Positions 1 to 58,052 of a stretch of DNA of 58,052 bases are shown one piece after another (the stretch's first letter is position 1; every line of letters begins with the position of its first letter). The DNA is from Desulfobulbaceae bacterium (GTDB taxonomy: Bacteria; Desulfobacterota; Desulfobulbia; Desulfobulbales; Desulfocapsaceae): positions 1 through 58,052 of the forward strand of contig JAFLKM010000045.1 of assembly GCA_019163335.1 (NCBI GenBank), in the 5' to 3' direction. A program made the position numbers and the translations under genes. Below the pieces are notes generated by a model that was not told where the DNA came from, made no database searches, and worked only from the letters and a program-made list of their open reading frames with translations.

Positions 1-2
1 CC

Positions 3-41
3 AAAGAAAAAAGCACCTAACTCAAAGAGAGCTAAGTGCTT
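3..41 (-). terminator. Rho-independent terminator of tRNA-Arg
   Basis: Read on the minus strand, a 13-bp stem (29-41 against 11-23, two G-T wobbles) closes a 5-nt loop and runs straight into a T-rich tract. It lies 9 bp past the tRNA 3' end and is a textbook intrinsic terminator. Confidence 0.9.
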
Positions 42-49
42 AAATTTAC

Positions 50-126
50 TGGTGCGCCCGGCTGGATTCGAACCAGCGGCCTACGGATTCGAAGTCCGGT
101 GCTCTATCCAGCTGAGCTACGAGCGC
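50..126 (-). tRNA. tRNA-Arg (anticodon UCG), CCA encoded
   Basis: The minus strand folds as a 77-nt cloverleaf. The acceptor GCGCTCG pairs with CGGGCGC (one G-U), followed by discriminator A and an encoded CCA. The D arm is GCTC/GAGC, the anticodon loop is CTTCGAA (anticodon TCG, reading CGA) and the T loop is TTCGAATC. The closing pair of the anticodon stem looks like a C-U mismatch. A strong terminator follows. Confidence 0.95.
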
Positions 127-241
127 ATGTTTGAGACTGGGTAGTATTTTTCTTGAGATCTTATCAAGACAGCTTCTATACCATGATTTTTCAAATATTT
201 GTATAAATAATTGAAAAACAACATGTAATGTTTTTAGATTC

Positions 242-2023
242 TTAACCACCACAGGTGATGCTGATTGTTTTGGCTTTTTCGCTGATACCTTTTTTCAGTG
301 CTTCATGATTGTAGGCTGCTATTACATCTCGGCGCCTGAGCATGCCCAGTACCCATTTATTCTCCAGAGACTCGACAACCGGAATCTCTTCAATGCCTTT
401 GATATCGAAGAGGCGCATGGCGGTAAAAAGCGAGTCGTCGGGTGTGAGCATGACGACGTTGCGGCTGCAAATTCCTTCCACCAGATAACAGACACGTTCC
501 GCATTTTTTTTATAGAGGATATTCTTCACATCCTGCATGGAGACGATCCCGGTCATCTTGCCGGAGTCATCCACCACAGGGAAATAAAAGTGTCCCGTTG
601 AGATGCGAAAGATCTCCAGGAGCTGGTTAATATTAGCTTTTTCGCTTATAAAATCAACATCTTCGGTGATTGCCTTGCCAACACGAATGGATTTCATGAT
701 GGATGTTTCGCGTCCTTCATGGATGTCGATTCCCTCGCGGCTGAAATCAACGGTATCAATGGAGTCTCTATTAAATTTTTTCGCGATCATCGTGCTGATG
801 ATGGAGGTGAGCATGACCGGAATAATGATCATATAGTTGCCGGTCATTTCAAAGAGCAGAAAGATGGCTGTCATGGGCGCATGGGTGGATGCGGCAAGAA
901 AGGCACCGATGCCGACTGTAGCATAGGCGCCGGGATTGGCAGTCATGTTAGGAAAAATAATGTTGACCAAATGGCCGAAGGTGCCGCCAATCATTGCCCC
1001 GATAAACAAGGTGGGGGCAAAGGTCCCGCCTGCCCCGCCCGAGCCAAGGGTTATTGAGGTGGCGATGATCTTGCAGAAGATAAGGGCAAGTAAGACGAAG
1101 AATGTGCCGCTGCCATTGAGGATTGACTCGATAAAATTGTAGCCGTTTCCCATGATCTGGGGAAAAAACATCCCCATGATTCCGATGATCAAGGCTCCAG
1201 TCAAGGGTTTGAGCTGAGCATGGATGGGCAGGGCGTTGTACTTGTCACGGATATAGTAAAAGATGCGGACATAAAAGACTGCAACCAGGCCGGCAATGAC
1301 GGCCATGAGAGTGTACAGTGGTAGTTCGACAAAGGGGTTGACCAGATGATAGGCTGGTATGGAAAATGCCGGATTCTCTCCGTACCAGGCCCTGGTAACC
1401 ACGGTGGATATGGCCGAGGCAATGACCAATGCAGAAAAAGAGGAGATCTCGAAGGTCCCCAGCAAGACGATTTCAGAGGCAAAAAAAATTCCGGCTAAAG
1501 GGGCGTTGAATATTCCGGCGATCCCACCGGCGCAGCCGGCAGCGATATACACCGTCATCCGAGCTCCTGATACCTTGGAGGTTTGGCCTATCTGTGAGCC
1601 GATTGCGCCGCCAATGGCAGCAATTGGTCCTTCAACGCCGGCCGAGTTGCCGGTTCCTATGGTTAACGCAGTGGAAATGAGTTTAATAAAAATAGTTCTT
1701 GCCTGGATGTAGCCCCCTTCCAGATTTACCTTGCGAAGGAATTTGGGGAATCCGTAGCCGTTCACCTCGCCGGGAAAAAGAAGGGAAAGGGGGATCAGAA
1801 GAATCATGCCGGTTAGCGGGAAGAGCGGAAGTAAGAGTATACGCCATCCTCCATCGTAAACACCGAGCATTGCTTTCCCACCTTCGAAGAAATATTTCTC
1901 AATTCCTCCTACAATAGTACGAAAAATAATAATGCTGATGCCGGTCACGACCCCGATACAGGCGGCGACGATCATCATCCGGACATTTTCGCCAGGTTTA
2001 AATTTATGCAGGAAGTCGTTCAT
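242..2023 (-). CDS. ClC-family chloride channel/antiporter with CBS pair
   Basis: A 593-residue membrane protein of the ClC family, which moves chloride across the inner membrane as a channel or Cl-/H+ antiporter. The ClC signatures are GTGNSAGVEGP (gating glutamate kept) near residue 125 and GSGGAGGTFAP near 330, among about ten hydrophobic helices. Residues from about 445 to 580 form two CBS domains, which in this family usually bind adenine nucleotides and gate transport. The ATG overlaps the stop of the upstream dGTPase gene (ATGA) and GAGGAAACA lies just before it, so translation is probably coupled. Whether it is a channel or an exchanger cannot be told from sequence. Confidence 0.93.
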   Translation of the reverse strand: MNDFLHKFKPGENVRMMIVAACIGVVTGISIIIFRTIVGGIEKYFFEGGKAMLGVYDGGWRILLLPLFPLTGMILLIPLSLLFPGEVNGYGFPKFLRKVNLEGGYIQARTIFIKLISTALTIGTGNSAGVEGPIAAIGGAIGSQIGQTSKVSGARMTVYIAAGCAGGIAGIFNAPLAGIFFASEIVLLGTFEISSFSALVIASAISTVVTRAWYGENPAFSIPAYHLVNPFVELPLYTLMAVIAGLVAVFYVRIFYYIRDKYNALPIHAQLKPLTGALIIGIMGMFFPQIMGNGYNFIESILNGSGTFFVLLALIFCKIIATSITLGSGGAGGTFAPTLFIGAMIGGTFGHLVNIIFPNMTANPGAYATVGIGAFLAASTHAPMTAIFLLFEMTGNYMIIIPVMLTSIISTMIAKKFNRDSIDTVDFSREGIDIHEGRETSIMKSIRVGKAITEDVDFISEKANINQLLEIFRISTGHFYFPVVDDSGKMTGIVSMQDVKNILYKKNAERVCYLVEGICSRNVVMLTPDDSLFTAMRLFDIKGIEEIPVVESLENKWVLGMLRRRDVIAAYNHEALKKGISEKAKTISITCGG

Positions 2024-3219
2024 TGTTTCCTCGGAACCTCACACCCCGCAGCTTTGGCCTGTTTGAGGAAAAAGTCGTCGGTCATGCCGGCGATATAGTC
2101 ACGGGCCATGGTGGCTGGTGTTTGATCACGCAGGCTTGAGTCGGCCATGCTGGTGACAAGATCAAGGGGAGGAGGCAGGTTGGCACCGTTGTTTTCAAGG
2201 CCATGGAGGTAGAGCTCAAAGAGAACTTTGTAGGAGTTTTCAATGAGGGGGAGGTGGCTTTTTGTTTGTGGATTGAGATAGATGTGCTTGTAATTAAATT
2301 GTTTGAGCTCATGTAGGACGTTTGCGATTGTCTCGCTGAATCCAATATAGTCGAGCTTTTGGGTGTTTGGTGAGCTGGGAGCGGACACCTGACTGTTGAC
2401 GATCAGATCCGTAACCAGGGTATAGACAATGGCCCCGTTGCTGTCGCCCAGTGTTTCTCGGCAGGAGACAGGGATGTCGGTTCGATTGATCAGGCCCAGG
2501 ATGATCGCATCCTCAATGTCTCGGCCAATATAGGCGATGGTGTCGGCCATCCGGACAACGCATCCTTCCAGGGTTGACGGTTGCAGGTCTAACTTCGGAT
2601 TTGATGCCTTGGCCAGTAGTTTTTTGTCAAAATCAGAGAAGTCAGGCGTGGGCAGAGGCGACAGGTGACGTGCATGCAGCTCGCCGTCATGACAAAGGAT
2701 GCCATCCAGGGTTTGCAGGCTGAGATTCCAGCCCGTTCCTTTGCGTTCCAGTTGATCGAGAAAGCGTATGGACTGGATGTTGTGCTGAAAAGATGGCAGC
2801 CCGTGTTGGACGCAGAGTTTTGCAAGGATTGACTCTCCATCGTGACCAAAAGGGGGGTGGCCAATGTCATGGCCGAGGGCTATGGCCTCAATGAGATCTT
2901 CGTTGAGATGGAGAAAGCGGCCAATGGTTCTTGCAATACGCGAGACAAGCTGGACATGCAGGACACGGTGGGTGATGTGGTCATTGGCAATCAGGCAGAA
3001 GACCTGGGTCTTGTCGATGTAACGGGTATAGGCCCGGGAATGGAGGATGCGATCAGCATCCAGGGCATAGGCCTGGCGGTGACCTCTTCTGGCTTCTTTC
3101 TCCCTCCTCAGGGCATGAACGCTTAAACTTGCAGCTGGAGAAAGGCGTCGCTGCTCATCAAGGTTGAGGGCTTCCTGGATGGAGAACAGGAGTGCATGGG
3201 AGGTGTCGGTCTGTGGCAT
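2020..3219 (-). CDS. dgt: dGTPase-like dNTP triphosphohydrolase
   Basis: An HD-domain enzyme that hydrolyses dGTP (or other dNTPs) to the nucleoside and tripolyphosphate. The metal-binding HD pair is at residues 117-118 in GHDIGHPPFGHDGE, with H84 upstream in HITHRVLH. At 399 residues it fits the shorter dgt-like type rather than the 505-residue E. coli Dgt. The 3' end overlaps the ClC start by 4 bp. No clear Shine-Dalgarno precedes the chosen ATG, so the start is moderately sure. Confidence 0.92.
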   Translation of the reverse strand: MPQTDTSHALLFSIQEALNLDEQRRLSPAASLSVHALRREKEARRGHRQAYALDADRILHSRAYTRYIDKTQVFCLIANDHITHRVLHVQLVSRIARTIGRFLHLNEDLIEAIALGHDIGHPPFGHDGESILAKLCVQHGLPSFQHNIQSIRFLDQLERKGTGWNLSLQTLDGILCHDGELHARHLSPLPTPDFSDFDKKLLAKASNPKLDLQPSTLEGCVVRMADTIAYIGRDIEDAIILGLINRTDIPVSCRETLGDSNGAIVYTLVTDLIVNSQVSAPSSPNTQKLDYIGFSETIANVLHELKQFNYKHIYLNPQTKSHLPLIENSYKVLFELYLHGLENNGANLPPPLDLVTSMADSSLRDQTPATMARDYIAGMTDDFFLKQAKAAGCEVPRKQ

Positions 3220-3280
3220 GGGAAGGTGGATCAGGGACAGAAGACAGTTGAGATGGTTAATCGATTATCTTTTTAATCCG

Positions 3281-5218
3281 TTAATTTTCCAGCATATTTT
3301 TATTTGGACTGTCGTTTCGTAATGTCTGTAGTATGGCAATCCCGATTTGATCAATGCCATAGGGCTTTCTGATAAATTGAATATCACCGAGTTTATTGAT
3401 TTTTCCAACTTCTTCATCTTCCGAGAAACCACTGGCAATAATAGCCTTTTGGGCAGGATTGATGGAAAGGATCTGCTCGTATGTCTCGCGGCCGTTAATG
3501 CCCGGTTCCATAATCATGTCGAGGAGAACCAGATCGGCTTTGTTCTGCTGGAGGTAGGCGACGGCCTCTTCTCCACTGCTGACCGCAAAGGCCTGATAGT
3601 TCAACTCGTTCAGCAGATTATAGGCGATATCCCGCTGATTTTCCTGGTCATCAACAATGAGCACGGTCTCCCCATGTCCCTTGTAGGCGTTTATGGAGAT
3701 GCCCGTAGGGACGATATCAGCTTTTTCATTACTGGCAGGAAAAAAGAGATCGAAGGTTGTTCCTTTCTCATTGCTGCGAACCGAAATATAGCCGTTATGA
3801 TCATGTACTGTGCTCCAAACTATGGCCAGGCCAAGCCCTGTCCCGCTTCTGCCCATTTTCTTTTTAGAGTAGAATGGTTCAAAAATCTTGGTGAGTGCAT
3901 GCTCTGGGATTCCAGAGCCGTTGTCGGAGATAGTGAAAACAACATAGGTACCGGGGGTGATGTCTTCATAGCCCTTGAATGGAGCATCCAGGATCTTATT
4001 GCTGGTGGAAAGAACGATGTTGCCGTTTTGCTCGCTGGCTTCCATGGCATTATTGATAAGGTTCATAATAACCTTGCTGATATGAACGTCTGAACAGCTC
4101 ATGTTTAACAGGTCATTGGCGAGATGTGTTTCAATTCTGACACCTTTAAATCGCGAAGCAATCGTTTGATGTTCGATGGTGTCAAGATGATTGATGATAA
4201 GCTGGTTCAGGCTGCATGTATTTTTAGGAGCCTTTGAGCCACGGGTTACGGTGAGCAAGTCAGAGACCACCGCCGCTGCCCGTTTGCCGGTATCGCGAAT
4301 AAACTCGATGGATTTTCGGTACTTATCAGAGGTATCCATTTGGGCAAGGATCATCTCTGGATAGGTGACAATCCCGGATAATATATTGTTGAGATCATGG
4401 GCTATGGAGCCAGCCATCAGGCCAAGTGTCTCAATCTTGTTGGCAATTGCCAGTTTCTCCAGGAGCTTTATCTTCTCCTGCTCGGCGTTGACTCGTGTTG
4501 AAATATCACGAATGGCACAAACCCTGACCATTTTGTCTTGGTATTCCATATACCTGCTATTGGATTCAAAGGGGAAGGAGGTACCATCTTTTTTGAGTCC
4601 TGTGGATTCATGGAAACCCACTTCGCCATTCATGATTCGTGAGTTCAGGTCTATAAGGCAATGAGAAGGGAATAATTTTTCGAGAATATTGGTGTGAAGT
4701 AATTCTTCCTTCTTATATCCAAAAAGTTTGAGAAACTGTTGATTGGCCTCGAGAAGGAATCCGTGGTCATGGATGGCAATGCCTTCCCAGGAGGCATCTG
4801 CCAGAATCTTGAAACGTTCCTCGCTTGACCTGAGCGCTTTTTTCAGTTGTCTGTGTTTGAGGGCTTTCTCGATGGTCTTGAGAAGCAGGTCGGAATCAAT
4901 TGGTTTATTCAGATAATCATACACCCCTTTTCTCAAGGATTGGATGGCAGTGTCCAGTGTGCCGTTGCCGGTGAGCATGATCGGGATTAAAAACCGATTA
5001 TTATCTTTCAATGAATCAAGGACTTCATAGCCATACATGTCGGCCAGTTCAACGTCAAGAAGGGCAAGGTCATAGGCGTGATTGTCGAGCAGACAAATGG
5101 CTTCCAGGCCACTGGTGGCGATGGTAACCTGATATCCATAAAACGAGAGGATTTGCTTGAGCGTTTCACCGAAACGGACTTCGTCGTCGACAAGAAGAAT
5201 GCGCTGTGATTGTTCCAT
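3281..5218 (-). CDS. Soluble hybrid histidine kinase (REC-PAS-HK-REC)
   Basis: A 645-residue cytoplasmic signalling protein with no membrane segment. In order: a receiver domain (residues 5-120, phosphoacceptor D55), a PAS domain (about 130-250), a dimerisation/phosphoacceptor helix with H274 in SIAHDLNN, an ATPase domain (N390, DNGSGIP at 432-438, GTGLGL at 459-464) and a second receiver (515-640, D567). Receivers at both ends suggest that it takes phosphate from another kinase and passes it on. It lies 61 bp upstream of dgt on the same strand and 216 bp downstream of another kinase gene. Input and target are unknown. Confidence 0.93.
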   Translation of the reverse strand: MEQSQRILLVDDEVRFGETLKQILSFYGYQVTIATSGLEAICLLDNHAYDLALLDVELADMYGYEVLDSLKDNNRFLIPIMLTGNGTLDTAIQSLRKGVYDYLNKPIDSDLLLKTIEKALKHRQLKKALRSSEERFKILADASWEGIAIHDHGFLLEANQQFLKLFGYKKEELLHTNILEKLFPSHCLIDLNSRIMNGEVGFHESTGLKKDGTSFPFESNSRYMEYQDKMVRVCAIRDISTRVNAEQEKIKLLEKLAIANKIETLGLMAGSIAHDLNNILSGIVTYPEMILAQMDTSDKYRKSIEFIRDTGKRAAAVVSDLLTVTRGSKAPKNTCSLNQLIINHLDTIEHQTIASRFKGVRIETHLANDLLNMSCSDVHISKVIMNLINNAMEASEQNGNIVLSTSNKILDAPFKGYEDITPGTYVVFTISDNGSGIPEHALTKIFEPFYSKKKMGRSGTGLGLAIVWSTVHDHNGYISVRSNEKGTTFDLFFPASNEKADIVPTGISINAYKGHGETVLIVDDQENQRDIAYNLLNELNYQAFAVSSGEEAVAYLQQNKADLVLLDMIMEPGINGRETYEQILSINPAQKAIIASGFSEDEEVGKINKLGDIQFIRKPYGIDQIGIAILQTLRNDSPNKNMLEN

Positions 5219-5434
5219 CTAAAAACCTTCCTGGTTTATATATTGAAAGAACCGTTCAGAAAATCTTATTATTCAATCCCTGTCATAATCAGATAAATCA
5301 TCATCTCCTCAGCTCGAAGAGACTTCTGAATTCAAAGCAAATACAGAATGTTAACCAAAACAGAAGCTTTACTCAGCCTCAATCACCGACATTTTCAGAT
5401 TCATTTTAATGCATTCCATTAAACCACAGTTTTT

Positions 5435-7603
5435 TTAAGAACAGTGGACGGGAAGTTCAATGGTAAAGGACGTTCCATTTTCCCTGCTGCTTTGACAGGA
5501 AATTGTGCCATGGAGTTGGGTTACGATATTCTGGACTATGGAGAGCCCCAATCCGGAATTGCCTGCCGCGTTCGTACTGGTTTTGGTGGAGACAAAGGGC
5601 TCAAAGAGGGTCTCGGCGATCTCCTCAGCTATGCCGGGGCCGTCATCACGAACGGTGATGATAATCCGATCCTGGCTGAGTGCCCCTTTGTTGTCACGGA
5701 GCATGGTGGTGGGGATTTCTTTTTGGTGGGTCTCAATATAAATATTTCCACCTTCCTGCAGAGCTTCCGCGCTATTTTTGATGAGATTGATAATAATTTG
5801 TTTCATGTCATCGGCGGGAGCCTTTATGAGAGGCAGGTTGGGGGCAGGAGAAAAGTGGATCTGGATCTTGGTTGTGTATAAAATTGATCTGGCAAGAATT
5901 TTGGTTACATCTGATAACAGATCATTAAGATTTATTTCTGTCCATTCCTGCCTGGCGGTTGGGGCAAAATGATATAATTGCTGGACAATGGCAGAAATCC
6001 TGTTGATCTCGTCATCGAGAATTTTCAAGTCATCTTTGAGTGTTGCCGACTGGGTAAACTTGAGCTCGAAGATCTTGAAATAGTTTTTAATAATGGCCAG
6101 AGGATTATTGATTTCGTGGGCAATCTTGGCCGCAGCCAGAGCCGTTGCGGCCAATCGTTCTTTATGGATTTTCTGGGCTTGTTTTTCTTTAATTTCAAGA
6201 AGATGAATGGACATTGCAGTCTGATTTGCGATCAAACGCAAGATTCTCGTATTGTCCAGGAGTTTCGCTTCCTTCATGCCAAGGACAATCACCCCGATGG
6301 GTATTTCTCCAGCGGCCATGGGGATATAGGCCATTCCTTTCTGGCCCATCAGGTCCAGGAGCTGCAGGTCCGCCAAGCCGAGCTCGCTGGTGGCGCTGCG
6401 GGCATGCGGGTTAATGATTTTCTGCTCGCTGAGAGTCCTGGCAAGGAGGCTGGAATCAACAGTATTGGAAATCACCAGATTCTGAACCAGTTCCTGATAG
6501 CGGTTCTGTGAAGAGGTGCAGCCAAAAAGCGTCTGAGTCTCGGAATCCTGGAGGAAGAACACGATGGTGTCGATTTCCAGAAGGATATTCAGGGTCTGCT
6601 CGGTGGCCTTCAGAATAGATTCCTGATCTTTGCATCGGAGCAAATTTTCCAGGAAAGAGGTTAAGAGGGAGCTCTCTTGGACCTTGCTTACAAGACGGAG
6701 TGAATGTTTGTCCAGGCCTGCCGACTTTGCTTCTTCTTTAAGGTCCTCTTTATCAACCGGGGTTTGAATGGGCAGATCGAGACTTGCGGCGATTTTTTCA
6801 ATTTCCTCATGGGCACCAGAGATGATCGACTGCATCTGCTCGCTGGCAAGTCCGAGAAGTTCATGCCCAAAGGCGAGCAGAGAGGGATCCAGAGAGGCAC
6901 TTTTGCTGAGCTTATGGGCCAGGCTGGTAATTTTGACGAGAGGGAAACCGTTTTTGACGCGGGCCACGGGCTCGTGATGATAGAGAACGGCATCGGCCAT
7001 GAACGAGTTAAGTTTCCAGTGCTTGATAAGCCAGGCCCCAGCCTCGCAATGGGTTAATCCGATTTGTTGCCTTTCAAGGTCACAGGTATCGCACTGATTG
7101 TCAATCTGGGAGAGGATTGATTTGTACTCTCTTGGGAAATTGGTATAGAGCACTAACTTGCCAAGATTGAGAAGCAGGCCTGATATATAGGCTTCTTCAA
7201 TGTTGGTGTATTGGATTTGCTGGGCAATTCTTTTGGAAAAAATAGCACAGGAAAATGAGTTCCACCAGAAACGGTCCATGGAAAAGGAGCCATTCTGTTT
7301 TATTCCGTTAAACACATGGTGTACGGAGGCGGTGACGGCAATATTTTTGACCGCATCGGCTCCAAGATATAGGACAGCTCGTTCAATGCTGGTGAATTTT
7401 CCTTCCAGGTTGAAGTAGGCTGAGTTGACAAGACGTAATGCCTTGGCGCTGATGGCTGGATCCTGAGCTATGACCTTGACAAGCTCCTTGATGTCAAAAT
7501 CTTCCTGTTCTTCAAGGGCGATAACCTGAAGCAGCACCTGGGGCAGGGAAGGAAGGCTTGTTGAGTCCTGCAGGCGGGCAAAAAGTTGAGCGTTATTGGT
7601 CAT
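5435..7603 (-). CDS. HDOD-GAF histidine kinase
   Basis: A 722-residue soluble kinase. Residues 10-260 form an HDOD domain (typical PSLPQV and QDPAISAKALRLVNSA), 325-470 look like a GAF domain, and 480-720 hold the kinase core with H496 in KIAHEINNPLA, DDGPGI and GLGLSI. HDOD is a catalytically dead relative of HD domains often found in bacterial signalling. The combination with a kinase is common in Desulfobacterota; the signal is unknown. It has the same orientation as the hybrid kinase at 3281-5218, separated by 216 bp without an evident terminator, so the two could act together. Confidence 0.92.
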   Translation of the reverse strand: MTNNAQLFARLQDSTSLPSLPQVLLQVIALEEQEDFDIKELVKVIAQDPAISAKALRLVNSAYFNLEGKFTSIERAVLYLGADAVKNIAVTASVHHVFNGIKQNGSFSMDRFWWNSFSCAIFSKRIAQQIQYTNIEEAYISGLLLNLGKLVLYTNFPREYKSILSQIDNQCDTCDLERQQIGLTHCEAGAWLIKHWKLNSFMADAVLYHHEPVARVKNGFPLVKITSLAHKLSKSASLDPSLLAFGHELLGLASEQMQSIISGAHEEIEKIAASLDLPIQTPVDKEDLKEEAKSAGLDKHSLRLVSKVQESSLLTSFLENLLRCKDQESILKATEQTLNILLEIDTIVFFLQDSETQTLFGCTSSQNRYQELVQNLVISNTVDSSLLARTLSEQKIINPHARSATSELGLADLQLLDLMGQKGMAYIPMAAGEIPIGVIVLGMKEAKLLDNTRILRLIANQTAMSIHLLEIKEKQAQKIHKERLAATALAAAKIAHEINNPLAIIKNYFKIFELKFTQSATLKDDLKILDDEINRISAIVQQLYHFAPTARQEWTEINLNDLLSDVTKILARSILYTTKIQIHFSPAPNLPLIKAPADDMKQIIINLIKNSAEALQEGGNIYIETHQKEIPTTMLRDNKGALSQDRIIITVRDDGPGIAEEIAETLFEPFVSTKTSTNAAGNSGLGLSIVQNIVTQLHGTISCQSSRENGTSFTIELPVHCS

Positions 7604-8016
7604 AATGGACGTTGGGTATCACTGCAAATGATTGACATTACCAGTTTGCAAGGGTGGCGGAAAAATGCTGACAGCTGAGCAAACTGTATTGACCCGTTCA
7701 AAACCTTGGGAGATTCCATGGTTGCTAACGTTGTGCTTCCTTCAAAGAGGGGTGAGGGAAAACCGGATGTCCAGATTCCAACAGACACAGATGCTTTCTT
7801 TTAGCGTATAACGGCTTAAATATTGTCTGTTTTTGTTGCGTCGATTAAATTACTATCCCAAAGGGAAACGTTAGTCAAATGTAATATTATTAAAATATCA
7901 TTTAACTGGTTGTTTTTTGAAAGTATTTAGTGATGATCCCATCATTGTGATGGCTCGAAATTTCTTCACTCGTTCTTTATTGCCGGAATCCGTATGTTTT
8001 TCTAAAAGGATAACTG
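7604..8016. other. 413-bp intergenic region, no gene seen
   Basis: This A/T-rich gap separates the divergent HDOD kinase (minus) and the selenoprotein gene (plus), so it should hold both promoters. No -10/-35 pair of good quality, riboswitch or RNA gene was recognised. A short ATGAT-CCC-ATCAT inverted repeat sits near 7933. Confidence 0.6.
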
Positions 8017-8235
8017 ATGAAGATTACTATTAAATATTGTACTAAGTGAAATTATCAACCCCGTGCTTCCAGGCTGGAAGAGGAGTTGAAGAGTCTGGCA
8101 GGTGTGGAGTGCGTATTGATTCCCTCCACCGGTGGAGTATTTGAGGTTGCGGTTGATGGCAGGCTTATCTTTTCCAAAAAAGAGCAGAAACGATTTCCTG
8201 AAGAGGGAGAAATTCTGGCGCTGTTAAGCACTTGA
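8017..8235 (+). CDS. SelW/Rdx-like selenoprotein (in-frame UGA)
   Basis: Reading ATG at 8017 through the TGA at 8047-8049 gives a 72-residue protein ending at TGA 8233. It begins MKITIKYCTKU, continues NYQPRASRLEEEL, and holds a GGVFEVAVDG and LIFSKK stretch before RFPEEGE. This is the thioredoxin-like Rdx family (SelW/SelT/SelH), whose redox motif CxxU matches CTKU here, as do the GG.FEV and lifSK....RFP blocks. AAAGGA lies 7 nt before the ATG. A hairpin with SECIS features follows the TGA. A plain stop after 10 codons would leave the conserved downstream frame unexplained. The family is thought to act in thiol redox control; the substrate is unknown. The gene is convergent with the DtxR-type regulator. 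Confidence 0.88.
8056..8088 (+). promoter_or_regulatory. Bacterial SECIS-like hairpin after the UGA codon
   Basis: Starting 7 nt after TGA (8047-8049), the RNA can fold as CAAC/GTTG (8056-8059 with 8085-8088), then CC/GG, an internal loop, and CTTCC/GGAAG (8066-8070 with 8076-8080) around the loop AGGCT. The apical loop lies about 21 nt after UGA and has a G among its first two bases, both expected for SelB binding. Drawn by eye. Confidence 0.75.
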
Positions 8236-8292
8236 GTGGTTTTAGAGCGGGCTTGAGCCTGAAGGAGTCTCTATATTATCGAGTTTTTCCGG

Positions 8293-8808
8293 TCAACCCT
8301 TTTCCTCCTGCAGATCTGGATCTCGATGGCAAGCTGAGATGCAGGCGTTGCAGTTGGTTCGGGTCTTGCCTTCCTTGCAGTAGTCGGCAAACCCTTTTAG
8401 CAGGTCATTGCCCCCGCGGGGACAGATTTTGAGAAATTCAATAAAAGAGATCATGTGCGAAATGACCTCTGGCGGGGCGGTATGTTCCACCCGGCAGGCC
8501 CCATTCTCGGCGACATCGGGATCTACGGCCAGGACTTCGATGAAAAATTGTTTTAGGGCATCGTGGCGAAAAATGACATTCTGCGCAGCCTCTTTTCCCT
8601 GTGCGGTCATGGTTATGGCCTCGTAGGGTGAGTAATTAATCAGTTCTCTTTTAGACAGGGCGCGCAGGGCCTCGGTTACCGAGGCGCGGCTGACTTGCAG
8701 GCGCGCGGCAATCTCTTTGCTTCTGGCGACATGTTTGTCGGCAACAATATGGTAAATTGCCTCCAGATAATCTTCCAGGCTGGCGCTGAGGATATTTTTT
8801 TTGGGCAT
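8293..8808 (-). CDS. DtxR/MntR-family metal-dependent regulator
   Basis: A 171-residue repressor-type protein with an N-terminal winged helix (about 1-70) and a metal-binding dimerisation domain. The ligand positions of the family are visible: D13 and E16 (as in MntR), H82, and the C105-E108-H109 group in ACRVEH. The cysteine at that place is DtxR-like, where MntR has glutamate. The C-terminal tail carries C129, C144, C153, C156 and C160, which is unusual and could hold another metal or Fe-S site. I chose ATG 8808 over GTG 8811, with GGAG upstream. The gene is divergent from recN and near mntP, but the metal sensed cannot be decided. Confidence 0.88.
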   Translation of the reverse strand: MPKKNILSASLEDYLEAIYHIVADKHVARSKEIAARLQVSRASVTEALRALSKRELINYSPYEAITMTAQGKEAAQNVIFRHDALKQFFIEVLAVDPDVAENGACRVEHTAPPEVISHMISFIEFLKICPRGGNDLLKGFADYCKEGKTRTNCNACISACHRDPDLQEEKG

Positions 8809-8957
8809 CACGGGCTTTGCTCCGACGTTTAGATCCGATTATAAACGAAAACATATTTTGCCTGCTCATTTTTTGGCAGAATAGCCTTGTTTCAGAAGTG
8901 CGTCAAGGCAGATCATGGAGATGGTTCAGATTATGTGTATATACTAGGAACAGCAAG

Positions 8958-10688
8958 ATGCTATGTGAGCTAAAGGTTGAAAATCTCGCTTTAATTGAAT
9001 CCCTACACCTCCAGTTTGACCAGGAAAACGGCAGTTCTCTGGTGGTCATGACAGGGGAGACTGGTGCCGGTAAATCGATTATGCTTCGGGCAGTGCATTT
9101 GCTCATGGGGGGACGCGGGTCCATGGACTGGATTAGAAGCGGGGCCCAGCAGTGTGTGGTGGAAGCACTGTTTATGGTGAACGCCGATCACCTTGCTCTG
9201 CTTGATACCTTGCGGGATGCTGGCCTGGAAGATGGCTCCTCGGTGATTCTCAAACGGGTACTTACCAGTACCGGCAAGAGCAGGCACTATGTCAATGGGT
9301 CCTTGGCCACGGCGAAGATGGTCTCTTTGCTGGCGGACAATCTTCTCAATGTTGCCAGTCAGCATGATCATCAGCAGTTGCTGCAGCCGGCCCTGCACCT
9401 TGATTTTCTTGATACCCTGGGTGAACACTGGCCGCAACGGGCTCAAGTGCAGCGAATTTTTTCCAAGTGGCAACAGAAGAAAGAAGAGCTGGCCTCTCTT
9501 CGTCAGCAGGAGCGAGACAAGGAACAGCGACGTGATTTTCTGAAATATCAGCTTGCAGAGATCCACGAGACCTGTCCGCTTTCTGGTGAGGATGAGGAGC
9601 TGGGTCTTGAGAGAAAGCGACTGAAGAGTGCCGATACTCTGATTGCCCTGAGTAAGAAGGTGTATCGTTTTCTTTCCACTACCCTTGCCGATGGATTATT
9701 TGAAGTGCGACGGGATATGGAACAGGCAGTTCAACTTGACGCCCAGGCAGAGGAGCTTGCCGCTGAACTGATCTCGTACAGCTATCAGGCGGAGGATCTG
9801 GTCACCCGATTACGGAGTTATAAGGATTCCCTCGAACATAATCCCGTTCGCCTGGAGCAGGTCAATGAGCGGCTTAATGCCTTGCAGCACCTGAAACGCA
9901 AATATGGCGAGACTCTGGATGTGGTGTTGAGCTTTGCTGCGGCTGCAGAAAACGAGCTGCTGATGATTGATAATATGGACAAAAATATGAATGAGCTGGA
10001 GGCTCATGTAGCCGACCTGGAAAAGGAACTTCAGGGTTTGGCTGAGACTCTTTCAGAGGGACGTCGTCAGACAGCAGAACATCTGGAGAGGGCTATGTCT
10101 GCGGAGCTTGATTCCCTTGCCTTCCAGCAGTCAGGATTCGAAGTTCGTTTTCTTGAGGAAAACCATGATATCAACGCAGTGCGCAATAGTGGCTGGGATC
10201 GGGTGGAGTTCTTTTTCTCGGCCAATCCCGGTGAGCCGGCCCGGCCGTTGGCCAAGGTGGCCTCGGGTGGTGAGCTTTCCCGGCTGATGCTGGCGCTGAA
10301 ATGTCTGCTCGCCAAAAAAGATATGGTGGAAACCGTGATCTTTGATGAGGTGGATGCCGGTATTGGCGGTGAGGCCGCCGAGGCCGTCGCCCGCAAAATT
10401 CAGGAGCTGGCCACCCATCATCAGGTCTTCTGTGTCACCCATCTGCCGCAAATAGCCGCCCGCGGCAATATTCATTACCGGGTGGCCAAGCAACAGGAGC
10501 AAGGACGCACCCATTCATCCTTTTCACTGCTTGCTCAGGAGCAGCGGGTGGATGAGCTGGCGCGGATGCTCGCCGGGGATTCGGTTTCATCCCAGACCCG
10601 GGCCTGGGCCTTGGAGCTTCTCGCCAAGGGTGCAAATGGTCAAGTTCTTAAGAAGGGACAGGAAGAAAGGACGACTGTGTGCCAGTGA
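8958..10688 (+). CDS. recN: DNA repair protein RecN
   Basis: An SMC-like ATPase that acts at DNA double-strand breaks to promote recombinational repair. Walker A GETGAGKS is at residues 33-40, followed by long coiled-coil arms (about 150-380), the ABC signature ASGGELSRL and Walker B VIFDEVDAGIGG. The start at 8958 (MLCELKVENLALIE) matches RecN N termini and has AGGA 8 nt upstream; the frame is open to 8817 but that extension looks non-native. The product has 576 residues against 553 in E. coli. The 3' end overlaps the next gene by 10 bp. Confidence 0.95.
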   Translation: MLCELKVENLALIESLHLQFDQENGSSLVVMTGETGAGKSIMLRAVHLLMGGRGSMDWIRSGAQQCVVEALFMVNADHLALLDTLRDAGLEDGSSVILKRVLTSTGKSRHYVNGSLATAKMVSLLADNLLNVASQHDHQQLLQPALHLDFLDTLGEHWPQRAQVQRIFSKWQQKKEELASLRQQERDKEQRRDFLKYQLAEIHETCPLSGEDEELGLERKRLKSADTLIALSKKVYRFLSTTLADGLFEVRRDMEQAVQLDAQAEELAAELISYSYQAEDLVTRLRSYKDSLEHNPVRLEQVNERLNALQHLKRKYGETLDVVLSFAAAAENELLMIDNMDKNMNELEAHVADLEKELQGLAETLSEGRRQTAEHLERAMSAELDSLAFQQSGFEVRFLEENHDINAVRNSGWDRVEFFFSANPGEPARPLAKVASGGELSRLMLALKCLLAKKDMVETVIFDEVDAGIGGEAAEAVARKIQELATHHQVFCVTHLPQIAARGNIHYRVAKQQEQGRTHSSFSLLAQEQRVDELARMLAGDSVSSQTRAWALELLAKGANGQVLKKGQEERTTVCQ

Positions 10689-11752
10689 GAACCGCTCTGG
10701 CCCTCTTTTCCGGGGGACTCGACTCAATTCTCGCCTGCCGGGTGGTGGCCGCCCAAGGGATTCGGGTGGTTGCGGTCAAATTTGTGACTCCATTTTTTGA
10801 CTATGAGCTGCTGGCTGATCCTGCAGCCTATCGGAAGAAAATTTTTTCCAAATACGGGATTGAGGTGTTCGTTGAAGATCTCAGTCCCGGTTACCTTGAG
10901 CTGCTCCATCATCCTTGCCACGGATTTGGCAGGCATTTTAATCCCTGTGTGGACTGTAAAATTTTGATGCTCACCAGGGCCAAAAAAATGATGGCGGAAC
11001 TTGACGCCTCTTTTCTCGTCACCGGCGAGGTCTTAGGGCAACGCCCGATGTCCCAGCGGCGCAGTACCTTGCGGGTAATTGAGCGTGATTCCGGCAGCGA
11101 TCGCATGTTGCTCCGTCCCCTGTCTGCAAAACTTCTCAAGGTGACAGAGGCGGAGGAGAAGGGCTGGGTTGATCGAGGGAAACTGCTGGATTTCAATGGC
11201 CGTGGACGTAATAGGCAGATTGCCCTGGCTCGGGAATTCGGCATTACTGATTTCCCCGTTCCTTCCGGTGGCTGTATCCTTGCCGATCTGAATCTCAGCC
11301 CACGAATTTCCCGGATTTATCAGGGTAATTATATGGTCAAGGCGGAAGAGATCACTGTTGAGGATGTGCGCCTGCTCCTTTTTGGCAGACAGTTTCGTCT
11401 TCCCGGCGGCGGCTGGTTGATCCTTGGCCGGAACCAGGAGGAAAATGCATTACTCTCTTCGCTTGCCCAAGTTGAGGATGCGGTGCTTGCCGTGGGCGTT
11501 CGTCCCGGCCCGACCGCCATTCTTCGACGTGCCGCAATTTGCTACGCCGATGATTCCTGCCTACAGAGTGATTTACGTCTGGCGGCGTCCCTGGTGGTTC
11601 GTTTTGGCAGACAGAGAAAAAATGGCCCGGCCGAGACCAATGTCTTTTTTTCCCTGGGTTTAAAAACATCAGTGCTGAAGGTTTCTCCCATGGCTGACCT
11701 GGTGTTTCAGGATTGGGTTCTTAACGAGGGGCAGGTGGCAAATCCGCACTGA
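10679..11752 (+). CDS. PP-loop ATPase, ThiI/MnmA-like tRNA thiolation family
   Basis: A 357-residue protein with the pyrophosphatase loop SGGLDS at residues 11-16, which activates a substrate (usually tRNA) by adenylation. Three cysteine places recall sulfur-transfer or Fe-S tRNA thiolases: C80, C90 with C93 (CVDC), and C199 in PSGGCIL. The segment GEVLGQRPMSQR is typical of this uncharacterised ThiI-like group. The last 120 residues resemble an NFACT-like RNA-binding module. The start is GTG 10679, inside the recN 3' end, with AGGA upstream; GTG 10685 is an alternative. The exact nucleotide modified is not known. Confidence 0.75.
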   Translation: MPVRTALALFSGGLDSILACRVVAAQGIRVVAVKFVTPFFDYELLADPAAYRKKIFSKYGIEVFVEDLSPGYLELLHHPCHGFGRHFNPCVDCKILMLTRAKKMMAELDASFLVTGEVLGQRPMSQRRSTLRVIERDSGSDRMLLRPLSAKLLKVTEAEEKGWVDRGKLLDFNGRGRNRQIALAREFGITDFPVPSGGCILADLNLSPRISRIYQGNYMVKAEEITVEDVRLLLFGRQFRLPGGGWLILGRNQEENALLSSLAQVEDAVLAVGVRPGPTAILRRAAICYADDSCLQSDLRLAASLVVRFGRQRKNGPAETNVFFSLGLKTSVLKVSPMADLVFQDWVLNEGQVANPH

Positions 11753-11815
11753 ATTTGTCTACCTTCCAGCTTATCCTTCATCTCTCATTCATTTATACTG
11801 TTTAAAAAAAAGACC

Positions 11816-12382
11816 ATGGATACAATCACTTTAATGGGCATCGCTGTGGCCCTGGCTATGGATGCCTTTGCCGTTGCCCTGGCAACCGGACTTGCCCTGC
11901 CGGTCATGAATGGACGGCACATGTTTCGTCTGGGTTTTCATTTCGGTCTGTTTCAGGCCCTGATGCCGGTCATCGGCTGGCTGGCCGGGATGACGGTGCA
12001 GGCGTGGATATCCTCCTATGATCATTGGGTTGCTTTTTTCCTTCTGATCTTTGTCGGCGGTAAGATGATTTACGAGGCTTTCTTCGACCATGATGAAGAA
12101 AACCTGGAGCGTGATCCTACCCGGGGCTGGTCCCTGATCATGCTTTCGGTGGCAACCAGCATCGATGCATTGGCCGTTGGCCTGACCCTGGCCATGCTCA
12201 ATGTCAGCGTCTGGGTGCCGTCCCTGGTGATTGGATTGACCGCCGGGGTTCTGACGGTGGCGGGCATGCTTCTGGGACGTCGGATCAACGGGATCTGGGG
12301 AAAACGAGTGGAGGTCTTCGGGGGGTTGGTGCTCTGCGCAATCGGGGTGAAGATCCTCCTGGAACAGACTCTGTTTCAATGA
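11816..12382 (+). CDS. mntP: Manganese efflux pump MntP
   Basis: A small inner-membrane protein (188 residues, six hydrophobic helices) of the MntP/YebN family that exports Mn2+. It has the two internal DUF204 repeats, each with an acidic intramembrane motif: MDAFAVALATG near residue 15 and IDALAVGLTLA near 118. The gap from the preceding gene is 63 bp and no yybP-ykoY type manganese riboswitch is visible there. The metal-dependent regulator at 8293-8808 is a possible but unproven controller. Confidence 0.92.
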   Translation: MDTITLMGIAVALAMDAFAVALATGLALPVMNGRHMFRLGFHFGLFQALMPVIGWLAGMTVQAWISSYDHWVAFFLLIFVGGKMIYEAFFDHDEENLERDPTRGWSLIMLSVATSIDALAVGLTLAMLNVSVWVPSLVIGLTAGVLTVAGMLLGRRINGIWGKRVEVFGGLVLCAIGVKILLEQTLFQ

Positions 12383-12740
12383 AAAGTGTGCGCAATTAAC
12401 AGTTTGCATCCAAGTTGACACCGAGAAATCAAGCCAAAGGGGTCGAATCGGTACGAGGAACAGGGTGAGGAGCCATGCAGCTTTTCCGGCGAAATTGTCG
12501 GCTTGAGTCTGGATTGGAAAATCCAATCCTTGAAATATCTTTGCAACCATCCTTCCCGCCCATAAACTGACGGAGCTGTATCTCTTCTGTTCCATGGCAT
12601 ACCCAGCATAGAGAGAAGAATCCCTTGAAGCCGAAACCAGTTGATCTCCCATCAGCTGTGATTCCTTCAAATGACAAACCATCTGTTTCTTAATCAGCAA
12701 GTCTGGCTATACTTTATTCACCCAACGAAGAGAGGAACCC
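12383..12740. other. 358-bp intergenic region, nothing recognised
   Basis: The gap lies between mntP and the 5'-nucleotidase gene. The open frames here are short or antisense and have no recognisable product. No terminator with a T-tract was found. The last 60 bp should contain the nucleotidase promoter, and GAGAGGAA before 12741 is its ribosome binding site. Confidence 0.55.
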
Positions 12741-14345
12741 ATGAAATCTTTCATTCATACCCTTGCCGTCTTCTTGAGCGTCGCCATTGCTGGATGCACG
12801 ACTCCTGCCGGCGCCCCGGATGCTCAACTCAGCAGTCCTTCATTATCAAGCACTGCGCCCCATACCTATCGTATCTATCATATCAATGACTTCCATGGTT
12901 TTGCTGAACCAAGCATGCGTCCAGGGGCAACCGTCCAGCAGGGTGGAGCGGCCTGGCTGGCGACGGGTTTAAACAGATATCGGGCGGAACATCCCGGTCT
13001 CTTTCTGGCCGCAGGCGATATGATTCAAGGGGATACCTGGTCAAACTTTTCTCAAGGCCATTCCGCCATTGCCCTTCTCAATGAGATGCACCTGGATGCG
13101 ATGGTAACGGGAAATCATGAATTCGACTTTGGTCAGGAGGTGCTCAAACAGCGGATCAGTGAGGCCCATTTCCCGATCCTGGCTGCCAATGTTATCGGGC
13201 TGCCTGGGCTGGTTCCGCAAATCTCTCTGCCTCTGTCCGGTGGAAAAGTGACGGTGATTGGGCTTGTCACCGACGATGTGCCTCAGTCCTCTCATCCCCG
13301 CAACACCACCGGCCTGAAGTTCATCACCCCCCTTGCGGCAGCACGCGAGCAGATTGCTGCAAGGGACAAAGAATCTGATCTGGTTGTGCTGTTGACCCAT
13401 ATCGGCCATGAGCAGGATCTGGCTCTGGCAGAAAAACTCTGCACCGGCTCAGAAGCCCTGGATGTACCCATCCTCATTGTTGGCGGCCATTCCCATACCA
13501 GGGTAGAGTCACCGGAGCGCAGAGGAAATTGCGCCGTTGTCCAGGCCGGAGAGCATGGCAAGTATCTGGGGGTGGTGGATGTGAGTGTGGGGAAGGGGAA
13601 AATGCTTGCAGCAACTGGTCATCTCGAAGAGATCGGTCCTAACCTTGGTGAGCCGGACCCTGCGATATCAGCACTCATTGCGCGTTACAGCGCACAGGTG
13701 GATGTAATTCTCAATCAGAAGGCCGGGGTAAGTAAGGTCGATCTGATTCAGGAAGGAGCACGGATGCAGGAGACCAATCTGGGGAATCTGGTGGCTGATA
13801 TCGTGCGCAAGACTACTGGTGCCCAGGTGGCCCTTATCAATGGCGGAAGTATTCGCACTGGCCTGAGTAAAGGGGATATCACTTATCGTCAGGTCCACGC
13901 TGCCCTTCCTTTCAACAATTATCTGGTGGCGGTCAAGATGAGCGGTGAGTTGTTGTGGCAGGCCCTGGAGCATGGAGTCTCCGGCGTGGAACGGGGAGAG
14001 GGGCGTTTTCCGCAGGTATCGGGGTTGGCCTTTGTCTTTGATTCCCACCGGCCCGTTGGCGAACGGATTGTCTCGGTTACCATTGGCGGTCATCCCCTCG
14101 ACCGGCAGCAGGAATACACGGTTGCTACCCTCGATTTCATGGCCTCGGGCGGGGATGGCTACACCGCGTTCGGACAAGCGATCAAGAGCGCCGGCGATTA
14201 CAGCGAAGTCGGTGGAGCCATGCGCAGCAGCCGACTGGTGTACAACGATCCCGGTCAATTTCTCCGGGACGCCGTGCTCGACGCCCTGGCCAAGGGTTCA
14301 CCGGTGGCACCTTCGGTGCAGGGACGCATTGTCGAGCAAAGGTAG
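12741..14345 (+). CDS. 5'-nucleotidase/UshA-like phosphoesterase lipoprotein
   Basis: A 534-residue exported enzyme predicted to hydrolyse nucleotides or related phosphoesters in the periplasm. The signal ends in a lipobox (AIAGC, C19), so it is probably a lipoprotein. The calcineurin-like metal site is complete: D50 and H52 (INDFHG), D93 (AAGDMIQGD), N125-H126 (TGNHEFDFG), then THIGHEQD and GGHSHT. The C-terminal nucleotide-binding domain shows INGGSIR and FMASGGDGYTAF. The Shine-Dalgarno is GAGAGGAA. Substrate (AMP, UDP-sugar or other) is undecided. Confidence 0.92.
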   Translation: MKSFIHTLAVFLSVAIAGCTTPAGAPDAQLSSPSLSSTAPHTYRIYHINDFHGFAEPSMRPGATVQQGGAAWLATGLNRYRAEHPGLFLAAGDMIQGDTWSNFSQGHSAIALLNEMHLDAMVTGNHEFDFGQEVLKQRISEAHFPILAANVIGLPGLVPQISLPLSGGKVTVIGLVTDDVPQSSHPRNTTGLKFITPLAAAREQIAARDKESDLVVLLTHIGHEQDLALAEKLCTGSEALDVPILIVGGHSHTRVESPERRGNCAVVQAGEHGKYLGVVDVSVGKGKMLAATGHLEEIGPNLGEPDPAISALIARYSAQVDVILNQKAGVSKVDLIQEGARMQETNLGNLVADIVRKTTGAQVALINGGSIRTGLSKGDITYRQVHAALPFNNYLVAVKMSGELLWQALEHGVSGVERGEGRFPQVSGLAFVFDSHRPVGERIVSVTIGGHPLDRQQEYTVATLDFMASGGDGYTAFGQAIKSAGDYSEVGGAMRSSRLVYNDPGQFLRDAVLDALAKGSPVAPSVQGRIVEQR

Positions 14346-14886
14346 GTTTTAGTAACTTGAAACGATAAACTTCCCTATACTCTTAGAGGATAAGCATGAC
14401 GGTGGAATCAAATAGCAGAGGTAATGCTCCAAAGTAAGGTTTTTTTACAGTATGTCTGTACGCCTGGCATGGTCAGTGAAGCCCCTTGAATGGATTTCCT
14501 AAATACTACTTATTGGCCTCCCAGGAAAATATCTCTCCATCTTCATCGAGTTTTCACGATCAGGTAAACACCCGATGTTTCGTGTGCCGTGAAAATAACC
14601 GGCATGACCGTATTCCGGAATCCCGGAATACGGGACTCGTTTTTCTGATTTCTCGTACAAAACAATCCCTGCATGTACTCTGAGAATCTTTCTTGATTGT
14701 AACTCACTGAAATTGTTATGGAATATTTTCTGTCCTATTGTTGAATAGTGGAATAAGTTTTGCATAAGAATGTGAGTTTGAGGATTTTTTTCGCACAATT
14801 CAGGAAGGACGGGATGTGTTTTTTTTTGGTGATGAAGATAAATCATCGTAAACCTCTAAAGGTGGAGAACGAAAAGGGAGAATGGC
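14346..14886. other. 541-bp intergenic region with hairpin and promoter
   Basis: No gene is seen. It holds a perfect 10-bp inverted repeat at 14609-14632 (arm CGTATTCCGG, loop AATC, no T-tract), which could be an operator or RNA hairpin, and a sigma-54-type promoter at 14749-14764. Confidence 0.7.
14749..14764 (+). promoter_or_regulatory. Sigma-54-type promoter of the PEP-CTERM gene
   Basis: TGGAATAAGTTTTGCA has the -24 GG (14750-14751) and -12 GC (14762-14763) at the required 10-nt spacing, with TTGCA at -12. The upstream half departs from TGGCAC. PEP-CTERM genes in several proteobacteria are known to be RpoN-dependent, which makes the match more credible. Confidence 0.65.
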
Positions 14887-17383
14887 ATGAGCAGGGGAAA
14901 TGGAAAAATCTGGCTTGGCATTGCTGCCGGGGCATTGTTTTCGGCAGTGGCCATAGTGACACCCGCAGGGGCGGTTGATACGAATTGGAACACTACCGAG
15001 CGAGGAGATTGGGGAGACGCCTCCAACTGGAATAACGGTGTCCCGGTCGCTGATGGCAGCGCATATCTTGCCATGCAAGACGCCATTGTGGATTATAATG
15101 TATCCTCATTGACGATGCCGTTTTCTTTGGTCTCCATTGATAATCGTTCAAGTTTAGTTCAATGGGGCCTTACTGAACTTAACACAAATACCCTTGTTGT
15201 CGGTGAGAGCAGTCCGGCTGATCCTTTAATTCCCGGCAATAGGTCAGCTTATCACCTTAATAACTCAGCAAGTCTCGTAGTTAATAAAACGATGGTGATC
15301 GGCCTGACGGGGACAGGGATGTTTGACCACTGGGGCGGTAGCGTCAATGTCGGCAGCGATGGAGCCGCCGGCGAACTTATCCTTGGGCTTGAGTCAGGAA
15401 GTAGAGCGGAATATTATTTGTTTAATGTTGATACTACCCTCACCGTCGTTGGCGATGAAATTATTGGTGAGCATGGTATTGGTTATTTTGAACTGGACGG
15501 AGGAACCAACACCGTCAGCGCTGCCCTTTTGCTCAGTACAGAGGTTGACTCCAAAGGCACCTACGATCTTTTACCGTGGTTCTCTTCAGACAGGCAGTAC
15601 TGTGGTTTCTGCCTGGGGGCAGGAGGGCTTCTTTAATCAGAGTGGTGGCAGTCATGAGGTGGCTGATAATCTGGAAATCGGCCTTAACCGTGGTTCCGTC
15701 GGTAAATACAATATGACAAACGGCACCCTGACGGCGCACGACCTGCATATTGGTGAAAATGGTACCGGAATGTTTTTTCAGGATTCCGGCAGCGTAAATA
15801 TTGAAGGTGAACTCTTTCTTGGCCGCAATATTAATAATGGAGCAAGGGCCCATGGTTACTATCAGCTTTTATTTGGTAAGCTTGATGTAGGCTTGGTCGA
15901 GCGGATTGGTGTGGAGGGTGATGCACAATTCGACCAGGGCGGCGGAACCAATATCACCCAAGAGTTGATCATTGCCGATCAATCAGGGAGTACCGGGAAA
16001 TACATGATGACTAACGGCACCCTTGAAGCAGCGCCATTTGATGGCGGCTCAATTATTGTCGGTAAGGGTGGTGTCGGGGAGTTTTATCTTAGTGATGGAG
16101 ACATCAGTACCGACAATATGGACGTGGGGGTAACCGGCAACGGCACATTTTCACAGAGTAACGGAACAAATACCGTCTATAATAACCTCGTACTCAGCAG
16201 AGAGACCGGATCAGTAGGTACGTACGACCTTAGTAGCGGAACCCTTACGACAGGCGAGACGCATGTCTCGGCTTTTGGCACGGCAGGTTTATTTTTTCAG
16301 ACCGGTGGACTGCATACCACTGACACCCTGGTGCTTGGCTACAATGCCGGAGGGAGTGGCGAATACCGACTCCATAATGGTGGAAACCTCAATGCCGGAA
16401 CGGAGCGGATAGGCCTTGAAGGATCGGGCATCTTTTTGAACTTTGAGGGAACCAACACCGTAAGTGGAGATCTGATTCTTGGTCAGGGTGTTGGTTCAAG
16501 TGGCAGCTATACTCTGACTGATGACGGAGTCCTTGAGGTTAAGGGTGATGAATATATTGGTCAGGCTGGAAATGGTACTTTTAACCAGACAAGCGGCACA
16601 CATACAACAGGCGGTCTTTTCTTAGGCGACAATAGTGGTAGCTACGGCAGTTATTCCCTTCATGGTGGTGATCTCATTGTAGGGGATTTCGAGGTAATCG
16701 GTGGTTTGGGAGCGGGGGACTTTTCACAGGATGGCGGCACCCATTCGACGAGTGGGGATGTCAGCATCGGTATGAATGGGACGTATTGGATGACGGGTGG
16801 AGATTTCCAAGCAGGAAATAATATCGTCAATGACCACCTGTTTCATATGGAAATCGCCGATGGCGCAGGAACATTGACCGCACTTACCTTTATCAACAAC
16901 GGCATCTTGGAAGGAACCGGAACCATTACGGCAAATGTCCAGAATTTCGGGCTTATCTCCGCTGGTAATTCTCCAGGCGTAATGAATATTGAAGGTAACC
17001 TTACCCTTGGAGACTCAAGCACCCTCTTTTTCGAGCTTGGTGGCACAACCCAGGGTACGGAATATGACTACCTGTATGTCTCCGGAATGGCCGCTCTGGG
17101 TGGATCTCTGGAGGTGGAACTCTACGACCTTGGGCTTGGTGGTGGCACCTTCGACCCAGCAATTGGGGCCTTTTTCCAGATTCTTTATGCTGAAGATGGC
17201 ATTACCGGCCAATTTTTGAGCGACTACATCCTGCCTGATCTTGCCGATGGGAAAAAGTGGTCAATCGCTTACAATGACTACGATGTTACCCTGCATGTGA
17301 ACGCTGTTCCGGTTCCTCCGGCGGTCTTTCTCTTGGCATCGGGCTTGGCGTCGCTCTTCATGGTGAAACGCAGGAAGGTTTGA
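14887..17383 (+). pseudogene. PEP-CTERM beta-repeat surface protein, frameshifted
   Basis: Two overlapping frames together encode one protein of about 830 residues. Frame 1 (14887-15636) supplies the signal peptide and the first repeats; the second frame carries on from about 15573 to 17383. The switch point is the run of four T at 15569-15572: removing one T gives DLYRGSLQTG, which fits the repeat pattern seen later (DLSSGTLTTG). Repeats of roughly 45 residues (G.F.Q.GG......LVLG....G.Y.L..G.L) predict a beta-helix. The C terminus has VPVPPAVFLLASGL, a hydrophobic stretch and KRRKV, a PEP-CTERM exosortase signal. It is probably an exported, sorted extracellular-matrix protein. The frameshift may be a real mutation or a sequence error. 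Confidence 0.8.
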
Positions 17384-17449
17384 TAAACCTCTTTTCCCTG
17401 TGACTTCAGGTCGGGCATGAAAGAAACTGCCTGCCCTGAAATCTTGTAT

Positions 17450-17516
17450 CAGAACCGAAATAAAAAACGCCCCATATCCAGATTCAGGTTATGGGGCGTT
17501 TTTTATTTCGGTTCTG
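17450..17516. terminator. Bidirectional terminator, 27-bp perfect stem
   Basis: CAGAACCGAAATAAAAAACG and the following 7 bases (17450-17476) pair perfectly with 17490-17516 around a 13-nt loop. The A-run and T-run inside the arms give a U-tract in both directions. It lies between the convergent PEP-CTERM and M23 peptidase genes. Confidence 0.88.
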
Positions 17517-17582
17517 CCTGCCTTCGGTTTAACCTTAAAGGAGAACGAACTAAACAGAGGCAGGTAGGCAAGAGAGTAGTCG

Positions 17583-18974
17583 TTATTTCGTGGAACCAGA
17601 GGCGGCCAAGGGTTCGGTGATGGTGACGCCGATCCAGTGCGGGTCCCACCATTCCACTGGATTGACAAAGACCCCGTTGATCAGCATTGAAAAATGCAAA
17701 TGATCGCCGCCGGCCATGCCGGTGGTGCCGGTCAGGCCAAGGACGGTGCTGGTGTCCACCATACTGTCTAAGGTGACGTTGATCTGGCTGAGATGAGAGT
17801 AGAGGCTGAACACGCCCTGGCCATGATCGATAACCACCATCTCACCATATATGCCGTTATATCCGGTAAAGATGACCTTCCCGGCCTCTGCTGCCCGGAT
17901 TTCAGCCCGTTCGAGAGAGGCGATGTCAACGCCCAGATGAGTCTGCTCATCAATGGCCTTGCCATTGTAAAGATAGGTGCGATGATCGGCAAATCCGGCC
18001 TTTGGACTGCCGGGCATGCGCTGAAAGGCGCCCTTCCAGAACCGTTCCGGACTGGGGCTTTTGCACAGGTCATGAATCTTCGCATTGTTGATATCCCGGA
18101 GATTTCGATTGGTGTAGAGATATTTTTCTATAATATCCCCTTGCATCTCCGGATAATGTTCTTCAAACTCAGGGACTTTTGTGTTGAGGAAGTTGTCACT
18201 GATGGTGATGGAATCATGCTTCTGATTGGCTTTTTTGTAGGTGCTGGTAAAAGAAGCTCCGGCCTTATTCCCGGCCGGATCCTCCGCCATGATCTTCGCA
18301 TCGACTATTGTTGTTGCGTCATAGGGCAGGGCGATAAAGGCAATGAAGGTGTTGGGCCGGCCGCTGCTGACCGGAAATCCGGGGTGGGCATTGCCGTTGA
18401 TCTGGACACTGTGATGGACGGTATCCTCTGAGGTCTGATAGACCACAATGCCGGCGCCGCCCTGTTTCAAATAGCGGGTGGCATGGAGCAGGCTGATCTT
18501 GGGAGGTTTGGTGTCGATGGTGATTTTTTTGGCAATACGATTCAGATTTCCCTGCAGAAGTCCCCATAGGGAAAAGTCCCGGACCTCAATGATGATTTCC
18601 GCCGCACCTTCTTTCAGGCCAAGTTTTTTGAGATCAATGACCTGTTTTTCCTTCACCTCAGCAGGGCCGGCCTGTCCCAGATAGCCTTGGCGGGGGTATT
18701 CGGTGCGAAAAACCTCTTTGTCCTGGTTATTCTGGTTCAGGGTAATGCGGATGCTGCGCAGTCCGCTTTTCTTGTCGGTGATTGTAAAGTCAAGGGTGGT
18801 GTCAGTGCCGATATAGTCCGGGATCTCATTCATTGAAACAACCGGTTTTTCCATTTCAAAAATGGTCAAAGCCCCCACGCCCAGAACGCCGAGCGCTGCT
18901 ATGACGAGCAGGAGAAGAAATGGTTGCAATAGTTTTCTGCTTGCACCTTGTTTTTTTATTTGTTGGGCTGCCAT
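17583..18974 (-). CDS. Membrane-anchored M23 (LytM-type) metallopeptidase
   Basis: A 463-residue protein with one N-terminal membrane anchor (about 15-38), a long periplasmic beta-rich region (45-290) and a C-terminal M23 peptidase domain. The zinc ligands of active LytM enzymes are present: H346 and D350 in HLGVD, and H427 in HLHF, with H394 in YSHL. It is probably an endopeptidase acting on peptidoglycan cross-links, or a regulator of such enzymes. GGAG lies upstream of the ATG. The PVEWWDPHW stretch after the domain is typical of related delta-proteobacterial proteins. Confidence 0.9.
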   Translation of the reverse strand: MAAQQIKKQGASRKLLQPFLLLLVIAALGVLGVGALTIFEMEKPVVSMNEIPDYIGTDTTLDFTITDKKSGLRSIRITLNQNNQDKEVFRTEYPRQGYLGQAGPAEVKEKQVIDLKKLGLKEGAAEIIIEVRDFSLWGLLQGNLNRIAKKITIDTKPPKISLLHATRYLKQGGAGIVVYQTSEDTVHHSVQINGNAHPGFPVSSGRPNTFIAFIALPYDATTIVDAKIMAEDPAGNKAGASFTSTYKKANQKHDSITISDNFLNTKVPEFEEHYPEMQGDIIEKYLYTNRNLRDINNAKIHDLCKSPSPERFWKGAFQRMPGSPKAGFADHRTYLYNGKAIDEQTHLGVDIASLERAEIRAAEAGKVIFTGYNGIYGEMVVIDHGQGVFSLYSHLSQINVTLDSMVDTSTVLGLTGTTGMAGGDHLHFSMLINGVFVNPVEWWDPHWIGVTITEPLAASGSTK

Positions 18975-19098
18975 GAAAATTTGTACTCCTTTTTTCTTGT
19001 TGATCTTGTTCCAGGTGAATCATTGACTGGATGAACCGAGGCGTAGTGTCTATGTCAGCGCAAGGAGATGCACTTGCGGGCTTGTAAACTGGAGGCTG

Positions 19099-20631
19099 TC
19101 ATTGCCAGGAGATGTCATATTTCTCAAGATGCAGCCCCTTCTCCGGGATGATTGTAAGTCGTTTTTTTGAGTTTTGTTCAAGCTCCAGGGTGACGTGTTC
19201 CTCTTCTTTCAGGATCATGTCTGCAACCCGTGGATGGACTTTAACGATAATCTCATCTCCCTGATACTTCCCTATATCCCTTAAAATCTTGCGGAAAATT
19301 TCATAACAGATAGTCCGCCTTGATTTGAGTCGACCTTCGCCGGCACAATAATAGCAGGGCTCGCTGAGAAGCTGATTGAGATTTTCACAACTTCGTTTGC
19401 GGGTCATCTGCACCAGGCCGAACTCTGACAGTTTGAGGATATTAATCTTGCTTTTATCTTTTTTGACAACTTCCTTGAACGAGCAGAGCAGCTCCTGACG
19501 GTGCAGCTCATCGGCCATGTCGATAAAATCAATGATGATGATCCCGCCAATGTTCCTGAGACGTAATTGATAGGCAATTTCCTTTACTGCTTCCATGTTA
19601 GTTTTAAAGATAGTCTCCTGCAGGTCGTTCTTGCCGACGAATCGCCCGGTATTAACATCTATGACTGTGAGCGCTTCGGTTGTTTCAATAATAATGTACC
19701 CACCAGAGCGGAGCCAGACCTTTTTCTCGATGATTCTGCTGATCTCAATTTCTATTCCAGAGGCCTCGAAAAGGGGTATTTTCTCCTGGTAAAAGGAAAT
19801 GCGATGTTGGAGATCCGGGGCAAATATCTTGATAAAGTTAACTAATTTGTCATGGGTTTCCTTGTTGTCAACGATCAGGCTGTTGACATCGGAGGTGAAC
19901 AGGTCACGGACTGAACGAAAAATGATATCAATGTCTTCGTAAATCAAGGCGGGAGAGGATGAATGGGAGGCCTTGTCCAGAATTTCACTCCACAGGTGCA
20001 GGAGAAATTCCATGTCAGCCTCCAACTCCTCCATGTCGGCATACTCGGCCACTGTCCGGACTATAAATCCAGTGCCGGCGGGACGGAGTGCCTCAATGCG
20101 TTCGCGCAGTGCCTCGCGAAGGGCATCGTCCTCGATTTTTCTGGAGACGCCGATGTGGTCAGTGAGGGGCATAAAGACAAGATTACGGCAGGGTAGGGTA
20201 ATATGGCAAGTGAGACGGGGGCCTTTACTGCCGATGGGTTCCTTGCCTACCTGGACGGTAATGTTTTGTCCTTCACGCAGCAGATCTTCAATATTCATGC
20301 CGGAAAGATTTTGTCCTTCGTTCTCTGCGGAGGAAGAGGTGAAATTGTATTTCCCGCACGGCTGATGTTCATGACCAAGCAATCGATGATCAAGTTCGTT
20401 GGTGGAAATAAAGACATCATCCACATATAAAAACCCTGTTCTGTCAAGGCCGATGTCAACGAATGCCGCCTGCATTCCCGGTAACACCCGGACGACCCGG
20501 CCTTTGTAGATATTTCCAACCAATCCCTTGGCAGACGGTCGCTGGATATGAAATTCGACAAGCTGGGTGTTTTCAACAAGCGCGATTCTTGTCTCGTAAC
20601 CCAGAGAATTAATAAGTATTTCTGTGCTCAT
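19099..20631 (-). CDS. rng: Ribonuclease G (RNase E/G family)
   Basis: A 510-residue endoribonuclease for rRNA maturation and mRNA decay. The S1 RNA-binding domain is at about 35-140 and carries a polar insertion (near residues 80-110) that is not part of the fold. The catalytic metal site is visible in DVNTGRF and IIDFIDM, and the zinc-link pair that joins dimers is CYYC. No RNase E scaffold tail follows, so it is RNase G-like. The start ATG lacks a clear Shine-Dalgarno. Confidence 0.95.
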   Translation of the reverse strand: MSTEILINSLGYETRIALVENTQLVEFHIQRPSAKGLVGNIYKGRVVRVLPGMQAAFVDIGLDRTGFLYVDDVFISTNELDHRLLGHEHQPCGKYNFTSSSAENEGQNLSGMNIEDLLREGQNITVQVGKEPIGSKGPRLTCHITLPCRNLVFMPLTDHIGVSRKIEDDALREALRERIEALRPAGTGFIVRTVAEYADMEELEADMEFLLHLWSEILDKASHSSSPALIYEDIDIIFRSVRDLFTSDVNSLIVDNKETHDKLVNFIKIFAPDLQHRISFYQEKIPLFEASGIEIEISRIIEKKVWLRSGGYIIIETTEALTVIDVNTGRFVGKNDLQETIFKTNMEAVKEIAYQLRLRNIGGIIIIDFIDMADELHRQELLCSFKEVVKKDKSKINILKLSEFGLVQMTRKRSCENLNQLLSEPCYYCAGEGRLKSRRTICYEIFRKILRDIGKYQGDEIIVKVHPRVADMILKEEEHVTLELEQNSKKRLTIIPEKGLHLEKYDISWQ

Positions 20632-20816
20632 GGTGGAATGTCAGGAAAAATTAAAGGTCACATCAGAGACTGATAGGGGATGAGTTCGATCAATAAAAAA
20701 AGTATTATACATTATTTTGGATTGAAATAGCCACTTCCTTTTATGGTGCCCAGCTATTGAACAAATGATTATGGGCAAAAACCGGATGGTTGAATAGCTT
20801 CAGGTTTCTTCTATTT

Positions 20817-21701
20817 ATGACAGCAATTTCTGTGATTATCCCCACATATAATCGGGAAGATTTTATCGAGCGGGCCCTGCGTTCCGTCTTTGCTCAGAGC
20901 CATCCCTGCCATGAGATCCTTGTGGTCGATGATGGCTCCACTGACCAGACCAGGGCTGTTGTCGGCAGGCTGTGCGAAATGAGTCCTGTTCCCCTGCACT
21001 ATCTGTATCAGGAAAACCAGGGACCGGCCGCTGCCAGGAACTTTGGGATCAATCATTCGGGTTCCGGGCTCCTGGCCTTTCTTGATTCTGACGATCATTG
21101 GCAAAAAGATAAGTTGGCCATTCAACTTAAGGCCATGAATGAGCAGCCTGAGTTTCTGATATCCCACACCCGTGAGCATTGGCGGCGGATGGGGGTGCAT
21201 CTCAATCAGAAAAGAAAGCATTTCCCGCGCCATGGCGAGATCTTCGATCACTGCCTGCAACTGTGTACAGTGGGGATGTCCACAATCATGGTGCGCAGGG
21301 AGCTTTTTGAAAAGGTCGGTCTGTTTGCTCCCGACCTTCTCTGTTGTGAAGATTATGAGTTCTGGCTGCGGGTCAGCGCCCACTATCCTTTTCTGCTCAT
21401 TGATCAGCCGCTTACCATCAAAGAAGGGGGACGCGAAGATCAGGTTTCCTTTCAGTATCGAGTCGGGATGGATAAACTGCGGATCACTGCCATCTCCCGT
21501 CTTCTTGAGCATACGCCCCTGACCCACGCACAGTATGATCGTGCCCTGTGTGAACTGAGCAGAAAAAGTCGTGTCTATGGCATGGGATGCATCAGGCACG
21601 GCAGGGCTGAGGAGGGGGCTAAATATCTGGAATTGGGTTCATCACTACGAGCTGAAAATCCCTTGTTTGTCGAGAAATCAGGAGGAAATGGTAATGTTTA
21701 A
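20817..21701 (+). CDS. Family 2 glycosyltransferase
   Basis: A 294-residue cytoplasmic GT-A enzyme that transfers a sugar from a nucleotide donor. Motifs from the N terminus are SVIIPTYNRE, VVDDGSTD and the metal-binding FLDSDDHW; ED in CCEDYEFWLR is the likely catalytic base region. Start ATG 20817 puts the first strand at the N terminus as usual; TTG 20790 would add 9 residues. The acceptor is unknown. Lack of neighbouring polysaccharide genes gives no hint, though waaF and gmhB lie 30 kb away. Confidence 0.88.
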   Translation: MTAISVIIPTYNREDFIERALRSVFAQSHPCHEILVVDDGSTDQTRAVVGRLCEMSPVPLHYLYQENQGPAAARNFGINHSGSGLLAFLDSDDHWQKDKLAIQLKAMNEQPEFLISHTREHWRRMGVHLNQKRKHFPRHGEIFDHCLQLCTVGMSTIMVRRELFEKVGLFAPDLLCCEDYEFWLRVSAHYPFLLIDQPLTIKEGGREDQVSFQYRVGMDKLRITAISRLLEHTPLTHAQYDRALCELSRKSRVYGMGCIRHGRAEEGAKYLELGSSLRAENPLFVEKSGGNGNV

Positions 21702-21843
21702 GTTTGCTGAGAGTACTCTGCAATGATACCCTTGAATCAAAGGGGGGAGACGCTGTCTGTCAACGATGCCGTGTTTCTCTACGGTCTTCTCTTCTCTGTT
21801 TGTTGACCTGAGTTAAAAATGACAACGAAGTTCAGGAGAAACC

Positions 21844-23235
21844 ATGGTCGCGAAAAAGACAGTTTTTGATCAATCTCGTGCGGATGTCACTGATATCATC
21901 CTCGAAAGTATTTCAGATGGTGTTTTTACGGTTGATCATAACTGGAAAATCACCTCGTTTAATCGGGCAGCAGAAGAGATCACCGGTATTTCGCGCTCGG
22001 AGGCCATCGGCCGCCATTGCTGGGAGGTGTTCCGCTCCAATATGTGCGAACGGGATTGTGCCTTGAAAAAAACCATGGAAGAAGGCAAAGCCTGCGTTAA
22101 CAGCGCTACGTATATTGTTACCAGTGATAGAAAGCAGGTTCCCATCACCGTTGCCACCTCATTGCTCAAAGATCGAGATGGCAATATTGTCGGTGGAGTA
22201 GAAACCTTTCGTGATCATAGCCTGGAAGAGGCTCTGCGCCGGGATCTCGATGGGACCTGCCGTATGGGTGATATTGTCAGCTGCAGCCCTGAGATGAAGA
22301 AGATGTTCAGCATCCTGCCACGGGTTGCGGAGAGTGAGAGTACGGTTTTGATTGAAGGGGAGACTGGAACCGGCAAGGAGCTTACCGCCCGGGCGATTCA
22401 TGCTTTGAGTTTGCGAAAGAACAAAGCTTTTGTGGCTCTCAACTGCGGTGCCTTGCCGGACACCCTGCTTGAGTCAGAACTTTTTGGCTATAAGGCCGGT
22501 GCCTTTACCGGGGCGGTGAAGGATAAGCCTGGTCTGTTTGCGGCGGCTGAAGGGGGAACCCTCTTTCTTGATGAAATCGGCGACACCAGTGCTGCCTTCC
22601 AGACCCGGCTGCTGCGGGTGCTCGAAGAAAAAGAATTCCAGCCCTTGGGGTCAGTGCAGAAGAGTAAGGCCGATGTCAGAGTGATCGCTGCCACCAATAG
22701 AAACCTGGTTGAAATGGTGCATGCCGGTACCTTTCGTCAGGATCTGTTTTATCGGATCAATGTGGTCACCATGCAGCTTCCTCCCTTGCGAAAACGTATG
22801 GAGGACATGGAACTGCTGGTGGATTTTTTTATTGCCAGATTTAACCGTCTGCGGGGAAAATCCATAACCGGAATTTCCCGGGAGGCCCTTGCAATTCTTA
22901 TGGCCCATGACTTCCCTGGCAATATCCGGGAGCTGGAAAATATCATTGAACATGCCTTTGTGCTCTGCCTTGAAGGTGATATTGATGTGGTTCATTTTCC
23001 TGTAAACCTCGCCCCACCGCGATGTTCAGAGGCTGAGGCCAGTGTTGCCGATCCGCTCAGTCTCGCTGCATCACAGGTCATTCTCGCCGCCCTTCAACGA
23101 AATAACTATAATCGCGCCGCTGCTGCCAAGGAGCTTGGCATCCACAAAAGCACCCTGTTTCGTAAAATTCGGAAGCTGGGGATTTGCCTGCCGCTGGTCG
23201 ATGGTCGTTCCCGCTCATCCTTTTTGCCGGGATAA
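21844..23235 (+). CDS. PAS-domain sigma-54 transcriptional activator
   Basis: A 463-residue NtrC-type enhancer-binding protein. It has a PAS sensor (about 15-125), an AAA+ domain with Walker A GETGTGKE (172-179), the sigma-54 contact GAFTGA (219-224) and Walker B GGTLFLDEIGD (237-247), and a Fis-type helix-turn-helix at the C terminus (RNNYNRAAAAKELGIHKSTL). There is no receiver domain, so it senses its signal directly. The PAS holds C59, C68, C72 and C84, which suggests a redox or metal-cofactor signal. The next gene has a consensus sigma-54 promoter, so that cluster is the likely target. AGGAGAAACC precedes the ATG. Confidence 0.93.
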   Translation: MVAKKTVFDQSRADVTDIILESISDGVFTVDHNWKITSFNRAAEEITGISRSEAIGRHCWEVFRSNMCERDCALKKTMEEGKACVNSATYIVTSDRKQVPITVATSLLKDRDGNIVGGVETFRDHSLEEALRRDLDGTCRMGDIVSCSPEMKKMFSILPRVAESESTVLIEGETGTGKELTARAIHALSLRKNKAFVALNCGALPDTLLESELFGYKAGAFTGAVKDKPGLFAAAEGGTLFLDEIGDTSAAFQTRLLRVLEEKEFQPLGSVQKSKADVRVIAATNRNLVEMVHAGTFRQDLFYRINVVTMQLPPLRKRMEDMELLVDFFIARFNRLRGKSITGISREALAILMAHDFPGNIRELENIIEHAFVLCLEGDIDVVHFPVNLAPPRCSEAEASVADPLSLAASQVILAALQRNNYNRAAAAKELGIHKSTLFRKIRKLGICLPLVDGRSRSSFLPG

Positions 23236-23368
23236 GTGCATATTTGCGACGGTAGTCGCTGTGTATGTGGGCGTCTCTGCCTCGCTCCTGCCTGTTCATT
23301 TTTCCCATAAAAAGAATAATTATTAGTTAATTTAGCATGTTATTGTGTCTTTATGTAAAATTTATGAA

Positions 23369-23384
23369 TGGCACAGTCTTTGCT
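23369..23384 (+). promoter_or_regulatory. Consensus sigma-54 promoter
   Basis: TGGCACAGTCTTTGCT matches the sigma-54 consensus TGGCACN5TTGCW completely, with GG (23370-23371) and GC (23382-23383) 10 nt apart. It lies 75 bp upstream of the NifX-like gene and 134 bp after the activator gene. Confidence 0.9.
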
Positions 23385-23458
23385 TTAAAGAATACAACCA
23401 GGAATGAAAAACATTTTTCACTGGGAGAATTCTCGACCTGAATCCCTGGAGTTTTTTT

Positions 23459-24052
23459 ATGAAAGTTGCCCTGACCATTTGGGAAGATCGGATATCACCG
23501 GTCTTTGATGTTGCGCAGACGCTCTTGATCGTCGAGTTTCATGACGGAAAAATTGTCCGAAGGTTTTTTGAGCCAATGGTTCCGGAGATGTCTTCTTGCC
23601 TTGCCTGCTGGCTCAAGGATCTGGGAGTAGAGGTACTCATCTGCGGTGCCATTTCCCAGATGCCTGCAAACATTATTGAAGCGGCAGGGGTGCAGCTGCA
23701 GTCCTTTGTCGGTGGCAAGGTTGAAGAAGTGCTGGGATCATTTATAACCGGATTGCAGATTACAACAATATATGCGCTGCCTGGATGTGGTCGGCATTAT
23801 CGATTGCAGGGAAGTCGGGCAGGTTTTTTACATCAACAACGCAAGGAGGTGAGAAGAATGCCAGGAAGAGACAAAACAGGTCCGCAGGGAGGTGGCTCCA
23901 GTACCGGCCGAGGACGTGGTGGCTGCGGCACTGGACAGGGTGACACGACACAGGGGCAAGGCCGTGGATCCGGGAAAGGTCAGGGCCAGGGCCAAGGCCA
24001 GGGTGGCGGCCAAGGTGCCGGGCAGGGCCGCAGAAACAGAAACAAGGGATGA
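23459..24052 (+). CDS. NifX/MTH1175-like protein fused to Gly/Gln-rich tail
   Basis: A 197-residue protein. Residues 1-110 are a dinitrogenase iron-molybdenum cofactor family domain (MKVALTIWEDRISPVFDVA, LICGAIS), a fold that binds metal-sulfur clusters. From residue 134 (ATG 23858) the sequence MPGRDKTGPQGGGSSTGRGR looks like the start of a separate DUF5320-type protein, followed by a GQ-rich repeat tail. AAGGAGGTGAGAAGA stands right before that ATG, in frame, so a second product may start there. The gene follows a consensus sigma-54 promoter with GGAG before the first ATG. Similar genes accompany the orange-protein (ORP) clusters of Desulfovibrio. The role is inferred as cluster assembly or carriage. 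Confidence 0.85.
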   Translation: MKVALTIWEDRISPVFDVAQTLLIVEFHDGKIVRRFFEPMVPEMSSCLACWLKDLGVEVLICGAISQMPANIIEAAGVQLQSFVGGKVEEVLGSFITGLQITTIYALPGCGRHYRLQGSRAGFLHQQRKEVRRMPGRDKTGPQGGGSSTGRGRGGCGTGQGDTTQGQGRGSGKGQGQGQGQGGGQGAGQGRRNRNKG

Positions 24053-24132
24053 TCCGACGGGATCAGCAGGAATGAATGATTCCTGAATATATAGATGATA
24101 TTTATGGAGTGAAAGCCTTGGAGGTGTATGAA

Positions 24133-24450
24133 ATGGCTGGATTTGACGGAACCGGACCAATGGGGAAAGGACCTATGACCGGGGGAAGGCGTGGACATTG
24201 CAACCCTGCTGGTGTGGAAGCCACGAGGGCCTTTGGATATGGAAGAAGCTGGCCTGGCGTCTGTTATGGTGGGAGGGTGGTGCGCCGCGCACGGGGTAGA
24301 ATTAGTGTGCAAAATAGTGCCATTGAACCAGCAGATGAGCTTGAGACCCTCAAGCGGCGAGCTGATGGAATGAAAAACTCCCTGGACAACATTCTCAGCA
24401 GAATTGCTGAACTGGAAAAAACGCCTGGCCCGTTGTCGGGGAATGAATAG
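24133..24450 (+). CDS. DUF5320-family small protein
   Basis: A 105-residue protein starting MAGFDGTGPMGKGPMTGGRR, the hallmark N terminus of DUF5320 proteins, which are found beside NifX-like genes in anaerobes. The C-terminal 45 residues (DELETLKRR...ISRIAELEK type) form a heptad-like coiled coil. The start at 24133 has GGAGGTG 7 nt upstream; the frame is open for 19 codons before it. It lies 80 bp downstream of the NifX-like gene, probably in the same sigma-54 transcript, and ends in a strong terminator. Function is unknown. Confidence 0.85.
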   Translation: MAGFDGTGPMGKGPMTGGRRGHCNPAGVEATRAFGYGRSWPGVCYGGRVVRRARGRISVQNSAIEPADELETLKRRADGMKNSLDNILSRIAELEKTPGPLSGNE

Positions 24451-24477
24451 AAAGAGCCTGCGGAATGCAGGAGACTG

Positions 24478-24524
24478 ATCCGTCTTTGCTGATGACCCTG
24501 TCATGCAAAGGCGGATTTTTTTTT
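24478..24524 (+). terminator. Rho-independent terminator of NifX/DUF5320 operon
   Basis: ATCCGTCTTTGC pairs with GCAAAGGCGGAT (one wobble) around an inner ATGAC/GTCAT stem, followed by nine T. Confidence 0.92.
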
Positions 24525-24689
24525 ATTGTTCACTTTGCGGTCTTTCCCTTCCTGTCCAGAATACATTATACTACCGACTTTGATTTCGGCATCCTTGTCG
24601 TCGTGAATCCCTTCGTGTCTCTTATGGTCTTCAACCATTCGATTCAATAACCTATTGTCAATTTTAGGGCCGGTCTTTATCCGGTTGAT

Positions 24690-25826
24690 ATGCCAATGTT
24701 ACAGCATTCGTCCTGGGGTGACCCCTCGCGCTTTGTCAAAGAGATCCATGTGGAAGAGTCCTGTCTGGATCTTCCCCTTACTCAACACATTCTGGCGCGG
24801 GCGCAACTGCCCTTCTCCGTGATTCCGGATTATCAGGATCTGGAGGTGGTTCCGGGCTCTTATCCTGCCAATCTGACTGCCGGCAAACAACATCTGCTGT
24901 TGTGCCGGAATCGGGGCCAGTTTTTTAAACCCTGTCCCGGAACCCGTGAATATCGCTGCTGCAACTATCAGGTTTTAAATATCGGCATGAACTGCCCCAT
25001 GGACTGTGTGTACTGCATCCTTCAGGCTTATCTGAATAAGCCCTGGCTTACGTTCTTTGTTAATGTTGAAGATATGTTTGCTGAGATGAGCGCTGCCTTT
25101 GCGGCTGAACCTAGCCGTTTTTTCCGCATTGGTACGGGCGAATTTACCGATTCCCTTGCCCTCGACCGTTTCACTCATCTCAGTCGGTCCCTGGTCAACT
25201 TCATGGCCGATCAATCGCAGGCAATCCTCGAACTCAAGAGCAAGAGCGTGGTGATTCAGAATCTTGAAGGGCTTGCGCACAAGGGGCGTACAGTGGTTGC
25301 CTGGTCACTTAACAGCACTTCGATCATGGCGAAAGAAGAACTGCGAACGGCAACCCTTGTCGAAAGGCTTGCCGCGGCCAGGCAGTGTGCGGAGTGGGGA
25401 TACAAGCTGGCCTTTCATTTTGATCCCATCATTGAGCATGAAGGCTGGCAGACAGGCTATGCGGAAACCATTTCCCGTCTCTTTGATACCGTCCCGGCAG
25501 AAAGCATTGTCTGGATTTCCATGGGAGCCTTGCGCTATCTTCCGTCCCTCAAAAACATTGGAACGAGACGATTTCCCCAGTCTCGCATCTACTGTGAAGA
25601 GTTTATTGAGGGGTTGGATGGGAAAAGCCGTTATTTCCGTCCCCATCGAGTGGAACTGTACCAACATATTTATCATCTGTTAAAAAGCCGAGCCCATGTT
25701 AATACCTGCATCTATTTCTGCATGGAAAGTGATGAGATCTGGCGTGAGGTTATGGGCTATACGCCGGATGAGCGAGGCGGGATTCCCCATATGCTGGATC
25801 AGACAGTGCAAAATTTCGGGGAGTGA
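24690..25826 (+). CDS. Spore photoproduct lyase-like radical SAM protein
   Basis: A 378-residue radical SAM enzyme. The Fe-S cluster cysteines are C102, C106 and C109 (CPMDCVYC). The order of blocks follows SplB: EIHVEES...DLPLTQ at the N terminus, FFKPCPGT before the cluster, and CMESDEIWREVMGY at the end, with a cysteine near the place of the H-atom-donating cysteine of the lyase. Real SplB repairs UV spore photoproduct; in non-sporulating Desulfobacterota such homologues may repair DNA or act on another substrate. Start ATG 24690 or 24696, neither with a strong Shine-Dalgarno. Confidence 0.88.
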   Translation: MPMLQHSSWGDPSRFVKEIHVEESCLDLPLTQHILARAQLPFSVIPDYQDLEVVPGSYPANLTAGKQHLLLCRNRGQFFKPCPGTREYRCCNYQVLNIGMNCPMDCVYCILQAYLNKPWLTFFVNVEDMFAEMSAAFAAEPSRFFRIGTGEFTDSLALDRFTHLSRSLVNFMADQSQAILELKSKSVVIQNLEGLAHKGRTVVAWSLNSTSIMAKEELRTATLVERLAAARQCAEWGYKLAFHFDPIIEHEGWQTGYAETISRLFDTVPAESIVWISMGALRYLPSLKNIGTRRFPQSRIYCEEFIEGLDGKSRYFRPHRVELYQHIYHLLKSRAHVNTCIYFCMESDEIWREVMGYTPDERGGIPHMLDQTVQNFGE

Positions 25827-25997
25827 TTCCGAGGGGTGAAACAGGGCTTCGCTATTTTCTTCTGGAAGAATACCGCCATGGTATGGTAAGAAGAATAGTT
25901 GCTGAAATCAGGCAGGCAGGCAAACGGGCTCTTATTTTTGGGGGCTGTCCTGTCTTTTGATCGAACTATCATTCCCTTACCTGAAGCTGGAGAAATT

Positions 25998-26429
25998 ATG
26001 CTGAACAAAGTCATGCTTATTGGCAATCTCGGAAAAGATCCGGAAATTCGTTATACCCAGAGCGGTACCGCCGTGGCCAGCTTTAATGTGGCAACCACTG
26101 AACGCTGGAAGGATAAAGAAGGACAGATGCAGGAGTCAACCGAGTGGCATCGCATTGTCGCCTGGCAAAAGCTGGCCGAGACCTGTGGCGAATATCTGCA
26201 CAAGGGCTCGAAGGTCTACATTGAAGGAAAGCTGCAGACCAGAAAATGGCAGGATCAGAACGGTAATGATAAATATACCACGGAGATTATTGCCAGTGTG
26301 ATGAAGATGCTTACCCCGCGCGGGGGAGCAGGAGAAGAGAGCTATGGCGGTGGGGGCGGGATGAACGATTATCCTGAGCCGCCGGCAGGGTCTTCAGGTG
26401 GTGGTTCACGCGATGATGTGCCATTTTAA
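25998..26429 (+). CDS. ssb: Single-stranded DNA-binding protein
   Basis: A 143-residue SSB with an OB fold at residues 1-110 ([36 protein letters not shown]), a Gly/Pro-rich linker and the acidic tip DDVPF that recruits repair and replication partners. It protects single-stranded DNA as a tetramer. ATG 25998 with GGAGAA upstream is the family start; the open frame before it is not coding. It ends 27 bp before its own terminator. Confidence 0.96.
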
Positions 26430-26456
26430 GGTTTTTTAAAGAGCGTGCGTCCCTTT

Positions 26457-26500
26457 AAAACAAGAAAGCGGAATCTTTCAGGATTCCGCTTTCTTGTTTT
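26457..26500 (+). terminator. Rho-independent terminator of ssb
   Basis: A 19-bp perfect stem (26457-26475 with 26482-26500) around a 6-nt loop, ending in TTTT. Confidence 0.92.
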
Positions 26501-26534
26501 AAGCGAACAAATAATGATATCCCTGACGGTCGAC

Positions 26535-26563
26535 TTGACTGATCAGCTATGGAATCCTATCTT
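26535..26563 (+). promoter_or_regulatory. Sigma-70-like promoter for the DnaJ-like gene
   Basis: TTGACT and TATCTT are separated by exactly 17 bp, 65 bp before the DnaJ-like start codon. Reasonable match by eye; a heat-shock sigma-32 site was not recognised. Confidence 0.55.
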
Positions 26564-26627
26564 TTAGACTCTTGAAAAAGGGATAGTCGTTTTTAATCAG
26601 ATAATCTGTCTTTAATATCAGTGAACC

Positions 26628-27569
26628 ATGGAATATTATCAAACATTAGGTGTTGCCAAAACTGCCACGCCAGCGGAAATTAAAAAAGCCTATCGAAAAC
26701 TTGCCTTGAAGTATCATCCTGACAAGAATCAGGGGGACAAAACTGCTGAGTCCAAGTTCAAAGAGATCAATGAGGCCTATGCTGTCCTGTCGGATGCGGA
26801 AAAGAAAAAACAGTATGACACCTACGGGTCCACTGATTTCCATCAGCGCTATTCCCAGGAAGATATCTTCCGTAACTTTGATTTAAACGATATCCTTCGC
26901 CAATTTAGTGGTGGTGCGGGTGGTGGTTCCAGAAACTTCCGCACCAATATGGGCGGGGGCGGCGGGCAACCATTTCAATCATTTTTTGGACAGGCCGGCC
27001 CTGGCAGAACGGGTGGCTGCGGATCAGGCGGCTGTCATCAGCCGGAAAAGGGCCAGGATCTTACTTACCAGCTTGCTGTGACACTGGAAGATGTCATGCA
27101 TGGTACTGAAAAAAACATCACCCTTCGAACCAATGGAATAAGCCAGAATGTCACGGTCAAGATTCCCAAAGGCATTGAGGCCGGGAAAAAGCTGCGCCTG
27201 AAAGGAAAAGGCGCGCCATCTCCCCAAGGCGGACCTCCTGGAGACCTTTATTTAAAGGTTGAGGAGAGTAAGCATGAACGGTTTACAAGGGAGGGGGATG
27301 ATCTGGTGTGTGAAAAATTAATCCCCTTCAGCGATGCCTGCCTGGGAACAAAGGTTGAGGTTGAGACCTTGGAAGGAAAGAAATTCTCGGTCAGTGTTCC
27401 CGCCGGAATTCAGCATGATGCCCGGTTACGGATTAAAGGTCATGGGCTGCCCAGCGGACCCTTAGGCCATCGAGGCGATATCTATGTGAAATTCGGGGTA
27501 CAGGTTCCCGCCCAGCTTTCCGCAGAGGCGGAAGAACTGCTTTCCAGTCTGCAGAAAGCAGGCATGTAG
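26628..27569 (+). CDS. DnaJ/CbpA-type Hsp40 co-chaperone
   Basis: A 313-residue J-domain protein that stimulates DnaK. The J domain is at 1-70 with HPD at 30-32, followed by a G/F-rich linker (about 85-140) and two DnaJ C-terminal substrate-binding domains. The four CxxCxGxG zinc repeats of true DnaJ are absent, so it is CbpA-like (type II); only the short GGCGSGGCH stretch near 130 has cysteines. It is a single gene, convergent with the HD-GYP gene and only 19 bp from it. Confidence 0.92.
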
Positions 27570-27588
27570 TTTCCCCTGAGCCTTTTTT

Positions 27589-28674
27589 TTAATCCGCGTT
27601 GTTTTTTTCTATGGCCAGAATTTCATCCAGATGATCGACAAAGACCTGTACCAAACGGGGGTCAAAATGTCGCCCCGCCTCTTCCTTGATTAACTCAACT
27701 GCCTTGTCGAGCGGCCAGGGCTCCTTGTAGGGTCGCCGTGAAAGCAGGGCGTCAAAGACATCGCTGATCGCAGCGATCCGTCCGTAAATAGGGATATCTT
27801 CCCCTTTGAGTCCTTGAGGATAGCCGCTTCCATCCCATTTTTCATGGTGTGACAGGGCAATCGTTCCGGCCATCCACATGATATCGGCTGGATAGTCCCC
27901 AATGATATCCCTGCCGATCTGGGCATGACTCATCATGATCTTCCACTCGTCTCCATTAAGCTTGCCGGGTTTCAAAAGGATATTGTCGGGGATGCCGATC
28001 TTGCCGATATCATGCATGGGGCTGGAGTACAGAATCAGCTCACAGGTTTTTTCATCCAGTCCTGCACCACGGCCGATGATCTCTGAAATTTGGCTCATCC
28101 GCACCACATGAGCACCGGTCTCGTTATCCCGAAATTCCCCTGCCGTGCCAAGTCGGCGCACAATCTCCAGTTGTACCCGGCGGATCTCTTCCGTCCGTTT
28201 GCAGACCTCTTGCTCCAGCACATCTCCCCGCATCAGCTGCTGTTTGTAGAAATAATGTGTTTCCAGCATGTTATGAATGCGGAGCATGACTTCCCACTGT
28301 TCGAAGGGTTTGGTGACGAAATCCTTGGCTCCAAGCTTAAGCGCATCCTGCCGGGTCTGCATGTCGGTCTGGGCCGTTAATACCAGGATGGCAAGATGAT
28401 CATCGCCCAGCTGTTCCTGCAATTGTTCCATAACCTCAAGGCCGCTCAAATAAGGCATGCGGATGTCAAGGAGGATGAGATCAAAGGACTGCTTCCGGCA
28501 TAATGGCAAAACCAGCCTGGGGTCAATGGTTGAGGTGACATTTTCATATCCCTCATCTTCGAGAATAAATTCCAGGAGGGAAACATTGGCCGGGTTGTCG
28601 TCTACAATCAGAATGTTTGATTTTTTCAGCTCGTCATCCAGCGAAGGGGCCACTGACGATTTTATTTCTGTCAT
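27589..28674 (-). CDS. Response regulator with HD-GYP domain (c-di-GMP phosphodiesterase)
   Basis: A 361-residue protein with a receiver (20-140, phosphoacceptor D70 in LILLDIRMP, K122) and an HD-GYP domain (about 165-350). The catalytic HD is at 221-222 (HDIGKIGIPD) and the GYP motif at 284-286 (HHEKWDGSGYP), both complete, so it should hydrolyse c-di-GMP when phosphorylated. Its ATG overlaps the stop of the upstream hybrid kinase by 4 bp, so that kinase is the likely partner. Confidence 0.94.
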   Translation of the reverse strand: MTEIKSSVAPSLDDELKKSNILIVDDNPANVSLLEFILEDEGYENVTSTIDPRLVLPLCRKQSFDLILLDIRMPYLSGLEVMEQLQEQLGDDHLAILVLTAQTDMQTRQDALKLGAKDFVTKPFEQWEVMLRIHNMLETHYFYKQQLMRGDVLEQEVCKRTEEIRRVQLEIVRRLGTAGEFRDNETGAHVVRMSQISEIIGRGAGLDEKTCELILYSSPMHDIGKIGIPDNILLKPGKLNGDEWKIMMSHAQIGRDIIGDYPADIMWMAGTIALSHHEKWDGSGYPQGLKGEDIPIYGRIAAISDVFDALLSRRPYKEPWPLDKAVELIKEEAGRHFDPRLVQVFVDHLDEILAIEKNNAD

Positions 28675-31600
28675 TTTTTTTCTTCCTTGAGGACTGTGGT
28701 GAGGATGGTGTGCAATTTCAGCGCGTCCATGGGTTTCGTAAAAAAGTCGTAATATCCGAGTCTGCGGAGCAATTCCTGCCGGTTGTTTGCTGTGTCTGGT
28801 ATAGACTCCACGCCCAGCGCGACAATGGGAATGTTTTGTGCCTGTGAATTCTGCTGCAGACTATAAATAATTTCTTCCGGACTTGTTTTAAAAAGATCAA
28901 CATTGAGAATAATAAGATCGGGGTTGAGCATTTCAACGGACTGGAGCCCTTTTTCTGCGGTCTTCCGAATGACCAGCGACGCTTGCGGCCATTGGGTCAT
29001 AAGTTTACGCATCCGAGAGATATCGTCGGCATTATCTTCAATATATAGAATCGTTGCGGCTTTGGCGACAAGATCAATCTGCTTGGTCATTAGCGCAGAA
29101 ACATCAATTGTCCGATCTTCATGGTCAGCCAGCGGTAAGGCCACCTCGAAGGTGCTTCCAATGCCGGGAATACTGGTACAATCGATGGTACCCTGCATAA
29201 GCTCAACCAGCTGCTTAGTGATGGTCATCCCTATGCCGGTTCCCTCTACGAGGGAATTGTCCTGGCCAAGTCGAGTGAAGGGTATAAATATCTCCTTCTG
29301 TTTGTCCGGGGAAATCCCAATACCGGTATCTATAACCCGGATGCAGGCAATTTTTTCTTCCACAGCCCCGGTTATGGTGACGGTCCCACCAGGTCGATTG
29401 TACTTAACGGCATTGCTTAACAGATTCAGTATAACCTGCTGAAATCGGGTCTGGTCGGCCTTGATGGCCGGTAACCCTTGAATGGTGTCGTCGATATGGA
29501 TGCTGACCTTGTTGTTAAAGGCCAGCGATGCGACCAGCGCAAGGCAATCATGGATCACGGGGGCCGGCTGAATGCTTTTGATGGAAAGGGTGAGCTTCCC
29601 GGATTCAATGCGGGACAGATCAAGAATTTCATTGATGAGCGCAAGCAGATAATGGCCTGCTGTGTTGATCTGAAGGACTTGTTCCTGTTGGCGTGGAGCG
29701 AGTGGACTGGTTTTGCTGCCCATCAGCAGTTTTGAAAATCCGTTGATGGCATTGAGCGGGGTGCGCAGCTCGTGGCTCATCCGGGAGAGAAATTCGGATT
29801 TGGCTTTATTGGAGGCCTCTGCCTGTTCGCGCGCCTTTTTAAGCTCGGTGATATTTTCCTTCATTGCCACGTAATGGGTAATTTCATCGAACTCATTTTT
29901 CAGGGGCGCGATTACCACATTTTCATAGTAGATCTCTCCATTTTTATTTCGATTGGCGAGTTCTCCCTGCCATATTTTCCCCTGGGAAATAGCATTCCAC
30001 ATCGTCTGAAAGGTCTGAAAAGGTGTGAGTCCACTGTTGAGAATTCTGGGATTCTGTCCTAGCACCTCGGCCCGGGAGTAGCCGGTCACCACTTCAAATT
30101 GCGGATTGACATACTCAATGTTGCCATCTTTATTGGTGATTATCACGCTGTGCGGACTCTGCTCGATCACCAGTTGCAACTTGCGCTTCAGGGCGTCTGC
30201 CTCTCGTTTGGCCGTAATGTCTCGGGCAGTCAGCAGAAGCCCGTTGATGGCCTTGTCATGGAGAAGATTGTGGAAAGAAGAATCAAGGACACGATATTTT
30301 CCATCACTGGCTAAAATTCGATGCTCCAGTCTTTTCTCTGGGACGAGTGAGGAGAGAAAAGCCCCAAATTGTTCCCTGCCAAAGCGGACGTCGTCGGGGT
30401 GCAGAAAGTCATACAGATTTTTACCTTCAATGTACTCTGGAGAATAGCCAAGCATTCCCTGGATGGAAGGGCTGGCGTAAGTAATCGTCCCGTATCCGTC
30501 AATAATTGTAATCAGGTCATTGCTGCTCTCAATGAGGGTTCGGTAATAATGTTCACTTTCCTGGAAATAGGCCTGAATTTTTTGACGTTTCTCAATTTCT
30601 TTCTGAAGGTTTGCCGTTCGTTCTTCAACAGTTGCTTCCAGATTTTTGTGGGACTCCGCCAGTGCCATTTCAGCAAGTTTTCTATCCGTTACGTCAAGGT
30701 TATATTCGATCATCTGGATGACATCGCCCTCCGCATCAAACACGGGGTAGCCATGCACCTCTACGTAGTTCTTTTCACCGGCCTGGTTATAATGGATATG
30801 CTCCAGGGTTACCGGCTGCCCAGTTCGCTTGACTTCGACCAAGGGGCAGGGATGATCCTTGCAATTGCATGGATCATTGCGGTGATGGGTCAGGGTATAA
30901 CAAAACTGATGGTGCTCGGGATTTAATTGGCGGGCAGAATCGTTCAGCATCTTGATCTCATAGGTCTCCACGTCCACCACGTAAAAAGGGTGTGCCAGGG
31001 AATCAATGATGGTTTTTAAAAAAACGGCCTGCTGATGTTCTTTTTCCTCAGCTCTTAGTCGTTCCTCCACCTCCTCGTGGAGTTTCCAGGTTCGTTCGAG
31101 GATGGTTTGTTCCAAGCCGTCATTGGCCTGTTTTAATTCCTGCTGGAAGGCATTTCGTTCACGAAGAATTCTTGTAATATTGTGAAGGACTTTCCCGGTG
31201 AGGGCAGTCATAAGTAAGCCGGCTATGGCGAGAAAAATCCGAAATCGAAGGGCATTTTTCTTTACGGTTTGGTCAGCAAGGACATGGAGACGTTGCATCT
31301 CCTTCTGAGCATTGAAATAGATCCGATAGGAGTTTTCAAAGATGCGCTGAAAATAGGGGTCAACCCCCTTGTAAAAGAACAGGATTTTCTGTTCGATCTG
31401 GGGTAGTTGTTCGGGATCTGTGAGGGTTAATTTCTGAAGGATAAGTTCTTTGAATTTTGCTTCATTCTGGAGGAGTGTCTTGACCTTGCTGTTTAGCTCA
31501 AAGGTGTCAAGGTTGAGTTCGCTCCGTCTTTGATTTCTGTATGTAAAACTCCGCTGAATCTCCTCTTCATTACCGAAATTGACCTTGTAGGTATAGGTGG

Positions 31601-31937
31601 CGGTGCCACCATTGCCGATAATGTTAATGAATTCGTGAATCTTGGTGATGGTTGTCTGGATCTGTCTGTCGAAATAATCCAGTTCATATTCTGTTCTGCA
31701 GAGCGACATATTCTGAAACAGGGACTGAACCTTCTGCAGGTCGATATGGATGAGATAGCTCATCTCGATCCGCTCAAGTTCATTTTTTCGAAGGGAAATA
31801 ATAGAAGAGAGTTCCTTCTGCATCATGGTCTGAGAGACGAGAACGCCTCCCAGGATGGTCAGGAAAAAAAAGAAGAACAGGACAATCTGGCGCCAGATTG
31901 GTTCCTTAAAGGTTGAAATGGTCATACGGGGAAGCAT
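28671..31937 (-). CDS. Membrane hybrid histidine kinase with three PAS domains
   Basis: A 1088-residue inner-membrane kinase. A helix at about 17-36 and another at 233-250 flank a helical periplasmic sensor of some 195 residues. Three PAS domains follow (305-420, 460-575, 585-700); the first carries a cysteine/histidine-rich patch (C346, C357, C359, C364). The kinase core has H722 (SHELRTPLNA), DTGIGI and GTGIGM. The C-terminal receiver (962-1085) has N1012 where the phosphoacceptor aspartate belongs (LIILNVDLF), so it may not accept phosphate. It is coupled to the ModA-like gene upstream (TAATG) and to the HD-GYP gene downstream (ATGA). Confidence 0.93.
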   Translation of the reverse strand: MLPRMTISTFKEPIWRQIVLFFFFFLTILGGVLVSQTMMQKELSSIISLRKNELERIEMSYLIHIDLQKVQSLFQNMSLCRTEYELDYFDRQIQTTITKIHEFINIIGNGGTATYTYKVNFGNEEEIQRSFTYRNQRRSELNLDTFELNSKVKTLLQNEAKFKELILQKLTLTDPEQLPQIEQKILFFYKGVDPYFQRIFENSYRIYFNAQKEMQRLHVLADQTVKKNALRFRIFLAIAGLLMTALTGKVLHNITRILRERNAFQQELKQANDGLEQTILERTWKLHEEVEERLRAEEKEHQQAVFLKTIIDSLAHPFYVVDVETYEIKMLNDSARQLNPEHHQFCYTLTHHRNDPCNCKDHPCPLVEVKRTGQPVTLEHIHYNQAGEKNYVEVHGYPVFDAEGDVIQMIEYNLDVTDRKLAEMALAESHKNLEATVEERTANLQKEIEKRQKIQAYFQESEHYYRTLIESSNDLITIIDGYGTITYASPSIQGMLGYSPEYIEGKNLYDFLHPDDVRFGREQFGAFLSSLVPEKRLEHRILASDGKYRVLDSSFHNLLHDKAINGLLLTARDITAKREADALKRKLQLVIEQSPHSVIITNKDGNIEYVNPQFEVVTGYSRAEVLGQNPRILNSGLTPFQTFQTMWNAISQGKIWQGELANRNKNGEIYYENVVIAPLKNEFDEITHYVAMKENITELKKAREQAEASNKAKSEFLSRMSHELRTPLNAINGFSKLLMGSKTSPLAPRQQEQVLQINTAGHYLLALINEILDLSRIESGKLTLSIKSIQPAPVIHDCLALVASLAFNNKVSIHIDDTIQGLPAIKADQTRFQQVILNLLSNAVKYNRPGGTVTITGAVEEKIACIRVIDTGIGISPDKQKEIFIPFTRLGQDNSLVEGTGIGMTITKQLVELMQGTIDCTSIPGIGSTFEVALPLADHEDRTIDVSALMTKQIDLVAKAATILYIEDNADDISRMRKLMTQWPQASLVIRKTAEKGLQSVEMLNPDLIILNVDLFKTSPEEIIYSLQQNSQAQNIPIVALGVESIPDTANNRQELLRRLGYYDFFTKPMDALKLHTILTTVLKEEKK

Positions 31938-32743
31938 TAGAAGCCATATTTGGTGAAAATTGCCCGGCCTGAGTCTGAGCCTGCCCGTTGGAGGAAGTAT
32001 TCAGCCAGGTCTTCATGTTTGCTGAAACTCAAAAGACCCATGACCAGCGGGCGACTTTCGGTCTGTGCTTCGGGGAGCGGGAGTACATCCATAAACTGGT
32101 CATTGTCTTTAAACGTGGCAACGGCACGCCAGTTAACGACCACGTCTGCATCTTTGGAGTGGAGTGCCTGGGAGAGTCCTTTGGAATCAGCAGTCAGGTA
32201 TAGGGCTTTGGTGAGGGCCTGTTCATAGATGCCCAGTTTTTTGAGGCTGAAGAATGTTTCCTTGCCGATGGAACCGGCATCCGCAGCTCCCATAACAATC
32301 TGCAGATCGTCTCTCAGGAGTTCATGAAGATCCGGTTGAACCTGTTTTGGGTTTCCTTTCTTCACTATCAGGGCAATGCGGTTTTCTCCCACGGTTACGG
32401 TTTTCTTGACGGACCCGTCATCTATCATGGATTTCAGATAGGAGGGTGATCCGGGAAAGAGAATGTCGCCGGTCTTAGATCTGGCAGCAGTGTCTCTAAG
32501 CCACTCCGATTCTCCATAACTGATTTTGATGGTGCAGTTTTTTTCCTTTTCCACCAGTGCCGCAAGTTCCATTGTCGGTTGAACCATGGTAATGCCGCAA
32601 TAGATCAGAATTTCCTTTTTAGGTTCATCCTGCCGTTGGGCAGCCTTTTTTTCTGGGGTCGTGTCACAGGAGCAGAAAAGCAGTAATGTCCCGATCAGTA
32701 AGGTTTGCAGGGTACTAAAAAAAAATGCAGAGCTTGAGGACAT
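31937..32743 (-). CDS. ModA-like periplasmic binding lipoprotein
   Basis: A 268-residue protein with a lipoprotein signal (LLFCSC, C near 26) and a type II periplasmic binding fold of the molybdate/tungstate-binding ModA group (ILIYCGITMVQPTMELA, GDILFPGSPSYL, IALIVKKGNP, DADVVVNWRA). No permease or ATPase lies nearby. Its stop overlaps the start of the hybrid kinase, which suggests it presents a bound anion or other ligand to the periplasmic domain of that kinase rather than feeding a transporter. The ligand is not determinable from sequence. Confidence 0.85.
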   Translation of the reverse strand: MSSSSAFFFSTLQTLLIGTLLLFCSCDTTPEKKAAQRQDEPKKEILIYCGITMVQPTMELAALVEKEKNCTIKISYGESEWLRDTAARSKTGDILFPGSPSYLKSMIDDGSVKKTVTVGENRIALIVKKGNPKQVQPDLHELLRDDLQIVMGAADAGSIGKETFFSLKKLGIYEQALTKALYLTADSKGLSQALHSKDADVVVNWRAVATFKDNDQFMDVLPLPEAQTESRPLVMGLLSFSKHEDLAEYFLQRAGSDSGRAIFTKYGF

Positions 32744-32763
32744 GATATTCTCCAGGGGCAGAA

Positions 32764-34728
32764 TTATTCTTCCATCGGCAGTAGTATGGTGATTTTCGTA
32801 CCTTTCTTGAGTGTACTCTTTACCACAATGGCACCTTGATGGGAACGCATGATTCCTGCTGCGAGGGCCATCCCTAATCCACGGCCGATAAACCGGGTGG
32901 TGAAGAATGGTTCAAAAATCCGTTCAATATCGTTCGCCGCAATACCAACGCCATTGTCAACTATGCGGCAGAAGCCATACCTGCAGGTATCTGGGAGCCC
33001 TTCCCGGAAGAGGAGGGGGAAATTGGCAGGGGAATGCACGGTCGTGCCAAAGGTGAGAGTAATATGTCCGGTTTTCGGGGCGAGTGATTCAAAGGCATTG
33101 GTCAGGACGTTGTTGAGAACCTGTTTGATCTGGATCGTGTCGAATTGGCAGGTTATGGGCGCCGGCGGCGAGACACACTGGCTGATGATTGCAGACGGAA
33201 AGGATTTGATAATGGCTGAAAACGATTCGCAGGCCAGTGCCGCTAGATCGTGCGACTGTTTTCGAGGCATTCCATACCCAAGATATGTCAACATGGCCTG
33301 CCCTATCTTGCTGGCCTCTTTGCCCTCCTGCAAGGCCATGAGAGCCATATTCCTGGCCTTTGAATCATCAGGAAAATTCCTGCACAGCATCTCAAGGTTG
33401 CCAAGAACCACCAGCATTGAATTGTTGAAACGATGGGCTACGGCGCCAGCCATGGTTTTCAAGGATTCAATGCGCTTTTCCTGTTCGTTGCGCTGGGTTG
33501 TTTCCAGAAGAAGAAGCTCCTGTTCTTTCCGATGGGTGATGTCGAGATGAATGCCGCAGGCTCGCACCGGAATTCCATTGTGATCAAATTCCCAAACCTT
33601 GCCGCTGTTAAGCACCCAGATCCATCTTCCAGACTTGTGCTGAAGTTTGTGCTCAAGACTAAATCTCGGAGACCGTCCTTCCAGGTGATCCGTCAAGGCG
33701 CGGATGACATTGACTTTTTGCTCCGGTTCTATCAATTTCAGCCAGGAGGCGACGTTGGGGCTCAGCTCGCCGGGGCCATATCCCAGCATCTCCAGACATT
33801 GATTATTATAGATCAGCCCGCCGGTCTGAATGTTCCAGTCCCAAGTGCCAAGGCTGGTACTGTCAATGATGAATTCGAGGCGATTCTTGACCGCAAGAAC
33901 CTCTTCCTCCATCTGAACAGTATGGGTAATATCAACAATATATCCATGATAATGGGTGATCTGGCCACTGCTGTCGCGAACCAGCGTGGTGGAGTCAAGA
34001 ACCCATATGATCCTGCCACCTCTGGCAATCAGGCGGTAGGGCTGGTGAATGAAATGGGTACTGTCCGGTAAGGAATGGGCCGTCACCTCACTGGTTACTC
34101 GAACGAGATCGTCAGGATGGATGAGAGAACTATAGAGCACTGAACCGCTGAGAAACTCCTCGCTGGAATATCCAAGGAGATCCAAAACGTTACCGGAGAT
34201 GTTTTCCACAGGCCATTCGCTGCTGTTTCGCCAGAGAAAAACGATGACCTGGCCATTCATGAACATGGTTCGTTCTTGTTGATGGGCTTTTTTAAGCAGG
34301 TGTTCCCGGTGTTGCAGATTCTTTTCATTTTCCTTGCAATGGGTGATGTCCTGATTGCTTGCCCGCCGACCAAGCCAGTTTCCCTGTTTGTCTCGGGCCG
34401 GTTGGCATTTTCGCCAAATCCAGCGGATATCCCCTGACTTGTTGATAAGACGGAACTCAACTTCGAAGGGTTTACATTCATGGTTGGAATGGTTTTGACA
34501 CTGGGCAGTGACCAGCTCTTTATCGTCTGGATGAAGAATGTTTTCAAAAAGATCAGGACGATCCAGGAACTCCTCCGGGGTGTAACCTGTGATCCTTTCA
34601 CAGGCCGGTGAGACATATTTCCAACAGCCATTCCCACCGCAAAAAACCTCCCAGTCCCCTGAAGATTCTGCCATGGACAGCAATTCTTCTTTACTTGGCT
34701 CCGGTTTTTTTTTAGGAAAGATAGGCAT
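32764..34728 (-). CDS. Soluble PAS-PAS-PAS histidine kinase
   Basis: A 654-residue cytoplasmic kinase with three PAS domains (about 25-135, 155-270, 285-400), phosphoacceptor H432 in GAVAHRFNNSM and an ATPase domain with VDNGVGIA and GRGLGMA. It lacks a receiver. Ending 20 bp before the ModA-like gene, it is the first gene of a four-gene signalling operon and could phosphorylate the HD-GYP regulator together with the membrane kinase. Confidence 0.92.
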   Translation of the reverse strand: MPIFPKKKPEPSKEELLSMAESSGDWEVFCGGNGCWKYVSPACERITGYTPEEFLDRPDLFENILHPDDKELVTAQCQNHSNHECKPFEVEFRLINKSGDIRWIWRKCQPARDKQGNWLGRRASNQDITHCKENEKNLQHREHLLKKAHQQERTMFMNGQVIVFLWRNSSEWPVENISGNVLDLLGYSSEEFLSGSVLYSSLIHPDDLVRVTSEVTAHSLPDSTHFIHQPYRLIARGGRIIWVLDSTTLVRDSSGQITHYHGYIVDITHTVQMEEEVLAVKNRLEFIIDSTSLGTWDWNIQTGGLIYNNQCLEMLGYGPGELSPNVASWLKLIEPEQKVNVIRALTDHLEGRSPRFSLEHKLQHKSGRWIWVLNSGKVWEFDHNGIPVRACGIHLDITHRKEQELLLLETTQRNEQEKRIESLKTMAGAVAHRFNNSMLVVLGNLEMLCRNFPDDSKARNMALMALQEGKEASKIGQAMLTYLGYGMPRKQSHDLAALACESFSAIIKSFPSAIISQCVSPPAPITCQFDTIQIKQVLNNVLTNAFESLAPKTGHITLTFGTTVHSPANFPLLFREGLPDTCRYGFCRIVDNGVGIAANDIERIFEPFFTTRFIGRGLGMALAAGIMRSHQGAIVVKSTLKKGTKITILLPMEE

Positions 34729-35061
34729 GGGGATGACTCCTTCACATTTCTGTTATTTGTTTGCGGGGAGAAGCGTTGTACACGGCAAATCCATCCGACT
34801 TGTGATACATGTTCGAGGAGTTGCTGTGTTGGGAAATTTAACCTATGAATGAATAGGTAAATTTCTGTGTTTTCTGGTCTTTCCTGGAATGGTCAGAGCC
34901 TTGAATGCACGTTGTTGTATAGTGCAAAAGATGCCGGAAAACAAGAACGATTCATGTAAAAAAATATTGAGGAAAAAAGATGTTAAGCGACCTTTCAAGA
35001 CGATTGCATCAGGAAGAATTGAGCTGCTGTTGCTGAAGAAATCAGGACTGCTGCAGAATGA
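34729..35061. other. 333-bp intergenic region with inverted repeat
   Basis: The gap lies between two minus-strand genes, downstream of the CorC-type gene and upstream of the signalling operon. The only structure noticed is the inverted repeat at 34833-34865. No T-tract terminator for the CorC-type gene and no small gene were found. Confidence 0.6.
34833..34865. repeat. 13-bp imperfect inverted repeat upstream of signalling operon
   Basis: GAAATTT and AAATTTC (34833-34839, 34859-34865) plus ACCTAT and ATAGGT (34841-34846, 34853-34858) pair around GAATGA, with one bulged A at 34840. It lies about 105 bp before the operon start, a suitable place for an operator. Confidence 0.6.
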
Positions 35062-36234
35062 TTATTTCTTGTCTTCTTTTCCTTGATATTGCTCCACCGT
35101 GACTTCCGATGAAGCGGACATGTGTTTCTTGCGGGCCAGCTCCCGCATATTTTTTGCCTTGTCGGATTCATCCATGATCTCCCGACCAATGATTTCTTCG
35201 AGAATATCTTCGAGGGAAATTACTCCGGTCATTGCACCATATTCATCGACAACCACGAAAAGATGCTGGTGGCGCTCAAAGAAATCCATGAGAACGCGAT
35301 TCAGCGGGGCGGTCTCTGCGACAAAATGGACAGGATTCATAAGCGCTGACAGGGGGAGGGCCTGTTTCTGCTCCGCTGCTGCCAGGAGTATGTCTTTGTA
35401 GAGAATAATCCCGACGATATCATTGAGATTGTTCTCGTATAACGGGATTCTGCTGTGCCGGCGCAACATGTTCTCAAGCTCCATCGCTTCTGCGACGGTC
35501 AAATTCTGTTCCAGAGAAAAGGTGACCGGGCGTGGGGTCATAACCTGCCGGACAGCCTTGTTGCCAAGTTCGAGAATGTTATTGATGACCTTCTCCTGAT
35601 CGGACTCGATCTGTCCGGATTTCAGGGAGAGGGCTGCTATGGTTCGTAACTCTTCGGCAGAGACTTGACCGCCTTCCTTGTTCTGGGGGATAAGACGGGT
35701 AATCATTCGGCAGAGCCAGATGAGTGGAGTAAGCAGGGTCACTATCACGAAGAGAGGCCTGGCAATGTAAGGGGCTAATTTATAAGCATAAGTCACGCCG
35801 ATTGTCTTGGGAATGATTTCAGAAAAAAGGAGAATGGCTGCGGTAAAAAAGATGGAAAAAAAGATGATATTTTCTTCTCCTAAGAGTGCTGCGGCGGTTA
35901 CTCCGGCAAACGTCGGTCCGACGGTATTGGCTATGGTGTTCAAGGTCAGAATAGCAGTGATGGGTTTGTTGATGTCGGATCGCATGATGTTGAGCAAGGT
36001 GGCGGATTGATGCCCGCTTTTTCGGAGCATTTCCACTTGACTGGCGGAGAGGGAGTAGATTATTGCTTCGCAAAGTGAGCAGCAGAAAGAGATTGCCAAG
36101 GTTATAAGGACTGCGGTAATAAGGGTAGATAACACTAAAGTACTCCTGGAAAAATCGGCTCCGCTTTTGGTGAAACGGAGCAGTTGGAAATAAGGGCCAA
36201 GTTTAGGCGATACAGGGTTGATATCCTTTGCCAT
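35062..36234 (-). CDS. CNNM/CorC (HlyC)-family membrane protein with CBS pair
   Basis: An inner-membrane protein with a DUF21/CNNM transmembrane domain (about 25-190, several helices, SEIIPKTIGV motif) and two CBS domains (about 210-330). Family members take part in Mg2+ or Co2+ transport or homeostasis. The usual C-terminal CorC/HlyC domain is missing; the protein ends in a 40-residue charged tail. I took ATG 36234 as start, giving 390 residues; the frame is open from TTG 36288, and neither start has a strong Shine-Dalgarno. Confidence 0.88.
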   Translation of the reverse strand: MAKDINPVSPKLGPYFQLLRFTKSGADFSRSTLVLSTLITAVLITLAISFCCSLCEAIIYSLSASQVEMLRKSGHQSATLLNIMRSDINKPITAILTLNTIANTVGPTFAGVTAAALLGEENIIFFSIFFTAAILLFSEIIPKTIGVTYAYKLAPYIARPLFVIVTLLTPLIWLCRMITRLIPQNKEGGQVSAEELRTIAALSLKSGQIESDQEKVINNILELGNKAVRQVMTPRPVTFSLEQNLTVAEAMELENMLRRHSRIPLYENNLNDIVGIILYKDILLAAAEQKQALPLSALMNPVHFVAETAPLNRVLMDFFERHQHLFVVVDEYGAMTGVISLEDILEEIIGREIMDESDKAKNMRELARKKHMSASSEVTVEQYQGKEDKK

Positions 36235-36447
36235 GATCCCGCAACCCATTGTAGTGTATATATACTCTCTATCCCTTCCAATTTTCAATTGGAAAGAATT
36301 TAGCGTAAGATTTTAAGCAATTCTGACAAAAATGTTTTTGTTCTCTCGGTGGGCTGTACTCATCATTATGACCATCGGAATGATTGGTTTGTAATGATTT
36401 CGATTTATAGAATCAAAGGAATAAAGATTAAGAAATGAGGGTAAAGA

Positions 36448-38004
36448 GTGGATTTGACGAAACTGATTGTTACTGAGAAAAAAGCTGAGCAATTCACCGG
36501 TGATTTATTGGTTTATTGCGTAGGACAGGCCGCAAAAAATAAGGGTCTCAAATGTGACAACGCAATGGTACTGAGCTTGCTTGAGCAGCTCGGCTCCATG
36601 GGCGAATTCAGTGGCAAGGAGGGTGAATGTCTCCTGTTGTATCCCCGGGCAGATCGAAAGGGGGCTGATGTTCCGGCCTGTTTTTCGGCTAAGCGTCTTT
36701 TGCTGCTGGGTCTGGGAGAGCTTGAAGAGAAGGGCGTTGATGAGCTTCGGGAGCGCTGTCGCCAGGCAGGCGGGGTTGTTGCCCAGCAGGCGGCTAAGGT
36801 CAAGGCGGTCAAACTCATGATTTTGCTTCCGGAGATAATTGGTTTACGAACAAAAGCAGTGGCGGAATGTTTCAGTGAGGGGGTTCTGCTTGGAGATTAT
36901 CGCTTCCTCAAATACAAAAAGAAAGAATCCAGGGATGATGCCTATCAGGGGCTTGTCGAGATTCGTTTGGGGGTTCGAGCTGCCACCGATGCCATTCATA
37001 AAGGGGCCCGCCAGGGACAGATTGCTGCCGCTGCTGCCCGGCAGGCACGGGACATGGCCAATGAGCCGGGAAATGGTTGGACGCCCTCCCATTTTGCGGC
37101 CCATGGCCGGATGCTTGCGAAAAAGTATTCACTGAAATGTACCGTATTAGAAAAGGATGATATGAAACGGCTGGGGATGGGCGGGGTCCTGGCAGTGAAC
37201 CAGGGCTCGTCAGAACCGCCCAGGATGGTGATACTCGATTACCGGCCGATTGTGGCCTCCCAGGTCCTGTTGGTGGTGGGAAAGGGACTCACCTTCGATT
37301 CAGGCGGAATCAGCCTGAAATCAGCAACCGGCATGGAGGAGATGAAATACGATATGTGCGGTGGTGCAGCCGTCATGGGCCTGATGCAGGCAATCGGCGA
37401 AGAACGGCCTGATTTAAGGGTGGTCGCCATTGTGCCGTCAACGGATAATATGGCAGGCGGAGCGGCCCTGAAGCCCGGCGACATTATCACCCACTATAAC
37501 GGTCTGACCTCGGAGATTGTCAATACGGATGCAGAAGGACGGCTGATTCTGGCCGATGCCCTGGCCTATGGCGTGGAAAAGTTTAAGCCCGACTATGTTG
37601 TGGATCTTGCCACCCTTACCGGAGCGGTGATTGTTGGTCTTGGACATCATCGTACCGGTGTGCTGGGAAATAATGATGAACTGGTGGGACGTCTACTGGC
37701 AGCAGGCGATCGGTGTGCAGAGCCTTTATGGCGGCTTCCCCTGGGAAAAGAGTACACAAAGCAGATCGAATCGCAGGTTGCGGATATGAAAAATACCGGT
37801 GGCAAATCCGCCGGCACCATTACTGCTGCTGCCTATCTTGAAAAGTTTGTCGGAGAGACTCCCTGGGCTCATCTCGATATAGCCGGAACTGCCTGGGAGT
37901 TTACGGAAAAGTCGTACATTCCCAAAGGTCCTTCCGGGACTGGGGTAAGAACCTTGCTGGAGTTGGTGCGCCGGTGGAAAAAGGAAGAAAAGACGGAAGG
38001 TTAA
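36448..38004 (+). CDS. pepA: Leucyl aminopeptidase (M17, PepA)
   Basis: A 518-residue cytoplasmic aminopeptidase of family M17, removing N-terminal residues from peptides with two metal ions. The C-terminal catalytic domain has VGKGLTFDSGGISLK and the signature NTDAEGRL, holding the lysine, aspartate and glutamate metal ligands. The start is GTG 36448 with GAGGG upstream. Some PepA proteins also bind DNA; nothing here shows that. Confidence 0.95.
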   Translation: MDLTKLIVTEKKAEQFTGDLLVYCVGQAAKNKGLKCDNAMVLSLLEQLGSMGEFSGKEGECLLLYPRADRKGADVPACFSAKRLLLLGLGELEEKGVDELRERCRQAGGVVAQQAAKVKAVKLMILLPEIIGLRTKAVAECFSEGVLLGDYRFLKYKKKESRDDAYQGLVEIRLGVRAATDAIHKGARQGQIAAAAARQARDMANEPGNGWTPSHFAAHGRMLAKKYSLKCTVLEKDDMKRLGMGGVLAVNQGSSEPPRMVILDYRPIVASQVLLVVGKGLTFDSGGISLKSATGMEEMKYDMCGGAAVMGLMQAIGEERPDLRVVAIVPSTDNMAGGAALKPGDIITHYNGLTSEIVNTDAEGRLILADALAYGVEKFKPDYVVDLATLTGAVIVGLGHHRTGVLGNNDELVGRLLAAGDRCAEPLWRLPLGKEYTKQIESQVADMKNTGGKSAGTITAAAYLEKFVGETPWAHLDIAGTAWEFTEKSYIPKGPSGTGVRTLLELVRRWKKEEKTEG

Positions 38005-38123
38005 TGTCAAAATTCAGAAAATAGACGACAGGAGGGGGAGTGGGGTTGCATGTTTTGTAGCACCTATCCTTCAGCCTTCAACCCATTTCAATCAAGATCC
38101 CCTCAATTCAATCAGGAGAAACA

Positions 38124-39134
38124 ATGAAACGACCAGTGGGAATTACCGTCCATCGGCAGATCACCGACAGTCAGCAAATGCACAGGGAGGCAACCGGCGA
38201 TTTGTCAGGTCTGCTGACGGAGCTGATTGTTGCCGGGAAGATTATCTCGGCTGAGGTCAATATGGCAGGCCTTGCCGATGTCATCGGGGATTCAGGAAAG
38301 ACAAATATCCAGGGAGAGGAGGTCCAGAAGCTCGATGAGTTTGCCAACAACACCATCAAACGGAGAATGGCCAGAAGCGGCTACGTCTGTGTTATGGCCT
38401 CAGAGGAAGATGATGATATTATTCCGGTCCGAGAAGGATATGAAGGCAAATATACCCTTTCCTTTGATCCCATGGACGGATCTTCCAATATAGATGTCAA
38501 TGTCAGCATAGGGACCATCTTCTCCATTCATCACCGCAAGAGTCAGGAAGGGCAGGGAACCTTGCAGGATGTTCTGCAGCCCGGCAACACGTTGGTTGCA
38601 GCTGGTTATATTATTTATGGTTCTTCGACCATGATGGTCTATTCGACGGGACATGGGGTGCATGGCTTTACACTGGATCCAAGTGTCGGTGAGTTTTTTC
38701 TCTCCCATGAAAATATTCGTATTCCGGAAAAGAGCAAGTATATCTCGGTGAATGAGGGGAATTATCACTACTGGAGCTCTGCAATGCGGAATTATATCGA
38801 GTATTTCAAAGAGATAGATGCTGATTCCGGGCGTCCCTACAGCTCTCGCTATATCGGAACCCTGGTTGCCGATTTTCACCGGAATCTGATAACCGGCGGG
38901 GTGTTCCTTTATCCCAGTGATTGCCGGAATCCCGACAAGCCCAAAGGGAAGCTGCGCCTGTTATACGAGGCGTTCCCGCTGGCTTTTTTGATAGAGCAGG
39001 CAGGAGGGCGTGCTGTCAATGATGAAGGACAGAGCATCCTTGATATTCAACCCACATCACTGCATGAGCGAACGTCGTTGATTCTCGGCAGTAAAAATGA
39101 TGTGGAGGCTATGGAGAAGTTTCTGGTTAAATAA
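38124..39134 (+). CDS. fbp: Fructose-1,6-bisphosphatase class I
   Basis: A 336-residue gluconeogenic enzyme that hydrolyses fructose 1,6-bisphosphate to fructose 6-phosphate. The metal site SFDPMDGSSNID near residue 113 and the sugar-binding segments YIGTLVADFHRNL and GKLRLLYEAFPLAFL identify class I. AGGAGAAACA precedes the ATG. It lies 119 bp after pepA and may be a separate unit. Confidence 0.97.
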   Translation: MKRPVGITVHRQITDSQQMHREATGDLSGLLTELIVAGKIISAEVNMAGLADVIGDSGKTNIQGEEVQKLDEFANNTIKRRMARSGYVCVMASEEDDDIIPVREGYEGKYTLSFDPMDGSSNIDVNVSIGTIFSIHHRKSQEGQGTLQDVLQPGNTLVAAGYIIYGSSTMMVYSTGHGVHGFTLDPSVGEFFLSHENIRIPEKSKYISVNEGNYHYWSSAMRNYIEYFKEIDADSGRPYSSRYIGTLVADFHRNLITGGVFLYPSDCRNPDKPKGKLRLLYEAFPLAFLIEQAGGRAVNDEGQSILDIQPTSLHERTSLILGSKNDVEAMEKFLVK

Positions 39135-39201
39135 GAGAGATGGATGCCGTGTGAAATCTTAGGAGTTTCCACTTAAAAAGCGTTTAATACTGTTCAGACG
39201 A

Positions 39202-39231
39202 CCGGAGCCACCACTGCCGGGATGGCTCCGG
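39202..39231. terminator. Hairpin downstream of fbp
   Basis: CCGGAGCCA pairs perfectly with TGGCTCCGG (9 bp) around a 12-nt loop. There is no T-tract, so it may act as an mRNA-end hairpin rather than a classic terminator. Confidence 0.55.
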
Positions 39232-39277
39232 AAGCGAACGGGTGTCTGGGGTGCGATCGCGTCCGTTCTGAGTTTGT

Positions 39278-39327
39278 CGGTACCATTACAATCTGCTTCC
39301 CATGGGGAGCAGATTGTATTGGTACCG
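39278..39327. terminator. Long hairpin between convergent fbp and NdvB-like genes
   Basis: CGGTACCATTACAATCTGCT and three more bases (from 39278) pair with the arm ending at 39327, 22 of 24 positions, around ATG. It ends 5 bp from the stop of the minus-strand gene. No T-tract is seen. Confidence 0.6.
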
Positions 39328-39331
39328 CGGA

Positions 39332-41935
39332 TTAAGTTGGATTGTTTTCCTTTTTCTTGTTGGCAAGCAGCCAGCTGGGTAGCCAGCTGAAGCCGCTGAT
39401 CAGGGAGACCAGAACTGACGCCAGATAGGGAATGGAGAGCACGAGCAATACCATGATCCAGACAATGAGATCTGAGGATTCGGTTCCCTGTATTGCTGCC
39501 ACTCCATACGCTGAACTCCACAGCCCCAGCATGATCAGTCCTTCTTCACGGGCAGAGAGCATGGCCTTGCGCAGGGCGTGGGCCTGTTCCATTTTCGGGG
39601 TTCTGAAAAAGGGCTTGCTCTTGGTGAAGACGCCCTGCAGGATGGCCATGGAGATGGTATGCGATAGTGCCAGGCCGGCCAGTGCCGAGGCAGCTGTCTG
39701 GGCCACGGTGGCGCCAACCCGGGTGCGGTAGAGATAGATCATCTTAGCCATCTTGAAGGAAAACAGCATCATCGGCATGGAGGAGAGAATCACCATGGGC
39801 GGGTCAAACTTGAGGGGGTTGTAGATCATGGCAATGGACCAACCGATGGCGGCCAGGGTGAACAGCATGTTCAGGCTGTCAGCCATCCAGGGGAGCCAGC
39901 CGGCAATGAAGTGATATCGTTGGCCGCTGGTGAGCTTGGTGTGGCCGCGCCCTAAAAAGAGGATGCCGAAGTGGTGCCGCATGACCTGCACCGCTCCATA
40001 CGCCCACCGGAAGCGTTGTTTCTTGAAGTCTATAAAGGTGTCCGGCATGACCCCTTTCCCGTAACTCTTGGCAATGTAGTTTGCCTCATAGCCCTTTTCA
40101 AAGATCTTCAGTCCGAGCTCCGCATCTTCTGTAATACACCATTCGGACCAGCCATTGACTTCCTCCAGGGCAGATTTTCGTACCATGGTCATGGTGCCAT
40201 GCTGGATGATGGCGTTGCGTTCATTGCGAGTCTGCATCCCGATATAGAAAAATCCTCGATATTCGGCATAACACATGGCCTTAAACAGGTTTTCCTTTTC
40301 GTCATGATAATCCTGCGGGGCTTGTACAATGGCGACTTGCGGCTTGCTGAACTGGGGGACAAGGTCGCGCAGCCAGAGGGGAGACACCTGGTAATCGCTG
40401 TCAATGACGGCTATAACCTCAACCTCGGGTGCAGTCTGGGCCAGGGCAAAATTGAGGGCGCCGGCCTTGAAGCCGGGAAGGGGATCACGATGGAAAAATC
40501 GGAAACGGGGACCAAGGGCCTCGCAATGAGCCTCAACGGGCTGCCAGATGGCAGGATCCTTGGTGTTGTTGTCAATAACAATCACCTCAAAATGGGGATA
40601 ATCAAGGGCTGCCAAGGCGTTAATGGTTGCTATCATCATCTCCGGCGGTTCATTGTAGGCTGGAACGTGAACCGATACCACCGGCAGTTCCTCGTCCGCC
40701 AGTTGGATGGGGGTGAATCCCCGCCGCCACTTATCCACCCAGATAGCCTCGGCCCATTCGTGGGCTTCGGTGAGCAGAACCAGGGCAACACCCACCATGC
40801 CGATGATCATAAGGATCCCGACGATAATCGCCGTGACCGTCATGTACTGGTTATAATATGTATAAATAATCCAGACAGCGGCCGTGGCAGAGCAAAAGGC
40901 GACAATGGCCAGGAAGCTGCGGCCTCGCTTCTGCAAGGAGCGGGCATCAATGAGCAGCATGGCGAAGGTGATGATTCCAATGACTATGGAGATTCCGGCC
41001 AGCAGGCGCCACTGGGGGATTTCGACGATGGGGGCGGTAAAGGCAAATTTGGGTTGACGGTTGACATCGTAAACCCCCCAGTAGGCACCGACCGATCCTT
41101 CGCTTATCCGTTTCCAGGGTTGGTCAAAGGCCTCCATGATATAATAGACGTACTTTTTCTGTTCTGCCCGCAACAGAAAATTCCGGAGGAAGGTGGCCTG
41201 GTTGGCCGGTGAAGCCACGGCCGCCTTGTGGGTTCGGGCATTGCTGGGCCAGCCTACTTCGGCAAGGACGATCTCTTTGTCAGGAAATTTGCTTTTCAGC
41301 TTGTTCATGGTGACGACCACATGATCCACAGCTTGATCAAGCTCCACGCCATCCCAGTAGGGAAGGATGTGGACAGCGATATAGTCGACATGCTCGGCGA
41401 GTTCAGGATGGGCCAGCCATACGTCCCAAGTCTCAGCGGTACTCACCGGGATGGTCAGTGCCTCTCGGACCTGTTTGAGATAGACAGCCACTTCTTCAAC
41501 CTTGAGTTCGCCGCGCAGGATGGACTCGTTGCCCACCACCACCCGCACCACATTGCGGTAGTTTTCTTTGGCCGTTGTAATAAGCTTGCTGACTTCAATC
41601 TCGTTGGCCTTGGGATCCTTATTCAGCCAGGCGCCGAGGGTTACGTTGAGGCCGTGTTTTTGAGCCAGGGCTGGAATCTTGCTCAGGTCGCCTTCCATGG
41701 TGTAGGTACGCACGGCATGGGTGGCGTTGGCCAAGAGGGCCAGATCCTGATCAATTTCATCGGCATTTGGTAGAATATGGTCGATGGGGTTATGGTTTTC
41801 CCGCATGGGGGAAAAAGAGAATCCCTGGATCTGGGTTGGCCAGGGCGGGGCGTTTTCCGGCCGGTTGAGAGATGCCCAGAACATAACGGACACCATGGTG
41901 ATGGCGATGCCGATGAGAAAATTCGATTTTGTCAT
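39332..41935 (-). CDS. ndvB: NdvB-like GH17-GT2 beta-1,3-glucan synthase
   Basis: An 867-residue inner-membrane protein that joins two enzymes. After an N-terminal membrane helix, residues 35-310 form a glycoside hydrolase family 17 domain with likely catalytic E137 (VVGNESIL) and E226 (LAEVGWPS). Two or three helices follow, then a processive GT2 domain (about 420-650) with VHVPAYNEP, VIDSDYQ, TEDAELGL and the QRFRW motif, and four or five helices. Size and order match NdvB of Pseudomonas aeruginosa, which makes cyclic beta-1,3-glucans and affects biofilm drug tolerance. The product here is inferred by that likeness. Confidence 0.88.
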   Translation of the reverse strand: MTKSNFLIGIAITMVSVMFWASLNRPENAPPWPTQIQGFSFSPMRENHNPIDHILPNADEIDQDLALLANATHAVRTYTMEGDLSKIPALAQKHGLNVTLGAWLNKDPKANEIEVSKLITTAKENYRNVVRVVVGNESILRGELKVEEVAVYLKQVREALTIPVSTAETWDVWLAHPELAEHVDYIAVHILPYWDGVELDQAVDHVVVTMNKLKSKFPDKEIVLAEVGWPSNARTHKAAVASPANQATFLRNFLLRAEQKKYVYYIMEAFDQPWKRISEGSVGAYWGVYDVNRQPKFAFTAPIVEIPQWRLLAGISIVIGIITFAMLLIDARSLQKRGRSFLAIVAFCSATAAVWIIYTYYNQYMTVTAIIVGILMIIGMVGVALVLLTEAHEWAEAIWVDKWRRGFTPIQLADEELPVVSVHVPAYNEPPEMMIATINALAALDYPHFEVIVIDNNTKDPAIWQPVEAHCEALGPRFRFFHRDPLPGFKAGALNFALAQTAPEVEVIAVIDSDYQVSPLWLRDLVPQFSKPQVAIVQAPQDYHDEKENLFKAMCYAEYRGFFYIGMQTRNERNAIIQHGTMTMVRKSALEEVNGWSEWCITEDAELGLKIFEKGYEANYIAKSYGKGVMPDTFIDFKKQRFRWAYGAVQVMRHHFGILFLGRGHTKLTSGQRYHFIAGWLPWMADSLNMLFTLAAIGWSIAMIYNPLKFDPPMVILSSMPMMLFSFKMAKMIYLYRTRVGATVAQTAASALAGLALSHTISMAILQGVFTKSKPFFRTPKMEQAHALRKAMLSAREEGLIMLGLWSSAYGVAAIQGTESSDLIVWIMVLLVLSIPYLASVLVSLISGFSWLPSWLLANKKKENNPT

Positions 41936-42023
41936 GGTGTGTTTGCTCTTTTAGTCACTTATCGCGTTTATCGGGGTTATTCTGGAGTCTGTCAGAGAAT
42001 GGTACAGCCTTCGCCGTCTGGTT

Positions 42024-42079
42024 GAACTCCGGTGGATTCCGCTGAACATCCGGTGGATTCCGCTGAACATCCGGTGGAT
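42024..42079. repeat. 21-bp tandem repeat, 2.7 copies
   Basis: GAACATCCGGTGGATTCCGC plus T recurs at 42024 (one base shorter), 42044 and 42065 (partial). It lies between the start of the NdvB-like gene and the leuD terminator. Confidence 0.8.
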
Positions 42080-42093
42080 GTAATTTGCTGGAC

Positions 42094-42141
42094 GCCGCAT
42101 CCCGCAACCAGCAGAACAGATTGCTGGATGCGGGATGCGGC
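42094..42141. repeat. 20-bp inverted repeat
   Basis: GCCGCATCCCGCAACCAGCA (42094-42113) pairs with 42122-42141 with one mismatch around an 8-nt loop. It lies between the tandem repeat and the leuD terminator hairpin. Confidence 0.8.
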
Positions 42142-42144
42142 ATA

Positions 42145-42201
42145 AGAGCCCGTAAATGATACAAACAAGAAGAAGACCTTGTTTGTATCATAACGGGCTC
42201 T
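42145..42201 (-). terminator. Long hairpin at the end of leuD
   Basis: AGAGCCCGTTATGATACAAA and the next four bases, read on the minus strand, pair with the copy ending at 42145 (about 23 bp, one bulge). The stem starts within the leuD stop codon. No strong T-tract follows, so it may stabilise the mRNA end as well as stop transcription. Confidence 0.7.
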
Positions 42202-42748
42202 AAAATTTTTTGTCGGCGTAGGCCAGCCAACCGCCGGCCGCCACCAGGTCACGGTCAAAAGGGTTCATCTGAAACGGACAGGAGAAAGGGGCCTGTTGTG
42301 GATCACTGGAACTGGCCGTCATTGTAGTTGTATCCAGATCAACGGCAACGGTAAGCGCACCCTTCATCGCAAAAAGATGTTCAATGTCGACCGGAGGAAG
42401 CTCTATGGCCAGAATGCCACAGTTGAACATGTTCTGCCTGAAGATACGGGCAAAGCTCTCGGCGATGACAATGTTGATATTATTGACCTCAAAGACCCAG
42501 ACCGCGTGCTCCCTTGATGAGCCGCAACCAAAGTTGGCGCGGGTGATCACCACCCGAGCCTGCTGCATGGCAGGAGACTGGAGATTGAAAGGCTGGCCAT
42601 CCAGCAGCAGGTCTTCGAGAAGATGGGGCTTCAGGGCCATTTTGGTGATCTCGGTGAGATATTTGGCAGGGATGATCTCATCGGTATTGATATCGTTTCT
42701 ATCCAGCAGGATGGCTGGTCCGCCGAAGGTTTTTGTAACTGTGTTCAT
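42200..42748 (-). CDS. leuD: 3-isopropylmalate dehydratase small subunit
   Basis: A 182-residue swivel-domain subunit of isopropylmalate isomerase, the second step of leucine synthesis after isopropylmalate synthase. Motifs are NDINTDEIIPAKYL, the substrate loop NFGCGSSREHA and NMFNCGILAIELP. ATG 42748 with AGAGGAA before it is preferred over the longer frame (to 42820). It is separated from leuC by 222 bp that hold one copy of the dispersed hairpin element, although the two genes are usually adjacent. Confidence 0.93.
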   Translation of the reverse strand: MNTVTKTFGGPAILLDRNDINTDEIIPAKYLTEITKMALKPHLLEDLLLDGQPFNLQSPAMQQARVVITRANFGCGSSREHAVWVFEVNNINIVIAESFARIFRQNMFNCGILAIELPPVDIEHLFAMKGALTVAVDLDTTTMTASSSDPQQAPFSCPFQMNPFDRDLVAAGGWLAYADKKF

Positions 42749-42883
42749 GGCATTTCCTCTAGTCTCTATTTTTATAACGGGTTCTTGAATAATTCGATGA
42801 ATGGGCTGGTGAAATTTCACGATCAGCTGCGTGCAGCGTTTATGTTACAGCCTGTGTTAATCAGTCTCTGTCCTGGTTCAGTT

Positions 42884-42969
42884 TAACCCCGATGAACGGG
42901 ATAAGTGCCTTTCGCAGATTCTTTTCTAGCAAAAAAAAAACAAGAGAAGAATCTGCAAGGCACTAATCT
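42884..42969 (+). repeat. Dispersed hairpin element, copy 1
   Basis: It begins TAACCCCGATGAACGGGATA and then forms a long stem: AGTGCCTT..GCAGATTCTT against AAGAATCTGC.AAGGCACT around an A-rich loop. The far end lies 1 bp from the leuC stop codon. See copies 2 to 4 for the same layout. Confidence 0.88.
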
Positions 42970-42970
42970 A

Positions 42971-44257
42971 TTATTTCAGAAATTTCCGCGGGTCGGTGAT
43001 GGTGCCGGTTACAGCAGCGGCAGCGGCGGAAAAAGGGCTCATAAGATGCACCATGCCACCCTTGCCCATGCGGCCGTTAAAGTTGCGATTGGTGGTTGAG
43101 GCGCAGACCTCACCCGCCGCCATGACGCCTGCACTCATTCCAAGACAGGCACCACAGGTAGGATTCAGCACACAGAAACCGGCCTCCATAAAGATCTTGA
43201 TGATTCCTTCCTCAAGGGCCTGTGAATAGATGGCCGGTGTGGCAGGAGTGACGATTCCACGCACTCCGTCCGCAAGCTTTCTTCCCTTGAGGATCATGGC
43301 AGCGTCTCGAAGATCCTCAATCCGGCCATTGGTGCAGGAGCCGATGTAGATTTGATCAACATGCGTGCCTTCCATCGCACTGATATCCTTGACCTGATCA
43401 GGTTTAAAATTAAAGGTGACCTGGGGTTCCAGAGCGGAGATATCAAATTCCAGGGTTTCCACATACTGGGCGTCAGGGTCGGAATGCCATTTTTTGAAAT
43501 CCTCCACCGCAGCAGCAAGAGAAGTATATTGATCCTTGATAAACGGCCAGAGATATTCGGCGGTTACCTGATCCGGCAGGCAGATGCCGCTGGTGGCCCC
43601 TGCTTCCACGGCCATGTTGCACAGGGTCATGCGGGCGGCCATGGTCATGGCGTCTACTACCGGGCCAACGAACTCGATAACCCGATCCGTGGCACCATTG
43701 ACGGTGAGTCGTTTGATGACAGACAGGATCACGTCCTTGGCCGTTACCCCGGTGCAGAGGGCACCCTTCAAGACGACGCGCATGGTTTCCGTGGCACGGA
43801 AGGAGCAGACGCCTTTGAGAATACCAACTTCAAGATCGGTGGTGCCGACACCTGCGGCAAAGGCGCCAAAGGCACCATGGGTACAGGTATGAGAATCACC
43901 CATAATCACCGAATAGCCGGGCCGGATAAACCCTTTTTCGGGAAAGAGGGCATGGCATACGCCGTTTGCGCCGATATCAAAAAAATCTTTAATCTGGTGC
44001 CGCCGGGCCCAGTCCCGCATGATCTTGCCCTGCATGGCTGTCTTGGAGTCCTTGGCCGGTGTCACATGGTCGATGACCGCTTTGATCTTGCTTGGATCAA
44101 AGACCCGGTCCATGCCCTTTTCCATGAGATCCATGATCGCAATGGGGGTGGTGATTTCATGGCACATGACAACATCAATATCAAGGATCATATTGCCGGG
44201 GGTGGGGGTGTCACGCAGATGCGCGTCAAATATTTTCGTAGCTATGGTTTTTCCCAT
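42971..44257 (-). CDS. leuC: 3-isopropylmalate dehydratase large subunit
   Basis: A 428-residue aconitase-family subunit that carries the [4Fe-4S] cluster. Cluster cysteines are in IGSCTNGR and PTCGACLG. Length and motifs match the shorter LeuC/HacA type used with a separate LeuD, so homoaconitase-like activity cannot be fully excluded. I chose ATG 44257, which has AGGAG at 7 nt; the frame is open to 44278. Confidence 0.93.
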   Translation of the reverse strand: MGKTIATKIFDAHLRDTPTPGNMILDIDVVMCHEITTPIAIMDLMEKGMDRVFDPSKIKAVIDHVTPAKDSKTAMQGKIMRDWARRHQIKDFFDIGANGVCHALFPEKGFIRPGYSVIMGDSHTCTHGAFGAFAAGVGTTDLEVGILKGVCSFRATETMRVVLKGALCTGVTAKDVILSVIKRLTVNGATDRVIEFVGPVVDAMTMAARMTLCNMAVEAGATSGICLPDQVTAEYLWPFIKDQYTSLAAAVEDFKKWHSDPDAQYVETLEFDISALEPQVTFNFKPDQVKDISAMEGTHVDQIYIGSCTNGRIEDLRDAAMILKGRKLADGVRGIVTPATPAIYSQALEEGIIKIFMEAGFCVLNPTCGACLGMSAGVMAAGEVCASTTNRNFNGRMGKGGMVHLMSPFSAAAAAVTGTITDPRKFLK

Positions 44258-44522
44258 TGTAGAGCTCCTGATTGGCATGTTGAGTAGTGAATAATATGGT
44301 ATTGATTTTACGAATAACTTTACCTGCCCTTTACGGGAAGGAAAAACGGGATAATAAGTAACTGATATAAAGGCTGATATATTAGTCGATAAAGGGTACT
44401 ATTGCCATAGTTAAGCCGTTGTTATAGAGAATTGTTCAATGACAACATTCTCGATGTTCCGGTGCCGTTTCTCAGCGCTCAGTGCTGCGCTTGATTAATT
44501 TTTCTGTAAGGATTCTAAGATC

Positions 44523-46346
44523 ATGTCCTTTTCAATCCCTTTTCTTTCTTTTCTTTTGGCGGTCTTTTTCTCTGTCTATCCAAGCTCCCCTGCCCATGCA
44601 GCCCATGGGATCTCCATCGATGGCAAGCTGAAATATGCGCCTGGTTTTAAACAGTTTGATTATGCTTCACCCCAGGCGGTGAAAGGCGGATCCCTTGTAC
44701 TGCATGATCTTGGCAGTTTTGATAAGATGAACCCTTTTACCCTGAAAGGCACCCCGCCCATGGGGCTTGACGCCTTGGTTTTTGAACCCCTTGCGGTGGC
44801 CAGTCTTGATGAACCTTTTGCAGAATACGGGCTGATTGCCAAAGACATTGAGGTGGCCGGGGATAAATTATCCATGGTGTTTACGCTCAATGAGGCCGCC
44901 CGCTTTTCCGATGGCAGCGCAATAACGCCAGCGGATGTAAAATACTCCCTGGATATTTTGAAGAGTGAGCAGGCCCATCCCTCCTATGCCTATTACTATC
45001 AGGATATTCTCAGGGCAGAGATCCTTGATCCCCGCCGCATTCGTTTTGTTTTTGCCAAAGCCAACCGTGAACTGCCGATGATTGCAGCCCAGATTCCGGT
45101 GATGTCCGCACAATTCTATGCAGCGAAGGGCTTTGCGCCGGAAGCTGGGAAGATGGCCCTGACTCCTCCCATTGGTTCAGGCCCGTATATGGTGGCGGAT
45201 GTCAAGCAGGGTAAATCCATCACTTATAAGCGCAATCCCGAGTACTGGGCGGTGCATCATCCGGTCAGAAAAGGGCTGTTTAATTTTGACACCATCACCA
45301 TTAATTATTACAAGGATCAGATCGTCGCGGTGGAGGCCTTCAAGGCCGGCGAGTTTGATTTCATGGCGGTCAATATTGCCAAACAATGGGCGCGGGATAT
45401 GGAAGGTGGACGCTTTACAGACGGCAGCCTGATCAAGAAACTCTTTCCCCATAAGAATAACGCCGGGATGCAGGGTTTTCTGATGAACACCCGCCGACCG
45501 ATTTTTAAAGACGCAAGGGTTCGGCAGGCCATGGGGTTGGCCCTTGATTTTGAATGGACAAACAAATCCCTGTTTTTTGACCAGTACACCAGATCCAATT
45601 CTTTTTTCAGCAATTCGCTGCTTGCCGCAACCGGTGTTCCGGAAGGCCTGGAGTTGAAGTATTTAGAGCCGTTTCGCGAGCAGTTGCCAGCCGATGTCTT
45701 TCGGACACCGCCGACACCTCCGGTGACCACAGAGAAGGAGGGTGTACGGGTGAATCTGCGCAAGGCGGGAGAGTTGTTGCGGGAGGCCGGTTGGACCATT
45801 CAGGATGGGGTTTTAAAGGATAAGGCCGGGAATCCCTTCACCTTTGAAATCCTTTTGGTCTCCCCATCTTTTGAGCGGGTGATGGCCCCCTATGTCAGCA
45901 ATCTGAAAAAACTGGGTATTCATGCTGAGTACCGGACCATTGACCCGGCTCTGTACACCGATCGGGAACAGAAATTTGATTTTGACATGATTGTCCATGT
46001 CTATGGGCAGTCATTGTCTCCAGGCAATGAGCAGCGCAACTTCTGGCACTCGACTGTCGCCGATATCCCGGGTGCTAAAAATCTGGCAGGGGTAAAAGAT
46101 CCGGCAGTGGATGCCATGGTGGAAAAGATAATCTACGCGCAGACCCAGGAAGAACTGACTGCCGCTTGCAAAGCCCTGGATCGTGTCCTCTGGTATGGCT
46201 ATTATCTGGTTCCAAACTGGTACATGAACGGCTACCGCCTTGCCTATCATAATATCTTTCAACAACCGGAAACCCTGCCCTTGTATTATGATCCTATGCA
46301 GCTTCTGATGACCTGGTGGCTGAAGGATTCAGCCACTGCCCGCTGA
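44523..46346 (+). CDS. Family 5 ABC transporter binding protein (YejA-like)
   Basis: A 607-residue periplasmic protein with a cleavable signal (about residues 1-27, AHA-AH) and an oligopeptide-binding fold of the SBP family 5. The opening HGISIDGKLKYAPGFKQFDY and the YASPQAVKGGSL block resemble YejA, which supplies peptides or microcin C to YejBEF. No permease or ATPase genes are beside it, so its partner must be elsewhere. It is divergent from leuC and lies 15 bp before tsaE. Confidence 0.88.
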   Translation: MSFSIPFLSFLLAVFFSVYPSSPAHAAHGISIDGKLKYAPGFKQFDYASPQAVKGGSLVLHDLGSFDKMNPFTLKGTPPMGLDALVFEPLAVASLDEPFAEYGLIAKDIEVAGDKLSMVFTLNEAARFSDGSAITPADVKYSLDILKSEQAHPSYAYYYQDILRAEILDPRRIRFVFAKANRELPMIAAQIPVMSAQFYAAKGFAPEAGKMALTPPIGSGPYMVADVKQGKSITYKRNPEYWAVHHPVRKGLFNFDTITINYYKDQIVAVEAFKAGEFDFMAVNIAKQWARDMEGGRFTDGSLIKKLFPHKNNAGMQGFLMNTRRPIFKDARVRQAMGLALDFEWTNKSLFFDQYTRSNSFFSNSLLAATGVPEGLELKYLEPFREQLPADVFRTPPTPPVTTEKEGVRVNLRKAGELLREAGWTIQDGVLKDKAGNPFTFEILLVSPSFERVMAPYVSNLKKLGIHAEYRTIDPALYTDREQKFDFDMIVHVYGQSLSPGNEQRNFWHSTVADIPGAKNLAGVKDPAVDAMVEKIIYAQTQEELTAACKALDRVLWYGYYLVPNWYMNGYRLAYHNIFQQPETLPLYYDPMQLLMTWWLKDSATAR

Positions 46347-46361
46347 TTAATCCGAAGGGCT

Positions 46362-46835
46362 ATGAGCATATCAGCGCAGACCATAGTGTTGAAGACCCTG
46401 GCGGATACCCTGGCCTTTGGCCGTCTCCTGGGGCAAATTGCCCAGCCTGGCGATGTAATCTGTCTGGATGGGGATCTGGGAGCGGGAAAAACCACCCTGA
46501 CCCAGGCCATTGCCGCAGGCCTTGAAGTTCCTCCTGAGGAGTATGTGACCAGTCCCAGTTTTGCGATCCTTCATGAGTATCAGGGCAGGATGCCACTGTA
46601 CCATATGGACTTTTACCGTCTGTCTGATGCCGCCGAGGTTACCGATCTTGGGCTTGATGAATATTTCTTCCTTTCCGGCCTCACCGTGTTAGAATGGTGC
46701 GAACGCGCTGAGAGCCTGGTTCCGCCAAGCAGACTCAGGCTAACCTTGACCATGGCCCAGGATGATTCCCGGATTGTCGTCTATGATCCTGGTGTTGGTG
46801 GTTGGCAGAAGAGATGTCCTTTCTATACGAAATAA
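46362..46835 (+). CDS. tsaE: tRNA threonylcarbamoyladenosine ATPase TsaE
   Basis: A 157-residue P-loop ATPase required, with TsaB and TsaD, for t6A at position 37 of ANN-decoding tRNAs. Walker A GDLGAGKTT is at residues 37-45, then TSPSFAILHEY and MDFYRL, and the VLEWCER motif at the end of the core. No other tsa gene is in the window. The ATG lies 15 bp after the yejA-like stop. Confidence 0.95.
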   Translation: MSISAQTIVLKTLADTLAFGRLLGQIAQPGDVICLDGDLGAGKTTLTQAIAAGLEVPPEEYVTSPSFAILHEYQGRMPLYHMDFYRLSDAAEVTDLGLDEYFFLSGLTVLEWCERAESLVPPSRLRLTLTMAQDDSRIVVYDPGVGGWQKRCPFYTK

Positions 46836-46842
46836 AGCGACT

Positions 46843-46925
46843 AGATTAGTGCCTTACAGATTATTTTCTTGTTTTTTTACAAGGAAATAATCTGCGAAAG
46901 GCGCTTATCCCGTTCATCGGGGTTA
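46843..46925 (-). repeat. Dispersed hairpin element, copy 2 (inverted)
   Basis: Same element as copy 1 in opposite orientation: AGATTAGTGCCTTACAGATT at the start, a T-rich loop, and GCGCTTATCCCGTTCATCGG near the end. It lies 7 bp after the tsaE stop and is the best-paired copy, with about 22 bp of stem. Confidence 0.88.
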
Positions 46926-46954
46926 GATTATATTTATTCGATAACTATTCAATT

Positions 46955-48154
46955 ATGGATGTTTTTGTAGCACGTCAGCCCATCTTTGATCGGCTTCGGC
47001 ATGTATATGCCTATGAGCTTTTGTTCAGGTCTGGAATGTCCAATGCTTTTCCCGGAGTGGATGGCGATGAAGCGACCTCCAGTCTGCTTTCCTCATCATT
47101 TTTTACGGTTGGGATAGAGCAGATCGCAAGCGGACACAAGGCTTTTATCAACTTCACCGAAGACATGCTGGTGCAGGGGGTTCCCGCCATGTTCCCCAGG
47201 GATTGTGTGGTGGTGGAAGTCCTTGAGGATGTGCACCCTACCGAAGACGTTATTTCTGCTTGTCGTGAACTCGTGCGCAAAGGTTATATTCTGGCACTCG
47301 ACGATTTTGTCTATCAGGACAATCTTGTTCCTTTGATAGAACTTGCCGCGATTATCAAGGTAGATTTCCGCCTTACCCCCTTGGCGCAGATCAAGGATAT
47401 GGTGGCAACACTAAAACAATATCCGTGCCGGTTGCTAGCTGAAAAGATTGAGACCCATGAGGAGTTTGCCCTGGCCGACAGTATGGGATTTGTCTATTTT
47501 CAAGGGTATTTTTTTTCCAAACCGGAAATCCTCAAAAATAAAGATATTCCGTCATCGCAGATGGCCTTGATGCAGTTGATCGTCAAGGTGAATCAGGCTG
47601 ATTTTGAGGTGTCGGATATCGAAAAGCTGGTGACTCAGGATATTTCCATTTCCTACAAGTTGCTGAAATATCTCAACTCTGCCTATTACTCACGTCTACA
47701 GCCGATCACCTCTATTCATCAAGCCATCGCTTTTCTAGGTGGGAAGGGAACGCGCCTCTTTGTCTCTTTGATTGCCACGAGTAAACTTTCTGAGCATAAA
47801 CCGGATGAACTGATCCGTACTGCCTGTATTCGGGCCCGATTTCTTGAGCAGATCGGGATGGCCCAGAAGCTTAATCCTGGCGATTGTTTCATGCTGGGTC
47901 TTTTTTCTCTGCTTGATGCCATGCTTGATGTATCCATGGATGTCCTGATGGGACAGCTTCCTCTTTCCGAGGATATTACGCAGGCTCTGGTCCATAAAAC
48001 CGGACGGCTTTACCCCTTGCTTCAGCTTATTGTTCTGTATGAGGTTGGTGAATGGAACGAGATGAAGACCCTTCAGACGCAACTGGGGCTCGATGAGCAC
48101 TTGATCATAACCTATTATCTTGACGCCGTTCGTTGGGCCGAGAGTTTCATTTAG
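46955..48154 (+). CDS. EAL-HDOD signalling protein 1
   Basis: A 399-residue cytoplasmic protein with an N-terminal EAL domain (about 1-200) and a C-terminal HDOD domain (200-390). The EAL signature itself is YELLFR, as in the YuxH/CdgJ group; other metal and catalytic places appear kept (INFTED, VVEVLED, LALDDF, IKVDF, AEKIE, QGYFFSKP). Such proteins may be active or degenerate c-di-GMP phosphodiesterases; the HDOD part suggests a scaffold role. It is closely similar to the next gene. No Shine-Dalgarno is evident. Confidence 0.92.
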   Translation: MDVFVARQPIFDRLRHVYAYELLFRSGMSNAFPGVDGDEATSSLLSSSFFTVGIEQIASGHKAFINFTEDMLVQGVPAMFPRDCVVVEVLEDVHPTEDVISACRELVRKGYILALDDFVYQDNLVPLIELAAIIKVDFRLTPLAQIKDMVATLKQYPCRLLAEKIETHEEFALADSMGFVYFQGYFFSKPEILKNKDIPSSQMALMQLIVKVNQADFEVSDIEKLVTQDISISYKLLKYLNSAYYSRLQPITSIHQAIAFLGGKGTRLFVSLIATSKLSEHKPDELIRTACIRARFLEQIGMAQKLNPGDCFMLGLFSLLDAMLDVSMDVLMGQLPLSEDITQALVHKTGRLYPLLQLIVLYEVGEWNEMKTLQTQLGLDEHLIITYYLDAVRWAESFI

Positions 48155-48236
48155 CCCCGATGAACGGCATAAGTGCCTTTCGCAGATTATATTCTTGCAG
48201 AAAAAATTATGAATATAGCCTGTAGCGCACTAATCT
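48152..48236 (+). repeat. Dispersed hairpin element, copy 3
   Basis: TAGCCCCGATGAACGGCATA begins on the stop codon of the EAL-HDOD 1 gene itself (TAG 48152-48154). The downstream arm (GCGCACTAATCT) is more diverged than in the other copies. Confidence 0.85.
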
Positions 48237-48263
48237 TACTGGGACTTTTATGGTGTAGAACAG

Positions 48264-49463
48264 ATGGAAGTTTTTGTAGCTCGTCAACCGATTTTTAACA
48301 GATTCAGGCGCCTCTTTGCCTATGAACTTTTGTTCCGGACGGGAATGTCGAATTCCTTCCCTGGTGTTGAAGATGGTTTTGCCACATCAAGCCTGCTCTC
48401 CTCCTCCTTCTTTACTGTCGGCATTGAGCAGATCACCAGCGGACGCAGGGCCTTTATTAATTTTCCGGAAGAAATGGTTCTTCGGGGAATCCCCTCCCTA
48501 TTTCCCGTCCATTCCATTGTCGTCGAGATTCTCGAGGATGTTGAGCCCACGGAGGAGGTCATTACCGCCTGTCAAAAGCTGGTGAACAAAGGCTATCTGT
48601 TGGCCTTGGATGATTTCGTCTATACCAGAGCGCACCGGCCCCTGATGGAGCTGGCGCAAATCATCAAGGTTGATTTTACCATCAGCTCCATTGAAGAGAT
48701 CAAAGAGCTTGTGGCGTTCTCCACCAAATTTCACTTTAAATTGCTCGCCGAGAAGATTGAAACCTATGAGGAATACACCCTTGCCCGTTCCCTCGGGTTT
48801 GTTTATTTCCAGGGCTATTTTTTTTCCAAGCCGGAGGTTTTGCACAATAAAGAGATTTCCTCCTCCCAGATGATCTATATGAAGTTGATCATGGAGATCA
48901 ACCGTTCGGAGTTTGACGTAAAAAATCTTGAGACCCTGGTCATGCAGGATGTGGCCATCTCCTATAAGCTGCTCAAGTGTATCAACTCGGCCTATTATTC
49001 ACGTCTGCAGCCGATTAAATCCATCCGCAATGCCATTGCTTATCTTGGAGAACAGGGCATACGGATGTTTGTGTCATTGATTGCCACCTCAAAACTCTCG
49101 GAGTGTAAACCGGATGAGCTCCTTCGCACCTCGTGTATCCGAGCACGTTTTCTGGAGCTTGTGGCAGGAGAGATGAAGCGGGATACAGGAGAGGCTTTTA
49201 TGCTCGGTCTTTTCTCCATGCTTGATGCCATCCTCGATTGCTCCATGGAATCTCTGATGCTGCAGCTCCCTGTTTCAAATGATATATTCCTGGCGCTGGT
49301 GCATCACTCCGGGCCTTTATACCCTATGCTGCAGCTCATCCAGATTTACGAGGCTGGCCAATGGGTGGAATTGGATGCTGCCATCCGTGAACTGGGGTTG
49401 ATCAGTTCCAATATGCTCGAGTATTATCTGGATGCCGTCCGCTGGGCCGGTTTTTTTATCTGA
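48264..49463 (+). CDS. EAL-HDOD signalling protein 2 (paralogue)
   Basis: Same length (399 residues) and layout as the preceding protein, with about two thirds of residues identical over the first 120 by eye. Motifs are YELLFR, INFPEE, VVEILED, LALDDF, IKVDF, AEKIE and QGYFFSKP, then HDOD. The pair is best explained by tandem duplication. It ends with TGA inside hairpin element copy 4. Confidence 0.92.
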   Translation: MEVFVARQPIFNRFRRLFAYELLFRTGMSNSFPGVEDGFATSSLLSSSFFTVGIEQITSGRRAFINFPEEMVLRGIPSLFPVHSIVVEILEDVEPTEEVITACQKLVNKGYLLALDDFVYTRAHRPLMELAQIIKVDFTISSIEEIKELVAFSTKFHFKLLAEKIETYEEYTLARSLGFVYFQGYFFSKPEVLHNKEISSSQMIYMKLIMEINRSEFDVKNLETLVMQDVAISYKLLKCINSAYYSRLQPIKSIRNAIAYLGEQGIRMFVSLIATSKLSECKPDELLRTSCIRARFLELVAGEMKRDTGEAFMLGLFSMLDAILDCSMESLMLQLPVSNDIFLALVHHSGPLYPMLQLIQIYEAGQWVELDAAIRELGLISSNMLEYYLDAVRWAGFFI

Positions 49464-49539
49464 CCTCGATGAACGGGATAAATGCCTTTCGCAGATTATT
49501 TTCTTGGAAAAAATGAACATAATCTGTAAGGCACTCAAT
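49461..49539 (+). repeat. Dispersed hairpin element, copy 4
   Basis: TGACCTCGATGAACGGGATA begins on the stop codon of EAL-HDOD 2 (TGA 49461-49463). ATGCCTT..GCAGATTAT pairs with ATAATCTGTAAGGCACT, with an A-rich loop. Confidence 0.87.
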
Positions 49540-49580
49540 GCTGCCAATCGTATTTCTTTTTTTAACAACTCATTGGAATC

Positions 49581-51323
49581 ATGCAAAAGAAAATTATTCG
49601 TCTTCAGGATTGTCTGAAGCATTATACCACCGATCAGGATAAGGCCATCCGGCCGGAAGAAACCGTGGCCCGCTTCAGGGAAAGATTACAGGCCCTTGAG
49701 ATCCAAATTCTCAAAGAGGTGAAGCGGATTGATAATGGCAGGCTGGATATCCCTGTTTTCTTCAGCATCTGCGGTGAAGATGCCGAGGCCTTGACCGGTA
49801 CCAGAAAACAGATGGGGAAGGGCTCCTCGGCGATCCAGGCCGAGGCCTCCGCTTGTATGGAACTTGCCGAACGATTTTCCTTCTTCTCCTTCAAAAACGA
49901 TGATGAAAATTTTATCGTTGGTGATTACGAACAGATGCGAGCGGCTGGGTATCCGGTTCTTGCCCCTTCACGGTTACTTCAGTCGGTGCATGACACCCGT
50001 CATGATAGTGATTTCGTCGAGAAGTTGTTTTCTGGGCTTCCCATGCAATGGACTTGGGCCACCAGCTTAATCACCGGGATTGACACGCTGATTCCATTTT
50101 CCTGGTTTTTTGCTATTAATGAATTTAATGGCTCTTCAGCCGGAAATACCTGTGAAGAGGCGGCATTGCAGGGTATCTCCGAGGTGGTTGAGCGGCATGT
50201 CTGTGCCCTCGTTAGTCATCAGAAAATCCCTACACCGGTGATTGATCCGGCCTCGGTTCAGGATCCTGTAGCGAGAGAGCTGCTGGCCAAATTTTCCAAA
50301 AATAATATAGAAATCTCTCTCCATGATTTTAGTCTTGATACCGGCATCAGCACTGTGGCGGCCATTGCCATTGACCGTAATACCTTTCCTGAGACCAGTG
50401 AAATTGTTTTTACTGCCGGCACTACCCCTGATCCGGAAAAGGCGATCATCCGGACCATCACCGAGGTGGCCCAACTGGCCGGTGATTTTAACAGCGGCTC
50501 CAATTATGTGGCATCCGGGCTGCCTAAGCCGCTGTCCATGGATGAGGTTCGGTATGTGACGGAATCAGGGTTGCACACCACCGTGGCGCAGATGAATTCC
50601 CTTGCCGATGCAAATATCAAGGTTGAGGTTGAGCGCTGTGTTGCTGCCCTGGCAAAGGATGATCTGGAGGTGTTCATGCTCGATGTCACCCATCCCCGCC
50701 TGCAGATTCCGGCAATCTACACCATTGTTCCCGGGGCCCATTTTCGTGAGCGTTCGATGATTCAGGACGTGGGGCTTTTTGCGGCCAAACTTCTGGTGGA
50801 ACTCGTTGAGGAGACCGAAGAGCTGGAGGAGAAACTGGCAGCCATGGAACAGCTGATCCCGGATGCCTACTATCTGGCCTTTTATCGGGGGCGCAATCTT
50901 TATAATCAAGGGCTGCTCGAAGCAGCTCTTGCGGCCTTTGACCGATCGCTGTCCCTTGCTCCTGAACAGGAAGATCTCCCCTACATTTATTCCTACAAAG
51001 GCAGCTGTCTCAAGGATCTGGGTGAGTATGACGCCGCCATTAAGACCTTGGAGCTCGGGCTGGCCGAAGATGAGGCGCGGCCGGATCTCTACAATATGCT
51101 TGGTGTCTGCTGCTATAAAAAAGAAGACTATGCTCAAGCCATCGCTCATTTTCAGAGAGCCGTTGAGCTCAATCCGGCCTCGGCCATGGATTATGCCAAT
51201 CTGGGCGTCAATCATCGCAAGGTCGGCAACAGGGATCAGGCTGTGCATTTTTTCACCCTTGCCCTTTCCCTAGATCCTGCCATTGAGTTTGCCAGGCAGC
51301 AGTTACATGAAATTACGAATTAA
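49581..51323 (+). CDS. ycaO: YcaO-domain protein with C-terminal TPR repeats
   Basis: A 580-residue protein. The YcaO domain (about 60-400) is an ATP-dependent enzyme fold that modifies amide bonds of peptides or proteins; visible blocks are GKGSSAIQAEASACMELAER and EEAALQGISEVVERH, with ATP/Mg-binding acidic residues. Residues 430-575 hold about four TPR repeats. Size and order are like E. coli YcaO (586 residues), which supports RimO-dependent methylthiolation of ribosomal protein S12. No precursor peptide, TfuA or dehydrogenase gene lies next to it, so an azoline peptide role is not supported. The start ATG lacks a strong Shine-Dalgarno. Confidence 0.88.
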   Translation: MQKKIIRLQDCLKHYTTDQDKAIRPEETVARFRERLQALEIQILKEVKRIDNGRLDIPVFFSICGEDAEALTGTRKQMGKGSSAIQAEASACMELAERFSFFSFKNDDENFIVGDYEQMRAAGYPVLAPSRLLQSVHDTRHDSDFVEKLFSGLPMQWTWATSLITGIDTLIPFSWFFAINEFNGSSAGNTCEEAALQGISEVVERHVCALVSHQKIPTPVIDPASVQDPVARELLAKFSKNNIEISLHDFSLDTGISTVAAIAIDRNTFPETSEIVFTAGTTPDPEKAIIRTITEVAQLAGDFNSGSNYVASGLPKPLSMDEVRYVTESGLHTTVAQMNSLADANIKVEVERCVAALAKDDLEVFMLDVTHPRLQIPAIYTIVPGAHFRERSMIQDVGLFAAKLLVELVEETEELEEKLAAMEQLIPDAYYLAFYRGRNLYNQGLLEAALAAFDRSLSLAPEQEDLPYIYSYKGSCLKDLGEYDAAIKTLELGLAEDEARPDLYNMLGVCCYKKEDYAQAIAHFQRAVELNPASAMDYANLGVNHRKVGNRDQAVHFFTLALSLDPAIEFARQQLHEITN

Positions 51324-51337
51324 GAAAGAGGCATTTT

Positions 51338-52513
51338 GTGGCAGTACCATCAACCTTCAGACAGATGAACCCGAAAAAGATCCTGATTCGTTCCACCAAC
51401 TGGATAGGGGATGCGATCATGACCACTCCGGCGGTGCATACCATCCGGAAAAATTTTCCGGATGCTGAGATCACCGTGCTCGCTGTTCCCTGGGTGGCGG
51501 ATATCTTTCACCTCAGCCCCGATGTGGATAAAGTCTGGGGCTATGATAAAAAGGGAATGTATTCCGGCAAGATCAAAGGCGTAGTGAAACTGGCCGCACA
51601 TCTGCTGCAGTATCAGTTTGATGCAGCGATCCTGCTGCAGAATGCCTTTGAGGCTGCCTTTATTGCCCGGCTTGCCGGGATCCCTTGGCGGGCCGGCTAT
51701 AAACGGGATGGCCGCGGCCTGCTTTTGACCCATGGGGTTGAGCTGACCACTGAAATTCGCGCCCGTCATCAGGTCCATTACTATCAGATGCTGCTTGCCG
51801 GACTTGGTCTCGATCCAGGTCCGGACGATTTGCGGTTGCCTCTCACCGATCAGTTGACCGGCTGGGCCCGTGAATCCATTGCGGGTCTGAAGCAAGAGTC
51901 CGGTTTTTCCAGTCAAACTGGACAAGCCCTGTTAAGGGAGAATGTCTCTGCCGAGAACATGGCGGCAATTCCGGTGATCGGCTTTAATCCCGGAGCGGCC
52001 TATGGCCCGGCCAAGCGCTGGCCTGCCGAGAAGTTTGGACAGTTGGCTGCCCTGATCGCCCATCATCATGGGGATCGTGGCTGCCTGATCCTAGTTTTTG
52101 GCACGACAGCTGATACAGAGGCAGCCCGTGCAATTAAGGAATTCTCCAATCGCACTCCGCATCATGTCGTTGATATGACTGCTAAAACGACTCTCCAGCA
52201 GGTTATGGCCCTGATTCATTGCTGCAATGTTTTTGTGACCAACGATTCCGGTCTGATGCATGTGGCTGCTGCCCTTGAGACTCCCACTGTTGCCATCTTC
52301 GGGTCCACTGATCATATCGCCACCGGTCCCTTTTCAAAGAAGTCGGTGGTGATTCGCAAAGAGATGGATTGCAGTCCCTGCCTGCAATCTCAGTGTCCCT
52401 TAAAACATCTCAACTGTCTGGAACAAATCAGCAGCCAGGAGGTGTACGCCGAGGTTGCCAGGGTTCTTGCTGTGCCAGCCGATTCTTCCCATCCAGAGAA
52501 AAAAATTTCATGA
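51338..52513 (+). CDS. waaF: LPS heptosyltransferase II
   Basis: A 391-residue family 9 glycosyltransferase that adds the second heptose to the lipopolysaccharide inner core at the cytoplasmic face. Motifs are ILIRSTNWIGDAIMTTPAV at the N terminus, NPGAAYGPAKRWP for the donor site and NDSGLMHVAAAL near the end. The start is GTG 51338 with AGAGG 8 nt upstream; ATG 51365 is the alternative. The stop overlaps the gmhB start by 4 bp, which couples heptose transfer with heptose supply. Confidence 0.92.
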   Translation: MAVPSTFRQMNPKKILIRSTNWIGDAIMTTPAVHTIRKNFPDAEITVLAVPWVADIFHLSPDVDKVWGYDKKGMYSGKIKGVVKLAAHLLQYQFDAAILLQNAFEAAFIARLAGIPWRAGYKRDGRGLLLTHGVELTTEIRARHQVHYYQMLLAGLGLDPGPDDLRLPLTDQLTGWARESIAGLKQESGFSSQTGQALLRENVSAENMAAIPVIGFNPGAAYGPAKRWPAEKFGQLAALIAHHHGDRGCLILVFGTTADTEAARAIKEFSNRTPHHVVDMTAKTTLQQVMALIHCCNVFVTNDSGLMHVAAALETPTVAIFGSTDHIATGPFSKKSVVIRKEMDCSPCLQSQCPLKHLNCLEQISSQEVYAEVARVLAVPADSSHPEKKIS

Positions 52514-53145
52514 AACCTGTGGCTGAACCCTCGAATTCCACTTCCCACCTGTTGCGTCCCGCTGTCTTTCTTGATCGGGATGGCACCATCAATGAGCAGA
52601 TGGGCTATATCAATCACATCAGTCGGTTTCAGCTGTTGCCTGGGGTTGCTGCGGCCATCAGGCAGCTCAATGATCGCAACATTCCGGTGGTGGTGGTGAC
52701 GAATCAGTCGGGGCTTGCGCGGGGCTATTTCCCCCCCGATCTCCTTCTTGCTGTGCATGAAAAAATGAGGGCACTACTGGCGGAACAGGGGGCGCATGTG
52801 GATGGCATTTATATCTGTCCCCATCATCCAGAGGCCAAGAAAGAGGAGTACCGGCTCAACTGCGAGTGCCGAAAGCCTAAGCCTGGTCTGTTGTTACAGG
52901 CGGCGCGTGAAATGGGTCTGGATCTTGCCGGTTCTTTTGTTGTTGGTGATCGCTGGTCGGATTTAAAGACGGCAGCCGCCTGCGGGGCTTTGCCGCTGCT
53001 GGTTCTGACCGGCTATGGCCGAGGGGATGCCCAGTATATCGGGCCAACCCAGGTGGTCCAGCCCGTCTATGTCGGGGATGATCTGACCGCAGTTGTGCAA
53101 TGGATACTTGGACGGATAAATACCAGGTCGGATAAAAATATATAG
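52510..53145 (+). CDS. gmhB: D-glycero-D-manno-heptose bisphosphate phosphatase
   Basis: A 211-residue HAD phosphatase that removes the C7 phosphate in ADP-heptose synthesis for LPS core. The nucleophile and general acid are D22 and D24 (FLDRDGT); VTNQSGLARG is motif II, and the zinc loop is CPHHP with CECRKPKPG. ATG 52510 is chosen because it matches the family and overlaps the waaF stop (ATGA). Confidence 0.92.
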   Translation: MKPVAEPSNSTSHLLRPAVFLDRDGTINEQMGYINHISRFQLLPGVAAAIRQLNDRNIPVVVVTNQSGLARGYFPPDLLLAVHEKMRALLAEQGAHVDGIYICPHHPEAKKEEYRLNCECRKPKPGLLLQAAREMGLDLAGSFVVGDRWSDLKTAAACGALPLLVLTGYGRGDAQYIGPTQVVQPVYVGDDLTAVVQWILGRINTRSDKNI

Positions 53146-53171
53146 ACAACAGGAAAGAGAAGGGGTGTGAG

Positions 53172-54905
53172 ATGAAAAAAACTGGAGTGATTCTAACTGT
53201 CATCGTTGTTATGGCCGTGGGGCTTTATTTTCTGGTGACAGCCAGGATCGGCAAGGTGACAGCGGCTGATTTTTTGCCCGAAGAGATTTTACTGGCCGTT
53301 GAGCAGCAGGACCTAGGACAACTCCTGGAAGATTATAAAAACTCACGTCTTGGGCACACGATCACGGGCATTGATTATCTGAAGATTGCCTCAGATCTTG
53401 GAATGGCGCAGGAGGAGGTTGACAAGATCAGTGGCGTCAGCAAGAAGATGGGAGATTTCTTCAAGAGTCCAGTATTTAAAGAGTTATTTGGTAAGGAATT
53501 TACCCTTGCCTTGTTGCCGGTGACCGATATAAATCTTGCGAGCCCTGATAAAGCAGCCACTGGCAGCCTTGTTTTTATTTCCAGACCCAGTCATGATGCT
53601 GATATCCTCAAGCTGATCAGTTCACTTTTTATCGGGAAACTCAATCAGACCTCCATTCAGCACGGAAAATACAGTATCCAGCAGATTGCCCTTGAAGAGG
53701 GAATCGTCTTGAACGTGGCAACGGTTCAGGGCTATATAATTGCCGCCCTTGATGTTGGGCTTGTTCAGGCGAGCCTGGATCGTTTTGACAACAAGTCAGG
53801 GAGCAAAAAGGGAACGCTTGCCCAGAGCAGTGAATATATCCGTCTTCGCCAAGAATTCACCGATGCCAAATGCTTTGTCTATGTATCCATGCCCACGCTG
53901 TACAGTCAGGCCGGCAGATTTGCCGAGCAGCTCGACATCCCTGAGCATGACGAGCTGCTCAAGGCCATTGACCAGTGGAAAGGCTGGAATGGGCTGGCCT
54001 TTGGAGCATGGAAAGAAAAGGGACAGATACGTGACAAGGGGGTTGTACTGTTCAACAGGGAAAAGCTCGATCCCCTGGTGGCAAAGATGTGCAGCGTGAA
54101 ACCTACTGATAATAAGACCTATGCCATGGTTCCTGCCGATATTCTGGGCTATTATTGGACCAATACCCTGAATATGGGGATGTTCTGGGAGATGTTCCGC
54201 CGCGAAATGCAGGGCAGTGAAGAACAGCTCAAGGCCATCGAAAAGGAGGTCAAGGCCGCTACCGGCCTGGAGTTGGATCAGATCCTTGCCATGTTTGGTT
54301 CCGAGGCGGCTGTTCTGATGAAAGAGATGGTCACTGACGGCTTTATCCCTTTGCCCAATGGCGCCATCTTTCTGAAGATTGAGAAGGAGGCGGACTTGCT
54401 CAAGATGGTGAAGTCACAACTTGCCAAAATGGATATTGCCATTCAGGCTGAAGAGTACAAAGGAGTTGCCCTGAATACCCTGGATATCTCCTTTCACCCC
54501 AGTCTGCGTCCTGTCTATGTCATGCATCAGGGATATCTGATCCTGGCCGGCAGTGCTGACATGGTGAAGAAGATTATTGATAGTCAGGGAAGTCAGGGGC
54601 TGATTGCTGAGAAAAGTTTTCAGCAGGTGAATGAAGGCTTGCATAAGGGGCTGACCGGCAGCAATAATTCCGTCAGCTATGTCAAATTTTCATCCCTGTT
54701 GAAGATGATCAGGGAGCTTGCAAATTGGGGAGGAACCATCCTGTCCATGCAGGATCCTGAGACCGGCCGGAAATCGAAGGTCGTGTTTGACCAGCTGATT
54801 TTCCCACTCCTGGATGGACTGGGTATGTATGAGGCCATGGGATCTCGCAGTGTGATTCAAGATGATTCGCTGATCATGGAATCGACAATGATTCTGGCTC
54901 CGTAG
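53172..54905 (+). CDS. Membrane-anchored periplasmic protein, unknown
   Basis: A 577-residue protein with an N-terminal membrane helix (about 5-25) and a long soluble part predicted outside the cytoplasm. I do not recognise a domain with confidence; the layout, with paired beta/alpha segments around residues 30-300 and 310-570, resembles DUF3352-like proteins. No catalytic motif is visible. AAGGGG lies before the ATG. It follows gmhB by 26 bp and could be in the same transcript. Confidence 0.82.
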   Translation: MKKTGVILTVIVVMAVGLYFLVTARIGKVTAADFLPEEILLAVEQQDLGQLLEDYKNSRLGHTITGIDYLKIASDLGMAQEEVDKISGVSKKMGDFFKSPVFKELFGKEFTLALLPVTDINLASPDKAATGSLVFISRPSHDADILKLISSLFIGKLNQTSIQHGKYSIQQIALEEGIVLNVATVQGYIIAALDVGLVQASLDRFDNKSGSKKGTLAQSSEYIRLRQEFTDAKCFVYVSMPTLYSQAGRFAEQLDIPEHDELLKAIDQWKGWNGLAFGAWKEKGQIRDKGVVLFNREKLDPLVAKMCSVKPTDNKTYAMVPADILGYYWTNTLNMGMFWEMFRREMQGSEEQLKAIEKEVKAATGLELDQILAMFGSEAAVLMKEMVTDGFIPLPNGAIFLKIEKEADLLKMVKSQLAKMDIAIQAEEYKGVALNTLDISFHPSLRPVYVMHQGYLILAGSADMVKKIIDSQGSQGLIAEKSFQQVNEGLHKGLTGSNNSVSYVKFSSLLKMIRELANWGGTILSMQDPETGRKSKVVFDQLIFPLLDGLGMYEAMGSRSVIQDDSLIMESTMILAP

Positions 54906-54996
54906 CAAGGACGCTGGACACCATCTCTGTCTGGTATTTATATTGAGCTCATTTTTTTAAAAAAATCCTTCGGGCTTAGCCCTGAACAGGAATATC

Positions 54997-55389
54997 ATGG
55001 ATAAACTGATTGCCGAGTTAACAAAAGTGGTCCAGTTCAAAGACAGTACCGATATCGGAGATCTGGTCCTGATCGTTGCCAAGGAACCACAGGTCATGGT
55101 TTCCTATGCACTGGTGACGGATATCGAACGGGATGACAGCCGCAAGAATGAATGGTGGCATGTGGGGATGACCTTGCTTTCCCTGCCGCCCCAGAAAATT
55201 ACCTGGACCCTGCGGACGCCTCAATTTACAGGGCTGGAGGTCTTCACCATGGGGGGAGAAGAGCGTTTCGTCAAGGCCGTTGATTTAGGGGTTATCCCTC
55301 TGCAGGTTACCGGGAACGGCCCGAAGGCAGGGGCAAAGCCGGCAACTCAGGAAGGGAAAAAGGCCTCTTTCCTCAAGCGGGTCAAATAA
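54997..55389 (+). CDS. Conserved-looking small protein, unknown
   Basis: A 130-residue protein, probably cytoplasmic, rich in beta strands (DLVLIVAKEPQVMVSYALV, KITWTLRTPQF) with a Lys-rich tail. No family is recognised. AGGA precedes the ATG and the stop overlaps the thiL start (TAATG), which shows it is a real gene read together with thiL. Confidence 0.8.
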   Translation: MDKLIAELTKVVQFKDSTDIGDLVLIVAKEPQVMVSYALVTDIERDDSRKNEWWHVGMTLLSLPPQKITWTLRTPQFTGLEVFTMGGEERFVKAVDLGVIPLQVTGNGPKAGAKPATQEGKKASFLKRVK

Positions 55390-56396
55390 TGGCCAAGCTG
55401 TCTGAGCGGGCGCTTATTCGTCTGATCAGGGAGGCGAGTGCCACATCGGCCCCAGCCCTTATCCGGGGAATTGGCGATGATTGCGCGGTTTTCAGCAATT
55501 CCGGGGCGGGACAGTGGCTGATCACCACGGATACCCTGGTGGACGGTGTCCATTTTGACTGTCATTGGCATCCACCCGAACTCCTTGGCCGCAAGTGTAT
55601 AGCCGTGAACTTGAGCGATATCGCCGCCATGGGCGGGTGTCCGCGCTTTGTTCTACTCTCATTGTGTTTGCCGCCTGCCCTTGATTCGGCTTGGCTGCAA
55701 CGGTGGTTTTCCGGGGTTAGCAACATCCTCGCAGAATATGGATGCGTACTTATCGGCGGTGATACAGTGCGAAGCAAGGAGCTGATGATCTCGGTGACGT
55801 TGATTGGCGAGGCAGGTTCTTCTGGTGGGATTCTTTATCGGACAGGAGCAAGCCCTGGTGATATCGTCTATGTAAGCGGTCCACTTGGTTCAGCCGCCGC
55901 AGGCCTGGCACTGTTTCAAAAGGCCAGAGAGGAACAAGAAGATGTCGGGCAATGGAGTCAGTGGCAGGCCTTGCTGGATGCCCATCTTAGTCCAATCCCT
56001 CAGGTGGATCTCGGTCAAGAGCTTGCTCGCAGTGGCTGTGTAACCGCCATGCAGGACATCTCCGATGGCCTGGCCACGGATCTTGCCCATATCGGTCAGG
56101 AAAGTGGAGCCGGCTGTATTCTTTATGCCGAAAGCCTGCCGTCCTTGCCTGTCCTTGATGCTGCTGCCCTCTTTCTCGGGAAAGAGAAACTGGACTTACT
56201 CTTGAAGGGGGGGGAAGACTATCAACTGGTTTTTACCGTCCGTCCCGACCGGGAAGAAGACTTGAAGGCCAAACTTGCTTCATCTCTCGATCAGCAGATT
56301 TTTCCTGTGGGAATTATCACCGAAGGCCAGGGCGTTATCCTTGAAAAAAAGGATGGGAGCCCGACAGACATCAGCTTTCAGGGGTATGAACATTAG
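55389..56396 (+). CDS. thiL: Thiamine-monophosphate kinase
   Basis: A 335-residue enzyme that phosphorylates thiamine monophosphate to the diphosphate cofactor. Motifs are GIGDDCAVF, TTDTLVDGVHF, NLSDIAAMGG, GGDTVRS and DISDGLATDL, all in order. The ATG overlaps the stop of the small upstream gene. No TPP riboswitch is visible before it. Confidence 0.95.
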   Translation: MAKLSERALIRLIREASATSAPALIRGIGDDCAVFSNSGAGQWLITTDTLVDGVHFDCHWHPPELLGRKCIAVNLSDIAAMGGCPRFVLLSLCLPPALDSAWLQRWFSGVSNILAEYGCVLIGGDTVRSKELMISVTLIGEAGSSGGILYRTGASPGDIVYVSGPLGSAAAGLALFQKAREEQEDVGQWSQWQALLDAHLSPIPQVDLGQELARSGCVTAMQDISDGLATDLAHIGQESGAGCILYAESLPSLPVLDAAALFLGKEKLDLLLKGGEDYQLVFTVRPDREEDLKAKLASSLDQQIFPVGIITEGQGVILEKKDGSPTDISFQGYEH

Positions 56397-56434
56397 GGGA
56401 GAGGCTGACCTTCAATCCTTCCCCACCTCTTCTT

Positions 56435-56953
56435 CTACCTCATTGATGATACATCCGGCGCATGGGTCAGATCAATGGTGATCGACTCTCGACTGCTCTT
56501 GAATTGCCGGTACCCGATACCGGCCCGGGCGAGCATCATCTTGGATGCCCGTACCGTGTCACTCTCCTTATACTTGTCCGACATATAGATTATCTCTTTG
56601 ATGCCGGCCTGGATAATCACCTTGGTACACTCGTTGCATGGGAAGAGCCCCACATAGATGCGGCAATTGTTCAGTTGATGACTGATGGAGTTCAGAACAG
56701 CATTGACCTCGGCATGACACACATAAGGGTACTTCGTATCTAAGAAATTTCCTTCCCGGGCCCAGGGTAACTCATCATCGGAACATCCCCATGGAAATCC
56801 ATTATAGCCGACACCGACAATCTTGTTCTGTTCATTGGCAACACAGGCACCAACCTGGGTGTTTGGGTCCTTGCTTCGCTGGGCTGACAGCAGGGCGACA
56901 GCCATGAAGTACTCATCCCAGGAAAGATAGTCGCTCCGTTTTTTTTCATTCAT
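56435..56953 (-). CDS. dCMP deaminase (ComEB family)
   Basis: A 172-residue zinc deaminase that turns dCMP into dUMP for dTTP synthesis. The zinc site is H80-A-E82 in CHAEVNAVL and C105/C108-type ligands in PCNEC (105-109); CSDDELPW and the long insertion are typical of deoxycytidylate deaminase. ATG 56953 matches the family; the frame is open to 57097. It lies 22 bp after the binding-protein gene on the same strand. Confidence 0.92.
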
Positions 56954-56975
56954 AATTTTAATTGGTTGAAAAATA

Positions 56976-57854
56976 TTAGAGGTTGGGGATCCAGCGCTTG
57001 ATTGTCTTCTGGAGCAAGCCATCAGCCTTACGCTGGCGGATAAAGGTGTTGACCTGCTGCCGCAATTCCTCGTCATCCCTCCGCATCTCCCAACCAATAT
57101 GTTCTTCCGTCACCAGGGATAAAATGGGGGTCAGGTTGGCCGCTTTATTGGCGAGGGCATACGAACAGATTGTCGGAGCGTCATGCAGGAAAAGGTCTAT
57201 CTTTTTATTAGTCAGTGCCTTGATTGCGCCGGTTACTGACTTGAACCGTAATATCCTGATTCCGCGAATGTTTTTTGTAAGAAACTGATCACCGGCGCTG
57301 TTCGGAAGAACTCCGAAGGTATAGCCGGTATTTTCCAGATTGTAGATCCCGGAGGAAAACAAGGGGACTTCATGGTTTCTGACCAGCAGGATCTGGCCAG
57401 ATCGCAGGTATGGTTCACTGAAGGTCACAGGAGAACTGAAATTCCTGATAATTTTTCGACCGGACATCAGAATATCGACATGGTTTTTCAAGAGGGCCTC
57501 GGTGGCCAGGGGTTCAGGAACCTTGACGAACTGTACGGTCTTGTTGGTGAAGACTCCCAGTTGACCAGCAAGATCGGCCTCCAGGCCCTGGATTTTGCAA
57601 TCTTTTTCAAAAATAAAAGGCGGCGCGTTCAAGGAGATACCGACTCGTAACACCTTGGTATCGGCTGCAATCTCAGGATCAGCAAGGGGAAGTTGCTTGA
57701 CCGCAGAGGAATCAGTTTGCGGCGTTGGACACTGTGGAAGGGGTTCTTCTGTGGATAACATTGGATCAGGAACTTCCGGCCCGCAGCCATTGAGGCAGGT
57801 GAGAATGAACAGGAGCAGCAGGCTCAGAAAGGGTTGGCAATAATATCTTTTCAT
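56976..57854 (-). CDS. Family 3 solute-binding lipoprotein
   Basis: A 292-residue periplasmic binding protein of the amino-acid type (SBP family 3). It has a lipoprotein signal ending LNGC (C23) and the fold blocks [25 protein letters not shown] and a second half with [13 protein letters not shown]. No ABC permease or ATPase lies nearby, so it may serve a distant transporter or act as a sensor. AGAGAAACCC precedes the ATG. Confidence 0.88.
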
Positions 57855-57998
57855 AGGGTTTCTCTAAATATTTTTACTGTTTACACGAATGACTTTGAGG
57901 CCATCTGCACCGCCGGCTATCCCCGGTAGCTTCTCTAAATAAAGTGATAAAATCTACCTTAGCTTGTTGACTCATCATTCGTTAACACGCAACCTGTT

Positions 57999-58033
57999 CT
58001 TCAGTCTTCAGTCTTCAGTCTTCAGTCTTCAGT
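57999..58033. repeat. 7-bp tandem repeat, five copies
   Basis: CTTCAGT is repeated five times exactly, in the gap upstream of the binding-protein gene at the window edge. Confidence 0.95.
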
Positions 58034-58052
58034 CATAAATTTTATTTTGTCG

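Follow-up and report, generated by a model that had tools for sequence, protein, structure and literature searches.

Among the selenoproteins of the Sargasso Sea set, the SelW-like family was the most abundant (PMC1088965). Closer to the organism studied here, Desulfotalea psychrophila, which belongs to the same order Desulfobulbales, has been listed with a SelW-like selenoprotein since 2006 (PMC1794560). A 2026 review table of prokaryotic selenoproteins includes the SelW-like family as PF10262 with a CxxU motif, and the review calls what SelW-like and similar bacterial selenoproteins do largely uncharacterised (PMC13188914). For MIEN1, a relative in terms of fold, a disulfide potential of -225 mV has been measured, and such SelW relatives are stated, in general terms and not chain by chain, to carry CxxC (PMC3527542).

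Here, a gene of this kind is described in the window, i.e., the whole 58,052-nt stretch of DNA that was analysed. With a probability of roughly 0.96, it is read from the sequence as a stand-alone SelW/Rdx-family selenoprotein gene in which UGA at codon 11 would be decoded as selenocysteine via a SECIS hairpin. It shares with the bacterial SelW-like selenoproteins of the Sargasso Sea study the same CxxU motif, U at the second position and a SECIS element just after the UGA (PMC1088965). The difference between the published bacterial proteins and the window gene lies only in the individual sequence and genome, Desulfotalea being compared by its listing (PMC1794560). In the library searched, no paper was found that pairs the SelW family name with Desulfobulb- or Desulfocapsa.

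Reading frame and family assignment

The frame opens with an ATG at 8017 and is broken solely by the TGA at codon 11, within CTKU, with exactly the coordinates given in the initial annotation (Table 1); 61 residues follow this TGA. The family blocks named in that annotation are present as well (GGVFEV, LIFSK and RFP), and so is a probable ribosome binding site before the ATG, the box AAAAGGA lying 6 nt upstream of the start codon and a purine-rich box being found at about the same position in 12 other same-genus loci. The gene stands alone, with its upstream and downstream neighbours both encoded on the opposite strand. A promoter scan returned 2 sites vs 1.4 expected by chance, and no terminator was found in the scan. 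Altogether, 136 TGA-interrupted frames were detected by scan in the window; when those with a redox-like motif were judged by eye, only selW resembled a known selenoprotein family, and several other TGA-interrupted frames appeared, also by eye, to be ordinary genes extended beyond their stop.

Table 1 Features of the selW-like locus and its surroundings (positions in the window)
Feature	Position	Strand	Remarks
Gene upstream of selW	5435..7603	-	
Probable ribosome binding site AAAAGGA	8004..8010	+	Read from sequence; similar box at same-genus loci
selW-like (Rdx family) predicted selenoprotein gene	8017..8235	+	72 residues plus terminal TGA (8233-8235)
In-frame TGA, predicted to be read as selenocysteine	8047..8049	+	Codon 11, CTKU motif; conserved TGA
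Predicted bacterial SECIS stem-loop	8055..8089	+	-12.7 kcal/mol
Apical hairpin of the predicted SECIS	8066..8080	+	6-bp stem, loop GGC 8072-8074; covarying, low synonymous change
Iron-dependent-repressor-type (DtxR/MntR-like) regulator	8293..8811	-	Pfam; convergent to selW
RecN-like ATPase	8817..10688	+	Pfam SMC_N (RecF/RecN/SMC N-terminal domain)
MntP-type protein	11816..12382		Pfam

Profile searches were carried out with C written for U at residue 11, by which a match is favoured at this one position. In this form, the whole product matched Pfam Rdx (PF10262) with an E-value of 5.7e-22 and 78.1 bits (cut-off 22.6), the NCBIfam equivalog model NF041051 with 100.4 bits (cut-off 88) and the NCBIfam subfamily model TIGR02174 with 64.7 bits (cut-off 34.2). 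Taken by themselves, and so with no help from the motif, the 61 residues downstream of the TGA also pass Rdx (E-value 6e-14, 52.4 bits). NF041051, SelTWH_Campy, is a model for a SelT/SelW/SelH family (seleno)protein in the NCBI library, and the window product exceeds its equivalog cut-off, although the name suggests campylobacteria and the relatives collected here are mostly Desulfobulbales-type MAGs.

Both C8 and residue 11 (with C written for U) are invariant in 28 aligned sequences. The AlphaFold2 model built from 28 sequences reached a pLDDT of 90.1. It begins with a strand (residues 2-8) and a helix (14-28), continues with three strands and closes with two helices, a short one at 54-57 and a C-terminal one at 65-71; CxxU lies at the junction of the first strand and the first helix. 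According to this model, the predicted product has the thioredoxin-like SelW fold. The 23 best Foldseek matches in the PDB are SelW/Rdx-type chains or MIEN1: the top 21 chains come from six bacterial SelW/Rdx-type entries and have TM-scores (query) of 0.80-0.91, after which MIEN1 (0.74) and mouse SelW (0.70) follow. The same fold as in the model is thus seen in 2FA8 (Agrobacterium), 2OBK (Pseudomonas), 2P0G (Vibrio) and mouse SelW 2NPB; the bacterial PDB chains share 32-44% identity with the window product in the aligned part and are longer, with 77-87 residues vs 72. Searching the PDB by sequence gave seven distinct matches, namely SelW-related and hypothetical bacterial proteins, SAV_2001 and C17orf37 (i.e., MIEN1). 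Profile and fold both support the SelW/Rdx identity that had been claimed for this frame.

Conservation of the in-frame TGA

Matches to the selW protein were obtained in 45 of the 58 genomes searched (the own genome included), with no match in the remaining 13. In 44 of these 45 genomes, the match spans codon 11 and contains exactly one TGA; the 45th, single-contig genome G030 (C1:734042-734250), was matched by two pieces with an overlap in the query, of which one contains a TGA, as expected from a frameshift. From the 45 matching genomes, 30 became loci that were read letter by letter, and TGA occupies codon 11 in 30/30; in the other 14 of the 44, the TGA is placed only as somewhere within the match. 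A scan of contigs added 47 further named loci, many of them under the names Desulfobulbaceae, Desulfocapsaceae or Desulfobulbus, with some belonging to other phyla. TGA was present at the set codon 11 in 46 of the 47, locus L098 among them, which was not counted because its match begins at residue 14 and its start was placed by hand.

The 77 loci (30 + 47) yielded 63 distinct coding sequences after removal by hand of L098, of the Cys homologue L099, of L102 with its second TGA and of 11 identical coding sequences. All 63 carry TGA at codon 11, and none carries TAA or TAG there. L099, from an alphaproteobacterial MAG, has TGC at this codon within CTQC, shares 48% identity over 63 columns and aligns across codon 11 without a break. 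A lack of homologues with C or U at residue 11 would have counted against the initial annotation; such homologues were found, with TGA in the 63 sequences and Cys in L099. L102 (2435-2680) is a Desulfuromonadales SelW homologue which shows a second in-frame TGA three codons on from the first (CKQUDYU); two selenocysteines, a mutation or an error would each account for it.

Among 13 same-genus sequences, pN/pS amounts to 0.141 in codons 2-10 and to 0.236 in codons 12-70. These values bear on the idea that a former Rdx gene was broken at codon 11 by a nonsense mutation or a sequencing error, for a recent pseudogene, too, would show one in-frame stop and be intact elsewhere. Purifying selection acts on both sides of the TGA, however, and the same TGA recurs in 63/63 distinct sequences, whose genomes were sequenced independently and represent several phyla; a broken gene is highly improbable. 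A second arrangement, in which a 10-residue leader ended by the TGA precedes an independent downstream gene, would agree with the part after the TGA passing the Rdx cut-off on its own. Such a pair of short frames has hardly any probability: Cys8, which is invariant, and the first strand both precede the TGA, pN/pS is low in codons 2-10, and the alignment of the Cys homologue runs unbroken across codon 11. A single frame continuing through codon 11 is the preferred reading of these data.

The hairpin downstream of the TGA

A stem-loop with the features of a bacterial SECIS element follows the TGA; it is absent from the initial annotation and adds support to the selenoprotein reading. The bSECIS model asks for a loop of 3-9 nt, an upper stem of 4-16 bp, a G in the first two loop positions, a distance of 16-37 nt from the UGA and a minimum free energy of -7.5 or lower (PMC13188914). 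The stem-loop in the window lies within the published ranges, with a loop of 3 nt, a stem of 6 bp, a TGA-to-loop spacing of 22 nt and -12.7 kcal/mol. The six pairs of the apical stem are, from base to tip, formed in 60, 62, 59, 60, 60 and 57 of the 63 sequences. Most informative is the pair between the third positions of codons 17 and 21, which reads TA in 37 sequences, CG in 20, GC and TG in two each, and GT and CA in one each (n = 63). As the pair alters on both sides yet keeps pairing, the change is compensatory at synonymous sites. Out of the 276 third-position pairs of codons 2-26 without codon 11, it has the top mutual information (0.906 vs 0.439 for the next) and the most standard pairs (62 vs 61 for the next, in 63 sequences). 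A Fisher test on the T/C by A/G table, covering 60 of the 63 sequences, gives p = 1.1e-12, a value that overstates the case because the sequences are related. The C-G form of the pair leans to GC-rich genes, yet it is present from a GC3 of 0.40 up.

Additionally, synonymous change is depressed in the hairpin, with pS being 0.103 in codons 17-22 vs 0.535 in codons 12-16 and 26-70 of the 13 same-genus sequences, which is about five-fold lower. This constraint is a further argument against a gene broken at codon 11. Folding energy does not follow suit: the 54 nt from the TGA on fold no lower than synonymous random versions (mean z -0.38, median -0.09), z is negative in 40/63 sequences, and three control stretches elsewhere in the gene give -0.32 to -0.46. 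For the window sequence, 15 of 200 dinucleotide shuffles of a 54-nt stretch fold equally well, and the minimum-energy fold of the 54 nt contains fewer than four of the six hairpin pairs in 16 of the 63 sequences. Since folding energy carries no signal, it is covariation and synonymous constraint that speak for the hairpin. An Rfam search of positions 7600-8900 returned four matches (E-values 1.3-3.9), none of which reaches the gathering score; they belong to unrelated eukaryotic or snoRNA-type families.

Decoding machinery and gene neighbourhood

The own draft genome (3.2 Mb, 103 contigs, completeness 99.42) contains selB (387.5 bits, cut-off 242.25), selD (373.6 bits, cut-off 125) and a tRNA-Sec (70.6 bits, gathering score 47), which ARAGORN likewise reports as SeC with anticodon tca. 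The selD gene (L017, contig C53) itself contains an in-frame TGA, within GUAAK. No selA was found in the draft assembly, neither with TIGR00474 nor with PF03841 even at an E-value of 10. Hence, the search for selA, selB, selC and selD that had been proposed as a check in the same genome came out in favour for selB, tRNA-Sec and selD, but not for selA; a genome devoid of selenocysteine machinery, the other finding that would have counted against the initial annotation, is not what was seen. SepSecS (PF05889) of the archaeal-type route was detected in none of 10 genomes, the own one included.

The missing selA also bears on the notion of a broken gene, with which it would agree. Across the 58 genomes searched (the own one included), 51 gave a selA match, 49 of them above the cut-off. 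The match begins at most 600 bases from the contig start in 12 genomes and ends at most 700 bases from the contig end in five more (G003, G012, G013, G016 and G019), and at one locus (L111) selA adjoins rRNA genes, of which the 5S and part of the 23S were seen. With selA so often at contig ends in this group, drafts can look selA-negative. In the near relative G003, the gene neighbouring selA has a counterpart of 88% identity in the own genome that starts at residue 15 on contig base 1. As this contig begins just past the expected place of selA, the gene is probably missing from the draft through an assembly gap. Two single-contig genomes without a selA match, G020 and G028, consist of about 30% N in the stretch fetched around the neighbouring gene, so that the absence of selA there means little; four further genomes (G004, G022, G026 and G031) gave no selA match.

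Five same-genus relatives (G006, G009, G016, G015 and G011; L125-L129) carry a divergent 99-nt tRNA-Sec-like gene of 58.5-62.3 bits, which has UCA in the anticodon place when its fold is read by eye and is not reported by ARAGORN. The usual 94-nt tRNA-Sec occurs in four of these five as well, only the 99-nt gene being listed for G016. In the own genome, there is no second tRNA-Sec match above the cut-off.

An open frame alone is silent on which residue is inserted, and Trp or Cys could be placed at the TGA by a reassigned code or a suppressor; the additional tRNA-Sec-like gene of some same-genus relatives, with its UCA at the position of the anticodon, might be taken in favour of this. The 63 coding sequences, however, terminate at similar positions, with TGA in 27, TAA in 19 and TAG in 17 cases, so TGA would still act as a stop in these organisms. 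In addition, tRNA-Sec, selB and selD are present in the own genome, which lacks a second tRNA-Sec match above the cut-off, and residue 11 is the Sec/Cys position of the family (PMC1088965, PMC13188914). Insertion of Trp or Cys is accordingly judged very unlikely, if a shade less so than a broken gene or a pair of frames. On the evidence of conservation, selection, machinery and the Cys homologue, all three (pseudogene, separate frames and code reassignment) were rejected.

The mechanism proposed for selenocysteine at codon 11 builds on the anatomy of the gene and on what is established about SelB/SECIS decoding and about the family. A ribosome starting from 8017 would reach the UGA at codon 11, and the hairpin directly downstream would bind SelB carrying Sec-tRNA(Sec), with selenocysteine being inserted in place of termination. 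The 72-residue product would fold as a small thioredoxin-like protein, in which Cys8 and Sec11 (CxxU) would sit in the loop leading from the first strand into the first helix. Cys8 and Sec11 may form a reversible selenenylsulfide and in this way serve as a thiol/disulfide redox site, possibly toward partner proteins.

Between 8017 and 12382, the window contains selW, the DtxR/MntR-type regulator and recN, then a ThiI/NFACT-R-type gene and an MntP-type manganese exporter. The SMC_N-containing frame is one which we take to be RecN, and an in-frame ATG at 8958 is its likelier start. In loci L021-L050, with up to 1.5 kb inspected on each side, a DtxR/MntR-type regulator lies within the fetched stretch in 24/30 and a RecN-like protein in 27/30 (own locus included). 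The order selW - DtxR/MntR-type regulator - recN is kept in many relatives. Based on this kept neighbourhood with a metal-sensing repressor and recN, plus the MntP-type exporter in the window, one tentative and rather improbable suggestion is that the selenoprotein may serve in a response to oxidative or DNA damage that is under metal control, and not as a general redoxin. A shared neighbourhood is no demonstration of shared function; the kept neighbours provide a testable lead on what the family does in bacteria.

The window gene is genuine, but it is expected biology for this lineage, as SelW-like selenoproteins have long been known, also in the order Desulfobulbales. Read in this way, it would be a true selenoprotein gene of a type that may escape a gene search run simply from stop to stop, and its predicted SECIS element offers a clean case of one made visible through covariation at synonymous sites.
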